This document shows positions 1 to 64,000 of a stretch of DNA of 64,000 nt, piece after piece. Location of the stretch: positions 3,552,501-3,616,500 of the forward strand of contig NZ_CP096670.1 of NCBI RefSeq assembly GCF_023238625.1, written 5' to 3'. The position numbers were made by a program, and so were the translations under genes. Numbering within the stretch: the first letter of the stretch is position 1; every line of letters begins with the position of its first letter. Source of the DNA: Agarivorans sp. TSD2052 (GTDB taxonomy: Bacteria; Pseudomonadota; Gammaproteobacteria; Enterobacterales; Celerinatantimonadaceae). Under the pieces are notes generated by a model. The model was not told where the DNA came from, searched no databases, and saw only the letters and a program-made list of their open reading frames with translations.

Positions 1-841
1 CCGCTGTTTGTTCGGTTTCTGTTTGCTCAATATCTTTTTTGTTGTCACTCACCTTGGTAGGTTTTGCTACAACTTCATCGTGGTCTTCTTCATCACCCAC
101 CACATGTTCAATTTTAAGTTCATTTACCGTACGGATAGTATATATAGGTCCCGACACTGCGTAGGCGGCAAATAAGGCAAACAAAATAAGTGCTGGTTTC
201 ACCGCTACAACGATAAACACTAACACCACCAGCAATATTGCAAAGAAGGGAACCTTACCTTTCAGGTCGATACCTTTGAAGCTATGGTATTTAAAGTTAC
301 TAACCATTAGTAGACCACTCATGACGGTAATGAAGCAGGCTAAGTATTCTAAGCTATTACCAGAGAACTCCATGTCTTGGGCAAACCACACCATACCAGC
401 AATCAACGCAGCAGCAGCAGGGCTAGCTAAACCTTGGAAGAACCGTTTATCCGCTATACCAACTTGCGTATTGAAGCGAGCTAAACGCAACGCGGCGCCT
501 ACGGTATAGACAAAAGCGGCTAGCCAACCAATTTTACCTAGGTCATGCAAGGCCCAATTATAAACAACTAACGCTGGTGCAATGCCAAACGATACCATAT
601 CGGCCATTGAATCATATTCTGCGCCAAAGGCACTTTCTGTATTGGTTAAACGTGCAACCCTTCCGTCTACACCATCAAAAATCATTGCGACAAATATGGC
701 AATTGCTGCAGCCTCGAACTGCCCATTCATCGATGCAACTACGGCGTAAAATCCTGAAAAAAGACCGGCGGTAGTGAATAAGTTAGGAAGCAAGAAAATG
801 CCTTTCTGGCGGGCCCCATCACTAATTTTTTGTTCTGTCAT
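1..841 (-). CDS. pssA: CDP-diacylglycerol--serine O-phosphatidyltransferase, 3' end cut by window edge
   Basis: Makes phosphatidylserine from CDP-diacylglycerol and L-serine in the inner membrane, the first step toward phosphatidylethanolamine. The minus frame opens with ATG at 841 (MTEQKISDGARQKG) and stays open to position 1, so about 280 residues are visible and the C-terminus is missing. The CDP-alcohol phosphotransferase signature is present near residues 55-80: DGVDGRVAR followed by G and two spaced Asp (GAEYDSMAD). Several hydrophobic helices follow, then an acidic, polar tail (GDEEDHDE). This is the integral-membrane type of PssA, not the phospholipase-D-like E. coli type. The family is certain; a related CDP-alcohol transferase is unlikely given the serine-type N-terminus LPNLFTTAGLFSGF. 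Confidence 0.88.
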   Translation of the reverse strand, partial: MTEQKISDGARQKGIFLLPNLFTTAGLFSGFYAVVASMNGQFEAAAIAIFVAMIFDGVDGRVARLTNTESAFGAEYDSMADMVSFGIAPALVVYNWALHDLGKIGWLAAFVYTVGAALRLARFNTQVGIADKRFFQGLASPAAAALIAGMVWFAQDMEFSGNSLEYLACFITVMSGLLMVSNFKYHSFKGIDLKGKVPFFAILLVVLVFIVVAVKPALILFALFAAYAVSGPIYTIRTVNELKIEHVVGDEEDHDEVVAKPTKVSDNKKDIEQTETEQTA

Positions 842-1019
842 TAAGTTACTCTGTGAAATTGCCTAAAAAATACAAGGCTAAAAATAGCATATCACCCTAA
901 CTGTTAATAGCGACTGACAGACAAATCGACGCAGATGAACTATATGTTATAGCAACTGAGGCTATCTAGGCAGACAGGTATAAGCCAAAGGCAAACGTCA
1001 TTTTAGTTGGTGGTTAGGC

Positions 1020-1280
1020 ATGAATATAGAACGGTTGACCGAATGCTTACAATTAAGCACTGAACAAATTGAAAAATTCATCCATTTAGAGACTGAGTAC
1101 TCTTTTATGATGGATCAGCTGTTTAGCTTTGACGGCGATAGAAAACACATGTGGAAAGCCATGCGAGACCTGATGAAAGAAAAAGACGGTGAGATAATTA
1201 AGCTACTGAGCAACAGCCAAATAGAAAGTTACCTCTCGTTTAAATCAGCCCAACAACAACAGCGAAAACGGGGCAGTTAG
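1020..1280 (+). CDS. Small hypothetical protein
   Basis: An 86-residue ORF that I do not recognise. It is mostly charged and helical in character (LSTEQIEKFIHLETEY, LMKEKDGEIIKLLSNSQIESY) and ends in a Gln/Lys/Arg-rich tail. There is no signal peptide or membrane segment. The pattern of a short helix, then a Met/Phe-rich stretch, then an I-KLLSxxQ helix vaguely recalls small Spy/CpxP-like helical proteins, but the N-terminal export signal they need is absent, so I assign no function. It lies between the divergent pssA start and the clpB stop. The ribosome-binding site is weak. Coding status is probable, not certain. Confidence 0.45.
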   Translation: MNIERLTECLQLSTEQIEKFIHLETEYSFMMDQLFSFDGDRKHMWKAMRDLMKEKDGEIIKLLSNSQIESYLSFKSAQQQQRKRGS

Positions 1281-1319
1281 CGTTCTTGTCACTCACTGCC
1301 CGTTACACTCTACAGATAC

Positions 1320-3890
1320 TTAGCCAAATGACAATTCACCGTCAACTACATCGATACGAATGGTTTTCCCCGGTTCTAGTTTCCCGGCTAATAAGGCTTG
1401 CGCTAATGGGTTTTCCAACTGTTGTTGAATAGCCCGTTTGAGTGGACGCGCACCATATACTGGGTCAAAGCCAGCTTGACCGAGCTTATCTAGTACTGCT
1501 TCGCTAAATTCCAACTTGTAGCCTTTTTCTTCGAGGCGAGGAACCAAGCGTTGTACTTGAATACTGGCAATTTGGCGAATTTGTTGATTAGCCAAGGGAT
1601 GAAATACTACAGACTCATCGATTCTGTTGATGAACTCAGGTCGGAATTGCTGAGTTAATACTTCCATCAATGCCGTTTTGATTTCTTGGTAAGTCATATC
1701 GCCGTGTCGTTCTTGGATAATGTCGGAACCAAGATTAGAAGTCATAATGATAACGGCGTTTCTAAAATCAACGGTGCGACCTTGGCCATCGGTTAGTCGA
1801 CCATCATCCAATACTTGTAACAAAATATTAAATACGTCGGGGTGCGCTTTTTCGACCTCGTCGAGCAAGATCACTGAGTACGGACGTCGTCTCACCGCCT
1901 CCGTTAAATAGCCGCCTTCTTCGTAACCCACATACCCAGGAGGCGCCCCTACCAAACGCGCGACAGAGTGTTTTTCCATAAACTCGGACATGTCGATGCG
2001 TACCATTGAGTCTTCGGTATTAAACATGAATTCAGCTAAGGCTTTACACAGTTCGGTTTTACCCACTCCCGTTGGTCCTAAGAACAAAAATGAACCAATC
2101 GGTCGATTAGGATCTGATAAACCGGCTCGGCTACGACGAATGGCATTAGATACAGCTTCGACCGCTTCTTCTTGACCAATCACCCGTGAGTGTAATTTGT
2201 CCTCCATACGCAATAGTTTTTCACGCTCACCTTCTAACATCCGGTTGACTGGTATGCCGGTCCAACGTGAAAGCACGTCGGCAATTTCAGCATCAGTGAC
2301 CTTGTTACGTAACAAGGTCATGTCTTGCATTTCTGCTTGCGAGGCAAGGTCTAATTGTCGTTCTAATTCAGGAATTCGCCCATACTGTAGCTCTGACATA
2401 CGATTTAGATCACCGGCTCGACGGGCAATGTCCATATCTAAACGAGCTTGTTCTAAATCGGCTTTAATGTGCTGAGTCCCCGTGAGTGCGGCTTTTTCAG
2501 CTTTCCACACTTCATCAAGCTCTTTAAACTTAAGTTCTTTGTCGGCAAGTTCATCATCGAGTAAGCCTAAACGCTTCAAACTCGCGCTATCAGACTCTTT
2601 TTGTAGTGCCTGACTTTCTAATTTAAGCTGGATTATTTTTCGTTCTAGCTTGTCTAAAGCTTCGGGCTTAGAATCAATTTGTAAGCGAATACTCGACGCG
2701 GCCTCATCAATCAGATCAATCGCTTTATCGGGAAGCTGTCTATCTGAAATATAACGGTGAGACAGGCTGGCTGCGGCTACAATCGCAGGGTCAGTAATTT
2801 CTACCGAATGATGTAACTCATACCGTTCTTTTAGGCCACGTAAAATGGCAATGGTATCTTCGACACTGGGTTCTTCAATCAATACTTTTTGAAAACGCCT
2901 TTCGAGTGCTGCATCTTTCTCTATATATTGGCGATACTCATTCAGGGTCGTCGCTCCCACACAGTGTAATTCTCCCCTTGCTAACGCCGGCTTTAGCATG
3001 TTTCCGGCATCCATTGCACCATCACCTTTACCGGCGCCAACCATGGTATGTAATTCGTCAATGAACAAAATCACCTGGCCTTCTTCTTGAGAAAGCTCAT
3101 TAAGCACCGCTTTAAGTCGTTCTTCAAACTCGCCTCGGTATTTAGCTCCTGCAACCAACGAGCCCATATCAAGAGAAAGCACACGTTTGTTTTTTAAGCC
3201 TTCAGGCACCTCGTGGTTAATAATTCGTTGAGCAAGCCCCTCTGCAATAGCGGTTTTCCCCACACCCGGTTCGCCGATTAATACAGGATTATTTTTGGTT
3301 CGTCTTTGCAACACTTGGATGGTGCGGCGAATTTCATCATCGCGGCCAATCACAGGATCAAGCTTGCCTTGCTCTGCCCGTTCGGTGAGGTCGATAGTAA
3401 ATTTTTCTAAGGCTTGGCGTTGATCTTCGGCATTGGGGTCATCCACTTTTTGACCACCGCGTAACTTCTCAATCGCTTTATTGATATTTTCTTTATTCGC
3501 TCCCAAGCCGCGCATAATATCGCCAAGCTTGCCTTTATCTTCAGTGACCGCCAAAAAGAAAATCTCTGAAGAGATAAACTTGTCTTTCCGCTTTTGGGCT
3601 AACTTATCGCACAAGTTTAGTAACACCACCAATTGGCTTGAAAGCTGCACGTCTCCACCACTACCTTCCACTCTAGGCAATTGTTCTAAAGCTTGAGATA
3701 ACTGTGAGCGTAAGGCGCTGCCTTCAATACCGGCTTCAACTAACAAAGGACGTAAAGAAGCCGCATCTTGGTTTAACATCGCCGACATTAAATGCACAGG
3801 CTCGATGAATTGATGATCTCTACCTAATGCCAAAGACTGAGCGTCAGATATAGCTAATTGAAATTTGCTGGTAAATCGATCTAGGCGCAT
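1320..3890 (-). CDS. clpB: ATP-dependent disaggregase ClpB (Hsp100)
   Basis: Cytosolic AAA+ chaperone that works with DnaK to pull apart aggregated proteins after heat stress. At 856 residues it is the usual full length. Visible parts in order: the Clp N-domain ([20 protein letters not shown]), the first AAA module with Walker [10 protein letters not shown] near residue 206 and the [15 protein letters not shown] loop, a coiled-coil middle domain (about 410-520), and the second AAA module with Walker [10 protein letters not shown] near 607 and the [22 protein letters not shown] pore segment. There is no ClpP-binding tripeptide loop, consistent with a disaggregase. A GGAGGTG ribosome-binding site sits before the ATG, and a sigma-32-like promoter lies upstream (3929-3958). 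It stands downstream of rluD-pgeF, the common gammaproteobacterial order. Confidence 0.98.
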
Positions 3891-3928
3891 ACAACACCTC
3901 CACTAAAGTTAAGTACGCTATTACCTAT

Positions 3929-3958
3929 TATGTTGGTGTAACAAGACGAGTTTTCAAG
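3929..3958 (-). promoter_or_regulatory. Sigma-32 (heat-shock) type promoter of clpB
   Basis: On the minus strand CTTGAAA (3958-3952) exactly matches the sigma-32 -35 consensus. After 15 bases comes CCAACATA (3936-3929), a fair match to the CCCCATNT -10. The element lies about 40-65 bases before the clpB start codon, as expected for this heat-shock gene. No transcript data; read by eye. Confidence 0.6.
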
Positions 3959-4013
3959 ATTTAGAGCGTTTAATATTTAAGCTAAATAGCAACTTTGTGA
4001 CGCTAACGAGTAA

Positions 4014-4742
4014 TTAACGTAGCCAAATAGCTGCTGCCATTCTGCCTGTAGTGGCTTCGCGTCGGTAAGAGTAGAATTGCTGCGGGGATGTAAATGTACA
4101 TTGGCGATCAGAGTAAATTTCTGTCAGCCCTACGCGCTTGAAACGAAGCTCGGCAAGGGCAAAAATATCGGCTAAATACTTATTAGGATGAAAGCTAGGT
4201 TTAAATGCTAGCTGCGCCTGAGGGTCATGCTTCTCAAACTCTCTTTTCACCTCTTGACCCACTTCAAAAGCACTAGGGCCTATCGCAGGCCCCATCCACG
4301 CCATCAACGTTGCCGGATCTCTATTCATCTTAGCCACCGCATTTTCTACCACCCCGTTGGCCAAGCCTCGCCAACCTGCGTGAACAGCACTGACAACCGT
4401 TCCTTGCTGATCACACAATAAAATAGGCAAACAGTCTGCGGTCATCACCACACATGAAGCGCCAGGGCGGCTGGTATAACTGCCATCAGCTTCAATCTGC
4501 TGACCAGCGCAACGAGTTGCATCCACCACTTTGGTGCTATGCACTTGTTTTAGCCAGCATACTTTAGTGGGCATGTGTTGCTGAAAGGCAAGGCGATTGG
4601 CTTGAACCGCCAGCTCACAGTCACCCACATGATCGCCCAAATTATAGGAATCAAAGGGCGGTAAACTTACCCCACCTAATCTATCACTGTATATAGCAGT
4701 AACATTATCAGGGCAAGGCCAGTTAACCGAATGGATAGCCAC
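4014..4742 (-). CDS. pgeF: Peptidoglycan editing factor PgeF (YfiH/DUF152, multicopper-like)
   Basis: Member of the YfiH family, 242 residues, close to the E. coli length. The family has been tied to removing L-Ser from mis-made peptidoglycan precursors and to purine-nucleoside phosphorolysis. The metal-site residues are visible: the HST motif in QVHSTKVVDA near residue 68, the MTADCLPILL segment near 99 with the conserved Cys, and VHAGWRGL near 121. It starts three bases after the rluD stop, so the two are co-transcribed and probably translationally coupled. clpB follows with its own promoter. The family is certain; the exact substrate here is not shown by the sequence. Confidence 0.93.
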   Translation of the reverse strand: MAIHSVNWPCPDNVTAIYSDRLGGVSLPPFDSYNLGDHVGDCELAVQANRLAFQQHMPTKVCWLKQVHSTKVVDATRCAGQQIEADGSYTSRPGASCVVMTADCLPILLCDQQGTVVSAVHAGWRGLANGVVENAVAKMNRDPATLMAWMGPAIGPSAFEVGQEVKREFEKHDPQAQLAFKPSFHPNKYLADIFALAELRFKRVGLTEIYSDRQCTFTSPQQFYSYRREATTGRMAAAIWLR

Positions 4743-4745
4743 AAC

Positions 4746-5714
4746 TTAGCCTAAATCAGGATTAAGTTTATGGTCGTCACGCAATGCCTGAGCAACGTCT
4801 AACATATCTTGAGGAACAGGAGCGTGCCACTCCATCATCTCGCCAGTAATTGGATGTTCCAATTTTAACATCACAGCGTGTAGTGCTTGACGCCTAAACC
4901 CACGCATTATTTCAATCAACTCAGGGCTTGAACCTTTAGGTAAACGCAAGCGCCCGTAGGTTTGGTCACCTAATAATGAATGGCCAAGGTGCGCCATGTG
5001 CACCCGAATTTGGTGTGTTCGACCCGTTTCTAAGCGAAGGCGGATACGCGTATGTTGGCGGAACTTCTCTGCGACTCGATAGTGAGTGACTGCAGGCTTG
5101 CCATTTTCAACTACGGCCATATGGGTTCGTTTGGTGGGGTGGCGGCCGATTGGCTCATCAACTAACCCTCCCGCTGTCATGGTCCCAGTTACAATGGCTT
5201 CATATTCACGTGTTACTCGACGCTCTTGCAGAGCCTCGACCAAATGAGTTTGAGCAGGTACTGTTTTAGCGACAACCATTAAACCCGAGGTATCTTTATC
5301 AAGCCGATGCACAATCCCGGCACGAGCAACTTCAGCAATACTTGGGTAACGATGCAATAGAGCATTTAGGATGGTACCACTGTTGTTGCCTGCACCTGGG
5401 TGCACCACCATATTGATCGGCTTATTGATGACTAGAATATCATCGTCTTCGTAAACCACGTCTAGCTCAATGTTTTCTGCTTGCGCTTCAACCACATCTT
5501 CTAACACGGTGCTTAATACAACATCTTCACCGCCCACGACCTTTTCCCTAGGCTTAACCTTAAGTTCGCCATCCAAACGAACACACTCACCCAATATCCA
5601 TTCTTTTATCCGAGAACGAGAGTAATCGGGAAATAACGTTGCTAGAGCTTGGTCTAAGCGTGCGCCTGCAAGCTCTTCATCGACGATTGCATGCAACTCT
5701 AATTGTTGACTCAT
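4746..5714 (-). CDS. rluD: 23S rRNA pseudouridine(1911/1915/1917) synthase RluD
   Basis: Converts three uridines in helix 69 of 23S rRNA to pseudouridine. An N-terminal S4 RNA-binding domain (LDQALATLFPDYSRSRIKEWI) is followed by the RluA-type catalytic domain with HRLDKDTSGLMVVAKT, whose Asp is the catalytic residue. I place the start at the ATG at 5714 (MSQQLELHAIV), preceded by GAGG. A TTG ten codons upstream would add an atypical extension. It is divergent from bamD, as in E. coli, and heads the rluD-pgeF pair. About 322 residues, the usual size. Confidence 0.96.
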   Translation of the reverse strand: MSQQLELHAIVDEELAGARLDQALATLFPDYSRSRIKEWILGECVRLDGELKVKPREKVVGGEDVVLSTVLEDVVEAQAENIELDVVYEDDDILVINKPINMVVHPGAGNNSGTILNALLHRYPSIAEVARAGIVHRLDKDTSGLMVVAKTVPAQTHLVEALQERRVTREYEAIVTGTMTAGGLVDEPIGRHPTKRTHMAVVENGKPAVTHYRVAEKFRQHTRIRLRLETGRTHQIRVHMAHLGHSLLGDQTYGRLRLPKGSSPELIEIMRGFRRQALHAVMLKLEHPITGEMMEWHAPVPQDMLDVAQALRDDHKLNPDLG

Positions 5715-5988
5715 CTTAGGTATTACCTCTAACGGGAAGGCCAAAACCGGCTATTGTAATCATTCTCAGCCTAAAGCATAGAAGAAAATTGTTTGTTCGA
5801 TCAGACTCCCACTATATATATCACTCGATGATTGACGGTTTAGGTAGCATAGAGGATACTGTTTGCCCATTATTTAATGGTGATTGGTTTAACGCTTAAA
5901 CAGTCGAGTCGGCAGGGATTTTATTCTAAATCCAACCTAGCGTTGCTTTGTTACCGTCACATTTATAACCAAGATGATTTGTAATCAA

Positions 5989-6726
5989 ATGAAGCGCGTA
6001 TATAAACAAACAATTTCTGTAGTATTGCTTGGCCTAATGCTAAGTGCTTGTTCTTCTTCCAAAGAAAAGCCTAAAATCCCTGATAAACCTGCATCAGAGC
6101 TCTATGCTGAAGCGCAAACAGCCATCAACAATGGCGCCTTTGGCGATGCTGTAGACAACTTAGAAGCTTTAGATACCCGCTACCCTTTTGGGCCATATTC
6201 TAGTCAAGTTCAATTAGACTTACTCTACGTTTATTACAAACGGAGTGATACAGCCATGGCATTAGCCAGTGCTGATCGTTTCATTCGTAATAATCCAACC
6301 CATGATAATCTTGACTATGTTTATTACATGCGAGGTTTAACTAACATGGCTGCTGACTATAACTTGTTCCAGAGTGTGGTTGGCATTGATCGCTATGATC
6401 GCGACCCAAGTTTTTCTAGCCAAGCCTTTCGTGATTTTGGTCGCTTGATCAATCGATACCCTAATAGCGATTATGCAGCCGATGCCAAACAGCGAATGGT
6501 TTATTTAAAAGATAACATCGCTCGACACGAGATAGCGGTGGCACGTTACTACATAAAACGTGAAGCCTATATTGGAGCGATTAACCGTGCGCGTTACATT
6601 ATCGAAAACTTCCCAGATACACCATCGGCGAGAGAAGCCTTGGATGTAATGGCGCAAGGCTATAAAGCCCTTGGAGTAGACGATATGGCCGCTCAAGCAG
6701 AACAGATTTCTGCTGCTAATTTGTAA
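5989..6726 (+). CDS. bamD: Outer membrane assembly lipoprotein BamD
   Basis: Essential lipoprotein of the BAM complex that inserts beta-barrel proteins into the outer membrane. A lipoprotein signal peptide ends in the lipobox LSAC (MKRVYKQTISVVLLGLMLSAC). Tetratricopeptide-like helical repeats follow (LYAEAQTAINNGAFGDAVDNL; YPFGPYSSQVQLDLLYVYYK). I prefer the ATG at 5989, since it gives a standard basic signal peptide; an in-frame ATG at 5974 would add five residues. Length about 245, equal to the E. coli protein. It is divergent from rluD and ends in a strong hairpin terminator shared with the convergent glnB. Confidence 0.95.
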   Translation: MKRVYKQTISVVLLGLMLSACSSSKEKPKIPDKPASELYAEAQTAINNGAFGDAVDNLEALDTRYPFGPYSSQVQLDLLYVYYKRSDTAMALASADRFIRNNPTHDNLDYVYYMRGLTNMAADYNLFQSVVGIDRYDRDPSFSSQAFRDFGRLINRYPNSDYAADAKQRMVYLKDNIARHEIAVARYYIKREAYIGAINRARYIIENFPDTPSAREALDVMAQGYKALGVDDMAAQAEQISAANL

Positions 6727-6738
6727 AATTATTCCAAT

Positions 6739-6773
6739 AAAAAAGGCGAGCTTAGTTAGCTCGCCTTTTTTAT
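6739..6773. terminator. Bidirectional rho-independent terminator (bamD / glnB)
   Basis: The 8-bp stem GGCGAGCT / AGCTCGCC (6745-6752 and 6758-6765) has a 5-base loop. It is flanked by an A-run on the left and a T-run on the right, so it can end transcription from bamD (+) and from glnB (-). Confidence 0.9.
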
Positions 6774-6785
6774 AGATACATCAAA

Positions 6786-7637
<852 letters not shown>

Positions 7638-8156
7638 ATGAAACAAGCGGGATTTACACTTCTAGAGCTACTCATCACCGTGGCTATTGCGGTTATATTG
7701 TTAGGTATTGGTTTACCTAATCTGTCTAACCTATTTCAATTTATGGCCGCAGACGCGTCGACCAATAGAATAATGCGTGAAGTCCGTTTCGCTCGAAGCC
7801 AAGCCATCAACCTTAATCAAAGAGTTGTCATTTGTGCACTTCAATCTAATGCTAGCGACTGCGGGGGAGGGGTAAACTCGGGTTTAACCGTGTTTGGCGA
7901 TGACAATAATAATGGCAAACTAGATACTAGCGAAAAAGTATTGTTAGCGGCAGAACCTTTTAGCAAAGCGGGAAAGGTAGATTTCAGCGGTAATATAAAT
8001 TCACTGACCTTTGGCAGTGATGGTCTCATATCAGGAAACTCGGGGAGTATATATTTTTGCTCCAATGACAACAGTTATATAGATGGAGTCAAAATTTCAT
8101 TGGCTGGCAATATTCGCTTTGTCACCGACAGTGAAAAAGCGAGCTGCCCTATCTAG
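7638..8156 (+). CDS. fimT: Type IV pilus minor pseudopilin, GspH/FimT family
   Basis: Minor pilin-like protein of the type IV pilus machinery. The short leader MKQAG is followed by the prepilin peptidase site G|FTLLELL with Glu at +5 and a hydrophobic helix, then the GspH-type body (FARSQAINLNQRVVICAL; GNIRFVTDSEKASCPI). Cysteines lie at CAL, DCGGG, YFCSN and SCP, probably forming disulfides. I choose the ATG at 7638 because it gives a normal five-residue leader; a TTG at 7626 directly abuts the AGGGA sequence and would extend it. About 172 residues. It faces the pilVWXY1E operon tail to tail, which is a common arrangement. Confidence 0.88.
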   Translation: MKQAGFTLLELLITVAIAVILLGIGLPNLSNLFQFMAADASTNRIMREVRFARSQAINLNQRVVICALQSNASDCGGGVNSGLTVFGDDNNNGKLDTSEKVLLAAEPFSKAGKVDFSGNINSLTFGSDGLISGNSGSIYFCSNDNSYIDGVKISLAGNIRFVTDSEKASCPI

Positions 8157-8179
8157 TCCGCTCTAGCCCTATAGTTATC

Positions 8180-8485
8180 CTAATGTACTAATTCAGAAAA
8201 CTGAGTATTAGCTTCTTCAGTATTGAAAAGCTGATCCAAATACACGCATTCAAACTGATTGATTGTACCTAACTTTTGCAGCGTTTTCGGGTGATTAAGG
8301 TAACGACTTTCCAGTTCAGCTGTAGCAACTTCAAGGTAGTCACTGTCACTCACATTAAGCGGTTTTGGGCTGGCAATAATCACCTGACTTTGACCGCTAT
8401 CACCGGCCATATAACACTTAACAGTTTGACTAAACCCTAAAGAACAAGGTAAAGCCAAGATCAAAAATAATATGCTTTTTTTCAT
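8180..8485 (-). CDS. Small exported TapY2-like type IV pilus-associated protein
   Basis: 101-residue protein with a signal peptide (MKKSILFLILALPCSLGFSQ) and two lone mature cysteines in KCYM and FECVYL that could form one disulfide. It begins four bases after the pilE stop and is the last gene of the pilVWXY1E operon. Small Cys-paired proteins annotated TapY2 occupy this position in Aeromonas and Shewanella, and the KCY...ECVxL pattern fits what I recall of them. Its role in pilus biology is not established from the sequence. The TapY2 name is a moderate-confidence match by position and pattern. Confidence 0.6.
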   Translation of the reverse strand: MKKSILFLILALPCSLGFSQTVKCYMAGDSGQSQVIIASPKPLNVSDSDYLEVATAELESRYLNHPKTLQKLGTINQFECVYLDQLFNTEEANTQFSELVH

Positions 8486-8489
8486 AATT

Positions 8490-8921
8490 TCACCAACAAT
8501 CAGTGCTTGAGGTACCCGTAGAGCTCACGGCGCTTTTTGCCCCTTCTTCATTAATTGAAAAACTTTTGCAATCTGTATCACTACTTAATTGTGAGCCTAT
8601 TGCCGTAGCCTTGGCGCTAAAAGTGCCAGCGGCAGCAGAGGCCGTTAAGGTCACCGAGTAATAAGCACTTTCGGTGTTATAACTCGACGCACCAGCCCCC
8701 GCTAGACCTAAGTCGGCTAAACTTGCGCTATATTCTGCGTTGTCTGCATAATATTGCTCTTGTAAAACCGCGAGAGTGCTCAACTCTTTCTTTGCCTCTG
8801 CTCGACGAGATTCAACCACAAATGAGGTGTAGGCTGGGTACCCTACCGCCGCTAAAATAGCGACAATAGCTACCGCTATCATTAATTCAATAAGGGTGAC
8901 TCCACGTGAATAATGGCGCAT
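8490..8921 (-). CDS. pilE: Type IV pilin PilE-like
   Basis: 143-residue pilin. The leader MRHYSRG is followed by VTLIELMIAVAIVAILAAVG, so the processing site is G|V rather than the usual G|F, with the conserved Glu at +5. The mature domain has YPAYTSFVVESRRAEAKKEL, typical of PilE minor pilins at pilY1 loci, and a C-terminal cysteine pair (TDCKSF and TDCW) that closes the D-region loop. The start codon lies immediately after the pilY1 stop, so the two are coupled. It could be a minor pilin primed by PilY1 rather than the main fibre subunit; its position in the minor-pilin operon favours that. Confidence 0.88.
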   Translation of the reverse strand: MRHYSRGVTLIELMIAVAIVAILAAVGYPAYTSFVVESRRAEAKKELSTLAVLQEQYYADNAEYSASLADLGLAGAGASSYNTESAYYSVTLTASAAAGTFSAKATAIGSQLSSDTDCKSFSINEEGAKSAVSSTGTSSTDCW

Positions 8922-11900
8922 TTAATCCTCTTCATAATAAAAGTAAATTTGCTTCGGACTCATATCCATATTGGCTTCTCTTGAACCCTGCATACAAGCA
9001 CCCGTCTCTTCACAAGTATGGTCTTGATCGTCATTTTGGTCGTCATACACCAATTCATCACCAGGATCTCCACCAAATACCCGAATAACGGATTCACCCT
9101 CTTCATCTTCACCTGAGTGAATAATAAGATCATCAGGTACTTTGTTAGCAACATCATAATAACGATTGGTATTGATACTCGCGCCTATGTGCATGTCTAC
9201 TGCATATGTTCGGCCTTTCCCTATCGTTGGAATGGTACAGGTCTGCGAGTTGGTGGTTTCGGGGATGAACGAAGTGAAATACACTTCACTGGCGAGTACA
9301 ATCGCGGCGCCGAGTGATTTCTCACCATCTTCAACCAGGTTATATACCCAGCCATTCGTTGAGCCTAAGGCAATAAGCTGAGTTTCAATCGCAGATTCAT
9401 CGGTTAAAGATCCAATAGGGTCACTGGTTATGTTGTATAGCTCACTAGAACTAATCGCTACAGGTTGGCTGCCAGAAGCGACTGCGGTGAAATCTGTCGA
9501 CTGAACATTGTAGTCACGGAACATATAAAATCGATTATCAACCCCACCAGGATCTTTATCACTAACCGGTTTAGTTCTATCACCCGTGCCTATCAGCACC
9601 GCATCGTAAGGCACTTGTTGCGAATCGGTAATAGTCACTTCGTTTTCGCCTTCGCCGGTGGTAACCCGAGTGAGTCTCTTCAGGTAGGTTCTAACAATCA
9701 CTGGTTCGGTAAAAAACTTACGTTTATCAGTAGCGACCGTCGGGTCACTGATATTCGCTAAGGCGGTCATTTTCCATTTACTTTGATCGGAAGAATGTAA
9801 ATCAACACGCCACACTCGACCTCCCATATCACCGAAATACAGACGGTCAAAGTTACCGTCGCCATTACTGTCTAAGGTGGCTATTTTAGCTGGCACACTA
9901 TGTGTTAGGCGATCATCTCTCGCATTAGTGAGACTCCAGACTAACGCCCCGCTTATAGCATCTACAATATATAAACCTCGTCCTTTAGTATCAGCAGCAG
10001 GGGTGGTTAAATCTTGATTAACATCGTAACCCGCACCAAAAATAACCACCGGATTTGTATGCCCTGGTACATAACCTACCTGAGGTTGAGACCAACTTTG
10101 GCCAAGCTCAGAAAAGTTGTCATTAGAACTGTCGATCTTCCATAACATTTTAGGCAAATCTGGATTGGTTAAGTCCATACCGTAATAAACCGCCCCCCCT
10201 CGACGTAGACCTGTAAATACCAGTACTTTGTCTCCGCTAGACGTATATTTACCATCATTGTCGGTATCTTTAAGAAATACAGCCGGGGTACCATCAACCC
10301 CATAAATATGCTGAGAGCTAGCAATGTTATTACGTAACGATAGTTGCCTGCCTAATAACTCATAAGGAAACAAGGCCCATGATTCAGACACTGACGAGCC
10401 AGTATCTTTGAACATGTGTAAAGCACCGCCGTTGGTCCCAGTTAAAATACGAATATCCATATCATCGGCGTCGGTGCTGTCCTCAGCCACACCAGAACGT
10501 AAACCATAGTTAATCACTAGAGGTCGAGAATGCAAAGGATCTCCCATCAAGTCTCGACGAATGGTTGTGCTAGTATCTCCATCATCATTGTCAACGTCTT
10601 GACCGCGGATCCAATTAACATGTTCTGCGATATCATCACCGTTTACCCCTAAGTGATTGGCTAAGGCATCCGCAGTCCCAGCTTTACTGGTTAAATTCGT
10701 CAGGTTTAGTTGAGAGAAGTTACCGCTGTTACTTTGATTAAAATAAACCATCCTTGCACTGTTACTGGCGAGTGTTTCTGACACTCCGCCTAACTCAACA
10801 TTGTTGCCATCTTTCACTGTCGACCAGAAGGTTTTAGCTTCATCGATAATCGAACCATCGGCGCCGATGGCAGGATTACCGTTTTGATCAGCCATGTACC
10901 CAGCTGATGAAAGTTCTAATTTTTTAAGGTTACCGCGCCACCTTGGATTTAAAGAAGGCTTAAACATCGCATAATAGATACGATCTAAGGTGCGAGTGCG
11001 GTCGAAGTTATTACTGGTGACCGCAGGAGATACCAATGAAGAGCTTTCTTCATAGATACCGATCAGCGCTTGGCGAAAAGCCGCTTCTAACGCTACCCCA
11101 TCTTCTGCGGGATAAAAGCTCCCCTGCGCATTCTCTGCGGTAGCAGTAAGCATCGCAGTGCCACCTTCAATGACATCTTCACCAAAACCAATGGTTGATA
11201 TTTTGGCGTATTGCCGTCCCGTCATATTAGGATTGATATCATTGGTATTCATCCATTTAGACAAAACAGGTAAATAACTGGTTGCGCTCCCCGTACCAAA
11301 ACCGACCGGATCTTTCCAAGTACAAGCGGCGACCGTGGTGGCATTATCACAGCCAGGTACATTGGCGGTATTAATAGGTAATGCGGTAACATTGCTGTTT
11401 TCGTCGGCATCAACACTCGGCGTGCCGTCGGTGACATAGATAATATTAATTGAGCTATCACAGCCTACTTCGTAGGGCGAAATGTAGTTGTTGCCAGACT
11501 CAATGCTAGTATCTCGATCATTACGCTCATTGTTATTGCCACTCTTGCCGTAATCAACCGCTTCACCAGCAAAGTAGTGCTTAGCTTCCATCAATGTTTC
11601 AACTAAGGGAGTGCCGCCGTTTGCAGTTAACTCAACAATGTCAGAGATTAAATCGTCGTTATCATCTGAGGCTTGAATACCGCGAATAACTCGACCACCA
11701 TCATTGGACCGATTAAATACCATCAAACCAAATTTAACCCCGTTAATGGTACTTAGTGCATTTTCCATCGCCTCTTGCGCGATTTCGATACGCGGGCGAG
11801 TGGTGGTGGCATCACTATGGTGATACCAGCGTAAATAGTTTGCTGAATAGAGCGTTATCAAATACCCATCATCAAAACTATCTTTAGTGGTTTGTTCTGC

Positions 11901-12644
11901 ATCGGCTTTCACTAAGGTGTAAAAATCTTCAGTATTGTTTGCCGCCCCATTAATTGGATGTCCTTGCGGAGCAGCCACATAAGAATTATTACTTTCACGG
12001 TATTGGCCAGGATTAATGGTAGAGACAATTTTGTCGTAGAACGTACCGTCATCAGCCTGCAACTTAACGGTAAAGGAGCGTTCGTTACCGCTATCGTCTA
12101 GCAGCTTACCATCTGTCGCATCACTGGCTAATTCATAATCATCTAGGCAGTCTAAGACCGTGTAATTGGCACCATTATTAAGCCGAACGTCATCCCAAGA
12201 ACCGGTTTGCCCTTGAGTGCGATGCTCTCTGAAATACCCGGTAAAAATGCCATTTTTGGCCAAAGCTTCATAAGACGCCGCGCAATTGTTAATGTCCCAG
12301 ATAAACCGACGGTCATCATTTGCACCCGTGGGGATATAAGACCCGTCGACACCGTTAACCGTGAAATAAATAAAGTCGTTATCTAGGCTATTTTGTGAGT
12401 TAATCGCAATCGGGTAGTTTTGGTAGCTAACATCACCACTAGCATCACGGTTATAGCCTTCACGCGTGGTGATATTCCACGCCATGCTGCCAGAGGTATC
12501 AAAAATAATCAGTACTTTAGGGTCTGCTGAGCTTAGGCTATTAAAATCAAATAAAAATAATTCAGTGTCATCGGCCCATACAGGAAGGGTCACACCAGCC
12601 GAGAGAACCACTGCAAGCAGTCCAGCGCTTAATCGACCATTCAT
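8922..12644 (-). CDS. pilY1: Type IV pilus tip adhesin / assembly protein PilY1
   Basis: 1240-residue secreted protein that primes pilus assembly with the minor pilins and can sit at the pilus tip. A signal peptide (MNGRLSAGLLAVVLSAGVTLPVWA) precedes a von Willebrand A-like domain with the MIDAS motif DTSGSM near residue 50 and an IYVTDGTPS strand near 395. The C-terminal beta-propeller carries PilY1 hallmarks: a calcium-loop-like DTDNDGKYTSSGD near 793 and DSNGDGNFDRLYFGDMGGRVWRVDL (second half) near 920-950. Many Asp/Asn-rich loops suggest further calcium sites. The C-terminus has four cysteines (HTCEETGACM and others). It sits between pilX and pilE in the usual order. Confidence 0.95.
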   Translation of the reverse strand: MNGRLSAGLLAVVLSAGVTLPVWADDTELFLFDFNSLSSADPKVLIIFDTSGSMAWNITTREGYNRDASGDVSYQNYPIAINSQNSLDNDFIYFTVNGVDGSYIPTGANDDRRFIWDINNCAASYEALAKNGIFTGYFREHRTQGQTGSWDDVRLNNGANYTVLDCLDDYELASDATDGKLLDDSGNERSFTVKLQADDGTFYDKIVSTINPGQYRESNNSYVAAPQGHPINGAANNTEDFYTLVKADAEQTTKDSFDDGYLITLYSANYLRWYHHSDATTTRPRIEIAQEAMENALSTINGVKFGLMVFNRSNDGGRVIRGIQASDDNDDLISDIVELTANGGTPLVETLMEAKHYFAGEAVDYGKSGNNNERNDRDTSIESGNNYISPYEVGCDSSINIIYVTDGTPSVDADENSNVTALPINTANVPGCDNATTVAACTWKDPVGFGTGSATSYLPVLSKWMNTNDINPNMTGRQYAKISTIGFGEDVIEGGTAMLTATAENAQGSFYPAEDGVALEAAFRQALIGIYEESSSLVSPAVTSNNFDRTRTLDRIYYAMFKPSLNPRWRGNLKKLELSSAGYMADQNGNPAIGADGSIIDEAKTFWSTVKDGNNVELGGVSETLASNSARMVYFNQSNSGNFSQLNLTNLTSKAGTADALANHLGVNGDDIAEHVNWIRGQDVDNDDGDTSTTIRRDLMGDPLHSRPLVINYGLRSGVAEDSTDADDMDIRILTGTNGGALHMFKDTGSSVSESWALFPYELLGRQLSLRNNIASSQHIYGVDGTPAVFLKDTDNDGKYTSSGDKVLVFTGLRRGGAVYYGMDLTNPDLPKMLWKIDSSNDNFSELGQSWSQPQVGYVPGHTNPVVIFGAGYDVNQDLTTPAADTKGRGLYIVDAISGALVWSLTNARDDRLTHSVPAKIATLDSNGDGNFDRLYFGDMGGRVWRVDLHSSDQSKWKMTALANISDPTVATDKRKFFTEPVIVRTYLKRLTRVTTGEGENEVTITDSQQVPYDAVLIGTGDRTKPVSDKDPGGVDNRFYMFRDYNVQSTDFTAVASGSQPVAISSSELYNITSDPIGSLTDESAIETQLIALGSTNGWVYNLVEDGEKSLGAAIVLASEVYFTSFIPETTNSQTCTIPTIGKGRTYAVDMHIGASINTNRYYDVANKVPDDLIIHSGEDEEGESVIRVFGGDPGDELVYDDQNDDQDHTCEETGACMQGSREANMDMSPKQIYFYYEED

Positions 12645-12703
12645 AACTCTCTCCTCGAATTTAACTTATGGCGACAGAAAAACAGACACCATTGACCCAT
12701 TAT

Positions 12704-13150
12704 TTATAACAGTGGTTGTTCTAGCCCTGCAGCGAGTGAAGTAGCAGAACGCTTAGATTTCCCATAGTGCTTAGTCACCTGCACCCTGACATAACGACAC
12801 TCAGTAATGGCGTTATTACTACTGGCGTTAAAACTGCGCGCACATACACTATCTACATTGTGGCTTAAGGTTCCATCAGCATCGGCAACCATGGTGGCCA
12901 CGGCCATTGAGGATGCGGGTGACATCGAGCCAATAACGCCTTGCAAAGTGGGCTCTATGACTAATTCGTTCATATCACCTTCCAAAACATGTTCTGCCCC
13001 CAAGCGATCGCTCATGGCAGAAACGACTTTCAAGCCCTGATTGGCACTGGTTAATAGAACGCCGCCTAAAAAGCTCAAAATAAGCAAAAACAGCATTGCA
13101 ACGAATAAGGCGGCTCCTTGTTGCTTAAGAGGCAGAGTAGTCTTGATCAT
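12704..13150 (-). CDS. pilX: Type IV pilus minor pilin PilX
   Basis: 148-residue pseudopilin-like protein. The N-terminus LKQQG|AALFVAMLFLLILSFLGG has a processing-type Gly and a long hydrophobic helix but no Glu at +5, which is typical of PilX. The soluble part contains a cysteine pair (SVCARS, TECRYV). Its ATG overlaps the pilW stop (TAATG), so the two are translationally coupled. 59 bases separate it from pilY1. Confidence 0.85.
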   Translation of the reverse strand: MIKTTLPLKQQGAALFVAMLFLLILSFLGGVLLTSANQGLKVVSAMSDRLGAEHVLEGDMNELVIEPTLQGVIGSMSPASSMAVATMVADADGTLSHNVDSVCARSFNASSNNAITECRYVRVQVTKHYGKSKRSATSLAAGLEQPLL

Positions 13151-14160
13151 TAGTACACCATGTTCCTTAACGACACGACTGATTCGAATAACGCCCTTCG
13201 GTAATGATCATTTGCGGCAGCAACCGGCATATCACCTAAGGTATAGCTGTTTGTATTAGTATAGTTTTGATCTTCAGTTAACGAGCGAACTAATAAAAAA
13301 AGCTTAGCCCCAATAACCCGTCCTTCACTCCACTGTTGCGGGCTTATGCTATTAGCGGCAACAAAATCATTGATCACTCCATCTTGAGCGGTATCGGTAT
13401 CAACCCCAAGTAACACCCGCATTCGCTCTATCCCTTCAACTAGCGGACCATTGCCAAGGATCTTCATACCGCTATCATTATCAAGATATAGCTGACGTAA
13501 AACCGGCAATCCAGACTGAGCGCTCACATCTAAGTAATAAACGATATGTTGGTATTCCCATATCTGGCGCCCCGGCATAGCCACTTCGGTTGGCCAAGGG
13601 TCACTAACGGTGAAAATCTGCGCACCGGCAGTATTAGCGGCAAAATAATACCGGTCATCGTCTAAGTCAGCCGCGCTTTGCTTAGGAGAGCCAATCACCC
13701 GTTTTATGCCGATGACATCTGAATCAACCACTAAATTACTGCGATCACTAACACAAGCATATTGCCCACTTAAAGAATTAGAACTACTTACTTGGCCGAC
13801 AAATAAGGAGCTGAAACGCCCTTCACTGGATGGAAAAGATCCTTCAGGGGAACCACCAATCCAATCAATCCTACAATCATTTGCTGCGCTAATATCGTTA
13901 GCAAGTAAAGTGACACCCGCTCCCCTAACCATAGGGTTACCCGTGTATTCACCAAAAAAACCTACCATTTTCAAATCGCGGGTAATGAGGTGCATGGCGA
14001 TACGCCCGCTCTCCATCAGTTGTTCACTATGGTAAGTAGACTCGGTACTACGCTGCGATGCCACAAGGAAGCTACCAATACCAGCAGTGAGAAATAGGCC
14101 AATTACGATGGCGATCATCCATTCGACTAAGGTAAAGCCACGTTGCCTAGATATAGTCAT
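13150..14160 (-). CDS. pilW: Type IV pilus minor pilin PilW
   Basis: 336-residue minor pilin. The leader MTISRQRG is followed by FTLVEWMIAIVIGLFLTAG with Glu at +5, then the PilW-type body (STYHSEQLMESGRIAMHLITRDLKMVGFFG begins it). I place the start at the ATG at 14160, which overlaps the pilV stop as ATGA; a further in-frame start four codons upstream is less likely. The C-terminal LFESVVSLRNMVY end is typical of the family. It is the second gene of the operon. Confidence 0.9.
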   Translation of the reverse strand: MTISRQRGFTLVEWMIAIVIGLFLTAGIGSFLVASQRSTESTYHSEQLMESGRIAMHLITRDLKMVGFFGEYTGNPMVRGAGVTLLANDISAANDCRIDWIGGSPEGSFPSSEGRFSSLFVGQVSSSNSLSGQYACVSDRSNLVVDSDVIGIKRVIGSPKQSAADLDDDRYYFAANTAGAQIFTVSDPWPTEVAMPGRQIWEYQHIVYYLDVSAQSGLPVLRQLYLDNDSGMKILGNGPLVEGIERMRVLLGVDTDTAQDGVINDFVAANSISPQQWSEGRVIGAKLFLLVRSLTEDQNYTNTNSYTLGDMPVAAANDHYRRALFESVVSLRNMVY

Positions 14161-14720
14161 GATGCCACCCAAGTAGTGAGCGCCATTTTCCGGCGGTCCT
14201 CAGACTGAGATTGACAGTTACTCACCACAGTGTTGGTACTATCAATCCCGGTGAAAGACTTTCTTGATTGCCAAGTCACTACCACGGTTAGCTCACCATT
14301 GGCACTCAGCAGCACACAACCATTTGGTTTGACTAAACCACCTTTACTGTGCGCGGCTTTGGCATAGAGGGCGTATTCCCAATGGTACAAATCATAATTA
14401 ACCACATCGGCTAGGCTGCAGTTGCTCATCACACCACTATCTTCAGCGCAACTAGGCTTACTTCTGGCAGCTTGCCCATCGCCAACTGTAACTGTGGCTG
14501 GGTTATTCGCTTGCCACGCCAAGTGATTTAAACGAACTCGCTCAACCATATCTTCAGCAGCTAACATGGCGAGGGTTCTTTGGTGAGTTTCAAAACTAGA
14601 TCGTTTGGCCACCGCTTGCATAGCGACTACCGCTAACAAACCAATAGCTAATATAAATGAAGTGACGATCACTTCTATCAGAGTAAAACCTCTGCATTGT
14701 GGAGTTATTCTATTTCGCAT
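14157..14720 (-). CDS. pilV: Type IV pilus minor pilin PilV
   Basis: 187-residue minor pilin and first gene of pilV-pilW-pilX-pilY1-pilE. The leader ends CRG|FTLIEVIVTSFILAIGLLAVVAMQ with Glu at +5. The segment RTLAMLAAEDMVERVRLNHLAW is the PilV family signature. Cysteines at SCAEDSG, SNCSLAD, NGCVLL and SNCQSQ could form two disulfides. The operon promoter should lie in the 130 bases between the ispH terminator and this start. Confidence 0.9.
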   Translation of the reverse strand: MRNRITPQCRGFTLIEVIVTSFILAIGLLAVVAMQAVAKRSSFETHQRTLAMLAAEDMVERVRLNHLAWQANNPATVTVGDGQAARSKPSCAEDSGVMSNCSLADVVNYDLYHWEYALYAKAAHSKGGLVKPNGCVLLSANGELTVVVTWQSRKSFTGIDSTNTVVSNCQSQSEDRRKMALTTWVAS

Positions 14721-14803
14721 CTAAACCTACCTATCCCTGATGCATTAACTAGCACTTGTTAGATGCACACTCCTTTTGCACCTAGTTATTTAGGGTATAG
14801 CGC

Positions 14804-14830
14804 AAAAAAGAAGGCCATGCCTTCTTTTTT
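14804..14830. terminator. Terminator after ispH
   Basis: The stem GAAGGC / GCCTTC (14810-14815, 14819-14824) has a CAT loop, with an A6 run on one side and a T6 run on the other. It separates the ispH operon from the pilV operon; the hairpin is symmetric and could work in either direction. Confidence 0.8.
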
Positions 14831-14851
14831 AGGGGATTTGCGAGAAAGGGA

Positions 14852-15796
14852 TTAGTTTTTCTGAACGACGCGTAACTCAGCAGGGACTTCAAAAATGGTA
14901 TTTTCTTCACGGCCTGGATTTTCAGTAACCGTCACCCCACCCATGGCTTTCAGGCCAAAAACAACCTCTTGGACTAATACTTCAGGTGCAGAGGCACCAG
15001 CGGTGACACCGACGCGACTATCGGCTTTAAACCATTGGCCATTGATGTCACTCACGCCGTCAATGAGGTAGGCTGCCGCGCCAGATTTTTCGGCTTTTTC
15101 GCGTAATCGATTAGAGTTGGATGAGTTCTTCGACCCTACCACCAACACCACATCAGATTTTTCAGCTAAATCTTTCACTGCATCTTGACGGTTTTGCGTG
15201 GCATAACAAATATCATCTTTACGCGGGCCTTGGATCTTAGAAAACTTGACACGCAATGCATCAATAATCGCTGAAGTGTCATCAACTGATAAAGTAGTTT
15301 GAGTACAATAAAACAGCTGCTCAGGTTTTTTCACCTGTAAGTGGGCGACGTCATCAACGGTTTCAACCAAGTAAATCCCCCCTTCAGCGTTATCGTATTG
15401 GCCCATAGTACCGTTGACTTCAGGATGACCGTGGTGGCCAATCAAGACACACTCAATACCTTTACGGCTAGCGCGGGTGACCTCCATATGAACCTTAGTC
15501 ACTAGAGGGCATGTAGCATCAAATATTTTCAGGGCTCGCTGTTTCGCTTCAACCCTTACTGCTTGAGACACACCATGTGCACTAAAAATACAAATGCTCC
15601 CCTCAGGAACATCGCTCAGTTCATCAACAAACTCGGCACCACGTTTACGCAAACCATCAACCACGTAACGGTTATGAACCACTTCGTGACGCACGTAAAT
15701 AGGTGCGCCAAACATTTCTAAGGCACGTTCAACAATAGAAATGGCTCGGTCTACACCAGCGCAAAAACCACGAGGATTAGCTAACAGTATTTCCAC
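14852..15796 (-). CDS. ispH: 4-hydroxy-3-methylbut-2-enyl diphosphate reductase IspH (LytB)
   Basis: Last enzyme of the MEP isoprenoid pathway, reducing HMBPP to IPP and DMAPP with a [4Fe-4S] cluster. 314 residues. The three cluster cysteines are visible: Cys12 in [10 protein letters not shown], the one in [14 protein letters not shown], and the one in [13 protein letters not shown]. The catalytic Glu lies in the [13 protein letters not shown] segment. It is the last gene of murJ-ribF-ileS-lspA-fkpB-ispH, ten bases after fkpB and followed by a terminator. Confidence 0.98.
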
Positions 15797-15805
15797 TATT
15801 GTTCC

Positions 15806-16231
15806 TTAATTAACCGCAAGAATATCCACTTCAAAAATCACTGTTTGCCCAGCTAAAGGATGATTAAAATCAACCGTGACTGAATCGCCGATAATTTCCC
15901 GAACAATCCCAGGAATTTCGCTACCATCAGGCTGAGTAAACGCAATAATACTGCCTTCTTCGGCAGGCGCTTCATCACCAAACTTGCTGCGTTCGAAGTA
16001 CTTAATATTATCCGGGTTGCTAGGCCCAAACGCTTGTTCGGCATTAAGTTCAAACTGGCTTTTATCGCCGACTTTTAAACCCAACAAACATGCTTCAAAA
16101 CCGTCGGTTAAGCTACCATCCCCCATGACCAACTGAGCGGGCTTGGGGTAATTGTAAGTACTTTCGGCAATAGAGCCATCGCTTAACTTCAACACAAAGT
16201 GAAGTTCTACTTTGCTTCCTTGCTGAATCAT
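15806..16231 (-). CDS. fkpB: FKBP-type peptidyl-prolyl isomerase FkpB (SlpA)
   Basis: 141-residue SlyD/SlpA-type isomerase. It has the FKBP halves (VELHFVLKLSDGSIAEST; LVMGDGSLTDGFEACLLGLKVGDK) around an insert-in-flap domain (FGPSNPDNIKYFERSKF), and ends DFNHPLAGQTVIFEVDIL, a SlyD-family hallmark. It lacks the His-rich metal tail of SlyD, which points to FkpB. Its ATG overlaps the lspA stop (ATGA), and the lspA-fkpB-ispH order is the classic one. Confidence 0.95.
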   Translation of the reverse strand: MIQQGSKVELHFVLKLSDGSIAESTYNYPKPAQLVMGDGSLTDGFEACLLGLKVGDKSQFELNAEQAFGPSNPDNIKYFERSKFGDEAPAEEGSIIAFTQPDGSEIPGIVREIIGDSVTVDFNHPLAGQTVIFEVDILAVN

Positions 16232-16740
16232 TTCGCATCCTTTGATTGCGGTGAGAAAATACTATCTAACACCAACAACACTGCACCAACACATATCGCT
16301 GAATCCGCTACGTTGAATGAAGGCCAATGATAGCTGCCTACATAAAAATCTAAAAAGTCGATCACGTAACCAAATACCACTCGATCAAATACATTACCCA
16401 GTGCGCCACCAAGTACTAAAGCGTAAGCAATCGCCTGCCATTTCTGCTTGGCTGGTGTTTGCTTCATCCACCACAATAACAAGCCGCTCACGAGCAAAGC
16501 AATCGCGGTAAAAAACCAGCGTTGCCAGCCCCCCGCATCACTTAAAAAGCTAAACGCTGCGCCATAATTACGCACCGAAACCAAGTTAAAGAACGGTGTT
16601 ATTGCTACCGACTCATACAAATCAAAGGTTTTAGCAATGGCCAATTTAGTGATTTGGTCAACAGCAAAAACCAATACACTCAACCAAATCCATCGCAAAC
16701 CGCTCGTGGTGTTTTTTTCTGCGGTGATATCACTATGCAT
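16228..16740 (-). CDS. lspA: Lipoprotein signal peptidase (signal peptidase II)
   Basis: Inner-membrane aspartyl protease that removes signal peptides from diacylglyceryl-prolipoproteins. About 170 residues with four hydrophobic helices. The catalytic Asp pair is visible in [10 protein letters not shown] and [11 protein letters not shown]. The start at 16740 ([10 protein letters not shown]) is chosen because it is an ATG that overlaps the ileS end by eight bases; an upstream in-frame start would run deeper into ileS. It works with Lgt, which is also in this window, on lipoproteins such as BamD. Confidence 0.95.
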
Positions 16741-19564
16741 AATGACGAGACTCACCTTCTCCTGCAACGTTAGTCACACAGCGACCACATAGGCTTGGGT
16801 GTTCGGTATTTTGGCCTACATCTTCTCGGTGGTGCCAACAACGATCACACTTCTCTGCTTCAGCGACTTCAACTAACACCTTCATATTGGCCAATTCGGT
16901 AGCAGCAGCTGACTCATCGGCAGTGTCGATGGCTTTTAGCGTTACGCCAGAGGTAAGAAGAACAAATCGCAACTCATCACCTAACTGGCTCAACACTTGC
17001 TCTAATTCTTGATCAACATACAAAGTGACCTTAGCTTCTAAAGTGCCACCAATTTTCTTATCACGGCGAGCTTGCTCTAAGTTTTTATTCACTTCATCAC
17101 GAACAGTGATTAACTTCGCCCAAAAAGCATCATTCATCGCACTGTCTTGAGCTAACGGGGTTAAACCTTCATACCATGTTTCGGTAAACACAAATTCACT
17201 ACGCTCACCTGGCAGAGCTTGCCAAATCTCATCGGCGGTAAAGCTTAAAATAGGCGCAATCCAACGAGTTAATGCTTCGGCAATTTGATACAACGCGGTC
17301 TGACAAGAACGACGCGCTAAACCGTCAGATTTGGCGGTGTACTGGCGATCTTTAATAATATCTAAGTAAAAGCTCCCCAACTCAATTGAGCAGAAGTGCA
17401 TTAGTTTCTGGTAAACCACATGGAACTGATATTGCTCATAAGCTTCAACAATTTCTTGTTGAACAGCAGCAGCCCGCCCCACTACCCAGCGATCTAGCTC
17501 AACCATATCTTCAGCAGCCACTAGGTGCTGTTTGGGGTCGAAACCCGCTAAGTTAGCGAGTAAGAAGCGCGAGGTGTTACGAATACGGCGGTAGGCATCG
17601 GCACTGCGCTTAAATACCTCATCAGATACACTCATTTCAGCGGTGTAGTTAGTTGAAGCAATCCACAAGCGTAAAATATCAGAACCTAGTTTGTTCCAAA
17701 TATCTTGTGGTGCAATACCATTGCCCAATGATTTAGAAAACTTATGCCCTTTAGCATCAACCGTGAAACCGTGAGTTAATACCTGTTGGTATGGCGCTTT
17801 ACCAGTCATAGCCGTGGCAATCATTAACGACGATTGGAACCAGCCGCGGTGTTGATCAGAGCCTTCTAAGTACATATCGGCCGCTTGACCATTAAACTCT
17901 TTACGCGCAGCGACCACACTTGAGTGAGTCGAACCCGAGTCAAACCAAACATCTAAAGTATCTTCTACCTTACGGTACTGCGCTGCTTCATCGCCTAATA
18001 GCTCTGCGGCGTCTAAGTCCCACCATGCTTGAATACCGGTTAGCTCAACACGCTTAGCAACATCTTCCATTAACTCTACCGCGCGAGGATGTAACTCGTT
18101 GGTCTCGCGATGCACAAACAACGCGATAGGCACGCCCCAAGTCCGCTGGCGAGAGATACACCAATCAGGACGGTTTTCTACCATACTTTCAATACGGCTT
18201 TGGCCCCAATCAGGGATCCATTGGGTTTTTTCAATTTCTTGCATAGCTTGCTTACGCAAACCATTTTGATCCATGCTAATAAACCACTGCGGCGTAGCAC
18301 GGAAAATAATCGGTGTTTTATGACGCCAGCAATGCGGGTAACTGTGACGAATAGCATGATGGTGTAACAAGGCACCGGTATGTTTCAGCTGTTCAATTAC
18401 CTTGTCGTTGGCTTTGAATACGTGCTGGCCAGCAAAGAACGGGGTATCGGCTAAGAACACACCGTTATCACCGACGGGGTTGGCAACTTCAAGCTGGTAT
18501 TTTTGACCTACCGCAAAATCTTCTTGGCCATGGCCTGGTGCAGTATGCACACAACCAGTACCAGACTCAGTTGTTACATGGTCTCCGAGGATGACGGGAA
18601 CCTCAAAGTCATAGAACGGATGCTTCACTTTAATCAGTTCAAGCGCTTCGCCCTGACAGTAACCTAAAGCATGGAAATGGGTGGCGCCAAAACGCTCTAC
18701 ACATTGCTCCATTAAGTCACGAGCAAGAATTAAACGCTCTTTGCCATTCTCTGTTTCAATTTGAACCAATACATATTCTAGATGGGCGTTTACCGCTACC
18801 GCACGGTTAGCAGGTAAGGTCCAAGGGGTGGTAGTCCAAATAACCGCAGAGATAGGGCCTTCACCACTAACACCTTCAGGGTGGTCGAATTTAGCTAATA
18901 CTGCAGCTTCATCAACGGCTGTAAATCGCACATCGATAGCAGGCGAAGTTTTGTCTTCGTATTCAACTTCCGCTTCTGCTAAGGCACTGCCACAATCAGT
19001 ACACCAATGCACAGGCTTAGAGCCTTGCAACAGGTGACCGTTATCAATGATCTTAGCCAAAGAACGAATGATGTTCGCCTCGGTATTAAAGTTCATGGTT
19101 AGGTAAGGGTTTTGCCAGTCACCTAAAATGCCCATACGGATAAAGTCGTTGCGCTGACCATCAATTTGCTTAGTCGCGTAATCACGGCATTTTTGACGAA
19201 ATTCAGCCGCCGTGACTTTCTTACCGGGCTTACCTACTTTCTTCTCAACTTGTAACTCGATAGGCAGACCATGACAATCCCAACCAGGAATGTACGGTGA
19301 GTCAAAATCAGACAAAGTCTTCGATTTAATAATGATATCTTTAAGCACTTTGTTCACGGCGTGACCAAGGTGAATATTGCCGTTGGCGTAGGGAGGGCCA
19401 TCATGCAAAATAAAGCTCTTTTTACCCTTTTTGGCCTGTCTAATTTTTCCGTACAGATCTTTTTCGTCCCAACGTTTTAGCATCGCAGGTTCGCGATTGG
19501 CTAAATTACCTCGCATTGGGAATTCGGTATCGGGTAGATTAAGAGTATCTTTATAGTCGCTCAT
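16733..19564 (-). CDS. ileS: Isoleucyl-tRNA synthetase
   Basis: Class I synthetase of 943 residues. It carries the HIGH-type motif ([16 protein letters not shown]) near residue 58, [18 protein letters not shown], the CP1 editing domain with [13 protein letters not shown], the [11 protein letters not shown]-like [16 protein letters not shown], and KFSKSLGN as the KMSKS loop near 603. The C-terminal zinc motif C..C / C..C (CDRCWHH and CGRCVTNV) is intact, as in the bacterial eukaryote-unlike type. It lies 20 bases after ribF and overlaps lspA. Confidence 0.99.
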
Positions 19565-19584
19565 CGAATTACTTTTCCAGTCGT

Positions 19585-20523
19585 TTACTCAGCAAGGCCA
19601 TAGTAGGCTTTTGCTCGCTTAATATCGAGATTCACCTGAGCTTTAAGCGCATCCAGTGAATCAAACTTTTGTTCATCTCGTATTTTTAACTGCGGTTCAA
19701 CCACTAAGCGTTGACCATACAGGTTGGCATCAAACTCAAATAAATGAGCTTCTACCAGTAAATCTTTTCCAGCGGCAGTAGGTCGCCAACCAATGTTGGC
19801 GATACCAGAGAATCGATGCTCTGGCTGACCTTGCACATAAGCTTTAATGGCAAACACCCCGTGAATAGGGCAAACATTGCGCGCCACTTTAAGGTTTGCC
19901 GTAGCAAAACCTAACTGACGGCCAAGTTTTTGCCCATGAATGACTTTGCCACTAAAAGCAAATTTGCGCCCTAATAATTGCGCCACCGTATTAAAATCCG
20001 CATCAGCCAAATACTGACGCAGTAAGGTGCTACTTACCCGCGATTGATTCATACAAAAAGAGTCTGTCGCGGTAAGCTCAAAACCATAGCGCTCTTTCAC
20101 TGCTTGTAAGCTTGCAAAGTTACCCTCTCGGCCCTTACCAAAGTGAAAGTCATCACCCACTGCTAAGTATTTTATACCGAGTAACTCAACCAATAACTGA
20201 CGTACAAAATAGTCAGCGCTTTGTTGCGCAAATTGATCGTTAAAACGTACCACTAATAAACGATCAACACCTAAACTCTTCAGCTGTTGGTATTTGTCAC
20301 GAAATCGGCTAATTCTAGCGGGAGCTTGGTGTTTAGCAAAAACCTCTAAAGGCTGTGGCTCAAAAATCATCACAACAGCAGGTAAGCCCCGCTGACGAGC
20401 CTGTTCAACTAAACTTTTAATAACTTGTTGATGGCCTAAATGCACTCCATCAAAGTTACCAATGCTCAAAGCGCAGCCATAATGACGCGCTTTAATGTTG
20501 CGAATACCGCGAATTAACTCCAT
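19585..20523 (-). CDS. ribF: Bifunctional riboflavin kinase / FAD synthetase RibF
   Basis: Makes FMN and FAD from riboflavin. 312 residues. The N-terminal adenylyltransferase half has [16 protein letters not shown] and, later, [15 protein letters not shown]. The C-terminal flavokinase half has [13 protein letters not shown] and [10 protein letters not shown] with [17 protein letters not shown]. It sits between murJ and ileS in the usual order. Confidence 0.97.
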
Positions 20524-20565
20524 TCCGGCGCCTATTTCATCAAAAACCGACGGATTATAGCTTGT

Positions 20566-22143
20566 TTAGTCCGCAGTTACAGCCCCGAAACTGCTTTTCA
20601 AGTGCGCTAATCTAATCCCTAAACAAAATAGCAAAACCAGGTAGCTGACTACAGCAACTGCAATACAGATTAAAAGTTGCAACACACTGTCAAACCACGA
20701 CAATGCAAACCATTGCTCAGCAATGGGTGAAAGCCAAACAATAAGCCCTCCCATGACCAAAGATGCAGCCACAATTTTGGCTATACATACCGTGGTTGGA
20801 GAACTGAGCTTATACACGCCCTGCTTATATAAGCCTCGATACAACAAACTAGCATTCAGTATGGCAGATAATGCCGTAGCAATAGCCAGCCCTACATAAC
20901 CATAGGGAATGGCAAAAATAAGGTTAAATCCCATGTTGCTTGCCATGGCGATAATGCCAATTTTCACCGGCGTTTTAGTATCTTGACGTGAGTAATAGCC
21001 TGGCGCGAGCACCTTCACCAGCATAAAGAACAGCAAACCACCGCTATACGCTATTAGGCTATACGAAGCATTAAGCACGTCTTGCTGATCAAACGCACCG
21101 CGCATAAATAATACCTGTAAAATGGGCTGAGCCAGCAAAGCCATACCCACCGTGGCAGGAATGCCCAAAAAGCAAACCATACGCACTGCCCAATCCATGG
21201 TTTGTTGAAATTGCTTTGGATTCTTATCCACATGACGCTGAGAGAGGCTCGGCAATATGACTGTGGCAATGGCGATCCCAAATAGTCCCAGAGGAAACTC
21301 CAGTAAGCGATCAGAGTAATACAACCAAGATATAGAGCCCGTCACTAAGAAGCTGGCGATTAAAGTATCCAGCAGCAAATTGATTTGGCTGACCGACACG
21401 CCAAACAAAGCCGGAATCATCAAGGTACGAATTTTAGTTACGCCAGGATGCTTCCAGCCCCACTTAGGCTTACTCAGTAAGTTGAGCTTATATATAAATG
21501 GCAGCTGAAATAATAATTGAATCAAACCACCAACAAACACCCCCATTGCTAACCCAATTTCAGGTTGCTCGAGGTGGGGAGAGACGACTAAGGCAAAACC
21601 GATAATCGCCACATTGAGCAATACCGGAGTGAAAGCGGCGACCGCAAACCGACCAAAGGCATTGAGAATAGCCCCCGACAAACCAGTAAAGGTAACAAAC
21701 CACAAATAAGGAAAGGTTATTTTTAAAAGAAAGGCTGACAATTCAAATTTTGCGCCATCTGGTCCATCTTGTAACCAAGAAATAAACCAACCGGTACCAA
21801 ACAATGCCGCTACTATCGGTGAGCCGACAATCCCCAGCAGAGTGACAACGGTGACAATCAAACCTAAGGTTCCGCTCACCTTGGCGACCAGTTGCCTAAC
21901 CTCATCCTCGCTGCTGTTTTGCTTGTACTCTGTCAGTACCGGGACAAAAGCTTGAGCAAATGCCCCTTCGGCAAATAGCCTACGTAGAAAATTAGGGATT
22001 TTGTTGGCAAAGAAAAATACATCGGCAGCAACACCGGCCCCCATTAGGTTCGCAATAACAACATCACGAACCAAACCTAACACCCTAGAGATCAAGGTCA
22101 TACCGCTCACAATGGCGCCTGATTTTAACAAGGATTTACTCAA
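20566..22143 (-). CDS. murJ: Lipid II flippase MurJ (MviN)
   Basis: Moves lipid II across the inner membrane for peptidoglycan synthesis. 525 residues with about 14 hydrophobic helices. The N-terminus has the family signature MTLISRVLGLVRDVVIANLMGAGVAADVF (start shown) and FRRLFAEGAFAQAFVPVLTEYK, with the conserved Arg residues needed for flipping. It heads the murJ-ribF-ileS-lspA-fkpB-ispH run and is divergent from rpsT, a conserved pairing. Confidence 0.97.
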   Translation of the reverse strand: MSKSLLKSGAIVSGMTLISRVLGLVRDVVIANLMGAGVAADVFFFANKIPNFLRRLFAEGAFAQAFVPVLTEYKQNSSEDEVRQLVAKVSGTLGLIVTVVTLLGIVGSPIVAALFGTGWFISWLQDGPDGAKFELSAFLLKITFPYLWFVTFTGLSGAILNAFGRFAVAAFTPVLLNVAIIGFALVVSPHLEQPEIGLAMGVFVGGLIQLLFQLPFIYKLNLLSKPKWGWKHPGVTKIRTLMIPALFGVSVSQINLLLDTLIASFLVTGSISWLYYSDRLLEFPLGLFGIAIATVILPSLSQRHVDKNPKQFQQTMDWAVRMVCFLGIPATVGMALLAQPILQVLFMRGAFDQQDVLNASYSLIAYSGGLLFFMLVKVLAPGYYSRQDTKTPVKIGIIAMASNMGFNLIFAIPYGYVGLAIATALSAILNASLLYRGLYKQGVYKLSSPTTVCIAKIVAASLVMGGLIVWLSPIAEQWFALSWFDSVLQLLICIAVAVVSYLVLLFCLGIRLAHLKSSFGAVTAD

Positions 22144-22304
22144 TGCACTGTCCTGTAGCCAATTTATACAAATTCCTCTGCCCTAACATAGAAAATGCTG
22201 GTAGAATCGCGCCACAGTTTACCCGCCTATAGAGATCGATGCTACGACCGTAACGTTTAGTTAGGTTTTACTTGCTTGGATATTTATAGTTGGTTAAAAA
22301 TTGT

Positions 22305-22333
22305 TTGACATAAACATGAAAAACGGGCATATT
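22305..22333 (+). promoter_or_regulatory. Sigma-70 promoter of rpsT
   Basis: A perfect TTGACA -35 (22305-22310), a 17-base spacer and a CATATT -10 (22328-22333), followed by the rpsT leader. The start codon lies about 50 bases downstream. Confidence 0.75.
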
Positions 22334-22381
22334 CCACGGCCTTAAAATTCATAATTCCAAGACAAAGTTCAGGAGTTAACC

Positions 22382-22642
22382 TTGGCTAATATTAAGTCAG
22401 CTAAAAAACGCGCTATCCAAGCTGAAAAGCGTCGTCAGCATAACGCTAGCCGCCGCTCTATGATGCGCACTAATTTGAAAAAAGTTATTGCAGCTATCGA
22501 AGCAGGCGATAAAGATGCAGCTCAAGCAGCATACACTGTTGCTCAACCTATCTTAGACCGTTACGCGTCTAAAGGTTTGATCAGCAAAAACAAAGCCGCT
22601 CGTCATAAGAGCCGCATTGTTGCTAAAATCAACGCACTTTAA
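22382..22642 (+). CDS. rpsT: Small ribosomal subunit protein bS20
   Basis: 86-residue basic protein ([39 protein letters not shown]) that binds 16S rRNA early in 30S assembly. The start codon is TTG, preceded by AGGAG at six bases. E. coli rpsT also uses a UUG start, which takes part in translational autoregulation, so the same control is likely kept here (inference). It is monocistronic, with its own promoter and terminator. Confidence 0.98.
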
Positions 22643-22655
22643 TTTAAAGCGCTTG

Positions 22656-22684
22656 AAAAAAAACCGGCTTATGCCGGTTTTTTT
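22656..22684. terminator. Terminator between rpsT and the arsR-family gene
   Basis: The 8-bp stem AAACCGGC / GCCGGTTT (22661-22668, 22673-22680) has a TTAT loop and is bounded by an A-run and a T-run. It can end both rpsT (+) and the convergent regulator gene (-). Confidence 0.88.
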
Positions 22685-22701
22685 ATATCTATCAAACAGA
22701 C

Positions 22702-23016
22702 TTAGTCTGGGCAGTACATGCTATGAAGCTGTGCCAATATGGCGGTTGCTTCGTCGCTCGCTAACGAATAATAGACCGTTTGCGATTCTTTTCTGGTAGC
22801 CACCAAATTATCTTTACGTAACCAAGCTAGGTGCTGTGATAAGGCCGATTGGCTTAATTCAACGCGCTGGTTCAATTCGCCTACCGTTAATTCGCCTTCT
22901 AACAGATTACATAAAATCATCAAGCGACTTTCATTAGCCAGCGCTTTAAGTAGTTTTAATGCCGGTTCAGCATTTTTCTGCATGTCTTGTATATTCATCT
23001 TCATACTCAATGACAT
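22702..23016 (-). CDS. ArsR/SmtB-family regulator, BigR/SqrR/YgaV-like
   Basis: 104-residue winged-helix repressor. The ArsR signature is clear: LLKALANESRLMILCNLLEG, then the recognition helix ELSQSALSQHLAWLRKDNLV and the wing TRKESQTVYYSL. Two cysteines, Cys36 (MILC) and Cys102 (MYCPD), sit where the persulfide-sensing pair lies in BigR, SqrR and YgaV, so a sulfide or redox signal is more likely than a metal (inference). It stands alone between rpsT and the GH57-like gene, with no sulfur gene adjacent. The N-terminus is uncertain: ATGs also occur at codons 5, 7 and 12, and none has a strong ribosome-binding site. Confidence 0.85.
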   Translation of the reverse strand: MSLSMKMNIQDMQKNAEPALKLLKALANESRLMILCNLLEGELTVGELNQRVELSQSALSQHLAWLRKDNLVATRKESQTVYYSLASDEATAILAQLHSMYCPD

Positions 23017-23090
23017 TGGTTGAGCAAACTATACGTGAAATGATTTACGCTCGCTAGATAAACCCCATTTTCAGCCCTTCTTTAGCCGAC

Positions 23091-23114
23091 AAAAAAGCCG
23101 CTATTTAGCGGCTT
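23091..23114 (-). terminator. Terminator of the GH57-like gene
   Basis: Read on the minus strand, the stem AAGCCGCT / AGCGGCTT with an AAAT loop (arms 23107-23114 and 23095-23102) is followed by a run of Ts, 23 bases after the stop codon of the large glycosidase gene. Confidence 0.82.
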
Positions 23115-23136
23115 AAGGGCTTATATACAAGTATTG

Positions 23137-26100
23137 CTATTGCGCAACAATCGTATATTGCATGGTGGTGTCATTCACCTCAACAAGGTAACTGCCTACC
23201 ACTTCTGTGAAGATGTCTCCACCGGACGGATCTAACACTGCATCATTGTTGTTATCACCAAAGTTAGTTGACCAGTCACCATTTACATCAAACTTAAAAC
23301 GTTGATCATTTTGGCCATCAAAACTCACCGTAGTTCGCCAAGTGTTATCAGCCACTAATGTCATTGCCGTGGTTTGCCAATTATTGGCAGTACCACGGAA
23401 ATATAACTGAGCTAAGTTAGCCGTATAATTAGCGTTAGGGTCAACCACTTCTACCACTACCGATGCTTGGCCGATTTTACCTCCATCGTCAGTCACTGTT
23501 AGGCTCATGTCGTGTGAGCCTGGCGTGCTGTAAGTAACCGTAGTGGTTTCGCTTACAGAGCCATTACTCCATAGGTAACCGGTAATAGTACCGTCACTAT
23601 CACTAGAGCCAGCAGCGCTGTAAGTAATGCTTTGACCAATATCTACCTGAGTCGCAGAGGCGCCAATAATTGCGCTTGGCGCTTGGTTTGCGTTCAACTC
23701 TGTAAGGCTATACGCCAAAGTTTGATCGTTCACTTCAACCAAATAAGAACCTGATACCGTAGTGAAGATATCTCCACCCGTTTGCTCTAATACTCCATCA
23801 GCGTTGCTATCACCGTAGTTTTGGCTCCAGTCATTGCTCACATCAAACTTAAAGCGTTGATTAGCTTGACCATCAAATTCAACCACTAACTGCCAAGTAT
23901 TATCGGCAACCAAGTTCATCGCAGCTGCAGCCCAACCGTTTGCAGTACCACGGAAGTTAAGTTGATTGAAGTTTTTAGCGTTCTCATCACTTTCCACCGT
24001 TAATACTGCTTCAGCAGTAGCGGTGGCGCCTTCATTGTCGGTAACCGTTACGCTCAAGGTTTTAGACACATCAACAACGACCTGGATACTGCTCGTCGTT
24101 TCACCGGTACTCCACAAGTAGCTGGCAATAGCTCCATCTTCATCACTTGAATCCGCAGCACTTAAGTTTACGGTAGTTCCCACTGCAACGGTTTGGCTCG
24201 CAGGTGAAATACTCGCTACAGGCGCTTTATTAGGTACAACCGTTAAGGTTACTGAAGTATTCGCTGTTTTTCCTTGGTTATCACTCACCGATAGGCTAAT
24301 GGTTTGAGTCTCATTAACGGTCACTGAAATTGACTCGGTAGATTCTCCCGTACTCCAATTGTAACTAGCAATGGAACCATCACTATCAGTCGAACCCGCG
24401 CCACTTAGCGTTAGCACTGTGCCTTTAGCCACTGTTTGGCTAGCAGGGCTAATGCGTGCAACCGGAGCCACGTTTGAGTCTAAACCATCTGGAATACCCG
24501 CAGCAATAGCACCCGCAGCAACATTCCAGCTGCCTTCTTCAACCTGGTAGTTTTGACCACCGTTACTGTCCCACACCCCATTACAATTATTGGCAGCAAA
24601 CTCTAGTTGGCTTCCATCTTCTAAATCAACCGTTAAGCTATACCAGTTGTCAGCCAAACTGTGCATTGGATCGCCTGGCGCAGTTGTCCAAGTGATTGCG
24701 CCGTCTATAGTGTAGTGCAAACATACTTGTCCCCAACCACTATTGTCTTGGTAATAAAGAGTCGTAGTTACCGACTGGCCAATGATACGGTAAGTGATAC
24801 TGGTTGACGCTTTTTGCCCGACACTGTCGGTTACCGTAACTGATACGGTTTTACGTTCATCAAGAGTCAGAGTAATCGAAGGGGTCGTTTCGCCAGTGCT
24901 CCATAAATAGCTAGCAATGGGGCCTTCTTCATCGCTAGATCCTGCAGCGCTTAAGGTCACTACAGTGCCTAAGTCCACGTCACCACCAACCGCATCAATC
25001 ACCGCCACAGGACGTTTATCACCAATAACCACAGTATCGGTAAAGAATACCGCTTCGCCCGCAATCGCGCCGTTTACGTCTTCAACGGTTTTTCCGCCTA
25101 CACTGCTAAACTGACCAGCCCCCACATACACTTGCTGAATGTCAGAACGGGTAACATTCCCCTTACTATCAGTGGCTTCAATGTAGTAATCCAATAACTG
25201 CTCTTGGTATTGATCAATGTAGGTGAAATACATGTTGCCGATTTTTTCAGCGGGCACCACTTCAAACATTTCTTTACCAGAGGGTTGCCAATCTACACCA
25301 TTAATATCTCCGCTTAAGTCACGCTCGTTCATGCTGAAGCTTTGCCATTCACCCACTCTAGAGGGGTCAACATTTGGATCGGTACTATGCGCACTAGGGT
25401 CATATAACTTAAAGGTTTTATCGGTAGCCGTTGCCCATTTGTCTTTGTGCACTCGAACCTTGACTTGAATGTCCTGAATATTGCTCACATCATAGCCGTA
25501 GGTGTAAATAGCAAACTTGGTATCGGCATAAACCGTTGCCCACCCTTCCGCTTTACTTGAGTTGGCACTGCCGGGGTTATAAGGATAACGTTGCGGCCAC
25601 CAAAGAGACGGGCCGGTTTTATCTTGGCTAATATTGGCGTTTACGTAAGGTGTAGTGAAATGCAAAGACTGGTTAAACGAAACCGTCGGTTTTACACCAT
25701 CATCAACATTCTCGTCGTAGTAACCAAAGCCTGAATCAATAGAAGCAAGTAAGAAATACCAGCCTAATTCAGCAGGGTTTGCCCCACCCGCGTAGTTGTT
25801 GTTGACGTCGCCTTTTACTGGAAAAGACATCATCCAGGGGTTTAATTGATTACCTGGGTAGGTCACTTCATTATCGCGAGCGGTACTTGGGCTCCAATAA
25901 TTTGGATTATTGTCCAACCAAATTTGCTCTGCGGTTTTAGCATAGTTTTCTGCGGCCTGTAATAAAGCAAAGTTGCGCTCTAAATAATGGTAACCGAGTT
26001 CAAGCGACACCATATGCTCACGACTAGCGACAAAATCAGTGCCATTAGCTGTATTAAACTCGGCCATTTGGCCACGCCAAACCCCCATAGGAATATGCCA

Positions 26101-27393
26101 GTGATACCACGTTGGATCTGCCGACGAATCACGGGTATCAATCCAAGATCCGTCTTGCACATGCACCACATCATCCGCGGGGATAGGGTAAGCTTGTAGA
26201 TACTCATCTACTCCCATGCCTCGCACTGCGCTGTCGGCATAAGTGACATTACCCGAATTTGCCCAAGTATTACCATCACCCGCACAGCCAGCAGAATTAT
26301 CGCCATCGTGGGCGATAGTAAAGTATTGGGTTCTGCCAATAGATGCGGCATCCCCTTCAAACGCTTTTATCGCATCAGCCGTCACTTTACATTGATAGCC
26401 CTCTTCCCAAGAGCTAGCTTGCTCTACAGGAATACCCGCTACTTTATGCTGTTCACCAGTATTAGGATCGACGTATTGCACCCAATGTGGAATAGAAGCA
26501 AACGGAAACTTATTATGGGTAACTTGTTGTTCGTTAAACATGTGCAGATCTACCCATGAACCAATATCACTGACATTTTGTAAATCAGCACGGTTAGGAG
26601 GGGAGATTAGGGTATCTTTGCCGGGGTCATTTAAGTAAGGGTAGTCTCGCAGGGTTCTTGAATAGTGCACGTTGCCTAATACCGACCATTCAATACCTAA
26701 CTTGGTTAATACCGGAATGATCCGCTCAGAGAAACCCAACTCTGTCGGGAAAAAGCCCTTGGAAGATTTAAATGAATCTCCCAAAAAATAGTCTTGGGCA
26801 AGTGTTACGTTTTGGTAGATTAAATCTTTTAAGAAATATTCATTACCTACCAGCGGCCCCATCGTATGGTGCCCAGAAAAGTGAATCGTATCTAAAGCAT
26901 TAAACCCACCACTGGTTTTAGTACTATTTTGGGTATCACGCCAATATGCCCCCCACCCAGAATTGTAGCCGTCTAAATTGCCAAGTTCGGCAAAACTTTG
27001 CACGTTATTGATCACCGATGCAGACATGGTAACGTGCGTTTGGCTTTGCGGATGATTACCATTGTTGCCTTTGGCGGTATCCATGGGCCAGCTTAAATAC
27101 GCCCCTTTCTTCGCATGATGCTGATAATACGAGACTAAATCATCATGTGGCATCGGAGCGCCACTACCTGGTATAAAAAATGTGTAATTAGCAGGAGGAT
27201 TATTTTTTAGATTAATGACTTGCCCATCGTAGGTATAACGAACCGGCTCCCCGATAGATAAACCGTCATATTGGCTAATGTCGTAGTAAGGCCAAAAATT
27301 TGGCATGTGATTATGATATATATGGGTAGCGGCTATTTCTGCTTGCGCAGAGATCGACGCAGCCACCATACTGATGGCGAACACCTTTTTCAT
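23137..27393 (-). CDS. Secreted GH57-like glycoside hydrolase with PKD and starch-binding-type modules
   Basis: 1418-residue exported enzyme. The signal peptide ends near AQA|E at residue 18. The catalytic region (about 20-780) has GH57-like motifs: HNHMPNFWP near 27, FFPTELGFSERI with a candidate nucleophile Glu near 219, and FTIAHDGDNSAG with a candidate acid Asp near 360. It continues to a beta-rich domain that ends near 780. Next come a PKD domain (794-870), a CBM25-like module (LYYQDNSGWGQVCLHYTIDG, about 874-960), PKD domains near 977 and 1056, an X25/CBM-like module (1141-1230), a fourth PKD (1236) and a second X25-like module (1321-1418) nearly duplicating the first. This suggests attack on an alpha-glucan such as starch or glycogen outside the cell. 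The exact substrate is not shown. Monocistronic. Confidence 0.75.
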   Translation of the reverse strand: MKKVFAISMVAASISAQAEIAATHIYHNHMPNFWPYYDISQYDGLSIGEPVRYTYDGQVINLKNNPPANYTFFIPGSGAPMPHDDLVSYYQHHAKKGAYLSWPMDTAKGNNGNHPQSQTHVTMSASVINNVQSFAELGNLDGYNSGWGAYWRDTQNSTKTSGGFNALDTIHFSGHHTMGPLVGNEYFLKDLIYQNVTLAQDYFLGDSFKSSKGFFPTELGFSERIIPVLTKLGIEWSVLGNVHYSRTLRDYPYLNDPGKDTLISPPNRADLQNVSDIGSWVDLHMFNEQQVTHNKFPFASIPHWVQYVDPNTGEQHKVAGIPVEQASSWEEGYQCKVTADAIKAFEGDAASIGRTQYFTIAHDGDNSAGCAGDGNTWANSGNVTYADSAVRGMGVDEYLQAYPIPADDVVHVQDGSWIDTRDSSADPTWYHWHIPMGVWRGQMAEFNTANGTDFVASREHMVSLELGYHYLERNFALLQAAENYAKTAEQIWLDNNPNYWSPSTARDNEVTYPGNQLNPWMMSFPVKGDVNNNYAGGANPAELGWYFLLASIDSGFGYYDENVDDGVKPTVSFNQSLHFTTPYVNANISQDKTGPSLWWPQRYPYNPGSANSSKAEGWATVYADTKFAIYTYGYDVSNIQDIQVKVRVHKDKWATATDKTFKLYDPSAHSTDPNVDPSRVGEWQSFSMNERDLSGDINGVDWQPSGKEMFEVVPAEKIGNMYFTYIDQYQEQLLDYYIEATDSKGNVTRSDIQQVYVGAGQFSSVGGKTVEDVNGAIAGEAVFFTDTVVIGDKRPVAVIDAVGGDVDLGTVVTLSAAGSSDEEGPIASYLWSTGETTPSITLTLDERKTVSVTVTDSVGQKASTSITYRIIGQSVTTTLYYQDNSGWGQVCLHYTIDGAITWTTAPGDPMHSLADNWYSLTVDLEDGSQLEFAANNCNGVWDSNGGQNYQVEEGSWNVAAGAIAAGIPDGLDSNVAPVARISPASQTVAKGTVLTLSGAGSTDSDGSIASYNWSTGESTESISVTVNETQTISLSVSDNQGKTANTSVTLTVVPNKAPVASISPASQTVAVGTTVNLSAADSSDEDGAIASYLWSTGETTSSIQVVVDVSKTLSVTVTDNEGATATAEAVLTVESDENAKNFNQLNFRGTANGWAAAAMNLVADNTWQLVVEFDGQANQRFKFDVSNDWSQNYGDSNADGVLEQTGGDIFTTVSGSYLVEVNDQTLAYSLTELNANQAPSAIIGASATQVDIGQSITYSAAGSSDSDGTITGYLWSNGSVSETTTVTYSTPGSHDMSLTVTDDGGKIGQASVVVEVVDPNANYTANLAQLYFRGTANNWQTTAMTLVADNTWRTTVSFDGQNDQRFKFDVNGDWSTNFGDNNNDAVLDPSGGDIFTEVVGSYLVEVNDTTMQYTIVAQ

Positions 27394-27950
27394 GATTTGC
27401 TTCCTTTCCCGTACTCGTAGCCCTTAGGCCACTCATACGCTTACTCGCTGATTAAAATACAGAAGCCAAACATGGGAAAGTTTAGTGTTAACCGAATTTT
27501 TATTACCCAACTACCGTTTGTTTCTGCGCGCAGATGCCTAGGCATCACTCGTTAAACCAGGTTGAGATGGACCTAGGCTTAACAAGGCTTCTGTAATACA
27601 GCTCAATGAATGGAAACTTAAATACAACCAAGACAAAGAGTTACCAGAAACATTTGATGTTGGTCTTTATGCCAACAATTATTATTGTAGGGAGTTCGCA
27701 GCGAAACGCGCTTAGGCAATTGCACGACGACTCAACATATTGTTTTGTGATTTTGCTAACGCGTAGACTAACGCTTGGGAGAGCAATAATTAAGCAAGAT
27801 AAGTGTTAAACATGCTTAGCTTCAAATAAACAACCAAGGTCAAACCAATTTATTTGATATAAGCCTCACTAACAAGCGCAGACATATCTTCTTGTTATTG
27901 AGTTAAATTTGTTCATAAATATTATAAGAATATTTACCGCTGCGCGTTGC
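27394..27950. promoter_or_regulatory. Intergenic region with adjoining palindromes upstream of the GH57-like gene
   Basis: 557 bases without a convincing gene. At 27524-27546 two perfect palindromes share one base: CTGCGCGCAG and then GATGCCTAGGCATC. They lie about 130-150 bases before the glycosidase start and are a candidate operator. A second CCTAGG occurs near 27573. The rest is AT-rich. Confidence 0.4.
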
Positions 27951-28889
27951 TTAGCGGCGACTAAAATTCAGAATTTCATCGACATTCTGTAACTGCTGTT
28001 TCCCAGAAAACAAGGTAGAGAAATCGCTATTACATAGCTGCTTAACCGAAGGGTGTTGAATCATGCGCTCAGCAAACAACAGGTGGTACTCTTCTGTTAG
28101 CTCATTAGTGATACCTAATAAGTGGGTATTAGGGTTAGCCAAAATTTCTTCTGTATAAATAGCGGGGGCAACAAAAATACCATCGGTATAAGCGCCAAAA
28201 GCTTTCATTAAGGCAGCATCATCAAACTCACCCAATACCGATACTTTTAACCCTAGCTCATCAAACCAAGCCCAAAGTTTTCTGCCCAAGGAACTACGTC
28301 GACCTGGCAACAGTAAACTACGTTGCTCTAAACATGCAGGAAAGGGTAACAAGGGTAAAGGTTCATTAGCAAAAAAGGCGATACCACTTTCACCCAGTTT
28401 TTTACTTAATACGCCATCTTGCTGAGCATGGTCTAAGCCACAATCAGAAAGGATCATGTCTAACTTGTGCTCTGCCAGTTGAGATAACAATAATTCGTGG
28501 GTTGATTCAACGCAACGCAATCGAATATTTCCATCAGCGGGCACTGCCGATAAAAGAATTCGACTTGCTAAACGTTTAGATAGTGCGTCAGCCACCCCAA
28601 CTTCAAACAACAATTTTTCTTGTTGAGAGTAGTTAACAATATCCAGCATCTCGTAACTAAGGCTAAACATTTTATCCGCGTATTTGTAGACCAATTGGCC
28701 TAATTCTGTAGGCGTAATTTTAGGGCCACGGCGAATGAATAATTCTCCCGCTAAGCGTTGCTCTAACTGCTTGATCTGGCCAGTAACTGTTTGGGGGGTG
28801 AGAAATAAAGCTTCAGCTGCCGCGGTCACGGAGCCGCGCTTATAGGTCATCCAAAAATAATATAAGTGGTTATAGTTTAAATGTGACAT
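27951..28889 (-). CDS. nhaR: LysR-type activator of nhaA, NhaR
   Basis: 312-residue LysR-family regulator that activates the sodium/proton antiporter gene in response to sodium. The N-terminal helix-turn-helix begins [29 protein letters not shown] (its first part is diagnostic of NhaR), followed by [14 protein letters not shown]. The effector domain has [16 protein letters not shown] and [15 protein letters not shown]. It lies directly downstream of nhaA with 65 bases between them, as in E. coli. Confidence 0.95.
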
Positions 28890-28902
28890 GCCTTACCTAA
28901 CA

Positions 28903-28925
28903 GCAAACCCCTTGACGGGGTTTGC
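28903..28925 (-). promoter_or_regulatory. Intercistronic hairpin between nhaA and nhaR
   Basis: A perfect 9-bp stem GCAAACCCC / GGGGTTTGC with a 5-base loop ends 13 bases before the nhaR ATG. No T-run follows, so it is more likely an mRNA-stability or partial attenuation element than a full terminator. Confidence 0.5.
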
Positions 28926-28954
28926 ATGATTAATAACGTTCGGCCTTCACGAAT

Positions 28955-30181
28955 CTAAACGGAAGACGCACTGAGAGATTTGTTGTTTTCTCCCGACTGA
29001 CTACTAGCCAACTTGGCGGCTTCTTCACGGGTTGACCAATGCAATAAACCATAGCCAAGCAACGCTGCAGTAACCGACCCAGCCAATATAGCTAAACGCG
29101 ATAGCCCTATCAAATCAGTTTGGCCAGCAAAGGCAAGTGAAGAGATAAAAATAGACATCGTAAAGCCAATACCACACAACATAGAAGTGGCGAGTAATTG
29201 GGTATTATTCGCGCCCTCTGGCAGCTTAGCCCAACCTGCGCGAATCGCTAAGCGACTGCAAGTGTAAATACCTAGAGGTTTACCAACCAGCAGGCCAAGG
29301 ATAACACCTAAAGCAAGCGGGCTTTGAAAGCTTTCTAAGCTAATACCTGCCAGCGGCACTCCCGCATTGGCAAACGCGAAAATAGGCACAATGAAGAAGC
29401 TAGAGGCGGGGTGTAAAGCATGCTCTAACTTCTTCAAGGGAGAGCCACCGGTGCTTGCCTTAATTGGAATCATAAAGCCTACAATCACACCGGCTAAGGT
29501 AGCGTGTACCCCAGATTTAAGTACCGCAACCCACAGCACTAGGCCAAGCAACATATAGGCGCTTAAGCCTGCGTGGCCACGCCTATTTAGCATCCACAAA
29601 CCTAGCGTTGCCGCAACAGCCCACACCAACGGCATAATCGCGACTTCGCTGGTGTAGAATAAGGCGATAACCACGATAACTCCCAAGTCATCAGCAATAG
29701 CCAATGCCAATAAGAATACTTTCAAGCTGGCAGGCACACGCTTACCTAATAAAGCCATGACTCCCAGTGCAAAAGCAATATCTGTAGCAGCAGGAATTGC
29801 CCAGCCTTTGGCGAGTTCAGCATCCCCAATATTAAACAGAAGGTATACAGCAGCAGGGACAACCATGCCACCAACGGCAGCAACTACCGGTAACAAAGCC
29901 CTCTCTTTCGAAGAGAGTGCCCCCTCAACCATTTCGCGCTTAACTTCCAAGCCAATGACCAAGAAGAAAATGGCCATTAAGCCGTCGTTAATCCATAACA
30001 ACAATGGCTTATTAATATCGAGTTCAGCAATACGCACCTGAAAAGGCGTATCTAGAAAAGCAAAATAGGCTGGAGATAACCAAGCGCTGTTGGCCATAAA
30101 CAAAGCCACCACAGCAGCAAGCATTAATAATATGCCGCCGGCAGCTTCCATTCGAAGAAAACGATCAATAAATGATTTCAT
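28955..30181 (-). CDS. nhaA: Na+/H+ antiporter NhaA
   Basis: 408-residue inner-membrane antiporter that expels sodium in exchange for protons and supports growth in salt and at high pH. The ion-binding Asp pair is visible in [21 protein letters not shown] (the DD motif), and the discontinuous-helix segments [19 protein letters not shown] and [19 protein letters not shown] are intact. The start lies six bases after a long leader hairpin. It is followed by its regulator gene nhaR. Confidence 0.97.
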
Positions 30182-30187
30182 AACAGC

Positions 30188-30224
30188 TCACTGAGTAAAA
30201 TGAACTAAGTATTTTACTCAGTGA
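30188..30224 (-). promoter_or_regulatory. Long leader hairpin abutting the nhaA start
   Basis: A perfect 14-bp inverted repeat (arms TCACTGAGTAAAAT and ATTTTACTCAGTGA) with a 9-base loop ends six bases before the nhaA ATG. The only Shine-Dalgarno-like bases (GTGAGC) overlap its 3' arm, so folding should hide the ribosome-binding site. There is no T-run, which argues against a terminator. Confidence 0.55.
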
Positions 30225-30255
30225 TGTAATGAAAGATATTCACTTGTAGCTACGC

Positions 30256-30280
30256 TTATCATCGGAATTTCCGATGATAA
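30256..30280. promoter_or_regulatory. 25-bp perfect palindrome upstream of nhaA, candidate operator
   Basis: The arm TTATCATCGGAA is mirrored exactly around a single central T. The centre is 87 bases before the nhaA start, in the place expected for a regulator site. NhaR is the obvious candidate from context, but this is inference. Confidence 0.5.
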
Positions 30281-30336
30281 GGCAGAAAAACAACAGTTTA
30301 ACCATTGGTTAACAGAAAAACTGAGAAGTAGACATC

Positions 30337-30359
30337 GCTGAGTTAACAAATAACTCAGC
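30337..30359. terminator. Hairpin downstream of thyA
   Basis: A 9-bp inverted repeat GCTGAGTTA / TAACTCAGC with a 5-base loop lies 17 bases after the thyA stop codon. It lacks a T-run, so it is a weak or rho-assisted terminator at best. Confidence 0.4.
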
Positions 30360-30375
30360 TGCGATTTAAAAGGGG

Positions 30376-31227
30376 CTACACCGAGAAGGGGTAAGCGATA
30401 GGGTCGTGAAATTGATAATCCGTCACTTCAAAATCATCTAATGTGACCCATGTCTCCAAGTCCTTCAGCGACTTTATATCGGGGTTTATATGCAATTTGG
30501 GGGCAGCAAAAGGCTCACGTTTTAACTGAACATCCTTCATTAGCTGAAGCTGATCTTCGTAGATATGTGCATTCACAATTTTATGGTAAGCCTTACCAGG
30601 TTTATGCCCGGTAATCTGAGCCATCAAAGCCAAAAATGTAAACACTTGGATCTGATTAAAGTTTTGGCCAAGCGGCACGTCACACGAGCGCTGAGACGAG
30701 GTAAGGTACAAAGTATCACCCAACAACGAAAAAGTATGGGTATGCATACAAGGGCGTAAGCAGCCTAAATGAAATTCACCGGGGTTATAGAATGACAAAA
30801 TCTCACCACGGTCATCAATGCCATTTGATAAGTCATCCACAATCTTTTTAAGTTGGTCTACAGTACCACCTTCTGGCTTGCGCCACCCCCGCCCTTGAAC
30901 ACCATAAACACGCCCCATATCGTTATCGCCTTTACGCGCGGGGTTGTTTAACCATGCTTCATTTTCATTAGCATTAGCTAACCATGTTGGTGTTCCTAAG
31001 GCTTTAAAATCAGCCGCGTTATCCAAGCCTCGAATATAGCCCAGTAACTCTGCGATAGCCGCTTTCCAATAACTCTTCCGCGTGGTGACCAACGGAAACT
31101 CATTATTCGCCACATCGTATTCTAAATCAGCATTAATAACGGTTAAGCAACGTTTGCCGGTACGTTCATTTTCGATCCAGGTACCTTGGTCCACGATTCG
31201 TTGACAAAGATCTAAATACTGTTTCAT
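30376..31227 (-). CDS. thyA: Thymidylate synthase
   Basis: Converts dUMP to dTMP using methylene-tetrahydrofolate. 283 residues, the longer form found in Vibrio and relatives. The catalytic Cys is in CLRPCMHTH, the phosphate-binding Arg/Ser in [18 protein letters not shown], and the C-terminal [10 protein letters not shown] resembles the closing loop of the family. Its ATG overlaps the lgt stop (ATGA), so it is translated with lgt. Confidence 0.97.
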
Positions 31228-32027
31228 GCTTTACTCTCTGTGGTGTTGCGACGGTAAGCCCATGCGATAAACAAGGCTCCGAATATGATCATCGGCAATG
31301 ACAAAATCTGCCCCATGCTCATGCCTAAACTCAACAAACCTAAATGGCTGTCTGGCTCACGGAAGAATTCGATAATAAATCGGAAGCTACCATAACCTAA
31401 CAAAAACGCGCCTGAAATAGCCCCCATCGGCGGTTTACGTTTTGCGTAAGCCAGCAAAATAATCAGTAGTACAACCCCTTCCAAAACCACTTCGTACAGT
31501 TGCGAAGGGTGTCTAACTACCGCACCGCCTGTAGGGAAAATCATCCCCCAAGGCATATCGGTGGCCCGCCCCCATAACTCGCCATTCATAAAGTTGCCCA
31601 AGCGACCAGTGGCTAAGCCAAAGGGGATCAGGGGAGCAATGAAATCAGCCACCGTAAAGAAGTGCCGTTTAGTATGGCGAGCAAACCACAGCATCGCGGT
31701 AATCACACCTAACAAGCCGCCATGGAAAGACATTCCGCCAGTCCAAATCTTAAATAAATATAAAGGATTATCTAAAAATTGAGGGAATTGGTAAAACATC
31801 ACATAACCGACTCTGCCGCCGATAATCACTCCCACAAAACCATAGAACAATAAGTCACTGACTTCAGCACGCGTCCAACCGCTGCCGGGTTTATCGGCCA
31901 TACGATTACCCAGCCACATCGCAAATAGAAAGCCGAATAAGTACATTAAACCGTACCAGCGTATGTCTAAGGGACCGATGCTAATAGCGATCGGGTCAAT
32001 CTCAGGGAATTGCAAAGGTGTAGACAC
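31224..32027 (-). CDS. lgt: Phosphatidylglycerol--prolipoprotein diacylglyceryl transferase
   Basis: Adds diacylglycerol to the lipobox Cys of prolipoproteins in the inner membrane. 267 residues and about seven membrane helices. The family signature [14 protein letters not shown] is intact, as are the conserved His in SFHGGLLGV and the Arg in [16 protein letters not shown]. It lies between ptsP and thyA in the standard order and overlaps thyA by four bases. Confidence 0.97.
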
Positions 32028-32115
32028 GATAAATTGCTCTATTTAAGAATTAAAAAGAATGGGCATTTTGCAGCGAATTACGCCATGAAACAAGCTTTCA
32101 CGCATGCGAAGAAGG

Positions 32116-34383
32116 TTAATGTTTACTAACACGTACTAACTGTGACATTTGTTGTTGTTCTAAATACTCATATAACAAAGTATAAATAGCCGAACCGCTT
32201 TGACATTTAAGGATTTTTTCCTTCATATCAAACAAATCGCTATGTTCTATATGACGAATAATGTATTTGATTTTTGCCAAATTGAAGCTACTCATACTCA
32301 AGCGACGATACCCCAACGCAATGACCAATAGAACCCCAACCGGATCGCCAGCCAACTCTCCACAAAAGCTAACCGGTGTATTATATACATTGGCTTGCTC
32401 AATGATTTGGTTAAGCGCCCTAACCACGGCCGGGTGAAAAGTATCAAATAGCTCAGCGACCCGAGTATTATTACGATCTACAGCCAATAAATATTGGGTT
32501 AAGTCGTTACTACCTACCGACCAAAAATCGACCCGTTGGGCTAACTCTGGTAACAGAAATAATACTGAAGGCACTTCCAGCATTACCCCGTGTTTAGGTC
32601 TAATCGGGGGCTCTTTCAGCTGCAATTCTTCAACAACTTCTGCCCAAGCTTGCTCCAGTAAACGAGACGCTTCGTCAACTTCATTTAGGCAACTAATCAT
32701 CGGTAACATGATCGACAAATTACCGCACTCAATGGATGAGCGATACATTGCTCGGGCTTGCACTAAAAATATTTCTGGATGATCAAGTGTCAGTCTAATC
32801 CCACGCCAGCCTAAAAAAGGATTCTCTTCAACAATAGGAAAATAAGGTAATTGCTTGTCGCCCCCAACATCCAGGGTTCGCATACAAACATCTTTCCCTT
32901 GGTAACGGCTCAATATATCGCGATAGCGAACAAATTGTTCTTCTTCAGAAGGGAAACGATCTTGCATTAAAAAAGGCACTTCTGTGCGATACAACCCCAC
33001 GCCATCAGCCCCGGCATTTATTGCAATATCGCTATCTGCACTTAGCCCTGCATTAATTAACAACTCAAGCCGTAAACCATCTTTCGTTATTGCAGGCTTA
33101 TCTAAATCCAGCTGCACTAAACTATTAATTTCGCTTTCTTGCACTAATAGAGCAGTGTATTCATCTTTAATAATTTGTTCAGGTTCAACAAACAGCTCAC
33201 CTGAATACCCATCCAACACTAATTCACAACCGCGCAGCTTATTAACATTAAAACTTAACCCCATTAATGCAGGGATCCCCATGGCTCGGGCCAAAATAGC
33301 CGCATGAGAATTAGCGGCCCCCCGTTGAGACACAACACCGGCTAAAAGTTGCCGAGGTATCTGTGCAAACATGGTGGCAGTGACTTCTTCGGCCACAACA
33401 ATAACCGGCTCGGTGGGTAATAACTCGACATCAGGGCCAAGTTCTAAAGCGTGTAATAAACGTAAACCAACATCTTTAACATCTACCGCACGCTCTTTTA
33501 AATAAGGGTCATTCATTTCTTGAAACTGCTTAACATAGTGTTCAATCACTAAGCGTAAAGCCCCTTCCGCCTGATAACCTTCTTCAATTTTGTTGCGAAT
33601 ATCGCCGGCCAAACTCGCATCAGCGAGCATATGCTGATAAACATCAAAAATAGACGCTACGTCTTTAGGTAATTGTTCGGACAATTTAATGGCAAGACTA
33701 TGAAACTCTTCACGAGTGACAATAAGCGCTGAATTGAAGCGCTCTATTTGATGGGGAATATCGTCACACACGTCTACTTGTTGTTGCTCTAAAGCAGCTG
33801 TAGAGCGATTTATCCACGCTTTAGCAATCGCAATTCCACTAGAGCTAGATCCCGCCTTAATGGCGTGAGTCCACTTGTGTTTAGTTGGTTCACTAAGGAC
33901 TGCTTGAATATCAGTATTGGCTAACACCCCCGCCAGATGGGCGGCTAAAGTCACTAAAAAGGATTCTTCACTTTGGTCAAAACTTCGAGTTTCAGACTGT
34001 TGCACCACCAATACGCCCAGTACTTTGCGCTGGTGGGTGATCGGAGTACCAAGAAATGAGAAAAAACCGTCTTCAGCGGTTTCGGGAAGATATTTGAAAT
34101 GCGGGTTTAATCGAGCATCAGCTAAGTTTATCGGCTCTTCGCGAACAGCGACCTGGCCAACAACGCCTTCTCCGAGCGGCACAAACGCTTTCCCAACAGC
34201 TTCTAATGCTAAGCCATCGGTAGCCCGTAACACCAAGTTTTGTTGCTGCTCATCTGTAACATAAACTGAGCAGCAATCAGTTTGCATAGTAAAACGTATT
34301 TTCTCTACAAGGATCGCCAGAGCACCGTCGAGAGTATCGGCATTGCTTACCTGTTCAACAATGGCTCGTAACTCTCCTAGCAC
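32116..34383 (-). CDS. ptsP: Phosphoenolpyruvate--protein phosphotransferase PtsP (EI-Ntr)
   Basis: First enzyme of the nitrogen-related phosphotransferase chain, passing phosphate from PEP to NPr. 755 residues. An N-terminal GAF domain (about 15-155; ADTLDGALAILVEKI, VGQVAVREEPINLADAR) is followed by the EI domains: the phospho-His site GAANSHAAILARAMGIPALMG near 360, and the PEP-binding barrel with LYRTEVPFLM, RTLDVGGDKQLPYF and VDFWSVGSNDLTQYLLAVDRNN, plus the Cys in VSFCGELAGD. The start lies four bases after the rppH stop. Confidence 0.97.
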   Translation of the reverse strand: MLGELRAIVEQVSNADTLDGALAILVEKIRFTMQTDCCSVYVTDEQQQNLVLRATDGLALEAVGKAFVPLGEGVVGQVAVREEPINLADARLNPHFKYLPETAEDGFFSFLGTPITHQRKVLGVLVVQQSETRSFDQSEESFLVTLAAHLAGVLANTDIQAVLSEPTKHKWTHAIKAGSSSSGIAIAKAWINRSTAALEQQQVDVCDDIPHQIERFNSALIVTREEFHSLAIKLSEQLPKDVASIFDVYQHMLADASLAGDIRNKIEEGYQAEGALRLVIEHYVKQFQEMNDPYLKERAVDVKDVGLRLLHALELGPDVELLPTEPVIVVAEEVTATMFAQIPRQLLAGVVSQRGAANSHAAILARAMGIPALMGLSFNVNKLRGCELVLDGYSGELFVEPEQIIKDEYTALLVQESEINSLVQLDLDKPAITKDGLRLELLINAGLSADSDIAINAGADGVGLYRTEVPFLMQDRFPSEEEQFVRYRDILSRYQGKDVCMRTLDVGGDKQLPYFPIVEENPFLGWRGIRLTLDHPEIFLVQARAMYRSSIECGNLSIMLPMISCLNEVDEASRLLEQAWAEVVEELQLKEPPIRPKHGVMLEVPSVLFLLPELAQRVDFWSVGSNDLTQYLLAVDRNNTRVAELFDTFHPAVVRALNQIIEQANVYNTPVSFCGELAGDPVGVLLVIALGYRRLSMSSFNLAKIKYIIRHIEHSDLFDMKEKILKCQSGSAIYTLLYEYLEQQQMSQLVRVSKH

Positions 34384-34386
34384 TCG

Positions 34387-34926
34387 TTAAGCTCCTTTGC
34401 GTTTCTTAAAACGTCGTCTTTTGTCCTTTGGTGGCGTTCTTTCAGGTCGTGTATAAGGCATAGCGATATTCACAAATTCTTTTAACGCTCTGCGATACAC
34501 TTCGCGTTTAAACGACACCACCTGCCGAACCGGATACCAAAAACTTACCCAGCGCCAATCATCAAATTCAGGATGACCACAACAATCAAATTTAATACTC
34601 GATTCTTTACCCACTAAACGCAGTAAAAACCATTTTTGTTTTTGTCCGATACAAACCGGCGGACTATCCCAACGAATTAGGCGTTTCGGTAATTTATAAC
34701 GTAGCCAATGTCTGGTTGTTGCTAGAATTTTTACATCTTGCGGCAACAAGCCGACCTCTTCATGTAACTCACGATACATCGCTTGTTCAGCAGATTCACC
34801 CTCATCTACACCACCTTGAGGAAACTGCCATGAATGTTGACCATATCGACGTGCCCACAATACCTGACCACGCTGATTACAAATAACGATGCCAACGTTG
34901 GGACGATAACCATCCCCATCAATCAC
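34387..34926 (-). CDS. rppH: RNA pyrophosphohydrolase RppH (NudH/YgdP)
   Basis: Removes pyrophosphate from the 5' end of mRNA to start decay. 179 residues. The Nudix box is complete ([23 protein letters not shown] in two parts: GGVDEGE and REL-EEVG). The N-terminus [17 protein letters not shown] is that of RppH, and the tail is Lys/Arg-rich. It is divergent from mutH across a 639-base gap, the same neighbourhood as in E. coli. Confidence 0.97.
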
Positions 34927-35565
34927 TGAAACAACCTTCAGCTAAAAAACTATAGATAAACTGATTCTTTCACAGATCGTCTAGCGCGGCAAATACAGCA
35001 ATCACAAAGGCGTTAAATTGTAATAACAAAGGTTTAGTGAAGTTATTCGATTTATCTGTGAGAAAGTCTGTGGATAACTTGGGGTAAAAGCCAGTAACGA
35101 CTACAAATAAGTAACTAAGCCTCTAAAACCAACAAAAGAAAATGCAATAAAAATGATTAAATACAACAAGTTAAACACAAACACCAACTGTTAGCAGTAA
35201 ATAATACAGGCTTAGACTTGTACATAAGTTTAAACGCTCAAAAAACAAACAATCTAGAACTAACAGCATTTAGTCTTAAAATTCTGTTTCAATTATCGTC
35301 ATTCTTAGTTAAATCAGCCTTAGCTGTTAATAAAAACCAAGTTAATAACAATTAGCCATAGTTATCCAAAGATTATGTGCATAAACCTGTGTGTAACTCA
35401 TAGATAGCCATGAATAACTGTCATCATTCAAGTCAACGCCACGAACAAAAAGCGCTAAAGCTATTTAATTCAATAACTTAACAAAGAAAAACAGGCTTTA
35501 TTCTTGGTACTGCAATTACTGACTAGCTTCTATACAATAGTATTTTTAGCAAGCTTGAATTAAGC
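34927..35565. promoter_or_regulatory. DARS2-like region with DnaA boxes between rppH and mutH
   Basis: A 639-base, AT-rich gap without an ORF. DnaA-box-like 9-mers: TGTGGATAA (35069-35077, the exact strong box on the minus strand), then a cluster of TTATCCAAA (35362-35370, plus), TGTGCATAA (35376-35384, minus, matches TTATNCACA) and TGTGTGTAA (35388-35396, minus, weaker). In E. coli the DnaA-reactivating sequence DARS2 lies in this same rppH(ygdP)-mutH gap, with a core of three clustered boxes. I could not pick out IHF or Fis sites by eye. Confidence 0.55.
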
Positions 35566-36234
35566 ATGACAAATAAACCTAATAGTGAAGCCGAACTCTA
35601 TCAACGCGCGCAATCTTTAGCTGGATTAACTCTAGGAGAACTAGCGCAACAACAAGGCTTTAAGGTGCCCGCTGACTTTAAGCGCGAAAAAGGCTGGGGA
35701 GGTCAACTGATTGAATGGTGCTTAGGCGCAAGCGCTGGCAGTAAACCTATTCAAGATTTTCCTGAACTAGGCATAGAGCTGAAAACAATCCCTATTGACT
35801 CAAAGGGCAAGCCACTAGAAAGCACCTATGTATGTATTACCCCCCTCACCAATGTTGCAGGTTTAACTTGGCACAACAGCAATGTATACAATAAGCTTTC
35901 GCGGGTATTGTGGATCCCAATATTAGCGGAGCGAGAGATCCCTATCGATCAACGCATTGTGGCAAATCCGATCCTATGGAGCCCAAATGTCGAGCAAGAG
36001 CAACTGCTCCGATCAGATTGGGAAGAATTGATGGAAATGATCACTTTTGGCCAAATAGATCAAATAACAGCCCGCCACGGACAAGTACTGCAATTACGTC
36101 CTAAGGCCGCTAATAACAAGGCTCGCACTGCTGCAATAGGCCCCAATGGAGGGCTAATTGAAACACTACCAAGGGGTTATTATCTAAAAACCATTTTCAC
36201 AGGGCAGATACTTAAGCAGCACTTTCAACTGTAA
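35566..36234 (+). CDS. mutH: DNA mismatch repair endonuclease MutH
   Basis: Nicks the unmethylated strand at hemimethylated GATC sites in MutS/MutL-directed repair, so a Dam methylase is expected in this genome. 222 residues. The catalytic D-(X)n-E-x-K pattern is visible in [18 protein letters not shown]. The [20 protein letters not shown] segment and the C-terminal [18 protein letters not shown] are family signatures. Divergent from rppH. Confidence 0.96.
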
Positions 36235-36331
36235 AAATATTAATCAACAGTTGACCTAGCTCTCACTTTTTTGAAAGAATCAACTTGGTCACATTGTATA
36301 CGGATTTACAATATCTCTGGGAGGAGACACC

Positions 36332-36655
36332 ATGCCGTTAAAAAAACAGTATCTTAAATCGAAGCCTGAAGTAAAAGTTACCTTTGAAATTGAAAAAGTA
36401 GCCAGCCAAGACGCTCAGCAAATTTTCTTGCTGGCAGAGTTTAATCAATGGGAGCCTATCGAACTAACCAAACTAAAAAACGGTAAGTTCAAGGTGGTAG
36501 TAAACGTGCCAACCGACCAGCAGACCAGTTACCAGTTCAAATACAAGTTATGCCTAAGTGATGGTACAGAAGCTTACGATAATGACTGGGTGGCCGACAG
36601 TTACGAAGCCAATGGTGTTGATGGCGAAAACTCAGTATTACAAGTTGTCGCCTAA
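36332..36655 (+). CDS. Small CBM48 (isoamylase early-set / AMPK-type glycogen-binding) protein
   Basis: 107-residue single-domain protein. The sequence VTFEIEKV...IFLLAEFNQWEPIELTKLKNG...YQFKYKLCLSDG...WVADSYE matches the early-set glycogen-binding fold seen at the N-terminus of branching enzymes and in AMPK beta. No catalytic domain is attached. It may bind glycogen or act as an adaptor, but its role is unknown. A GGGAGGAGA ribosome-binding site precedes the ATG. Monocistronic, with a terminator shared with rplS. Confidence 0.85.
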   Translation: MPLKKQYLKSKPEVKVTFEIEKVASQDAQQIFLLAEFNQWEPIELTKLKNGKFKVVVNVPTDQQTSYQFKYKLCLSDGTEAYDNDWVADSYEANGVDGENSVLQVVA

Positions 36656-36671
36656 ACCTTTTAACGAACAT

Positions 36672-36699
36672 AAAAAAAGCCCGCATTAGCGGGCTTTTT
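36672..36699. terminator. Bidirectional terminator (CBM48 gene / rplS operon)
   Basis: The stem GCCCGC / GCGGGC (36679-36684, 36689-36694) with an ATTA loop is flanked by A7 and T5, so it serves both converging transcription units. Confidence 0.9.
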
Positions 36700-36717
36700 A
36701 TTCTCGAAGAAGTAGAC

Positions 36718-37071
36718 TTATTTAGTCGCCAACTTTTCTTTAATACGTGCTTTCTTACCAGAAAGTTCACGCAAGTAGTAAAGCTTAGCACGTCGAACGT
36801 CACCACGACGCTTAACAGTAATGCTGTCAACTATCGGGCTGTGAGTTTGGAATGCACGCTCAACGCCTTCACCGTTTGAGATTTTACGTACAGTAAATGC
36901 AGAGTGTAAACCGCGGTTACGCTTAGCAATTACTACACCTTCAAACGCTTGTAAACGCTCACGGTTACCTTCTTTTACTTTAACTTGAACGACTACTGTG
37001 TCACCAGGGGCGAACGCAGGTACGTCTTGCTTCAATTGCTCTTCTTCGAGCTGTTTAATGATATTGCTCAT
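36718..37071 (-). CDS. rplS: Large ribosomal subunit protein bL19
   Basis: 117 residues at the 30S-50S interface. Family signatures: [40 protein letters not shown] and the C-terminal [20 protein letters not shown]. It is the last gene of rpsP-rimM-trmD-rplS. Confidence 0.98.
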
Positions 37072-37098
37072 TACTATTTCCTAGAATTAACTGAATCT

Positions 37099-37872
37099 TT
37101 ATTTATTATCCAAGGGCGTTTGCTCTTGGATGAACTCAGCAAGAATCTTTTCTTGCTTGTCAGTCAGAGCTAGATTCTCCAATAACTCCGGTCGCCTCAA
37201 GTAGGTTCGCCCAAGTGCCTGTTTATAGCGCCATTCATCGATTTTTTTATGGTTACCACTTAGCAATACCTGGGGCACTGCTTGCCCATCCAAAACCTCT
37301 GGACGAGTATAGTGTGGACAATCCAATAATCCATCAGAGAATGAATCCTGCTCAGCTGAAGCTTTATCCCCCAGAACTCCCGGAATTAACCGTGAGACGG
37401 CGTCTATCATATTCATTGCTGGCAGCTCACCACCACTTAACACATAATCCCCAATCGACCATTCTTCATCAACTTCAGCTTGAATCAAGCGTTCATCAAT
37501 GCCTTCATAGCGACCAGCAACTATAATCAGCTTTTGCTGTTGAGCTAACTCCATTACTCCATCTTGCTTCAAGGTACGCCCTTGCGGTGACATGTAAATC
37601 ACCTTAACCCCATCACCAGCAGCCTGTTTGGCAGCATGAATAGCATCCCGTAAGGGCTGCACCATCATTAACATACCAGGGCCACCGCCGTAAGGCCGGT
37701 CGTCCACCGTACGGTGACGATCATGAGTGAAATCACGAGGATTCCAACACTCAATCTTTATTAAGCCGCGTTTTACCGCACGCCCAGTTACACCATACTC
37801 GCTTATAGCATTAAACATTTCAGGAAATAGACTGACTATTCCCACCCACAATTGTGGTGTCTGTTCAGCCAT
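37099..37872 (-). CDS. trmD: tRNA (guanine-N1)-methyltransferase TrmD
   Basis: Methylates G37 of tRNAs reading CNN codons, preventing frameshifts. 257 residues. The trefoil-knot SPOUT signatures are present: [49 protein letters not shown] and [14 protein letters not shown]. It starts eight bases after the rimM stop in the ribosomal operon. Confidence 0.98.
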
Positions 37873-37880
37873 AAAGGAAC

Positions 37881-38411
37881 CTAAAAACTAGGGTCCCAAT
37901 CAACAGTAATAGTTTGAGACTCGCGATCGACGTTATCAATTATCTGAGACTCTATGAACGGAATTAACCGTTCCTTTTTGCCAAAGGCATCTTTCAAATT
38001 GGCTTTCACAACCAAGACATCATTAGAACCTGTTTCCATTAAATCGGTTACATGTCCGAAGTTATAGCCACTGCGATTAACCACTTGCATGTTCATAAGA
38101 TCACGCCAGTAATATTCATCATCAGCCAGCTCCGGTAGAACGTCCGGCAAAGCCGCAATATCCATTCCGGTCAAACTTTGAGCTTGTTCTCTTACATCAA
38201 AGCCCGCAAGCTTAACGATGAAAGATTTGCTGTGTCGCCGCCATTCTGTCACTTCAATTGAAGTATATTCGCCAGAACGACCTATCAACCAAGGCTGATA
38301 GTTAAATACAGCTTCTGCGTCTTCAGTGAACGAGTTAACTTTAAGCCAACCTTTAATACCGTATACGGCACCTAAGCGACCTATAACGATGGGCTGTTCT
38401 GTATTGCTCAT
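37881..38411 (-). CDS. rimM: Ribosome maturation factor RimM
   Basis: Binds bS19 and helps 30S head assembly. 176 residues. An N-terminal barrel ([20 protein letters not shown]) is followed by a PRC-barrel ([15 protein letters not shown]...[17 protein letters not shown]). The C-terminus [15 protein letters not shown] and DWDPSF is typical. Second gene of the operon. Confidence 0.97.
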
Positions 38412-38434
38412 CTTAACTCCACCAAAAAACTGAA

Positions 38435-38680
38435 TTATGCTGCTTTAGAGTCTTTGATTAGCTTAGCTACACGGTTAGAAACCGCAGCGCCTTGGCTAAC
38501 CCAGTGATCAATGCGGTCTTGTTCCAAGCGAATACGCTCTTCTTGACCACGAGCTATCGGATTGAAAAAACCTAATTTTTCAATGAAGCGACCGTCACGT
38601 GAATTACGGCTATCAGTAACAACTACTTGATAGAATGGACGCTTTTTTGCGCCGCCACGTTGCAAACGAATGGTAACCAT
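38435..38680 (-). CDS. rpsP: Small ribosomal subunit protein bS16
   Basis: 81 residues, [20 protein letters not shown] then [19 protein letters not shown], the bS16 hallmark. It heads rpsP-rimM-trmD-rplS. ffh, often found upstream, is not here; 301 bases of non-coding sequence separate it from the divergent yjjG. Confidence 0.98.
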
Positions 38681-38981
38681 ATCGTCCTCATACTAGTTTA
38701 TAAAATGTAAGGTCCCTAAATGGGATCCCCGCTAATTGAAGCCGCGGAATTGTACTCCTTTCTTGGTTAATTGCAAGCGCTACAAGCGAGTTCAATTGGT
38801 CACCAAGCAAGGTGTCAGTCAGAACTCGAGACTCAACAATAATAAGGTCAAACATTTAGCTGAACAGAAAGAGCCTAATCGCCAATGCCTTAATACCAGA
38901 GAACGATTAAGTCACTTTGACAAGCTTCATCGCTTGCCCCACCATGATAGGCTTCTTATACATACACTTAGGTAGGGTTAG
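38681..38981. other. Intergenic region between rpsP and yjjG
   Basis: About 300 bases upstream of both divergent genes. It should hold the promoter of the rpsP operon, but I see no element clear enough to place. An apparent 79-codon plus-strand ORF here has no family resemblance and is not called. Confidence 0.35.
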
Positions 38982-39659
38982 ATGAGGTATCAATGGGTAC
39001 TGTTTGATGCTGACGAGACATTGTTTGATTTTGACGCCTTTGCGGGGCTCAAATTAATGTTTTCTCGTTATAACGTCGACTTTAGTGAGCAAGACTATCA
39101 TGTTTACCAAACCAAAAATTTACCGCTTTGGGTTGACTATCAAGCGGGTAAAATTTCGGCCACTGACCTACAACAACAACGCTTTAGTCATTGGGCTCGC
39201 AAGTTAAATATTCACCCTCAGCAATTAAACAGTGCATTTTTAAGCGCTATGGCCGAAATATGTCGCCTGCTACCGGGTGCCAAAGATTTGGTAGACGCCT
39301 TATTAGGAAAGGTGAATATGGGCATTATCACTAACGGTTTTACTGCCTTACAAACCATTCGCTTGGAGCGAACAGGTTTAAAAGATTATTTCTTCCCGCT
39401 GGTAATATCAGAACAAGTCGGTGTTGCTAAGCCACATGTAGCGATTTTTGAGCATGCTTTTAAGCACATGCAATATCCTGCAAAAGACGCTATTTTAATG
39501 GTCGGTGATAATCCGCATTCGGATATTCAAGGTGGGATTAACGCGGGTATTGATACTTGCTGGCTGAATCGCCATGGGCAAGCCAAACCTGAAGGAATCG
39601 AGCCTCATCATGAGGTGAGTTCACTTAAACAGCTACAAAGCCTATTAACAGGCGTTTAA
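38982..39659 (+). CDS. yjjG: Pyrimidine 5'-nucleotidase YjjG (HAD family)
   Basis: Dephosphorylates dUMP, dTMP and non-canonical nucleotides; thought to be house-cleaning. 225 residues. HAD motif I is DADETLFDFD, motif II IITNGFT, motif III around VGVAKPHVAIF, and motif IV MVGDNPHSDIQGG. The YjjG-specific MRYQWVLFDADETL start is clear. Its 3' end overlaps the convergent arfA stop by four bases. Confidence 0.94.
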   Translation: MRYQWVLFDADETLFDFDAFAGLKLMFSRYNVDFSEQDYHVYQTKNLPLWVDYQAGKISATDLQQQRFSHWARKLNIHPQQLNSAFLSAMAEICRLLPGAKDLVDALLGKVNMGIITNGFTALQTIRLERTGLKDYFFPLVISEQVGVAKPHVAIFEHAFKHMQYPAKDAILMVGDNPHSDIQGGINAGIDTCWLNRHGQAKPEGIEPHHEVSSLKQLQSLLTGV

Positions 39660-39865
39660 ATAAATCTGAACGCCAAGATGTCGAAAGGGGCATTGCCCTT
39701 CAGCTTATGCCCCTTTCTATTATATGAACCTTTACCTTTTTTCGGCCGTTCCACTTTGCTTTTAAACAGCGAACTGGTGACCAAAGCTTTTATCGCGTTG
39801 TCGTTAATTTGTCCGCGACCATGGTCATGCACCAGCACCGACGGTGTGACTTGTTTCTTAGCCAT
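39656..39865 (-). CDS. arfA: Alternative ribosome-rescue factor ArfA
   Basis: Rescues ribosomes stalled on non-stop mRNA by recruiting RF2 when trans-translation fails. 69 residues from the ATG at 39865, which follows GAGGGG at four bases; a TTG eight codons upstream is less likely. The family core is visible: GRGQINDNAIKALVTSSLF then KGKGSYNRKG. In E. coli the arfA mRNA is cut in an in-gene hairpin so that the truncated, active protein is made only when tmRNA is lacking. A perfect hairpin lies here at the matching place (39683-39717), right after the KGKGSYNRKG segment, and the residues beyond it (NAPFDILAFRFI) are hydrophobic, as expected for a degradable tail. Confidence 0.92.
   Translation of the reverse strand: MAKKQVTPSVLVHDHGRGQINDNAIKALVTSSLFKSKVERPKKGKGSYNRKGHKLKGNAPFDILAFRFI
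39683..39717 (-). promoter_or_regulatory. In-gene hairpin of arfA (likely RNase III / terminator site)
   Basis: A perfect 11-bp stem, GAAAGGGGCAT / ATGCCCCTTTC, with a 13-base loop lies wholly inside the arfA coding region, starting at codon 50 (numbered from 39865). It would generate a stop-less mRNA, making ArfA output depend on tmRNA activity, as known in E. coli. Confidence 0.7.
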
Positions 39866-39979
39866 AAAACCCCTCATAATGACTATCAAACGGCCCCTAT
39901 GGCCATTAATGCTCGCTAGTATAAATCAACCACACAAAAAAGCGAACGCTCTATCACTGCCCTGCTAGGAGCTCCTAAA

Positions 39980-40324
39980 GTGAATACTTACCCCCAGAAC
40001 CTTTACCAACATTACCACGCGCATATTTACTATGACGCAAATACGCTCAACATAGCTCAACACCTATGTCTCGAAGTAGCAGATCGGTTCAAATTAAAAA
40101 TAGGCCGTCTACACCAAACTGAAGTGGGGCCTCACCCGCGCTGGAGCTGCCAAATCAGCTTCAACCACCAGCACTTTGATAGGCTAATTGCTTACTTAGA
40201 TGCCCAGCGACAAGGTTTGACTATATTGGTACATGGTCAAACCGGTGATGATTTAAAAGACCACACCGAGCACGCTTATTGGTTGGGTGAAGCCGTGCCG
40301 CTTAACTTAGCCATGTTTAAATAA
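39980..40324 (+). CDS. DOPA 4,5-dioxygenase family protein
   Basis: 114-residue protein of the small DOPA-dioxygenase-like family. The His-rich pattern is intact: YHAHIYYD, EVGPHPRWSCQISF, LVHGQTGDDLKDHTEHAYWLGE. The family in plants and fungi opens the ring of DOPA; in bacteria the substrate is usually unknown. The conserved His residues that could bind iron are kept. Single gene with a terminator behind it. Confidence 0.9.
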   Translation: MNTYPQNLYQHYHAHIYYDANTLNIAQHLCLEVADRFKLKIGRLHQTEVGPHPRWSCQISFNHQHFDRLIAYLDAQRQGLTILVHGQTGDDLKDHTEHAYWLGEAVPLNLAMFK

Positions 40325-40330
40325 GGCCAT

Positions 40331-40356
40331 AAAAAAAGTAGGCCAAGGCCTACTTT
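40331..40356. terminator. Terminator between the DOPA-dioxygenase-like gene and fmdB
   Basis: GTAGGC / GCCTAC stem around CAAG (40338-40353) with A7 to the left and T4 to the right; works for both convergent units. Confidence 0.82.
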
Positions 40357-40377
40357 TGTATACGACGACCTACTGTT

Positions 40378-40734
40378 CTAGTGGCTAATCATCCAAGGTC
40401 GCATTGATGGGAACATCTTCTCACCGCTAGCCGTATAGAGCAGCTTAGACCCACCTCGCTTGGTATGAGTACAACCGCACCCTTTCTTAAGCTTCTCAGC
40501 ATTCTCTGCCCGAGTATCACTGGTAGAGTGCTGCGGCTCGTGACGTGCTTTTTCATTGCGCTCGATGGCTTGTTTAGTTTCTGCCGCCATATCTAATACT
40601 GATGGCGGTAGAACAATCACTCGTGCACAAAGGGCCGCACACTGCGGACATTCGGCCGGCTTAGCGCTGTCGTCCATCGCCGCCAGTTCATAGAACAAAC
40701 CATGATCGGCACATTTATAGTCATAAACAGGCAT
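40378..40734 (-). CDS. fmdB: FmdB-family zinc-ribbon protein
   Basis: 118 residues. The N-terminus MPVYDYKCADHGLFYELAAM carries the FmdB zinc ribbon, with a CPQCAALC knuckle. A linker rich in charged residues leads to KKGCGCTHTK. FmdB of Methylophilus was proposed to regulate formamidase synthesis. It lies nine bases after fmdA and is the last gene of the urtABCDE-fmdA-fmdB run, so a role tied to amide use is likely. Confidence 0.85.
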   Translation of the reverse strand: MPVYDYKCADHGLFYELAAMDDSAKPAECPQCAALCARVIVLPPSVLDMAAETKQAIERNEKARHEPQHSTSDTRAENAEKLKKGCGCTHTKRGGSKLLYTASGEKMFPSMRPWMISH

Positions 40735-40743
40735 AAGTGCTCC

Positions 40744-41979
40744 TTACTTATCTAGGTCTGGCGCTAAGGGCATATCGATGCTGCCATCTAAGTATTTAGT
40801 GGGACCATCAGCATTGGGTTTAATATCAAACTCAAATATGTCGGTAGGTAACCATAAAGTGGCACAGGAGTTCGGCACATCGACTACCCCACTAAGATGC
40901 CCTTGCACTGGCGCGGTTCCCAACAATGAGTAGGCTTGCGCTCCGCTGTAACCAAACTTTTTGAGGTATTCAATGGCATTCAAACACGCTTGTCGATAAG
41001 CCACGTTGGCATCCAAATAATGCTGTTTGCCATGTTCATCCACTGAGATACCTTCAAAAATCAAGTAATCGTCGTAACGCGGAGTAATTGGACTCGGTTT
41101 GAAAATAGGATTTTTAATCGCGTACTTGGACATGCCATCTTTAATTAAATTAACGCGTAAATGGATCCATCCGGCCATTTCAATTGCACCACAGAAGGTG
41201 ATCTCGCCGTCGCCTTGGCTAAAGTGTAAATCGCCTACAGACAAGCCCGCATCTTTAACATAAACAGGGAAATAGATTTTCGAACCGCGCGATAAGTCTT
41301 TAATGTCACAGTTGCCGCCGTGTTCACGTGGTGGCACGGTTCTAGCGCCTTCTTCGGCCGCTACTTTAGCCTCATCAGGCTTCATTTGTCCCATGTGGGC
41401 AGTAGGCGCATAAGGCAAGGCGGCTAACATTGGCACCCGCTCAGGATTGGTATCAAATAACTCTTTTTCGCGGCGATTCCATTCATCCAACATTTTTTTG
41501 TCGGGCAAACAGCCAATCAGACCGGGGTGTATCAAGCCTGCAAACTCTACCCCAGGGATATGCCTAGACTTGGTAAACATGCCGTTAAAGTCCCAAATCG
41601 ACTTTTGCGCTTCGGGGAAGTGTTCATCTAAAAACCCGCCACCATTTTGTTTAGAAAAGAAGCCATTAAAGCCCCACTGTGAATCATCAAACGTGCCAAT
41701 ATCTAGAATATCAACCACTAACAAATCACCGGGTTCTGCCCCTTCTACACCGACAGGTCCAGTTAAAAAGTGTACTTGAGATAAATCAACATCGCGCACA
41801 TCCGAAGCGTCATCATTGTTTTTGATTTGGCCACCAGTCCAGTCGATACACTCCAGAATAAAGTCATCGCCCGGCTTTACTGTAGCCGCCATAGGAATAT
41901 CGGGATGCCAACGATTATGCAATTTTTCGTTATCGTATGCCGATTGTTTTAAGTCCACTTTAATTATTGTTTCTGCCAT
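40744..41979 (-). CDS. fmdA: Formamidase (FmdA/AmdA family)
   Basis: Hydrolyses formamide to formate and ammonia in the cytosol. 411 residues, the usual length. Family signatures: HNRWHPDIP, GDDFILECIDWTGGQI, DVDLSQVHFLTGPVGVEGAEPGD, RHIPGVEFAGLIHPGLIGC, REHGGNCDIKDLSRGSKIYFPV and GDLHFSQGDGE. It sits directly downstream of the urea/short-chain amide ABC transporter, an arrangement like the fmd cluster of Methylophilus methylotrophus. This suggests the transporter brings in formamide or related amides as well as, or instead of, urea; no urease genes are in the window. Confidence 0.95.
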   Translation of the reverse strand: MAETIIKVDLKQSAYDNEKLHNRWHPDIPMAATVKPGDDFILECIDWTGGQIKNNDDASDVRDVDLSQVHFLTGPVGVEGAEPGDLLVVDILDIGTFDDSQWGFNGFFSKQNGGGFLDEHFPEAQKSIWDFNGMFTKSRHIPGVEFAGLIHPGLIGCLPDKKMLDEWNRREKELFDTNPERVPMLAALPYAPTAHMGQMKPDEAKVAAEEGARTVPPREHGGNCDIKDLSRGSKIYFPVYVKDAGLSVGDLHFSQGDGEITFCGAIEMAGWIHLRVNLIKDGMSKYAIKNPIFKPSPITPRYDDYLIFEGISVDEHGKQHYLDANVAYRQACLNAIEYLKKFGYSGAQAYSLLGTAPVQGHLSGVVDVPNSCATLWLPTDIFEFDIKPNADGPTKYLDGSIDMPLAPDLDK

Positions 41980-42018
41980 GATTATTCTCCTTGAATATAA
42001 ACTACGCCTAATAGCCCG

Positions 42019-42708
42019 TTACACAGACAAATAGGCGGCAACTTGTTGCTCATCTACTTCGTCACGCTTTACGTCGTGCACAATTTTGCCTTTCTCTATC
42101 ACTACAATGCGATCTGCAACATCAAGCGCAAAACTTAATACCTGCTCAGACACCACTATCGATAGCCCACGCTGATCGCGAATTTGTTTAAGGGTTTTGG
42201 CCATGTCCTTGATAATGGAGGGTTGGATACCTTCGGTAGGTTCATCCAGTAGCAGCACACTTGGGTTACTGGCCAAGGCTCGGGCTATGGCTAATTGTTG
42301 CTGCTGCCCTCCAGACAAATTGCCACCGCGTCGATGGCGCATTTCCCATAACACCGGAAAGATGCTGTAAAGGTCATCGGGCACACTGCTTTTACCAACA
42401 CTGGTTAACCCCGTTTCGATATTCTCTTGCACCGTCATGGTAGAAAAAATCATCCGCCCCTGAGGCACAAAGCCCAAGCCAGAGGCCACTCGCTGATGAC
42501 TTTTTTGGCCACTCAGTTCCTTACCATCTAGCTTCACTTCGCCACTTCGGCTGCCAATCATGCCAATTAGCGATTTCATCAAGGTAGTTTTACCCATGCC
42601 ATTGCGCCCCAAAATCGCCACGATTTCGTTCTTTTCTAGGCTAAAGTTCATCCCCGATATCACTTCACTTTGGCCATAGGCCACGTGGTAATCAGTTATT
42701 TCAAGCAT
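42019..42708 (-). CDS. urtE: Urea/amide ABC transporter ATP-binding protein UrtE
   Basis: 229-residue LivF-type ATPase. Walker A GRNGMGKTTLMK near residue 34, signature NLSGGQQQQLAIARAL, Walker B SVLLLDEPTEGIQPSII. The EGIQPSII wording is typical of UrtE. Works with UrtD, UrtB, UrtC and UrtA to import urea or short-chain amides. It lies 11 bases after urtD. Confidence 0.94.
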   Translation of the reverse strand: MLEITDYHVAYGQSEVISGMNFSLEKNEIVAILGRNGMGKTTLMKSLIGMIGSRSGEVKLDGKELSGQKSHQRVASGLGFVPQGRMIFSTMTVQENIETGLTSVGKSSVPDDLYSIFPVLWEMRHRRGGNLSGGQQQQLAIARALASNPSVLLLDEPTEGIQPSIIKDMAKTLKQIRDQRGLSIVVSEQVLSFALDVADRIVVIEKGKIVHDVKRDEVDEQQVAAYLSV

Positions 42709-42719
42709 TCACTCTCTCC

Positions 42720-43484
42720 TTAATGTCCTAGGTAAACTTCAATCACTTTGGGATCGTTTTTCACCCGCTGCATCGAGCCTTCAGACAACACCTTTCCTTG
42801 GTGTAATACCGTTACCCGATCAGCAATGTCTTCAACAAATTGCATATCGTGCTCTATCACCAATACCGAACGGTCTTTAGTAATACGCTGCAATAATGAG
42901 GCGGTTTGTTTGCGCTCGGCCACCGACATCCCCGCAACCGGTTCGTCTAACATCAATAGTTCAGGGTCTTGAATCAGCAACATGCCTATCTCTAACCACT
43001 GTTTTTGACCGTGGCTGAGTAAATCGGCCGACTCGTGTAATTTGTCACTAAGAAACACCATTTCAGCAATCTCAAGCACTTTGTCTTTGACTGCTTGGTC
43101 TCGCACAAAGGTTAATGCGCCCCAGACGTTACGCCCTTTGGGGTAAGAAATTTCTAGGTTTTCAAACACACTCAAGTCTTCGTAAATGGACGGGGTTTGA
43201 AATTTGCGCCCTACTCCTGCATGAACAATTTGGTGTTCTTTAAGCTTGGTTAGCTCTTTTTGCTTAAATTTTATTGAGCCAGTGGTTGCTTTAGTTCGAC
43301 CACAGATCAAATCCAGTACTGTTGTTTTACCGGCACCATTGGGCCCAATAATTACTCTAATCTCCTGCTCCTCAACATATAAAGACAGATTGTCTACCGC
43401 TTTAAATCCGTCGAAAGACACAGTGAGATCTTCAATACTCAATACAAAATCTTTACTATTGGTTTTTTGTTTAGGCTGAGGCAT
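42720..43484 (-). CDS. urtD: Urea/amide ABC transporter ATP-binding protein UrtD
   Basis: About 254-residue LivG-type ATPase. Walker A GPNGAGKTTVLDLICG, signature LLSHGQKQWLEIGMLL and Walker B ELLMLDEPVAGMSVAE, a UrtD trait. I start it at the ATG at 43484 (MPQPKQKTNSKDF), preceded by GGGGAG at eight bases and overlapping the urtC end by 14 bases; an upstream in-frame start would run much further into urtC. Confidence 0.94.
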   Translation of the reverse strand: MPQPKQKTNSKDFVLSIEDLTVSFDGFKAVDNLSLYVEEQEIRVIIGPNGAGKTTVLDLICGRTKATTGSIKFKQKELTKLKEHQIVHAGVGRKFQTPSIYEDLSVFENLEISYPKGRNVWGALTFVRDQAVKDKVLEIAEMVFLSDKLHESADLLSHGQKQWLEIGMLLIQDPELLMLDEPVAGMSVAERKQTASLLQRITKDRSVLVIEHDMQFVEDIADRVTVLHQGKVLSEGSMQRVKNDPKVIEVYLGH

Positions 43485-44679
43485 TTTGATAACTCCCCGT
43501 GGTTGAAGCGGGTTCAGCACTTGGCGCAGGTGGTGTTGCATCCAAGGTCGCTGTAGGCGGTTTCAACCCCACTTTGTCGCGATTAATGAAGTGCTTAAAC
43601 CAAGGTTGAATGTAGGTTTGATAAAGTCCGGCTAAGCCATCAGGAAAAGCCATCACTACGCCAATAAACAAGGCTCCCATGGCAAATAGCCACAGCTCAG
43701 GAAAGGATTCAGAAAAGCTGGTCTTGGCTAAATTAACCACTAAGGTGCCGTAAATGGCTCCCAGTAGTGATAAGCGCCCACCGACCGCACAGAAGATGAC
43801 CATTTCAATGGATGGCACAATCCCAACAAATGATGGCGACATAAAGCCCACTTGTAAGGTGAACATGGCACCGCCAATTGCCGAAAAGGCAGCAGCTAAA
43901 CAAAAGATGAAAATTTTGAAGCTTGCCACGTTATAACCAGAGAACCTTACCCGATCTTCTTTCTCACGCATGGCGACCAGTAAACGGCCTAACTTACATT
44001 TCTTAACGTACAGCCCAATAAACAAGCAGGTGAACAGCAAACAAGCGTTAATGAAATACAATATGTATTGGGCAGACTCACTACGAATGTCCCAGCCCAT
44101 CAGGGTACGTAAATCGGTAATACCATTAACACCACCGGTATACCCTTGCTGACCAATAATCAAGATAGTCAAAATGGCAGCGATGGCCTGGGTAATAATT
44201 GCAAAATATACACCGCCAACGCGACGGGTAAACATCGCAATACCAATAATAAAGGCAAATATAACGGGCACTGCAATCACCGCGAACAGGGTAAAACCAA
44301 AGCTATGGAATGGCTGCCAAAACCACGGCAGTTCGCTTAGCTGGTTCCAATCCATGAAATCAGGAATACCCGGTGTAGACTGAATCGCAGTAGCTTCAGG
44401 GCTAGAGGCTTCTAATTTAAGAAACATTGCCATGCAATAACCACCTAGGCCAAAAAATACCCCTTGTCCTAGGCTTAAAATTCCGCCACAGCCCCAACAT
44501 AGCACTAGGCCTAAGGCGACAAATGCGTAAGTAAGGTATTTGCCGATGAGGTTTAAACGAAATATATCTAAGGCTAATGGCAGCACCACAAACAGGATCG
44601 CTGCTAATAGCAAGTACTTCCAAAGGTCATTACTGGCGAGCACTTTATTGGATTGGGCACGTATTTGAGTTAACAACAT
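43471..44679 (-). CDS. urtC: Urea/amide ABC transporter permease UrtC
   Basis: 402-residue LivM-type permease with about ten hydrophobic helices. Typical segments: LCWGCGGILSLGQGVFFGLGGYCMAMFL and GYTGGVNGITDLRTLMGWD, and GGRLSLLGAIYGTLVVN in the cytoplasmic coupling region. The C-terminal 40 residues are Pro/Ala/Thr-rich and polar. Second permease of the Urt complex, 12 bases after urtB. Confidence 0.94.
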   Translation of the reverse strand: MLLTQIRAQSNKVLASNDLWKYLLLAAILFVVLPLALDIFRLNLIGKYLTYAFVALGLVLCWGCGGILSLGQGVFFGLGGYCMAMFLKLEASSPEATAIQSTPGIPDFMDWNQLSELPWFWQPFHSFGFTLFAVIAVPVIFAFIIGIAMFTRRVGGVYFAIITQAIAAILTILIIGQQGYTGGVNGITDLRTLMGWDIRSESAQYILYFINACLLFTCLFIGLYVKKCKLGRLLVAMREKEDRVRFSGYNVASFKIFIFCLAAAFSAIGGAMFTLQVGFMSPSFVGIVPSIEMVIFCAVGGRLSLLGAIYGTLVVNLAKTSFSESFPELWLFAMGALFIGVVMAFPDGLAGLYQTYIQPWFKHFINRDKVGLKPPTATLDATPPAPSAEPASTTGSYQNASA

Positions 44680-44691
44680 AAATAGCTCTCC

Positions 44692-45618
44692 CTATCGACG
44701 TATTTTTAATGAGAACAAACCCTGAGGGCGCAACATTAAGATGCCCACAACGGTTAACAAGGTCAGTACTTTGGCCATAGAACCACTGAGGAAAAACTCC
44801 ATGGTGGATTGCGCCTGAGAAATGGTGAACGCTGACGCTACGGTGCCTAATAAACTAGATGCACCGCCAAATACCACCACTAAGAAAGTATCCACAATGT
44901 ATAGCTGGCCAGCAGTTGGTCCGGTCGACCCCACCATGGTGAAAGCAGAACCGGCCACCCCAGCGATGCCGCAACCTAGCGCAAAGGTATAGCGGTCTAC
45001 GCGTTCGGTATTAATTCCGACAGCCCCGGCCATTGCGCGGTTTTGCACAACCGCACGAGTTTGTTTACCTAAGCGTGACTTTTGCATTAATAGGTAAACG
45101 CCAAAGGTAATAACAATGGTTAGCCCCATCACAAATATGCCGTTTATTGGCACTTCGATAATGTCTGTTATGGCGTACGACCCCATCAACCAATCCGGTA
45201 GGCTTACGCCAACTTCACGCGCGCCAAATACGGTACGATAAAGCTGCTGTAGAATGAGGCTCAAACCCCAGGTGGCTAGTAAGGTATCTAATGGGCGTTT
45301 GTAAAGGTGGCGAATCATTGCCCATTCAACCAGCGCTCCTAAGGCTCCGGTGACAAAGAAGGCCAAAATCATGGCTACAAAAAAGTAACCATCAAACAAA
45401 CCGGGCATATAATTACTAAATAATTGAGAGCATAAGTAGGTGATATAGGCGCCTAATATCATAAACTCGCCATGCGCCATGTTTATCACACCCATTTGGC
45501 CGAATATGATGGCAAGCCCTAACGCCATAAGAACAAAAACAGAAAACAAGATAAGACCGGCAAATCCCTGCATAGCAAAAATAGCGGTAAGCTCTGTACT
45601 GGTATAATCGGCAAACAT
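44692..45618 (-). CDS. urtB: Urea/amide ABC transporter permease UrtB
   Basis: 308-residue LivH-type permease. Segments typical of UrtB: LMALGLAIIFGQMGVINMAHGEFMILGAY and QNRAMAGAVGINTERVDRYTFALGCGIAG. The long N-terminal domain found in some UrtB proteins is absent. Between urtA and this gene lies a strong intercistronic hairpin (45654-45675). Confidence 0.94.
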   Translation of the reverse strand: MFADYTSTELTAIFAMQGFAGLILFSVFVLMALGLAIIFGQMGVINMAHGEFMILGAYITYLCSQLFSNYMPGLFDGYFFVAMILAFFVTGALGALVEWAMIRHLYKRPLDTLLATWGLSLILQQLYRTVFGAREVGVSLPDWLMGSYAITDIIEVPINGIFVMGLTIVITFGVYLLMQKSRLGKQTRAVVQNRAMAGAVGINTERVDRYTFALGCGIAGVAGSAFTMVGSTGPTAGQLYIVDTFLVVVFGGASSLLGTVASAFTISQAQSTMEFFLSGSMAKVLTLLTVVGILMLRPQGLFSLKIRR

Positions 45619-45653
45619 TTCAAATCCCTCATGAAATTAAGCGAAAAGAGAGC

Positions 45654-45675
45654 GTGGCCTGCGAGTGCAGGCCAC
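45654..45675 (-). promoter_or_regulatory. Intercistronic hairpin between urtA and urtB
   Basis: A perfect 9-bp stem GTGGCCTGC / GCAGGCCAC with a 4-base loop lies 9 bases after the urtA stop. No T-run. Such hairpins after binding-protein genes protect the upstream mRNA and lower expression of the permease genes. Confidence 0.6.
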
Positions 45676-45684
45676 TACGATTGC

Positions 45685-46947
45685 TTATTGGTAACCTTTC
45701 GGGAATGGATTAGGCTCAATCAGTTCTTCAGTTTCATAGACGATTTCGTACTGACCATCGGCTTTAGCGTGGCCAATTCGAGTTTTTGACCATAAGTGAT
45801 GGTTTTCATGTACTCGTACGTAACCTTCTGGAGCGGTTTTTAACTCTAAACCAGGAGACGCTGCGCGTACTTTATCAATGTCGAATGAACCGGCTTTTTC
45901 TACTGCTGCCTTCCATAACCAAGGGCCTAAGTAAGCCGCTTGAGTTACATCACCAATCACAATGTCGTCGCCCCAACGTTTCTTAAAGGCAGCTACGAAC
46001 TCTTCGTTATTTTGGTTGGTTAAGCTTTGGAAGTACTTCATCGCTGCGTAAGCACCTTGGATGTTTTCACCGCCAATACCTAAGATTTCGTCTTCAGTCA
46101 CTGAAATGGTGAGTACCAGTGGTTTTTCCTTAGTCATGTCAATGCCCGCGGCTTTAAGCTGCTTGTAGAAGGCAACGTTAGACCCCCCCACTACAATGGC
46201 GTAAATCACATCAGGTTTTTTCAGCTTAATTTTGTTAATCACCGAGTTAAACTGAGTATGTCCAAGCGGGTAGTACTCTTCGCCCACGACTTTCAAACCC
46301 AATTTTTCAATATGCTTGCGGGCAATTTTGTTAGAGGTTCGTGGCCAAATATAATCAGAGCCCAGTAGGAAGAAACTTTTTGCGCCTTTGGTTTTTGTTA
46401 CCCAATCAATACCTGCAATAATTTGCTGAGTAGCTTCTTGGCCGGTGTAAATAACGTTAGGTGATTGCTCCAAACCTTCATAAAAAGTCGGGTAGTACAA
46501 CATACCGTTATACTGTTCAAACACGGGTAATACCGCTTTACGAGAGGCTGATGTCCAACAACCAAAAACGGCTGCGGCCTTGTCTTTAACTAACAATTTT
46601 TTAGATTTTTCAGCAAAGGTCGGCCAATCACTGGCGCCATCTTCTTGCACATATTCAATCTGACGGCCTAACACGCCTCCCATTGCGTTGATTTGCTCAA
46701 TGGCTAACATTTCTGCTTGCACCGAGCCTGTTTCACTAATCGCCATGGTGCCGGTTACCGAGTGCAGGATACCCACTTTAACGGTATCGTCAGTCACTGC
46801 TAGTCCGGTGGTATTCACTTCTGCAGTACTTAAAGCAGCCGCAAAACTGAGCTGCGAAACCAGCATGGCAGCAGGCAATGCCATCATTCCCTTTAAAATT
46901 TGGCGGCGCAGCGAATTGCTTAAGCCTGATTTGTCGAGTTTTTGCAT
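45685..46947 (-). CDS. urtA: Urea/amide ABC transporter substrate-binding protein UrtA
   Basis: 420-residue periplasmic binding protein. The N-terminus LRRQILKGMMALPAAMLVSQLSFAAA resembles a twin-arginine-type export signal. The mature part begins VKVGILHSVTGTMAISE and holds VFGCWTSASRKAVLPVFE and LLGSDYIWPRTSNKIARKHIE, all UrtA/FmdD hallmarks. I start it at the ATG at 46947, with AGGGA eight bases upstream. First gene of urtABCDE-fmdAB and divergent from the sensor kinase gene. Confidence 0.94.
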   Translation of the reverse strand: MQKLDKSGLSNSLRRQILKGMMALPAAMLVSQLSFAAALSTAEVNTTGLAVTDDTVKVGILHSVTGTMAISETGSVQAEMLAIEQINAMGGVLGRQIEYVQEDGASDWPTFAEKSKKLLVKDKAAAVFGCWTSASRKAVLPVFEQYNGMLYYPTFYEGLEQSPNVIYTGQEATQQIIAGIDWVTKTKGAKSFFLLGSDYIWPRTSNKIARKHIEKLGLKVVGEEYYPLGHTQFNSVINKIKLKKPDVIYAIVVGGSNVAFYKQLKAAGIDMTKEKPLVLTISVTEDEILGIGGENIQGAYAAMKYFQSLTNQNNEEFVAAFKKRWGDDIVIGDVTQAAYLGPWLWKAAVEKAGSFDIDKVRAASPGLELKTAPEGYVRVHENHHLWSKTRIGHAKADGQYEIVYETEELIEPNPFPKGYQ

Positions 46948-47253
46948 AGTGGTATCCCTACTGAGGTTGTAAGACAAAGTGTCCGTACTTGGTGATTACC
47001 ATCATGCAAAACTTAAACGCCGAGCAAAATGAGCCAATTGCTCTAGCGCCCTACGTCATTTGACGCATACCAGAATCGGAGAGATTGCTTTAGTGTCAGA
47101 TATCCATTAATGCAAAGACTAATTAGTGATAATAAAGATAATAGAAAATCTGTAAGCAACTGATTTGATAACATTTTTAACATTATAGACAGGTAGCAAC
47201 GGCCTGATTAATGCTTAAGGTAATTAGGCAACCATTGAAAAGGCACTTCAAGG
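46948..47253. promoter_or_regulatory. Divergent control region of urtA and the sensor kinase gene
   Basis: 306 bases upstream of both units. It contains the inverted repeat CGTCA-TT-TGACG at 47054-47065, about 107 bases before urtA, a candidate binding site. A possible sigma-54 sequence near 47025 fails the 10-base GG-to-GC spacing and is not called. No ORF. Confidence 0.45.
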
Positions 47254-50200
47254 ATGAAAGACCAGCACGTATTCAAAGCACGGAGAAACTATAACCGCTG
47301 GGTGGCAAACCAAACGCTAGAAGATTATGCGCTTAGGTTCACCGCTAAAAGTGCGCGGCAATGGTCGGTAGCCCGAGTGTCCAATACCGCCTTAGGCGCT
47401 ATCTCGTTCCTCGCATTAGAAGCCATTGGTGGCGCACTGATGCTCAACTTTGGTTTTAATAACGCTATCGCGGCGATACTGGTGGTATCCGCCATCATCT
47501 TTTTCTGTGGTGTACCAATTTCATACTATGCGGCGCGTTACGGGGTAGATATTGATCTGCTCACTCGTGGTGCAGGTTTCGGCTATATTGGCTCCACCAT
47601 TACCTCACTTATTTATGCCTCGTTTACCTTCATATTTTTTGCTATTGAAGCGGCGATCATGGCCTCTGCTCTTGAGTTGTTATTTGGCATCCCCTTAAGT
47701 ATTGGTTACCTGATCAGCGCTATTGTAGTGATCCCTTTAGTCACCCATGGGATCACCTTCATTAGCCGCTTTCAACTATGGAGCCAACCGCTATGGTTAG
47801 TTCTGCAGATTGCCCCTTTTATATTTATTCTGTGGCACGAATCAAGCGCAATAGACAACTGGTTGCAATACCAAGGTCACCAAGAGGCTTCGCCAGGCCA
47901 GTTTGATTTGCATTTGTTTGGTGCAGCTTCAGGAGTCTTATTCTCCTTGATGGCGCAAATTGGCGAACAAGTCGACTTCCTAAGGTTCATGCCTGAGAAG
48001 AAACAAAAACACCGCGCGTGCTGGTGGGTAGCGCTACTTAGTGCAGGCCCTGGTTGGATAATCGTAGGGGCAATAAAAATACTCTTGGGTTCATTTTTAG
48101 TGGTATTGGCCATTAATGCTGGTGTGGGTGCCGACGTGGCGGGCGATCCTATTCAAATGTACCAAGTCGCTTTTTCCTATGTGACCCAATCACCGATCGT
48201 TGCTCTGTCGTTAGCGGGGATATTTGTGTTGATTTGCCAGCTCAAAATTAATGTTACTAACGCCTATGCTGGGTCTATTGCTTGGTCTAACTTTTTCTCT
48301 CGCCTAACCCATAGCCACCCCGGCCGAGTGGTTTGGTTAGTCTTTAACGTGATCATCGCCTTGCTGATTATGGAGCTGGGGATCTACTCTGCTATCGAAG
48401 ACATACTAGGAATTTATTCAAATGTCGCGGTCGCTTGGGTAGGTGCACTGGTCGCCGATTTAGTGATTAACAAACCGCTTGGCTATAGCCCCAAGCACAT
48501 AGAATTTAAACGTGCACACCTCTACGACATAAATCCAGTGGGGGTGGGTTCGATGATTATTGCCTCATTTTTTGGCATTGTTTGCTATACCGGAAACCTA
48601 GGTGATACCGCTCAGGCTTTGTCGCCTTTTATCGGCCTATCGGTGGCATTTATCTGCTCGCCACTGATCGCCATTGCCACCAAGGGTCGCTACTACATTG
48701 CACGAGAATCAAGCCTGCAATTTAAACACCAAGGCGAATGTACGGTATGCCAAAACCAATTCGAGATTGAAGATTTAGCCAGTTGCCCCGCTTATGGTGG
48801 CGCCATCTGTTCATTGTGCTGCACCTTGGATGCCCGCTGCCATGATCAGTGCAAAGAAAAAGCCCGATTTGGTGAGCAACTCAGTCAATTCATGGCGCTT
48901 ATTCTTCCTAAGGCGGTGTCGTCTTTAATGAATACCCGGCTACTACAATTCTCTGGACTATTAGGGCTGATAGCCACACTGATTGCCGGTTTGTTTTACT
49001 TAGTCTATTTGCGCATTCCTATTACAGACCTCACCACCAAAGCAGCCATTTCGGCAACCCTCAGCCAAGTATTCTTTTTATTGATGATTATTGTTGGGGT
49101 ATTAGTGTGGCTATTTGTTTTAGCTAACGACAGCCGTCAGTTCGCGTTAGATGAGTCGATGCGCCAAACTAAACTGCTGAGTCACGAGATATCGGCCCAT
49201 GAAGCCACCGATAAAGCCCTGCAGCAAGCCAAGGATACTGCTGAATCAGCTAACCAAGCGAAAAGCCGTTACCTCACAGGTATTAGCCATGAACTGAGAA
49301 CGCCACTCAACTCAATATTAGGGTATGCCCAGCTACTAGAAAAAGCAGCCGGGCTATCCAGCGAGCATGCGGCAAAAATATCGCTAATAAAACGCAGTGG
49401 CGAGCACTTAGCCGACATCATTGAAGGCTTGCTAGACATATCACGTATTGAAGCGGGCCGATTGGAGCTACAACGCGACCAAGTGGCCATTGGCGAGTTA
49501 ATTGACGACCTGGTCGATATGTTTAGCCTGCAAGCTCAGGAAAAAGGCATTAGTTTCAGCTATACGCCAAGCCCATTTTTACCCCACTGGGTAGTCGCTG
49601 ATGAAACTCACCTGCGCCAAATACTCATAAATTTACTCTCTAATGCGGTGAAGTTTACTCAACAAGGTGGTGTATCGCTCAGCGTTAGCTATCGTAGCCA
49701 AGTAGCCGAATTTGTTATCCAAGATAGCGGAGTGGGCATTGAACAAGAAGATGAAAATAGGATCTTCAAGCCTTTTGAACGGGTCCGTAAACCCGGTTTG
49801 CCGCAAATACCAGGCACTGGGCTTGGGCTAACTATCACCCAACTGCTCACTGACATCATGGGAGGAAATATCAGCTTAAGCAGCACGCCGGGTGAAGGCA
49901 GTTGCTTCAAATTAAGCTTAATGCTGTCTAGCATTGACAAAGACACCTGTCAGCCTCCCGCTCAAGCCAGAATTAGTTCAATTAATGGTTCCAGTAAAAC
50001 AGTAATGGTCGTGGATGACGACCCTAACCATCGCGGCCTAGTGGCCGAAATACTCTCCCCCTTAGGCTTTGTGGTGCTCGAGGCGACCGACGCTCATGCC
50101 TGCTTAAACACCCTTGATAAATCAACCATTGATTTATTTTTACTTGATATTTCTATGCCAGGAATGAATGGTTGGCAGCTGCTCGAAAAATTACGTGAAC

Positions 50201-50634
50201 AGGGAATAAACACCCCCATTATTATGGTTTCTGCCGATGCGACCGAAGCACCTCAGTTAGGACCGAGTACAAGCCCGAACGCACGACCACTTCACGATGA
50301 CTATTTAGCAAAACCAATACGCGACAATGCGCTGTTAGAAAAAATAGCCAAGGCCTTAGCCATTGGCTGGAACTACCACCCAGTTAAACAGCATCAAGCA
50401 AGCGACTATCAAGCTTTAGGCTCTAAGACTGCGCTAAGCGATCAACACCGCCAACAATTACAAGAAATATTAGACATGGCGCAACTGGGCTTTATTCAAG
50501 GCATCGATAAGCTGCTTGATGTTCTGGAACAAGACTCAACAGCGGTCAACATTACCAGCGAGCTAAGAAAAGATTTAGCCCAATATAACGTCACCAACAT
50601 CGAGAATTTTTGTAAGAAGGTACTAGCCGTATGA
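47254..50634 (+). CDS. NCS1-transporter / hybrid histidine kinase fusion (transceptor)
   Basis: 1126 residues. Residues 1-470 are a nucleobase:cation symporter-1-like membrane domain with about 12 helices (NYNRWVANQTLEDYALRFTA; VSNTALGAISFLALEAIGGA). Residues 494-532 form a Cys cluster with eight Cys (CTVCQNQF, SCPAYGGAICSLCCTLDARC, HDQC) that could bind zinc or iron-sulfur. Two more membrane helices (about 565-625) and a coiled coil precede a HisKA with His678 (GISHELRTPLNS), a HATPase (N box LSNAVKF, DSGVGIEQED, GTGLGL) and a receiver with DDD near 919 and Asp963 (LLDISMPGMNGW). The C-terminal 80 residues are helical. The layout resembles CbrA/CrbS, which use an SSS-type transporter. It is divergent from urtABCDE-fmdAB and probably senses amide or urea supply (inference). 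Confidence 0.88.
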   Translation: MKDQHVFKARRNYNRWVANQTLEDYALRFTAKSARQWSVARVSNTALGAISFLALEAIGGALMLNFGFNNAIAAILVVSAIIFFCGVPISYYAARYGVDIDLLTRGAGFGYIGSTITSLIYASFTFIFFAIEAAIMASALELLFGIPLSIGYLISAIVVIPLVTHGITFISRFQLWSQPLWLVLQIAPFIFILWHESSAIDNWLQYQGHQEASPGQFDLHLFGAASGVLFSLMAQIGEQVDFLRFMPEKKQKHRACWWVALLSAGPGWIIVGAIKILLGSFLVVLAINAGVGADVAGDPIQMYQVAFSYVTQSPIVALSLAGIFVLICQLKINVTNAYAGSIAWSNFFSRLTHSHPGRVVWLVFNVIIALLIMELGIYSAIEDILGIYSNVAVAWVGALVADLVINKPLGYSPKHIEFKRAHLYDINPVGVGSMIIASFFGIVCYTGNLGDTAQALSPFIGLSVAFICSPLIAIATKGRYYIARESSLQFKHQGECTVCQNQFEIEDLASCPAYGGAICSLCCTLDARCHDQCKEKARFGEQLSQFMALILPKAVSSLMNTRLLQFSGLLGLIATLIAGLFYLVYLRIPITDLTTKAAISATLSQVFFLLMIIVGVLVWLFVLANDSRQFALDESMRQTKLLSHEISAHEATDKALQQAKDTAESANQAKSRYLTGISHELRTPLNSILGYAQLLEKAAGLSSEHAAKISLIKRSGEHLADIIEGLLDISRIEAGRLELQRDQVAIGELIDDLVDMFSLQAQEKGISFSYTPSPFLPHWVVADETHLRQILINLLSNAVKFTQQGGVSLSVSYRSQVAEFVIQDSGVGIEQEDENRIFKPFERVRKPGLPQIPGTGLGLTITQLLTDIMGGNISLSSTPGEGSCFKLSLMLSSIDKDTCQPPAQARISSINGSSKTVMVVDDDPNHRGLVAEILSPLGFVVLEATDAHACLNTLDKSTIDLFLLDISMPGMNGWQLLEKLREQGINTPIIMVSADATEAPQLGPSTSPNARPLHDDYLAKPIRDNALLEKIAKALAIGWNYHPVKQHQASDYQALGSKTALSDQHRQQLQEILDMAQLGFIQGIDKLLDVLEQDSTAVNITSELRKDLAQYNVTNIENFCKKVLAV

Positions 50635-51539
50635 GTACAACAGATTCAAAAGGTATTATTTTAGTCGTCGACGACGCTGCCGAATCTTTAGGCATGTTAA
50701 ACACCGCCTTAATCGAACAAGGTTACACCGTACTGGTTGCCATGGACGGACAACAAGCCTTAAATATTACCCAACGGATTAATCCAGATTTAATTCTGAT
50801 GGACGCATTAATGCCTAACATGGACGGTTTTGAAGCCTGCCAATTACTGAAGAAAAACAGTGATTCTAGTGATATACCGGTAATATTCATGACCGGTTTA
50901 AGCGACAGCGAGTCAGTGATCAAAGGCCTAGAATCTGGCGGCGTCGACTATATTCACAAACCGATAAAACTCGATGAACTGTTTGCCCGGATAACCGTGC
51001 ATTTACACAATGCCCGGCTAACACGCAGTGCCCATGGAGCCCTAGATGAAATGGGTCAAGCTACGTTTACCTTCAGTAGCAAAGGGCAAGTGATTTGGAC
51101 GAGTTCGAAGGCCAAACTAATCCTCTCTTCAGTTGACTTTGAAGCAAGCGAAACTGCCGACATAGTTTGCCAACAACTGAGGCAATGGCTCACTCACGCC
51201 CCCGAAAAGCACAGCCTCTTATCTGTAAAAAAAATATCTAAGCCTCTGCAAGTGCGTTACTTGGGACAATCGTCACCCGGTGAACATCTATTACGCTTAG
51301 TCGATAACGACGAACAGAGCATTCGCGATTCACTGCGGCAACGGTTTAACTTAACCGAGCGAGAGTCTGAAGTGGTATTTTGGTTAGCCCAAGGCAAAAC
51401 CAATCGAGAAATTGCCCAAATACTGACCATGAGTCCGCGCACCGTAAACAAGCACCTTGAACCGGTGTTCCAAAAGCTTGCTGTAGAAAACCGAACCAGT
51501 GCCACCGCGGTCTGCTTAGCCTATTTAAACGATATATAA
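50631..51539 (+). CDS. Response regulator with receiver and LuxR-type HTH
   Basis: 302 residues. The receiver domain has the acidic pair VVDDAAES, phospho-acceptor Asp in LILMDALMPNMDG and Lys in YIHKPIKLDELF. A middle region of about 90 residues has a PAS-like look (ATFTFSSKGQVIWTSSKAK). The C-terminal LuxR helix-turn-helix is LTERESEVVFWLAQGKTNREIA then MSPRTVNKHLEPVFQKL. Its ATG overlaps the kinase stop (ATGA), so it is the cognate partner. The likely target is the divergent urt-fmd operon (inference). Confidence 0.9.
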   Translation: MSTTDSKGIILVVDDAAESLGMLNTALIEQGYTVLVAMDGQQALNITQRINPDLILMDALMPNMDGFEACQLLKKNSDSSDIPVIFMTGLSDSESVIKGLESGGVDYIHKPIKLDELFARITVHLHNARLTRSAHGALDEMGQATFTFSSKGQVIWTSSKAKLILSSVDFEASETADIVCQQLRQWLTHAPEKHSLLSVKKISKPLQVRYLGQSSPGEHLLRLVDNDEQSIRDSLRQRFNLTERESEVVFWLAQGKTNREIAQILTMSPRTVNKHLEPVFQKLAVENRTSATAVCLAYLNDI

Positions 51540-51839
51540 GCACTGCGTCGTAATCTGCCACTGCTGCCCAATAATGATTAACATGTCTTTTGTTAATCAT
51601 TGCTGTGGTTCAGCATTGGTTTGTCGCCCCCCAGCAATCCAACCTCTTAACGCCTAAAGAAAGCCGATGACCAAGGAAGACATTTATGTTTTCTGATTGA
51701 CGATTAAAATCACCTGACAGCTGTAAACAACAACAGACTCTGATAACACTTTATATTCCTCCTTAACGCGGCTTTTCGGCTAACAGATTGGTAACTTTCT
51801 TTAAAAGCACTAGGCTTTACAGTTAAGCAAGGGGGCTTC
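51540..51839. other. Intergenic region after the response regulator, with an 11-bp inverted repeat
   Basis: 300 bases. The inverted repeat AATGATTAACA / TGTTAATCATT with a 7-base loop lies at 51573-51601, 34 bases after the response-regulator stop; there is no T-run behind it. The rest must hold the promoter of the PP-loop pair. Confidence 0.45.
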
Positions 51840-52979
51840 ATGAAGATTTCTTCCATTCGCACAGAGCAGCATTCGGGCTACTCCATTTTACGCGCAAACT
51901 GTAACGGCTTTGACTTGTGGTACAAGTTTCCAGAAAACGTGCCGCTCACCAACAGTGCCGACCCCTTCATCGCTGCTAGTTTATTGATTAGCATGGCGAA
52001 CAATCAAGACATCGAGCTAGAAAGTAGCGCCTACTATTCTCCCAAACTTGTCGAGAATTTAGAGCAACTACAACGCATTTTTAGTCATTGGCAACCCTAT
52101 CTAGGCCATCGCTTATACCCCGTAAACATTATTGGCGGCACTCCCTGCGAACAAGCCAATACATGCAACGATACGGTCTCTTTCTTCTCAGGAGGAATCG
52201 ATGGCACCTACACCTACAAGCAAAAACAACAAGAGATAGACTACTTACTGTTTGCTAAAGGTATCGACATGCAACTCAACAGCGATGCGCTTTACCAACA
52301 AGCATTCGCCTGCAATAAACAATACCTAGCAAAACAAGGCAAGCAACTGATCCCTTGTGAAACCAATGTGAGATTTTTAGGCTATAAAAACAAACTTAAT
52401 TGGGGGGTATGTTTTGGCGGTGGTTTATCTAGCATTGCCTTAGCGCTTGGCGTTAAGAAGTGTTTTATTGCGGCAGGCTTGACCTATCAAAACAACATAC
52501 CTGAAGGGTCAAACTATATTACCGATCGTCTCTGGAGTAACCAGCATACCCACATTATCCATCATGGTGCGAATACTCGTAGAATTGATAAATTAAAAAC
52601 CTTAGCCAATGACCCCGATTACTTGGCCATTTTGCGAGTATGTTGGCACGATGATGGCTACAATTGCGGCGAATGCGAAAAATGCCTACGAACCATGAGC
52701 AGCCTTCGCACTTTAGGCATTCACACCGACACCTTCCCCACTCTCACCGACCAAATGGTTAAGCAGAAACTCAGCGGCTTAAAGCTCTACAATGTGCACG
52801 ACTTGCAATTTTTAGACGAAAATATAGAGCAAGCCAAAGCCATTAACGACACCGTAATGATTAAGGCTTTAGAACATATAAAACGAAACTTCCAACTACG
52901 GGAGCTTGCAAACCAATTTGATGAACTCATTTTACATGGGTATGCCCACAAACTTAAGCAAATGGTTATACGGCATTAA
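51840..52979 (+). CDS. QueC-like PP-loop ATP pyrophosphatase paralogue 1
   Basis: 379 residues; I do not know a named family. The PP-loop of ATP pyrophosphatases is at residues 116-126 (SFFSGGIDGTYTYK), but the usual SGGxDS has Gly in place of the final Ser. A zinc-type motif C-x7-C-x2-C-x2-C followed by L-R-T (CWHDDGYNCGECEKCLRT) lies at 267-284, similar to the Cys motif of QueC, the 7-cyano-7-deazaguanine synthase. FGGGLSSIALALGV near 197 fits the middle of the nucleotide-binding fold. AGGGGG precedes the ATG. It forms a tandem pair with the next gene. An ATP-dependent adenylation, amidation or thiolation of a small molecule is possible; no function is claimed. Confidence 0.75.
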   Translation: MKISSIRTEQHSGYSILRANCNGFDLWYKFPENVPLTNSADPFIAASLLISMANNQDIELESSAYYSPKLVENLEQLQRIFSHWQPYLGHRLYPVNIIGGTPCEQANTCNDTVSFFSGGIDGTYTYKQKQQEIDYLLFAKGIDMQLNSDALYQQAFACNKQYLAKQGKQLIPCETNVRFLGYKNKLNWGVCFGGGLSSIALALGVKKCFIAAGLTYQNNIPEGSNYITDRLWSNQHTHIIHHGANTRRIDKLKTLANDPDYLAILRVCWHDDGYNCGECEKCLRTMSSLRTLGIHTDTFPTLTDQMVKQKLSGLKLYNVHDLQFLDENIEQAKAINDTVMIKALEHIKRNFQLRELANQFDELILHGYAHKLKQMVIRH

Positions 52980-52984
52980 GCCCT

Positions 52985-54232
52985 ATGCGCATCCATCAGC
53001 TTGAGCTAAAAAAACACGCTAAATACCAGAAAATATCTGCCATGTTAGGGCCGTTTCCATTGTGGTTTAAAACCAGTAGCGACTGCTTAATAGCCTGCAA
53101 CGATGCCAGCCCCTTTTTATGCTCAGCACTCATACCCGCGATGTTTTTAGGCGAAGATATCGAGATTGATCGGCAATATTATGTATCGGCAAGCTTGCTA
53201 GAAAAGCTGCCACACATTCAAACCATCATGCACGCTTGGAACCCCATCTTTAAGCGCATTAAAATATCGGCCACCAGCCAAGCCTTTCATACCTCTACCA
53301 CCCAGCTTGGCCACAGCGCTTTTTTTTCTGGTGGGGTCGACGGCACCTACAACCTTATCCAACATGCCAATAGGCTAGACAACCTAGTACTGATTAATGG
53401 TTTTGATTTTTCAATGCCGCTTGCCTCTTGGCAACACTTAGTAAACCGTTGCCAAAAAACCGCTGATTTATTCAATAAACGGCTGATATGTGTTGAAAGC
53501 AATTTAAAAGAATTTACCGGATGGACAGGCCTAGCTCGCTTTGCCAACTTTGGCGCATCTTTAGCCAGTGTTAGTTTACTACTCAACCCTAACAGCATGA
53601 TTTTAAGTGGGGCGGTAACCTACGACGCCATTCACCCATCCAATAGTCACCCCTTGCTAGACCCGCTTTGGTCTACTGAATCATGCCAAATTTTGCACCT
53701 AGGTTTAGAGGCTGACCGCGCCGCCAAAATTGCCGTAATTAAAGGCAAGCCAGAGGCACTAAATAACTTATGGGTATGCTGGAAGGATCCACGCAGTAAC
53801 TGCGGACGCTGCGCCAAATGTTACCGCACCTATATGGCTATGCAGCTAAACAACATCTCTAACTTTCACTTTTCACAGGTTGTTAGCCATTCAGCAATAA
53901 AACAACTAAGCCCCAAAAGCGAAGAAGACTTATCGTTTTACGAGTACCTGCATCGCTTGGCCATTAAGCAACAACACCACAGTTTACGCCGAGTACTTCG
54001 TAACATTATTTTACGCTATCGGTTTAAAAGCGTTATCCGCGACACTGAACGACTATTGCTTAACTCGGCATGGAGTCAATGGCGACAGAGCAAATTAAGC
54101 CACCAGCAACTGGCCGATGTGAGTGTATTCCCCAAATACAGTGACGCTATCCAACTAGAGCGTTTGCATCAACGCTTAAAGCAAAACCCCCGATTTATCT
54201 CTAGCGCCAATATCGGCAGTGTATTTGATTAA
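52985..54232 (+). CDS. QueC-like PP-loop ATP pyrophosphatase paralogue 2
   Basis: 415 residues, a diverged paralogue of the gene before it, five bases away. It shares the same layout: FSGGVDGTYNLIQH at about 114-127 with the same Ser-to-Gly change in the PP-loop, FGASLASVSLLLN at the middle of the fold, LLDPLWSTES matching ITDRLWSNQH, and CWKDPRSNCGRCAKCYRT with identical Cys spacing at about 264-281. The C-terminal 110 residues are helical and basic, longer than in paralogue 1. No good ribosome-binding site is visible, so translation may be coupled. The two could act as a heterodimer (inference). Confidence 0.75.
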   Translation: MRIHQLELKKHAKYQKISAMLGPFPLWFKTSSDCLIACNDASPFLCSALIPAMFLGEDIEIDRQYYVSASLLEKLPHIQTIMHAWNPIFKRIKISATSQAFHTSTTQLGHSAFFSGGVDGTYNLIQHANRLDNLVLINGFDFSMPLASWQHLVNRCQKTADLFNKRLICVESNLKEFTGWTGLARFANFGASLASVSLLLNPNSMILSGAVTYDAIHPSNSHPLLDPLWSTESCQILHLGLEADRAAKIAVIKGKPEALNNLWVCWKDPRSNCGRCAKCYRTYMAMQLNNISNFHFSQVVSHSAIKQLSPKSEEDLSFYEYLHRLAIKQQHHSLRRVLRNIILRYRFKSVIRDTERLLLNSAWSQWRQSKLSHQQLADVSVFPKYSDAIQLERLHQRLKQNPRFISSANIGSVFD

Positions 54233-54538
54233 ACGCATGTAGTTTCGGCGACACTAAGCAGCAAACAAACTCCTGCTTACTCTTAGCTTTAGTAAGCTCA
54301 AACCAACAAAGCACTGTGATTGTATACACGTAAATTGCTTTTCTTTCTTTCCCCAAATGCATTCCGTCTTTATTGATGATATTTTTATTACTTTTAGAGC
54401 TAGATGGCTGATGTAGTTTAGGAAAGGTGGTAGTCTGCTTTTAATCATATGAATAAAGAGGCTGTGATTTCCATGTTTAAGCAAGGAAGTGATCTTCCCC
54501 CGATAAAGTAGACACGGGTTAAATTTCAGGAGGTAATA
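54233..54538. other. Intergenic region before the FRG-domain gene
   Basis: About 300 AT-rich bases. The right 50 bases hold an IS3-type terminal sequence and the ribosome-binding site of the FRG gene. An apparent 98-codon minus-strand ORF here has no family resemblance and is not called. Confidence 0.4.
54490..54519 (+). mobile_element. IS3-family left terminal inverted repeat, remnant
   Basis: TGATCTTCCCCCGATAAAGT followed by AGACACGG closely resembles the left end of IS3 (as I recall it, TGATCTTACCCAGCAATAGT then GGACACG). In IS3 elements the transposase gene begins shortly inside this end. Here no transposase follows; an AGGAGG and the FRG-domain gene do. No matching right end was found in the window. 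Confidence 0.55.
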
Positions 54539-55261
54539 TTGAAGATTCACAATGTGTCTAGTTTTTCTGAACTACACGAAATACTGTCGGTTTACCGCAA
54601 ATCCAATCGTTGGGTTTTTCGAGGGCACGCCGACCCACATTGGGTTTTGACACCTAAAGCAGGGAGAGAGCCCTACAACAAATCTGATGACCTGACAATT
54701 CTTCAAGCCTGGAAAAGGCGAGCTGTAGAATATGTTACAAATGCTCCTGAAAATGATTGGGATTGGTTGGCAACAGCACAACATCATGGCTTGGCAACTA
54801 GGCTATTAGATTGGAGCTACAATCCTATGGTTGCCGCGTATTTCGCTACCACACATCAGTATGAATCTGACTCTCATATCTATTGCTATAAACCTCATAA
54901 GATACTCATTCCACAACATGTCCCCCCCAAAGACTACGATAGCATTTCGCTATTTAAGCCAAATGGTGTCGTCCCAAGAATTGCAAGGCAAGGTGGTGTT
55001 TTTACAACTCATGGTCAACCCAATAAACCTTTAGGAGAGGTTTTACATTACGAAGACGAGCTTGAATTAATCGTTATTGATAAAAATTATGTCAAAGAAC
55101 TAGGGTTCGAACTGAATCACTATGGCATAAATGATGCTTTTACATTCCCTGACTTAGACGGCTTGTCAAGGCACGTAAATTGGTACACGGAGAATCAAGA
55201 CTATTGGGTCGCACAAGCTCTCACCCTTGACGATGCGTCTAACATTTCGTCCAACAGTTAG
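54539..55261 (+). CDS. FRG-domain protein
   Basis: 240 residues. The FRG domain (named for its Phe-Arg-Gly motif) is clear: NRWVFRGHADPHWVLTPKAGR at about 21-41 and AQHHGLATRLLDWSYNPMVAAYFAT at about 81-105. The rest (YKPHKILIPQHVPP; LHYEDELELIVID) is typical of these proteins. The biochemical role is not settled; they are common next to mobile elements and defence genes. The start is TTG, set by a strong AGGAGG five bases before it. The small membrane protein gene follows 36 bases later, perhaps in the same transcript. The preceding IS3 end suggests acquisition by transfer. Confidence 0.85.
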   Translation: MKIHNVSSFSELHEILSVYRKSNRWVFRGHADPHWVLTPKAGREPYNKSDDLTILQAWKRRAVEYVTNAPENDWDWLATAQHHGLATRLLDWSYNPMVAAYFATTHQYESDSHIYCYKPHKILIPQHVPPKDYDSISLFKPNGVVPRIARQGGVFTTHGQPNKPLGEVLHYEDELELIVIDKNYVKELGFELNHYGINDAFTFPDLDGLSRHVNWYTENQDYWVAQALTLDDASNISSNS

Positions 55262-55297
55262 TTTCCTCTAAGTGAGATTTCATGAAGAATATATGGT

Positions 55298-55573
55298 ATG
55301 AATCACGTAAATAGAAAAGAAAAGAAAAATTTCACTTTCAGTATTTCTCTCATTATGTCTATCTTTCAAGCGACAGTTTTATTGGAATTGGCAAATGTTG
55401 ACGGTTGGGGAGCTATAGGTGCAGCTGGTGTAGGAGCTATATTTGGCATAGCCAGTATACTTATAGTTATAACACTCTTTTTATTTGGCCTTAGAAGGCG
55501 CGAAAAATATATTACCTTAGGCTTAATTTCAGTCGTAGTTTCTTCGATATCGGCATTTAGCTTTTTCACCTAA
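55298..55573 (+). CDS. Small membrane protein of unknown function
   Basis: 91 residues with three hydrophobic helices (about 12-32, 38-64 and 70-91), separated by the charged RRREKY loop. The N-terminus is basic (NHVNRKEKKN). I recognise no family. It follows the FRG-domain gene at 36 bases on the same strand and may be its partner. Coding status is supported by the coherent membrane pattern, but the ribosome-binding site is unremarkable. Confidence 0.55.
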   Translation: MNHVNRKEKKNFTFSISLIMSIFQATVLLELANVDGWGAIGAAGVGAIFGIASILIVITLFLFGLRRREKYITLGLISVVVSSISAFSFFT

Positions 55574-55677
55574 CTTTTAATAAAAATCCATTTAGCTTAT
55601 GACGAGGCTGAGTCACTTCGTTATCTAAGCCCTTCTTTCCAGATACATGCCTCCTACAGTTTGAACTTAACTGCTAA

Positions 55678-55776
55678 CAAAGCTGCGCCAGTTTTGGATA
55701 GTCTGGCACGTTAGTACCGGTTGGTGTCCATTGTACCCGTGCATCGCTGCGGTAAAACTCCACCAAACCACCCTAG
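55678..55776 (-). pseudogene. Fragment of a second glpV copy (about 99 bases)
   Basis: This stretch matches 60914-61011 inside glpV with about ten substitutions and one inserted base. Read in the glpV frame it encodes the same peptide, GLVEFYRSDARVQWTPTGTN then VPDYPKLAQL, so the visible changes are synonymous. Homology stops abruptly on both sides, and the frame reaches TAG right after AQLC. It is therefore a cut-off piece of a diverged but once functional copy. Confidence 0.8.
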
Positions 55777-55793
55777 CCCACCGATGAAACTTC

Positions 55794-58700
55794 TTACAGC
55801 CTCGTAACTTTACCTTCTTGGCTTTGTTTTGAGCGAGATAATGAGCTCGGCCCTTGACCATGTTGTCTCGCATCAAAAGTATAAACCGTGGTCGACTCAC
55901 CAGCGTAGTCAACGATAACTTCATAACAAGGAAAATACTGGTGTTCCGCGGCGACAGACACCCTCAGTTGACCATGCTCCCAATTGAAACTCACTTCAAA
56001 CAGCGCGTGAACAGAGCCAAGACCAATTCGGTCGACTACGGCGGTAAACACATCTTTTAAGGGCAACTCAAAGTCCACATAATCGCCTAACTTTATGGTG
56101 CTCTTCATTTCGCCAAAACTCGCGCCATCATAAGGTGCGTAAGGCCGCGCCCCTAACACTGCCAAAGTCAAAGTCCTTCCGTTGGCCCCTAGCTCTAGCA
56201 GCGATTTGTCGTCAAGATGAACGTCGGTTTTATCGAATACCGTCGCGTCAGCCTCCTTACCTTCAGCCCACCAAACGTCACCAACATCCCCCGTAGAGTC
56301 TAACTGCGTATATAAGCCTGGAGTTCCAAAGGCCTTATTTTGTTCTGTCACTTGCCTAATTTCGCCCGTCGCCTTATTCAACTTAACTTGGGCGCTCAAC
56401 TCGAACATGGAACCGATACCCTGGGCATCACCTTCGCTAAACCCTCGGTCATCGCCTTCAAATCGGAATATTGCTCGTAACAAATCGGCGCACTCAGTGT
56501 TGCCAAGCTCACTTTTGGCTACCGCTTTATCCCAGCCCTCACTGATCAACGTCGTGATAAAGTCTTTCATATCGACCAAAGTGCTCGCCACGGATGTGAC
56601 TGACATTTCGTTTATATCAAAGGCGTTTGACAGAGCCCATAACTGGCTGGGCACAAAGCCCCTTAGCGTGACATTTACGGTTTCCGTTTGTGTTCCACCA
56701 CGTCCAGCTCCGCCACTCCCTCCTGAGCCACCACCTGAAGCGCTTCCCGCCCCGGCATTTGCGCCTGCATTAGCTCCTGATCCTGCACTAGCACCAGCAC
56801 TAGCACCGGTAGCAACGTTAGTTTCATTGTTCGCGGCATTGGCATTTTGGTTATGGTTATTGTTTTGACTAGAATTCTCACCATTAAAGGCATTTTGATT
56901 ACTGTTATTAATTCCCAACCCCTGGTTAATTCCCGCTCCCGCTTCTGTCACATTGCTAGGATTGGCTAATGGACCAGATGGCTTGGAGTTAACACTGGCC
57001 AACACATCGGATACTTGTTGACCTAGCGAAACCGCACTATTTAAAGCATCACTGCGCGCATCGCCCGCCAGTGTTCCAGCGTGTTGTGCGGTTTGCAGTG
57101 CCACCTCGGCCAAGGTAGATAAAGTTGAGCTTAATAAGGCACTGCCTGAAGCATCGCGGAATAGTCCTGGCGTGCCCAGTGCGGCTAACGTCGCGGCGGC
57201 GGTCTGTGAGTTGGGCAAAGGCGTGGGCGGCATAATGCTGAGATTGCCGTCGGTTACCGTGGCATTCATATCGGGGATACCGCTGTCACGGCTCCCCGCT
57301 TGAATGGCGGCTATCTCTGAGGCTGTGTGCGGGATAGGCGAGTCTTGCCAATTGAAATAACGACTGGCATCTATCTTCTCTGCGCTATTTGCCCGCCCTA
57401 GTATTGCTTCCCCAAAGACACCGGCCGAAGGAAGATAAATGGTGTCGGTAACGCGCTGTTGGCCAATGAGATCTACAAAGCTGCTACGCAGTGTTCTTAA
57501 ATAACAGTCGATGCTTGAACGTAAAGGATGAGGCTCGGCAACAGCGGGGCTAATGACGCCCTCTAAGTCATAGTGGGTCACTTTACCCTGATTCAGAAAC
57601 TCACTATAAAGCTCAAATTTAGTGTCCTGCCAATCCAAGCTAACCTTGTGAAGTGAAATGCTTAGTTCTCCGTCAGGGCTAGGTTCTCGGATAAAGCCAC
57701 TTCCCTGATAACTCGGACCTTGGCCATGCAGCCGTAGGGTAATTTCTGCAATGATGTCATCACTGCTGCGCTCCGCTGAAGACATCAACTCTATTTCTAT
57801 TTGACAACACTCTCCCTGCTTTCGTACTTTTATGCGCCCAGATAGTGGCCGATTAAAAGAAGCTTGCTGATCCTTACCGTGAACCGTACTCACGGCTTCA
57901 CTCAGCACCAAAGACTGCTCTACCGCTTGTTGTTCCGACTGATGAAGCTTAAGAATGATGAAGTTCTCGGTGAAGCCCACCGGTGTGGCGGAAGCCAACT
58001 CCATCAAGGGTAATGGTGGATGAAGATCCGATTGGATGTGGAGACTTTCTAGCACCGCACTTAACTGCTCGCGTTCGGTCGTAAAAATCAATAAACGCGT
58101 AGCAGCATAACGCTGTCGATTAAAAAACAACTCAATCTCTTTAATGTAATCCAAGGGGACAATGCTCGCTTGCTGCTCAAGCGCACTAATCACTTCAGAT
58201 TTCAAATCAGAAAACAGTACTTTAGAGTCCCGAGCAAGCGAAGTATGCGGGACGGATAGACTCACCTTAGTTTGGTCCCCCCCCTCATCGACTATGGTCA
58301 TATCCAATTCAGCTTTGATAAATTGAATATGAGATAAATCCGGGCTACCTGCTACTGGAGGTAAAACAGCCGTCACTTCCAATGAAACTAAGTCACCCAA
58401 GCGCATGCGGTCGCGACCACTGAAATCAACATCGCGAGATATTTTAGGCCCGAGTCCCGTCACCCGGTGTTCAACCGAGCTACTGTTACGGTAGATCAAG
58501 GCCCAATGACTATCTTCAAGGGTGACAATATGAGCGGTGATCGCCGTAACAGAAAGATCGCTGCTGATATCAATCACTTCTGTCGAATAATCAGGCCGCT
58601 CTATGATTGAAGCAAAACGCTGATAGAGCCGTGCTGAATCCTGTTTCACTAAGGCTTGCAATACCCGCCAATGGGCACGGATAAACTCGAAGTCAAAAGT

Positions 58701-60065
58701 GATGGGGCGATAGGGCAAGTACATGATCGGGGTGTAATCGAGCGTATCTATTTCTACTTGATACTTCTGTAGCACCTCAAAATATTGCACGGTTAAGGCG
58801 TGCATATGATTGTAATTGGTAACATTACGGGTAGTGATTTGCTCAGATTCTTGTTGTTCATCGGTCACCACCACCGAAGAGCGAATAGAGCGCATTGATG
58901 AGGCGTTTTGCACGCTGCGGTCGGTAATGTTCTGCTGCAACTCAGACACCAGTTGCCGGGTAGAGTTGGTCTCGGTTTGCACCACCCCTTCTTGAGCCAC
59001 ATGCGAAAACACTGCAGAGCCCCCTGCACCGCCAGCGCTGGATAAAATACTGGCAGCAGAGAGGTCTAGATCCATCGGAATACCGGTCAGCTCTTTGAGT
59101 GGCAAGGTGCCGCTGGCGCTGCCCCCACCGGAGCGTCCACCTCCGACACCGGCAGACAAACCAGTACCCACCGAGCTGGTAGAGGCCTCGCTATTGGTTT
59201 GCCCACGTTGATGCTCCAAAGCCGTAGCTTGAGTCACTTCATCTAGGGCCCGAGTGTGGGTCATGCTATTGCTTAGTTGCTCGTCAATCCGCGTGGTCTC
59301 GCCTCTACTAGAGCTTTGTTTGCGATACCAGTCAATCACGGCAATATTGCGCGACTCGCCGGGTGCTAGCGCCAACGAGTGAATAACCTCGCCTAAATGT
59401 GTCCCCATGTTGCGCCAATATTGCTTAAGGTGAACAATGTATCCAAGATAGAAACTTAGCGGTGGCTTTTGTTCCATGAGCGCCGACACGCTTTCACTCA
59501 TCAACTGGCCGGCAAAGCTATTATCAGAGCTTTGAGCATCTATGCGTAACCCTTGCAGTTGATATCTCTGTCCCTTCACGTAGCTAGAGAAACGAACGCT
59601 ACTATGAGTGCTACCAATCATCCCAGGCATAAGCTCATCAGGCGCAGAAGGGGCCTCATCGAAGCCTTGTTCTGGTTGCTTTAAATAATGCTGAGCGGCA
59701 TGATAAAGCCCAAACTCTGCCAGTTCATTAATTGACACAATACCGAAGAAGCTTTCCAAGATTTGCGCTGACATAGCGCTTAGTTCGCGCAAGGAATTTG
59801 GAGGTAAATAACCAACGGCAGACGCTTCAACTACAGCAAACTCGTCCTTCAAGTAGGCCGCCCGCTCTATATGGTGATTAATCAAACCTTGGCTATATGC
59901 TTTTAGAATCTGGGCATAGTGAACAGGCTTAAAGTGCAATAAATCGCTCACCGAGAAGATATTTATTTGCCGCAGCGCTGCTATATCGCCATGGCTAATC
60001 CCCGGCAGTGACTCCAGAGTAATCAACGGATCCATCATTCGAGTAAAGCTGGAAGAGCGTGACAT
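55794..60065 (-). CDS. Giant protein of unknown function with Gly/Ala/Asn-rich linker
   Basis: 1423 residues, not recognised. The first 45 residues resemble a helix-hairpin-helix (LPGISHGDIAALRQINIFSVSDLL). The segment MGTHLGEVIHSLALAPGESRNIAVIDWYRK (about 235-262) leads into a long coiled-coil-like Ser/Thr/Gln region with Gly-rich patches (about 300-350). TTRNVTNYNHMHALTVQYFEVLQ (about 400-425) is followed by MYLPYRPITFDFEFIRAHWRVLQ. A low-complexity Gly/Ala/Asn/Ser linker spans about 1045-1125, and a beta-rich C-terminal domain follows. No signal peptide or membrane helix is seen. RBS AGAGG precedes the ATG. It stands alone between a glpV fragment and the glpV operon. It could be a large structural or surface-associated protein; I make no functional claim. 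Confidence 0.7.
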   Translation of the reverse strand: MSRSSSFTRMMDPLITLESLPGISHGDIAALRQINIFSVSDLLHFKPVHYAQILKAYSQGLINHHIERAAYLKDEFAVVEASAVGYLPPNSLRELSAMSAQILESFFGIVSINELAEFGLYHAAQHYLKQPEQGFDEAPSAPDELMPGMIGSTHSSVRFSSYVKGQRYQLQGLRIDAQSSDNSFAGQLMSESVSALMEQKPPLSFYLGYIVHLKQYWRNMGTHLGEVIHSLALAPGESRNIAVIDWYRKQSSSRGETTRIDEQLSNSMTHTRALDEVTQATALEHQRGQTNSEASTSSVGTGLSAGVGGGRSGGGSASGTLPLKELTGIPMDLDLSAASILSSAGGAGGSAVFSHVAQEGVVQTETNSTRQLVSELQQNITDRSVQNASSMRSIRSSVVVTDEQQESEQITTRNVTNYNHMHALTVQYFEVLQKYQVEIDTLDYTPIMYLPYRPITFDFEFIRAHWRVLQALVKQDSARLYQRFASIIERPDYSTEVIDISSDLSVTAITAHIVTLEDSHWALIYRNSSSVEHRVTGLGPKISRDVDFSGRDRMRLGDLVSLEVTAVLPPVAGSPDLSHIQFIKAELDMTIVDEGGDQTKVSLSVPHTSLARDSKVLFSDLKSEVISALEQQASIVPLDYIKEIELFFNRQRYAATRLLIFTTEREQLSAVLESLHIQSDLHPPLPLMELASATPVGFTENFIILKLHQSEQQAVEQSLVLSEAVSTVHGKDQQASFNRPLSGRIKVRKQGECCQIEIELMSSAERSSDDIIAEITLRLHGQGPSYQGSGFIREPSPDGELSISLHKVSLDWQDTKFELYSEFLNQGKVTHYDLEGVISPAVAEPHPLRSSIDCYLRTLRSSFVDLIGQQRVTDTIYLPSAGVFGEAILGRANSAEKIDASRYFNWQDSPIPHTASEIAAIQAGSRDSGIPDMNATVTDGNLSIMPPTPLPNSQTAAATLAALGTPGLFRDASGSALLSSTLSTLAEVALQTAQHAGTLAGDARSDALNSAVSLGQQVSDVLASVNSKPSGPLANPSNVTEAGAGINQGLGINNSNQNAFNGENSSQNNNHNQNANAANNETNVATGASAGASAGSGANAGANAGAGSASGGGSGGSGGAGRGGTQTETVNVTLRGFVPSQLWALSNAFDINEMSVTSVASTLVDMKDFITTLISEGWDKAVAKSELGNTECADLLRAIFRFEGDDRGFSEGDAQGIGSMFELSAQVKLNKATGEIRQVTEQNKAFGTPGLYTQLDSTGDVGDVWWAEGKEADATVFDKTDVHLDDKSLLELGANGRTLTLAVLGARPYAPYDGASFGEMKSTIKLGDYVDFELPLKDVFTAVVDRIGLGSVHALFEVSFNWEHGQLRVSVAAEHQYFPCYEVIVDYAGESTTVYTFDARQHGQGPSSLSRSKQSQEGKVTRL

Positions 60066-60612
60066 AAGACATATTCCTCTTATCTCGCATTAAATACGGG
60101 CTGTCATAGAAATGTTAAAGAGAGCTACAAGACGCCACACCGCTAAGTCGTGAGAATACTGACGAAAGCTGAGCCCAAGCTAAAAATAAACTAATAGCTG
60201 ACAAAACCTGAATAGGCTAATAGAAGCAGCTTTTTGTTAATGAGTTTATCCCCAGGTCTGTAAAAAATGGTGCACAGGCTTGGCCAGCCTTAAGGCAAGC
60301 GCAAGCCAAAACACCACAAAACTCATCACTGTGAACTTAGGGTAAGTTTGGTAAAGCGCCTCTCAAGAAAAGGGTCTGATACAGTTTTTTGCTTTAGAAG
60401 GAAGTTGGCTGAGAGTGTAAAGGTTGGGAAGGTCAAAAATATAAATTCTATAGAAAAAGAAATAGCAAGACTGCAGTTACGTGAGCCCAACAAAGACAGA
60501 AGGAGACCTATAAAGGCACACGAAGAAAGATTGAATAAATATACCTAGCAAGTTCAAAAGTGTTGACTCTTATTTAAAACCAGACTTGCTATTTATCCCA
60601 ACTTTAAAAGCT
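60066..60612. other. Intergenic region between the giant gene and the glpV terminator
   Basis: About 550 bases. It holds the upstream region of the giant minus-strand gene. A 66-codon basic plus-strand ORF with a TTG start at 60348 has no ribosome-binding site or family match and is not called. I see no other structure. Confidence 0.35.
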
Positions 60613-60645
60613 AAAAAAAAAGACCCAGCCAAGGCTGAGTCTTTT
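60613..60645 (-). terminator. Terminator of the glp ABC transporter operon
   Basis: Read on the minus strand, the stem GACTCAGCC / GGCTGGGTC (one G-U pair, 2-base loop) is followed by nine Ts, about 20 bases after the glpV stop. Confidence 0.85.
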
Positions 60646-60660
60646 AACTTACACGCTTGC

Positions 60661-62385
60661 TTATTGGGCGATTAAATCTTTATAAGCAATAGTTTTACCT
60701 TGCGGCTTCTCGTTGGCTAGCTTGGCTTTGGGTGAGCCAGGTTGGTTTAGCCAGTAAGAGGCGTCTTGCTTAGGATTAAGCTTCGGACCACACTCGCCTT
60801 GCGCACCGCTGCGCTCTAAACGGGTTAACACTTTGTCTTGCGCTGCGGCTAGGCCGTCCATGGCTTGTTGCGGAGTTTTCTCACCACTGGCGGCTTCAGC
60901 CACATATTGCCACCAAAGCTGTGCCAGTTTTGGATAGTCTGGTACGTTGGTGCCGGTGGGTGTCCATTGTACTCGCGCATCACTGCGGTAAAACTCGACC
61001 AAACCACCTAGTTTAGGCGCGGCGTCGGTCATCGCTTGCGAGTTAATATCTGACTCACGAATAGGCGTTAAGCCCACTAAGGTTTTCTTAAGTGATACTG
61101 ATTTAGACACCACAAACTGCGCATACAACCAAGCTGCTTGGCGTCTGTCTAGCGGAGTGGAGTTTAAGAACGTCCACGAGCCGGTATCTTGATACCCCAA
61201 CTTCATACCCTCTTCCCAGTAGGGGCCGCGTGGCGAAGGTGCCATACGCCATTTTGGCGTACCATCTTCGTTCACCACCGGTAAACCCGGTTTGGTCATA
61301 TCCGCGGTAAAGGCGGTGTACCAGAAGATTTGTTGAGCAATCGCCCCCTGAGCTGGCACTGGGCCTGCTTCGCCAAAGGTCATACCGGGCGCTTCTGGTG
61401 GCGCATATTTTTTAAGCCACTCAACGTACTTAGATGTTGCGTAAACGGCCGCAGGGCCATTGGTAGCACCACCCCGCTCAACACTTGAGCCAACAGGGTT
61501 ACACCCTTCAACACGAATCCCCCACTCGTCTACCGGTATACCATTTGGAATACCCTTATCGCCGGCACCCGCCATTGATAACCAAGCATCGGTAAAGCGC
61601 CAGCCCAAAGATGGATCTTTTTTACCGTAATCCATGTGGCCATAGACTCGCTCGCCATCAATGGTTTTTACTTTCTCAGAGAAGAACTCGGCAATGTCTT
61701 CATAGGCTGACCAGTTAAGTGGCACGCCTAACTCATAACCATACTCGGCTTTGAATTTGTCTTTTAGATCGCTACGTTCAAACCAATCGGCGCGGAACCA
61801 ATAAAGGTTGGCAAACTGTTGGTCTGGCAGTTGGTAGATTTTTCCGTCTGGGCCTGTAGTAAAGCTCAAACCAATAAAATCTTCTAAGTCTAGGGTTGGC
61901 AAGGTCACCTCTTTACCTTCGCCTTTAATAAAATCACTAATGGGCACCACTTTACCGTAACGGAAGTGGGTACCAATTAGGTCTGAATCGTTTACGTAGG
62001 CATCATAAATATTACGACCCGACTGCATTTGCGTTTGCAGTTTTTCTACCACGTCACCTTCTTGGATCAAGTCATGATTAACCTTGATCCCAGTAATCTC
62101 GAAAAACGCCTTGGCTAAGGTCTTACTTTCATATTCATGGGTGGTAATGGTTTCTGAGGCAACATTGATTTCCATACCGCGAAATGGTTTTGCCGCTTCG
62201 GTAAACCATGCCATCTCATCCATTTGCTGCTGCTGGCTTAAGGTTGAAGGCGTAAACTCATCTCCTACCCATTGTTTGGCAGCATCGCTGTATTGATCTG
62301 CTAGGGCTAAGCTGCTGCATCCGGCAATAACCATGGCTACACTCAGGCGAGCCAGCTTAAACACTGATTTTCTGTTGTAGGGCAT
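60661..62385 (-). CDS. glpV: Glycerol-type ABC transporter substrate-binding protein (GlpV-like)
   Basis: 574-residue periplasmic solute-binding protein (family 1), long for a sugar-binding protein. The signal peptide is KSVFKLARLSVAMVIAGCSS...ALA|DQ; the Cys lies in AGCSS but the following ALA cleavage site is more usual. The body has NVASETITTHEYESKTLAKAF and MQSGRNIYDAYVNDSDLIG, and ends near GKTIAYKDLIAQ. I start at the ATG at 62385, with AAGGA seven bases upstream; an in-frame upstream ATG would add 28 non-signal residues. With the DUF2160 gene and two permeases upstream, this matches the glpSTPQUV glycerol transporter of Rhizobium. Substrate by context only. Confidence 0.8.
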   Translation of the reverse strand: MPYNRKSVFKLARLSVAMVIAGCSSLALADQYSDAAKQWVGDEFTPSTLSQQQQMDEMAWFTEAAKPFRGMEINVASETITTHEYESKTLAKAFFEITGIKVNHDLIQEGDVVEKLQTQMQSGRNIYDAYVNDSDLIGTHFRYGKVVPISDFIKGEGKEVTLPTLDLEDFIGLSFTTGPDGKIYQLPDQQFANLYWFRADWFERSDLKDKFKAEYGYELGVPLNWSAYEDIAEFFSEKVKTIDGERVYGHMDYGKKDPSLGWRFTDAWLSMAGAGDKGIPNGIPVDEWGIRVEGCNPVGSSVERGGATNGPAAVYATSKYVEWLKKYAPPEAPGMTFGEAGPVPAQGAIAQQIFWYTAFTADMTKPGLPVVNEDGTPKWRMAPSPRGPYWEEGMKLGYQDTGSWTFLNSTPLDRRQAAWLYAQFVVSKSVSLKKTLVGLTPIRESDINSQAMTDAAPKLGGLVEFYRSDARVQWTPTGTNVPDYPKLAQLWWQYVAEAASGEKTPQQAMDGLAAAQDKVLTRLERSGAQGECGPKLNPKQDASYWLNQPGSPKAKLANEKPQGKTIAYKDLIAQ

Positions 62386-62481
62386 TTCTTCATTCCTTTT
62401 GTTTTTTAAAGTGCATGTTGTTTTTCTAAGGCATTTTTTGATGCCATCGCACATCCTTTTTGCTCTCAAATTTTGTGCTGG

Positions 62482-62754
62482 TCACCCCCATTTCATTACA
62501 ATAATCAGCCACACCACCGCTACCGAAAACGGCAACCAGATGCTCAGTTCAGTCATCCCAATAAAGCCAAGGTGAATAAACGCGCTGGTCAATAAACCAA
62601 TAAACAATCGATCACCACGGGTGGTAGTGATCGGTAAAAACCCTTTTCTTGCTACACAAGGGCTCTTTAATTCCCAGCAGGTCATGGCAAATAAAATGCA
62701 ACCAATGCCGGTAAAAAATAATGCTGATGGAGTAGTCCATGCCATCCAATTCAT
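62482..62754 (-). CDS. glpU: DUF2160 small membrane protein of the glycerol ABC operon (GlpU-like)
   Basis: 90 residues with three hydrophobic helices: MNWMAWTTPSALFFTGIGCI, RLFIGLLTSAFIHLGFIGM and IWLPFSVAVVWLIIVMKWG. The MxWMAWTxPTA-type start and the RGDRLFIGL segment are DUF2160 traits, found almost only in glycerol-type ABC operons. The start is the ATG at 62754 with AGGAG seven bases before it. Its role in the transporter is unknown. Ten bases after glpQ. Confidence 0.82.
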   Translation of the reverse strand: MNWMAWTTPSALFFTGIGCILFAMTCWELKSPCVARKGFLPITTTRGDRLFIGLLTSAFIHLGFIGMTELSIWLPFSVAVVWLIIVMKWG

Positions 62755-62764
62755 GTTGTTTCTC

Positions 62765-63565
62765 CTATACCCGTCCGAGGGCAAAACCTTTTGCCACATG
62801 GTTTCTTACAAACCAAATAACCAATACGCCGGGTAAAATGGTTAATACCCCTGCCGCAGCTAATACGCCCCAATCAATCCCCGAGGCACTCACGGTGCGG
62901 GTCATGACTGCAGCAATCGGTTTAGCATCTACCGAGGTAAGCGTTCTGGCTAATAGCAACTCTACCCAACTAAACATGAAGCAGAAGAAAGCCGTAACCC
63001 CAATGCCCGAGCGAATAAGTGGGATAAAAATTTTGGCAAAAAAGCGGGGGAAGCTATAACCGTCTATGTAGGCGGTTTCATCAATTTCTCTGGGTACGCC
63101 CGACATAAATCCTTCCAAAATCCACACCGCTAATGGCACATTAAATAAACAGTGCGCCAAGGCCACCGCAATGTGGGTATCGAATAAACCCACCGAAGAA
63201 TAAAGCTGGAAAAACGGCAGCAAAAATACCGCCGGTGGTGCCATACGGTTAGTAAGCAGCCAAAAGAACAAGTGCTTATCACCAATAAAGCGAAATCGCG
63301 AAAAGGCATAAGCCGCTGGCAAAGCCACCGCCAAGGTGATCACCATATTCAGCGACACGTAGTAAATCGAATTAACGTAACCCATATACCAGCTGGCATC
63401 GCTGAAAATGGTCACGTAGTTGGCTACGGTGAAATGTTCAGGCCAAAAACTTAAGCCACCCAAAATTTCTTGATTACCCTTGAACGACATAATCACTAGC
63501 CAATAAATGGGTAACAGTAGGAACAATATGTATAGGCTCATTCCCAGTGTTTTTTTGATATTCAT
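62765..63565 (-). CDS. glpQ: Glycerol-type ABC transporter permease (GlpQ-like)
   Basis: 266-residue inner-membrane permease of the carbohydrate-uptake type. Six hydrophobic helices and the cytoplasmic coupling loop EIDETAYIDGYSFPRFFAKIFIPLIRSGI (EAA motif) are visible. The start ATGAATATCAAAAAAACAC has AAGGATG seven bases upstream. It lies between the other permease and the DUF2160 gene. Confidence 0.88.
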   Translation of the reverse strand: MNIKKTLGMSLYILFLLLPIYWLVIMSFKGNQEILGGLSFWPEHFTVANYVTIFSDASWYMGYVNSIYYVSLNMVITLAVALPAAYAFSRFRFIGDKHLFFWLLTNRMAPPAVFLLPFFQLYSSVGLFDTHIAVALAHCLFNVPLAVWILEGFMSGVPREIDETAYIDGYSFPRFFAKIFIPLIRSGIGVTAFFCFMFSWVELLLARTLTSVDAKPIAAVMTRTVSASGIDWGVLAAAGVLTILPGVLVIWFVRNHVAKGFALGRV

Positions 63566-63587
63566 AGTTGCATCCTTTCGCTAGTGC

Positions 63588-64000
63588 TTACTTACCGTCG
63601 TTATGGGTCATGGCGGTGTAGAACAGCCAACTGACTAACAAGATGATTAAAAAGTAAATGATCGAGAACGCCCCAGCCGGACCGATATCAAATTGGCCTA
63701 CAGCCATTTTGGTTAGGGTTTGGCTTAAGAAAGTGGTTGAGTTACCTGGGCCACCACCGGTAAGCACAAAGGGCTCGGTATAAATCATGAAGCTGTCCAT
63801 AAAGCGCAGCAGTACACCAATCAGCAGCACATTTTTTAGCTTCGGTAATTGAATAAAGCGAAATACAGCCCAGTTTGAAGCGCGGTCAATACGGGCCGCT
63901 TGATAATAAGCATCAGGAATCGCACGCAAGCCTGAATAACACAGCAAGGCCACTAGCGAGGTCCAGTGCCATACATCCATGAGCAATACGGTAAACCACG
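63588..64000 (-). CDS. glpP: Glycerol-type ABC transporter permease (GlpP-like), 5' end cut by window edge
   Basis: The C-terminal 137 residues of a carbohydrate-type permease; the frame stays open to the right edge (WFTVLLMDVWHWTS), so the true start is outside. The EAA-type loop PDAYYQAARIDRASNWAVFRFIQLPKLKNVL and two later helices are visible. It ends 22 bases before glpQ. The ATPase genes (glpS and glpT) would be expected further right. Confidence 0.85.
   Translation of the reverse strand, partial: WFTVLLMDVWHWTSLVALLCYSGLRAIPDAYYQAARIDRASNWAVFRFIQLPKLKNVLLIGVLLRFMDSFMIYTEPFVLTGGGPGNSTTFLSQTLTKMAVGQFDIGPAGAFSIIYFLIILLVSWLFYTAMTHNDGK

Follow-up and report, generated by a model that had tools for sequence, protein, structure and literature searches.

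What is made by two adjacent, related genes whose products look like ATP pyrophosphatases with an altered PP-loop? This question is raised by genes A and B of Agarivorans sp. TSD2052, which lie in tandem on the plus strand of the window, the whole stretch of 64,000 nucleotides analyzed here. Gene B starts 5 bases past the stop codon of gene A. No clear Shine-Dalgarno sequence was seen upstream of the gene B start, and its translation is likely coupled to that of gene A. Promoter and terminator counts around the pair are close to the shuffled means. The features of the locus are as follows.

51840 to 52979, plus strand: gene A, a predicted 379-residue PP-loop protein of the A-type clade
52985 to 54232, plus strand: gene B, a predicted 415-residue PP-loop protein of the B-type clade
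51829 to 51835, plus strand: probable Shine-Dalgarno sequence of gene A, AAGGGGG, 4 bases before the ATG
52188 to 52211, plus strand: altered PP-loop of A, S117-GGIDGTY, in which the last Ser of SGGxDS is replaced by Gly122, followed by Thr123
53327 to 53350, plus strand: altered PP-loop of B, S115-GGVDGTY, as read in the sequence
52641 to 52685, plus strand: putative QueC-type zinc site of A, C268-x7-C276-x2-C279-x2-C282
53777 to 53821, plus strand: putative zinc site of B, C265-x7-C273-x2-C276-x2-C279
54104 to 54229, plus strand: C-terminal tail of B, 42 residues extending past the end of A in the alignments

The two proteins share 26% identity over nearly their full length (E 7e-43), and since they are homologous over nearly the whole length, their common motifs are not due to chance. 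Reading the translations confirmed the initial description of the locus by a sequence-only reading, namely adjacent paralogues of 379 and 415 residues carrying SGG[IV]DGTY and C-x7-C-x2-C-x2-C followed by [LY]RT (LRT in A, YRT in B). The tail of B is kept in the B copies of three genomes of the window genus (G002, G004, and G005) and is mostly of low confidence in the AlphaFold model.

Predicted fold and proximity to QueC

Using alignments of window and related-locus proteins only, AlphaFold generated a good model of A (pLDDT 89.1, pTM 0.87) and a fair model of B (pLDDT 82.0, pTM 0.78). Foldseek found no match to either model in the PDB at E<=0.001; the top ranks are mostly occupied by PP-loop enzymes (carbapenam synthetase, MnmA, QueC, argininosuccinate synthetase, ThiI, and LarE). 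Among the 50 best PDB rows, QueC has the highest target-normalised TM-score for both models, with 0.52 (2pg3) and 0.56 (3bl5) for A and 0.61 (2pg3) and 0.60 (3bl5) for B. When searched against viral models, the A model gave two matches at E<=0.001, to an unnamed protein and to one resembling TilS, a phage QueC ranking just behind.

Profile comparison with hhalign gave a probability of 97.0 (score 76.7) for the family against QueC, over 172 columns spanning both the loop and the zinc site, the cysteine site of A being collinear with that of QueC. The corresponding values are 82.6 for MnmA, 43.9 for GuaA, 26.3 for WbuX, 15.8 for ThiI, and 4.5 for ArgG, each over 22-69 columns from the loop. Judged from these profiles, of unequal depth (13 sequences for QueC, 4-5 for each of the other five), QueC comes closest to the family among the six compared. 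The motif [ST][AGCS]GxD[SGA] is found in 60/60 family rows, A and B included, and the last loop residue also varies across the superfamily, with SGGLDT in 4/4 ArgG sequences. The predicted fold and the S-x-G-x-D loop, which follows the first strand of the domain, place A and B in the PP-loop/HUP ATP pyrophosphatase superfamily, and both would be expected to cleave ATP to AMP and PPi. The PP-loop fold with a QueC-like zinc site that had been proposed from the sequence is supported by these comparisons (TM 0.52-0.61 to QueC, hhalign probability 97), and the top ranks for both models are mostly PP-loop enzymes, so that neither falls outside the HUP/PP-loop fold.

A family distinct from QueC and other named groups

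A and B share with QueC the PP-loop/HUP fold and the order of a loop followed by a C-terminal C-x(7-8)-C-x2-C-x2-C. The C-x7-C-x2-C-x2-C spacing occurs in both A and B, and a spaced variant of it in 59/60 rows. They differ from QueC by an extra N-terminal region of about 110 residues, by the replaced Ser (SGGxDG in A and B, the exact SGGxDS loop occurring in 22/60 rows), by the linkage of part of the family to glycan genes, and by the substrate motifs. According to PMC13329287, QueC carries YxQxHxxE, VPxRN, and YPDC besides its loop and zinc motif. These three motifs are present in 13/13 sequences of our QueC reference set (13 of 14 loci, L113 having given no ORF; 7/13 from the window genus) and in 0/60 rows of the family. 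In addition, the genome has a true QueC at G000:C1:1762217-1762831, 1.8 Mb away, found in a queuosine-gene search that covered QueC only. The identification of A and B as true QueC was rejected on these two grounds, together with the lack of a PF06508 hit in either protein. The two grounds likewise leave very little room for a second 7-cyano-7-deazaguanine synthase acting on tRNA or DNA, an idea favored by the rank of QueC as the nearest profile, and they agree with the earlier expectation that the function probably lies outside tRNA modification.

We also compared the family with four other named groups, using 53 members picked by hand for the library scans. PF06508 gave no Pfam hit at E<=1 in A or B, which thus do not attain its gathering cut-off, and hits at E<=0.01 in 5/53 members, the best with E 2.1e-4. 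The PHROGs family phrog_1550 ('QueC-like queuosine biosynthesis', moron category) is similar in length (418 positions) and matches 32/53 members (best E 9.3e-9), but the match spans only 27-63 residues around the zinc site in the rows of eight members. DUF6395 (PF19932) has weak matches in the zinc-site half of 10/53 members (best E 3.9e-5), and a Priestia DUF6395 protein reading SGGVDSTA is found with the family HMM at E 9e-8; DUF6395 is distant from the A/B family. Among the 28 member genomes, the DUF6395 cut-off is passed only by a third copy of the family in the window genome, copy C, and only barely (25.5 against 25 bits, with 24.1 bits in another scan).

WbuX/WbpG N-acetyl sugar amidotransferases (TIGR03573) are PP-loop enzymes of surface polysaccharides, WbpG falling in PF06508 cluster 5 according to PMC13329287. 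They differ from the A/B family in that the profile match covers only 22 columns and 5/5 sequences lack a C-x(6-14)-C-x2-C-x2-C site. In 28 genomes, no member locus was among the TIGR03573 matches at E<=0.001 or reached the 203-bit cut-off, which was exceeded by other, non-member genes in three genomes. WbuX was rejected as the identity of the family on account of the unmatched TIGR03573, the short overlap, and the missing cysteine site.

QatC and Cap9 (qatABCD and type IV CBASS) resemble the family as QueC-derived scaffolds with a role outside tRNA, as described in PMC13329287 and PMC13279940, but the A/B family has neither the QatC motif nor a significant profile match. The motif D(x)4R(x)7WxR occurs in 0/60 rows, in a scan run with no QatC positive control, and QatC profiles reached at best E 0.0096 with NCBIfam (1/53 members) and E 0.0028 with PADLOC (1/53). 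The best match to QueC TIGR00364 among the 53 members, at E 0.0022, is not convincing either. A Qat/CBASS identity was therefore rejected, given the absent motif and the lack of a convincing profile match.

Altogether, searches of Pfam, NCBIfam, PADLOC, and PDB sequences with A, B, or their profile returned sub-threshold hits only, and nothing better than E 0.001 was found with NCBIfam and PADLOC in the 53 members. The family has no model of its own in the four libraries scanned with these members, unless phrog_1550 is one. G119, D121, R248, C268, N275, C276, C279, and C282 are invariant in 53 rows, and A and B qualify, by sequence, as members of an uncatalogued family.

An old pair of diverged paralogues

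Of 65 HMM hits, 60 entered the family alignment and tree as rows; L040:98-613 was set aside as fragmentary, L046 as a duplicate, L040:804-2009 as a near-duplicate, L027 as the truncated B of G001, and L043:14820 as the DUF6395 protein. The tree lacks the Azospirillum member of L039, for which a longer antisense ORF stood in during ORF picking, the members of G809, G818, and G1019, and most plasmid-record loci. The A-type clade unites A with the first copies from three other genomes of its genus, a pair of Thalassotalea singletons, and one G632 gene; below it branch a second G632 locus (L098) and one G716 gene, both with Ser loops. The B-type clade contains B, the second copies, the other G632 gene, one G716 gene, and the singleton of G541. 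Together, the two sides form one set (starred in the tree) of 16 rows with support 99/96; the support is 100/92 for the B side, and that for the A side goes from 95/75 to 97/88 when the long-branched G716 gene is left out.

An A-type gene adjoins a B-type gene in G632 (L095), and in G716 (L096) a B-type gene has the long-branched A-type sister as its neighbor; by eye, glycan-type genes are present in both stretches. Because of this adjacency in two further genera, A and B are best described from their sequences as an old pair of diverged paralogues. A recent tandem duplication was rejected, as the two genes fall in two sister clades and are neighbors in both of these genera. Pairs of homologues had been expected to recur in other neighborhoods, and they do so in G632 and, with the A-type sister, in G716. 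Further adjacent pairs, separate from A/B, occur in G235, G475, and Priestia. The homologues are thus not always found alone with a routine function, and singleton relatives exist as well (L001 and L002 in Thalassotalea, L097 in G541). The recurring adjacency, including that in the window genus, is compatible with an A-B heteromer.

The altered loop under purifying selection

The last position of the loop is Ser in 36 rows, Gly in 15, and Ala in 9, and the Ser-to-Gly change is thus not special to the pair, Gly or Ala being present in 24/60 rows, A and B included. The tandem duplication with a shared Ser-to-Gly change that the sequence-only reading had put forward is not supported, given the two sister clades, the singleton relatives, and these counts. 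Between Ser and non-Ser loops, the tree needs four changes. The residue that follows is Thr or Ser in 17/24 rows with Gly or Ala and in 1/36 rows with Ser (Fisher 1.4e-8, counted on rows with kinship ignored); in terms of independent pairs, the shift is represented by four only, none of them opposite, and a sign test on them does not reach significance (median p 0.25). This pattern suggests that the loop hydroxyl may have moved one place on, from Ser to Gly or Ala followed by Thr or Ser.

The significance of the lost Ser can be appreciated from QatC, where, according to PMC13279940, the matching Ser contacts the beta and gamma phosphates, and a double mutant affecting it and a second Ser (S156A/S161A) is inactive and loses defence. 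Since the matching Ser, jointly with the second one, is needed there and is replaced by Gly in both A and B, the two proteins could be catalytically dead or regulatory, their altered loop binding a nucleotide or a partner while they serve as structural subunits or regulators. The drift of the residue after the Gly in copy A also points in this direction: among same-genus genomes, the residues from the loop position on read GTY, GSY, or GYH. On the other hand, an 18-row alignment shows no variation at S117, G119, D121, R248, K251, or any zinc cysteine, and Gly/Ala loops are also found in singletons and in viral-contig genes that have no further member within the stretch examined. Selection on both genes is purifying, with dN/dS of 0.077 for A in the one unsaturated comparison of six and 0.058-0.091 for B in three unsaturated comparisons of six, compared to 0.078 for the neighboring regulator gene. 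We thus regard inactive or purely regulatory proteins as unlikely, and the Ser-to-Gly loop is probably still functional.

Neighborhood of the pair in the window genus

Neighbor genes were named by eye unless Pfam, PHROGs, or the record annotation is mentioned. Upstream of the pair lie genes for a histidine kinase, a LuxR-type response regulator, and then a protein with a periplasmic binding protein domain (Pfam). The DNA downstream is variable and differs among the same-genus genomes compared; in this genome, it holds an FRG-domain gene (54539-55261), matched by PADLOC PDC-S15 at E 2.8e-69, and an ORF of 1423 residues with no Pfam match at E<=1 and no real match to the 1418-residue ORF at 23137. 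The pair is present in 4/7 genomes of the genus. In G001, A is gone and the N-terminal part of B is missing, the first start codon lying past the loop although the frame is open through it. The pair is absent from G006, where the upstream regulator gene is present, while in G003 both regulator and pair are absent. The pair is hence dispensable.

The FRG gene and the variable DNA would be in keeping with a defence spot, and together with the QueC-related fold they could indicate an anti-phage system related to QatC/Cap9 that conjugates nucleobases or proteins. This reading is opposed by the absence of QatC and QueC motifs and of convincing QatC, Cap9, or QueC matches described above, and by the lack of any FRG gene next to the pair in G002, G004, and G005, as inspected by eye; we consider it highly unlikely.

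Copy C, whose loop reads SAGVDSF, has a flippase-like gene next to it (by eye) and, at a distance of about 3 kb, a gene for a polysaccharide pyruvyl transferase (PF04230); the copy C of G006 is about 24 kb from such a gene. Beside the window pair, no PF04230 gene or glycosyltransferase was found (six neighbors searched with Pfam, all others inspected by eye). This genome has two PF04230 genes, at 568 kb and 4131 kb, and the pair lies at 3604 kb, which leaves 0.5 Mb or more between the pair and either of them.

Sporadic distribution and linkage to polysaccharide pyruvyl transferase

The family is sporadic, being present in 10/369 class genomes and 9/398 phylum genomes at E<=1e-10 and in 17/394 genomes of the order sample at E<=1e-20; the samples overlap, and each count includes the window genome. 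A alone, used for a search of the genome contigs, retrieved two Thalassotalea loci only and had no match at E<=0.01 in the phage collection, and two single proteins searched against viral contigs each found only themselves.

When counting one genome per genus by gene midpoints, with the window genus entered as copy C and A/B left out, 8/20 genera have a PF04230 gene no more than 5 kb away from a member, where 0.11 would be expected (P ~9e-15). The remaining 12/20 genera comprise two with a PF04230 gene at about 13-17 kb and ten with none near. On plasmids, PF04230 adjoins the member or its tandem copy in 12/15 records and 4/6 genera; it does not do so in Halosolutus, in Nostoc, or in a Priestia record of 2.6 kb that lists two genes. 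In Azospirillum, the member and the PF04230 gene occur together in 7/7 records, and the annotation of the stretch shows no further gene for polysaccharide synthesis; they are preceded, on their own strand, by a gene for a multicopper oxidase, at a distance of about 225 bases in six records. Finally, one ORF of 753 residues in G235 (L068:8663-10924) joins both domains, with PF04230 at 401-608 (E 1.1e-12). The linkage may partly reflect a shared life in polysaccharide clusters; the fusion and the Azospirillum arrangement speak for PF04230 as a partner.

Other neighbors are more diverse. Scanning of neighboring genes revealed Asn synthase and ATP-grasp-type domains near L096, ATP-grasp-type neighbors near L074 and L077 and below threshold near L041, and PF13480 acetyltransferases near L095 and L097; at L097:12052-13242, no ATP-grasp-type neighbor was found among the scanned genes. 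NRPS genes are found near two Gloeothece members. These NRPS, Asn synthase, and ATP-grasp-type neighbors, and an Azospirillum gene duo outside any annotated polysaccharide cluster, would suit a pair making a free small molecule, an amide or peptide-like compound, to which glycan genes are merely frequent neighbors. Such a product seems rather improbable to us, as the recurrent and even fused partner is PF04230 and many Proteobacterial neighborhoods hold glycosyltransferases or flippases (by eye, uncounted).

Nine viral contigs also hold members, L045 and L046 encoding the same protein. In 6/7 viral loci scanned (L044 and L046 being outside this set), the members are near tail, virion, or lysis genes, with L049 as the exception. 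Surface-altering genes are common in such positions.

Proposed function

The gene linkage, the fusion, the viral-contig setting, and the QueC-related fold lead us to propose, tentatively and with somewhat less than even confidence, that the family activates carboxyl groups of surface glycans in an ATP-dependent manner to form amides, with A and B acting jointly. The members would be PP-loop ATP pyrophosphatases akin to QueC that carry an additional N-terminal domain and differ in their substrate pocket. ATP would adenylate the carboxyl group of a glycan or glycan precursor, as in QueC or asparagine synthetase, and a nitrogen nucleophile would then displace AMP to yield an amide. For some members, the polysaccharide pyruvyl transferase would serve as partner, placing on the sugar a ketal that bears a carboxyl group. 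A and B would probably form one complex or catalyze two consecutive steps. In the window genus, the pair lies away from the polysaccharide cluster, which retains copy C with its Ser loop. We infer ATP use, zinc binding, amide chemistry, the glycan substrate, and the A-B complex, and to our knowledge no biochemistry has been reported for any family member. For the window pair, a glycan role would follow by extension from the family only, since it has no such neighbor and both PF04230 genes are distant.

A more specific version, to which we give little credence, is a two-step module in which a pyruvate ketal is added to the sugar by the pyruvyl transferase and its carboxyl is then amidated or converted to a nitrile by the QueC-like enzyme, A and B being a heteromeric version in which the adjacent Thr takes over the function of the phosphate-binding Ser.

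Significance of the family

A 2026 survey works within PF06508, which A and B do not reach, and includes one surface-polysaccharide branch, WbpG (PMC13329287); a word search of it found neither 'polysaccharide' (as a word start) nor 'pyruvyl'. In one open literature library, we found nothing on DUF6395, nothing on QueC-like PP-loop proteins, and nothing relevant joining polysaccharide pyruvyl transferase to QueC, PP-loop, or 7-cyano-7-deazaguanine; queries for a PP-loop exopolysaccharide amidotransferase returned unrelated work only, and an amidated pyruvate ketal (carboxyethylidene, pyruvyl amide) as a glycan modification was not found there.

Taken together, the family represents an unnamed branch next to the QueC-like enzymes, with members on chromosomes and plasmids as well as on viral contigs. 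A testable hypothesis emerges from the fusion and the Azospirillum duo, namely a glycan tailoring step joining pyruvylation to carboxyl activation, and the Gly and Ala loops in place of the phosphate-contacting Ser would probe what a PP-loop really needs.

Variable DNA downstream of the pair

Downstream of the A/B pair, positions 54233-60600 of the window form a variable spot, the gene content of which is not constant among the same-genus genomes compared (loci L024, L025, L026 and L027). The far side of this stretch is marked by a transporter gene common to these genomes. Two genes are listed here:

54539-55261, FRG gene inside the variable spot, candidate defence gene (PADLOC PDC-S15)
55794-60065, minus strand, ORF of 1423 aa with stretches rich in Gly/Ala/Asn

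A Pfam search of the 1423-aa ORF returned nothing at E<=1.

Family members and relatives at other loci

At L068:8663-10924, a PP-loop domain and a polysaccharide pyruvyl transferase domain are fused in one ORF, adjoined by an unfused, divergent paralogue. Another locus carries four consecutive genes with domains that likely use ATP:

L096:7574-12863, two family members, one Asn-synthase-like gene and one ATP-grasp-type gene

On a Priestia plasmid, a tandem family pair is accompanied by a distant PP-loop relative, the DUF6395 protein at L043:14820-16154, whose loop SGGVDSTA at residue 111 lies outside the Pfam DUF6395 match (residues 231-403).

In the viral contigs L045, L047, L048, L050, L051 and L052, tail, virion or endolysin genes are found close to family members, and these members are possibly surface-altering morons.
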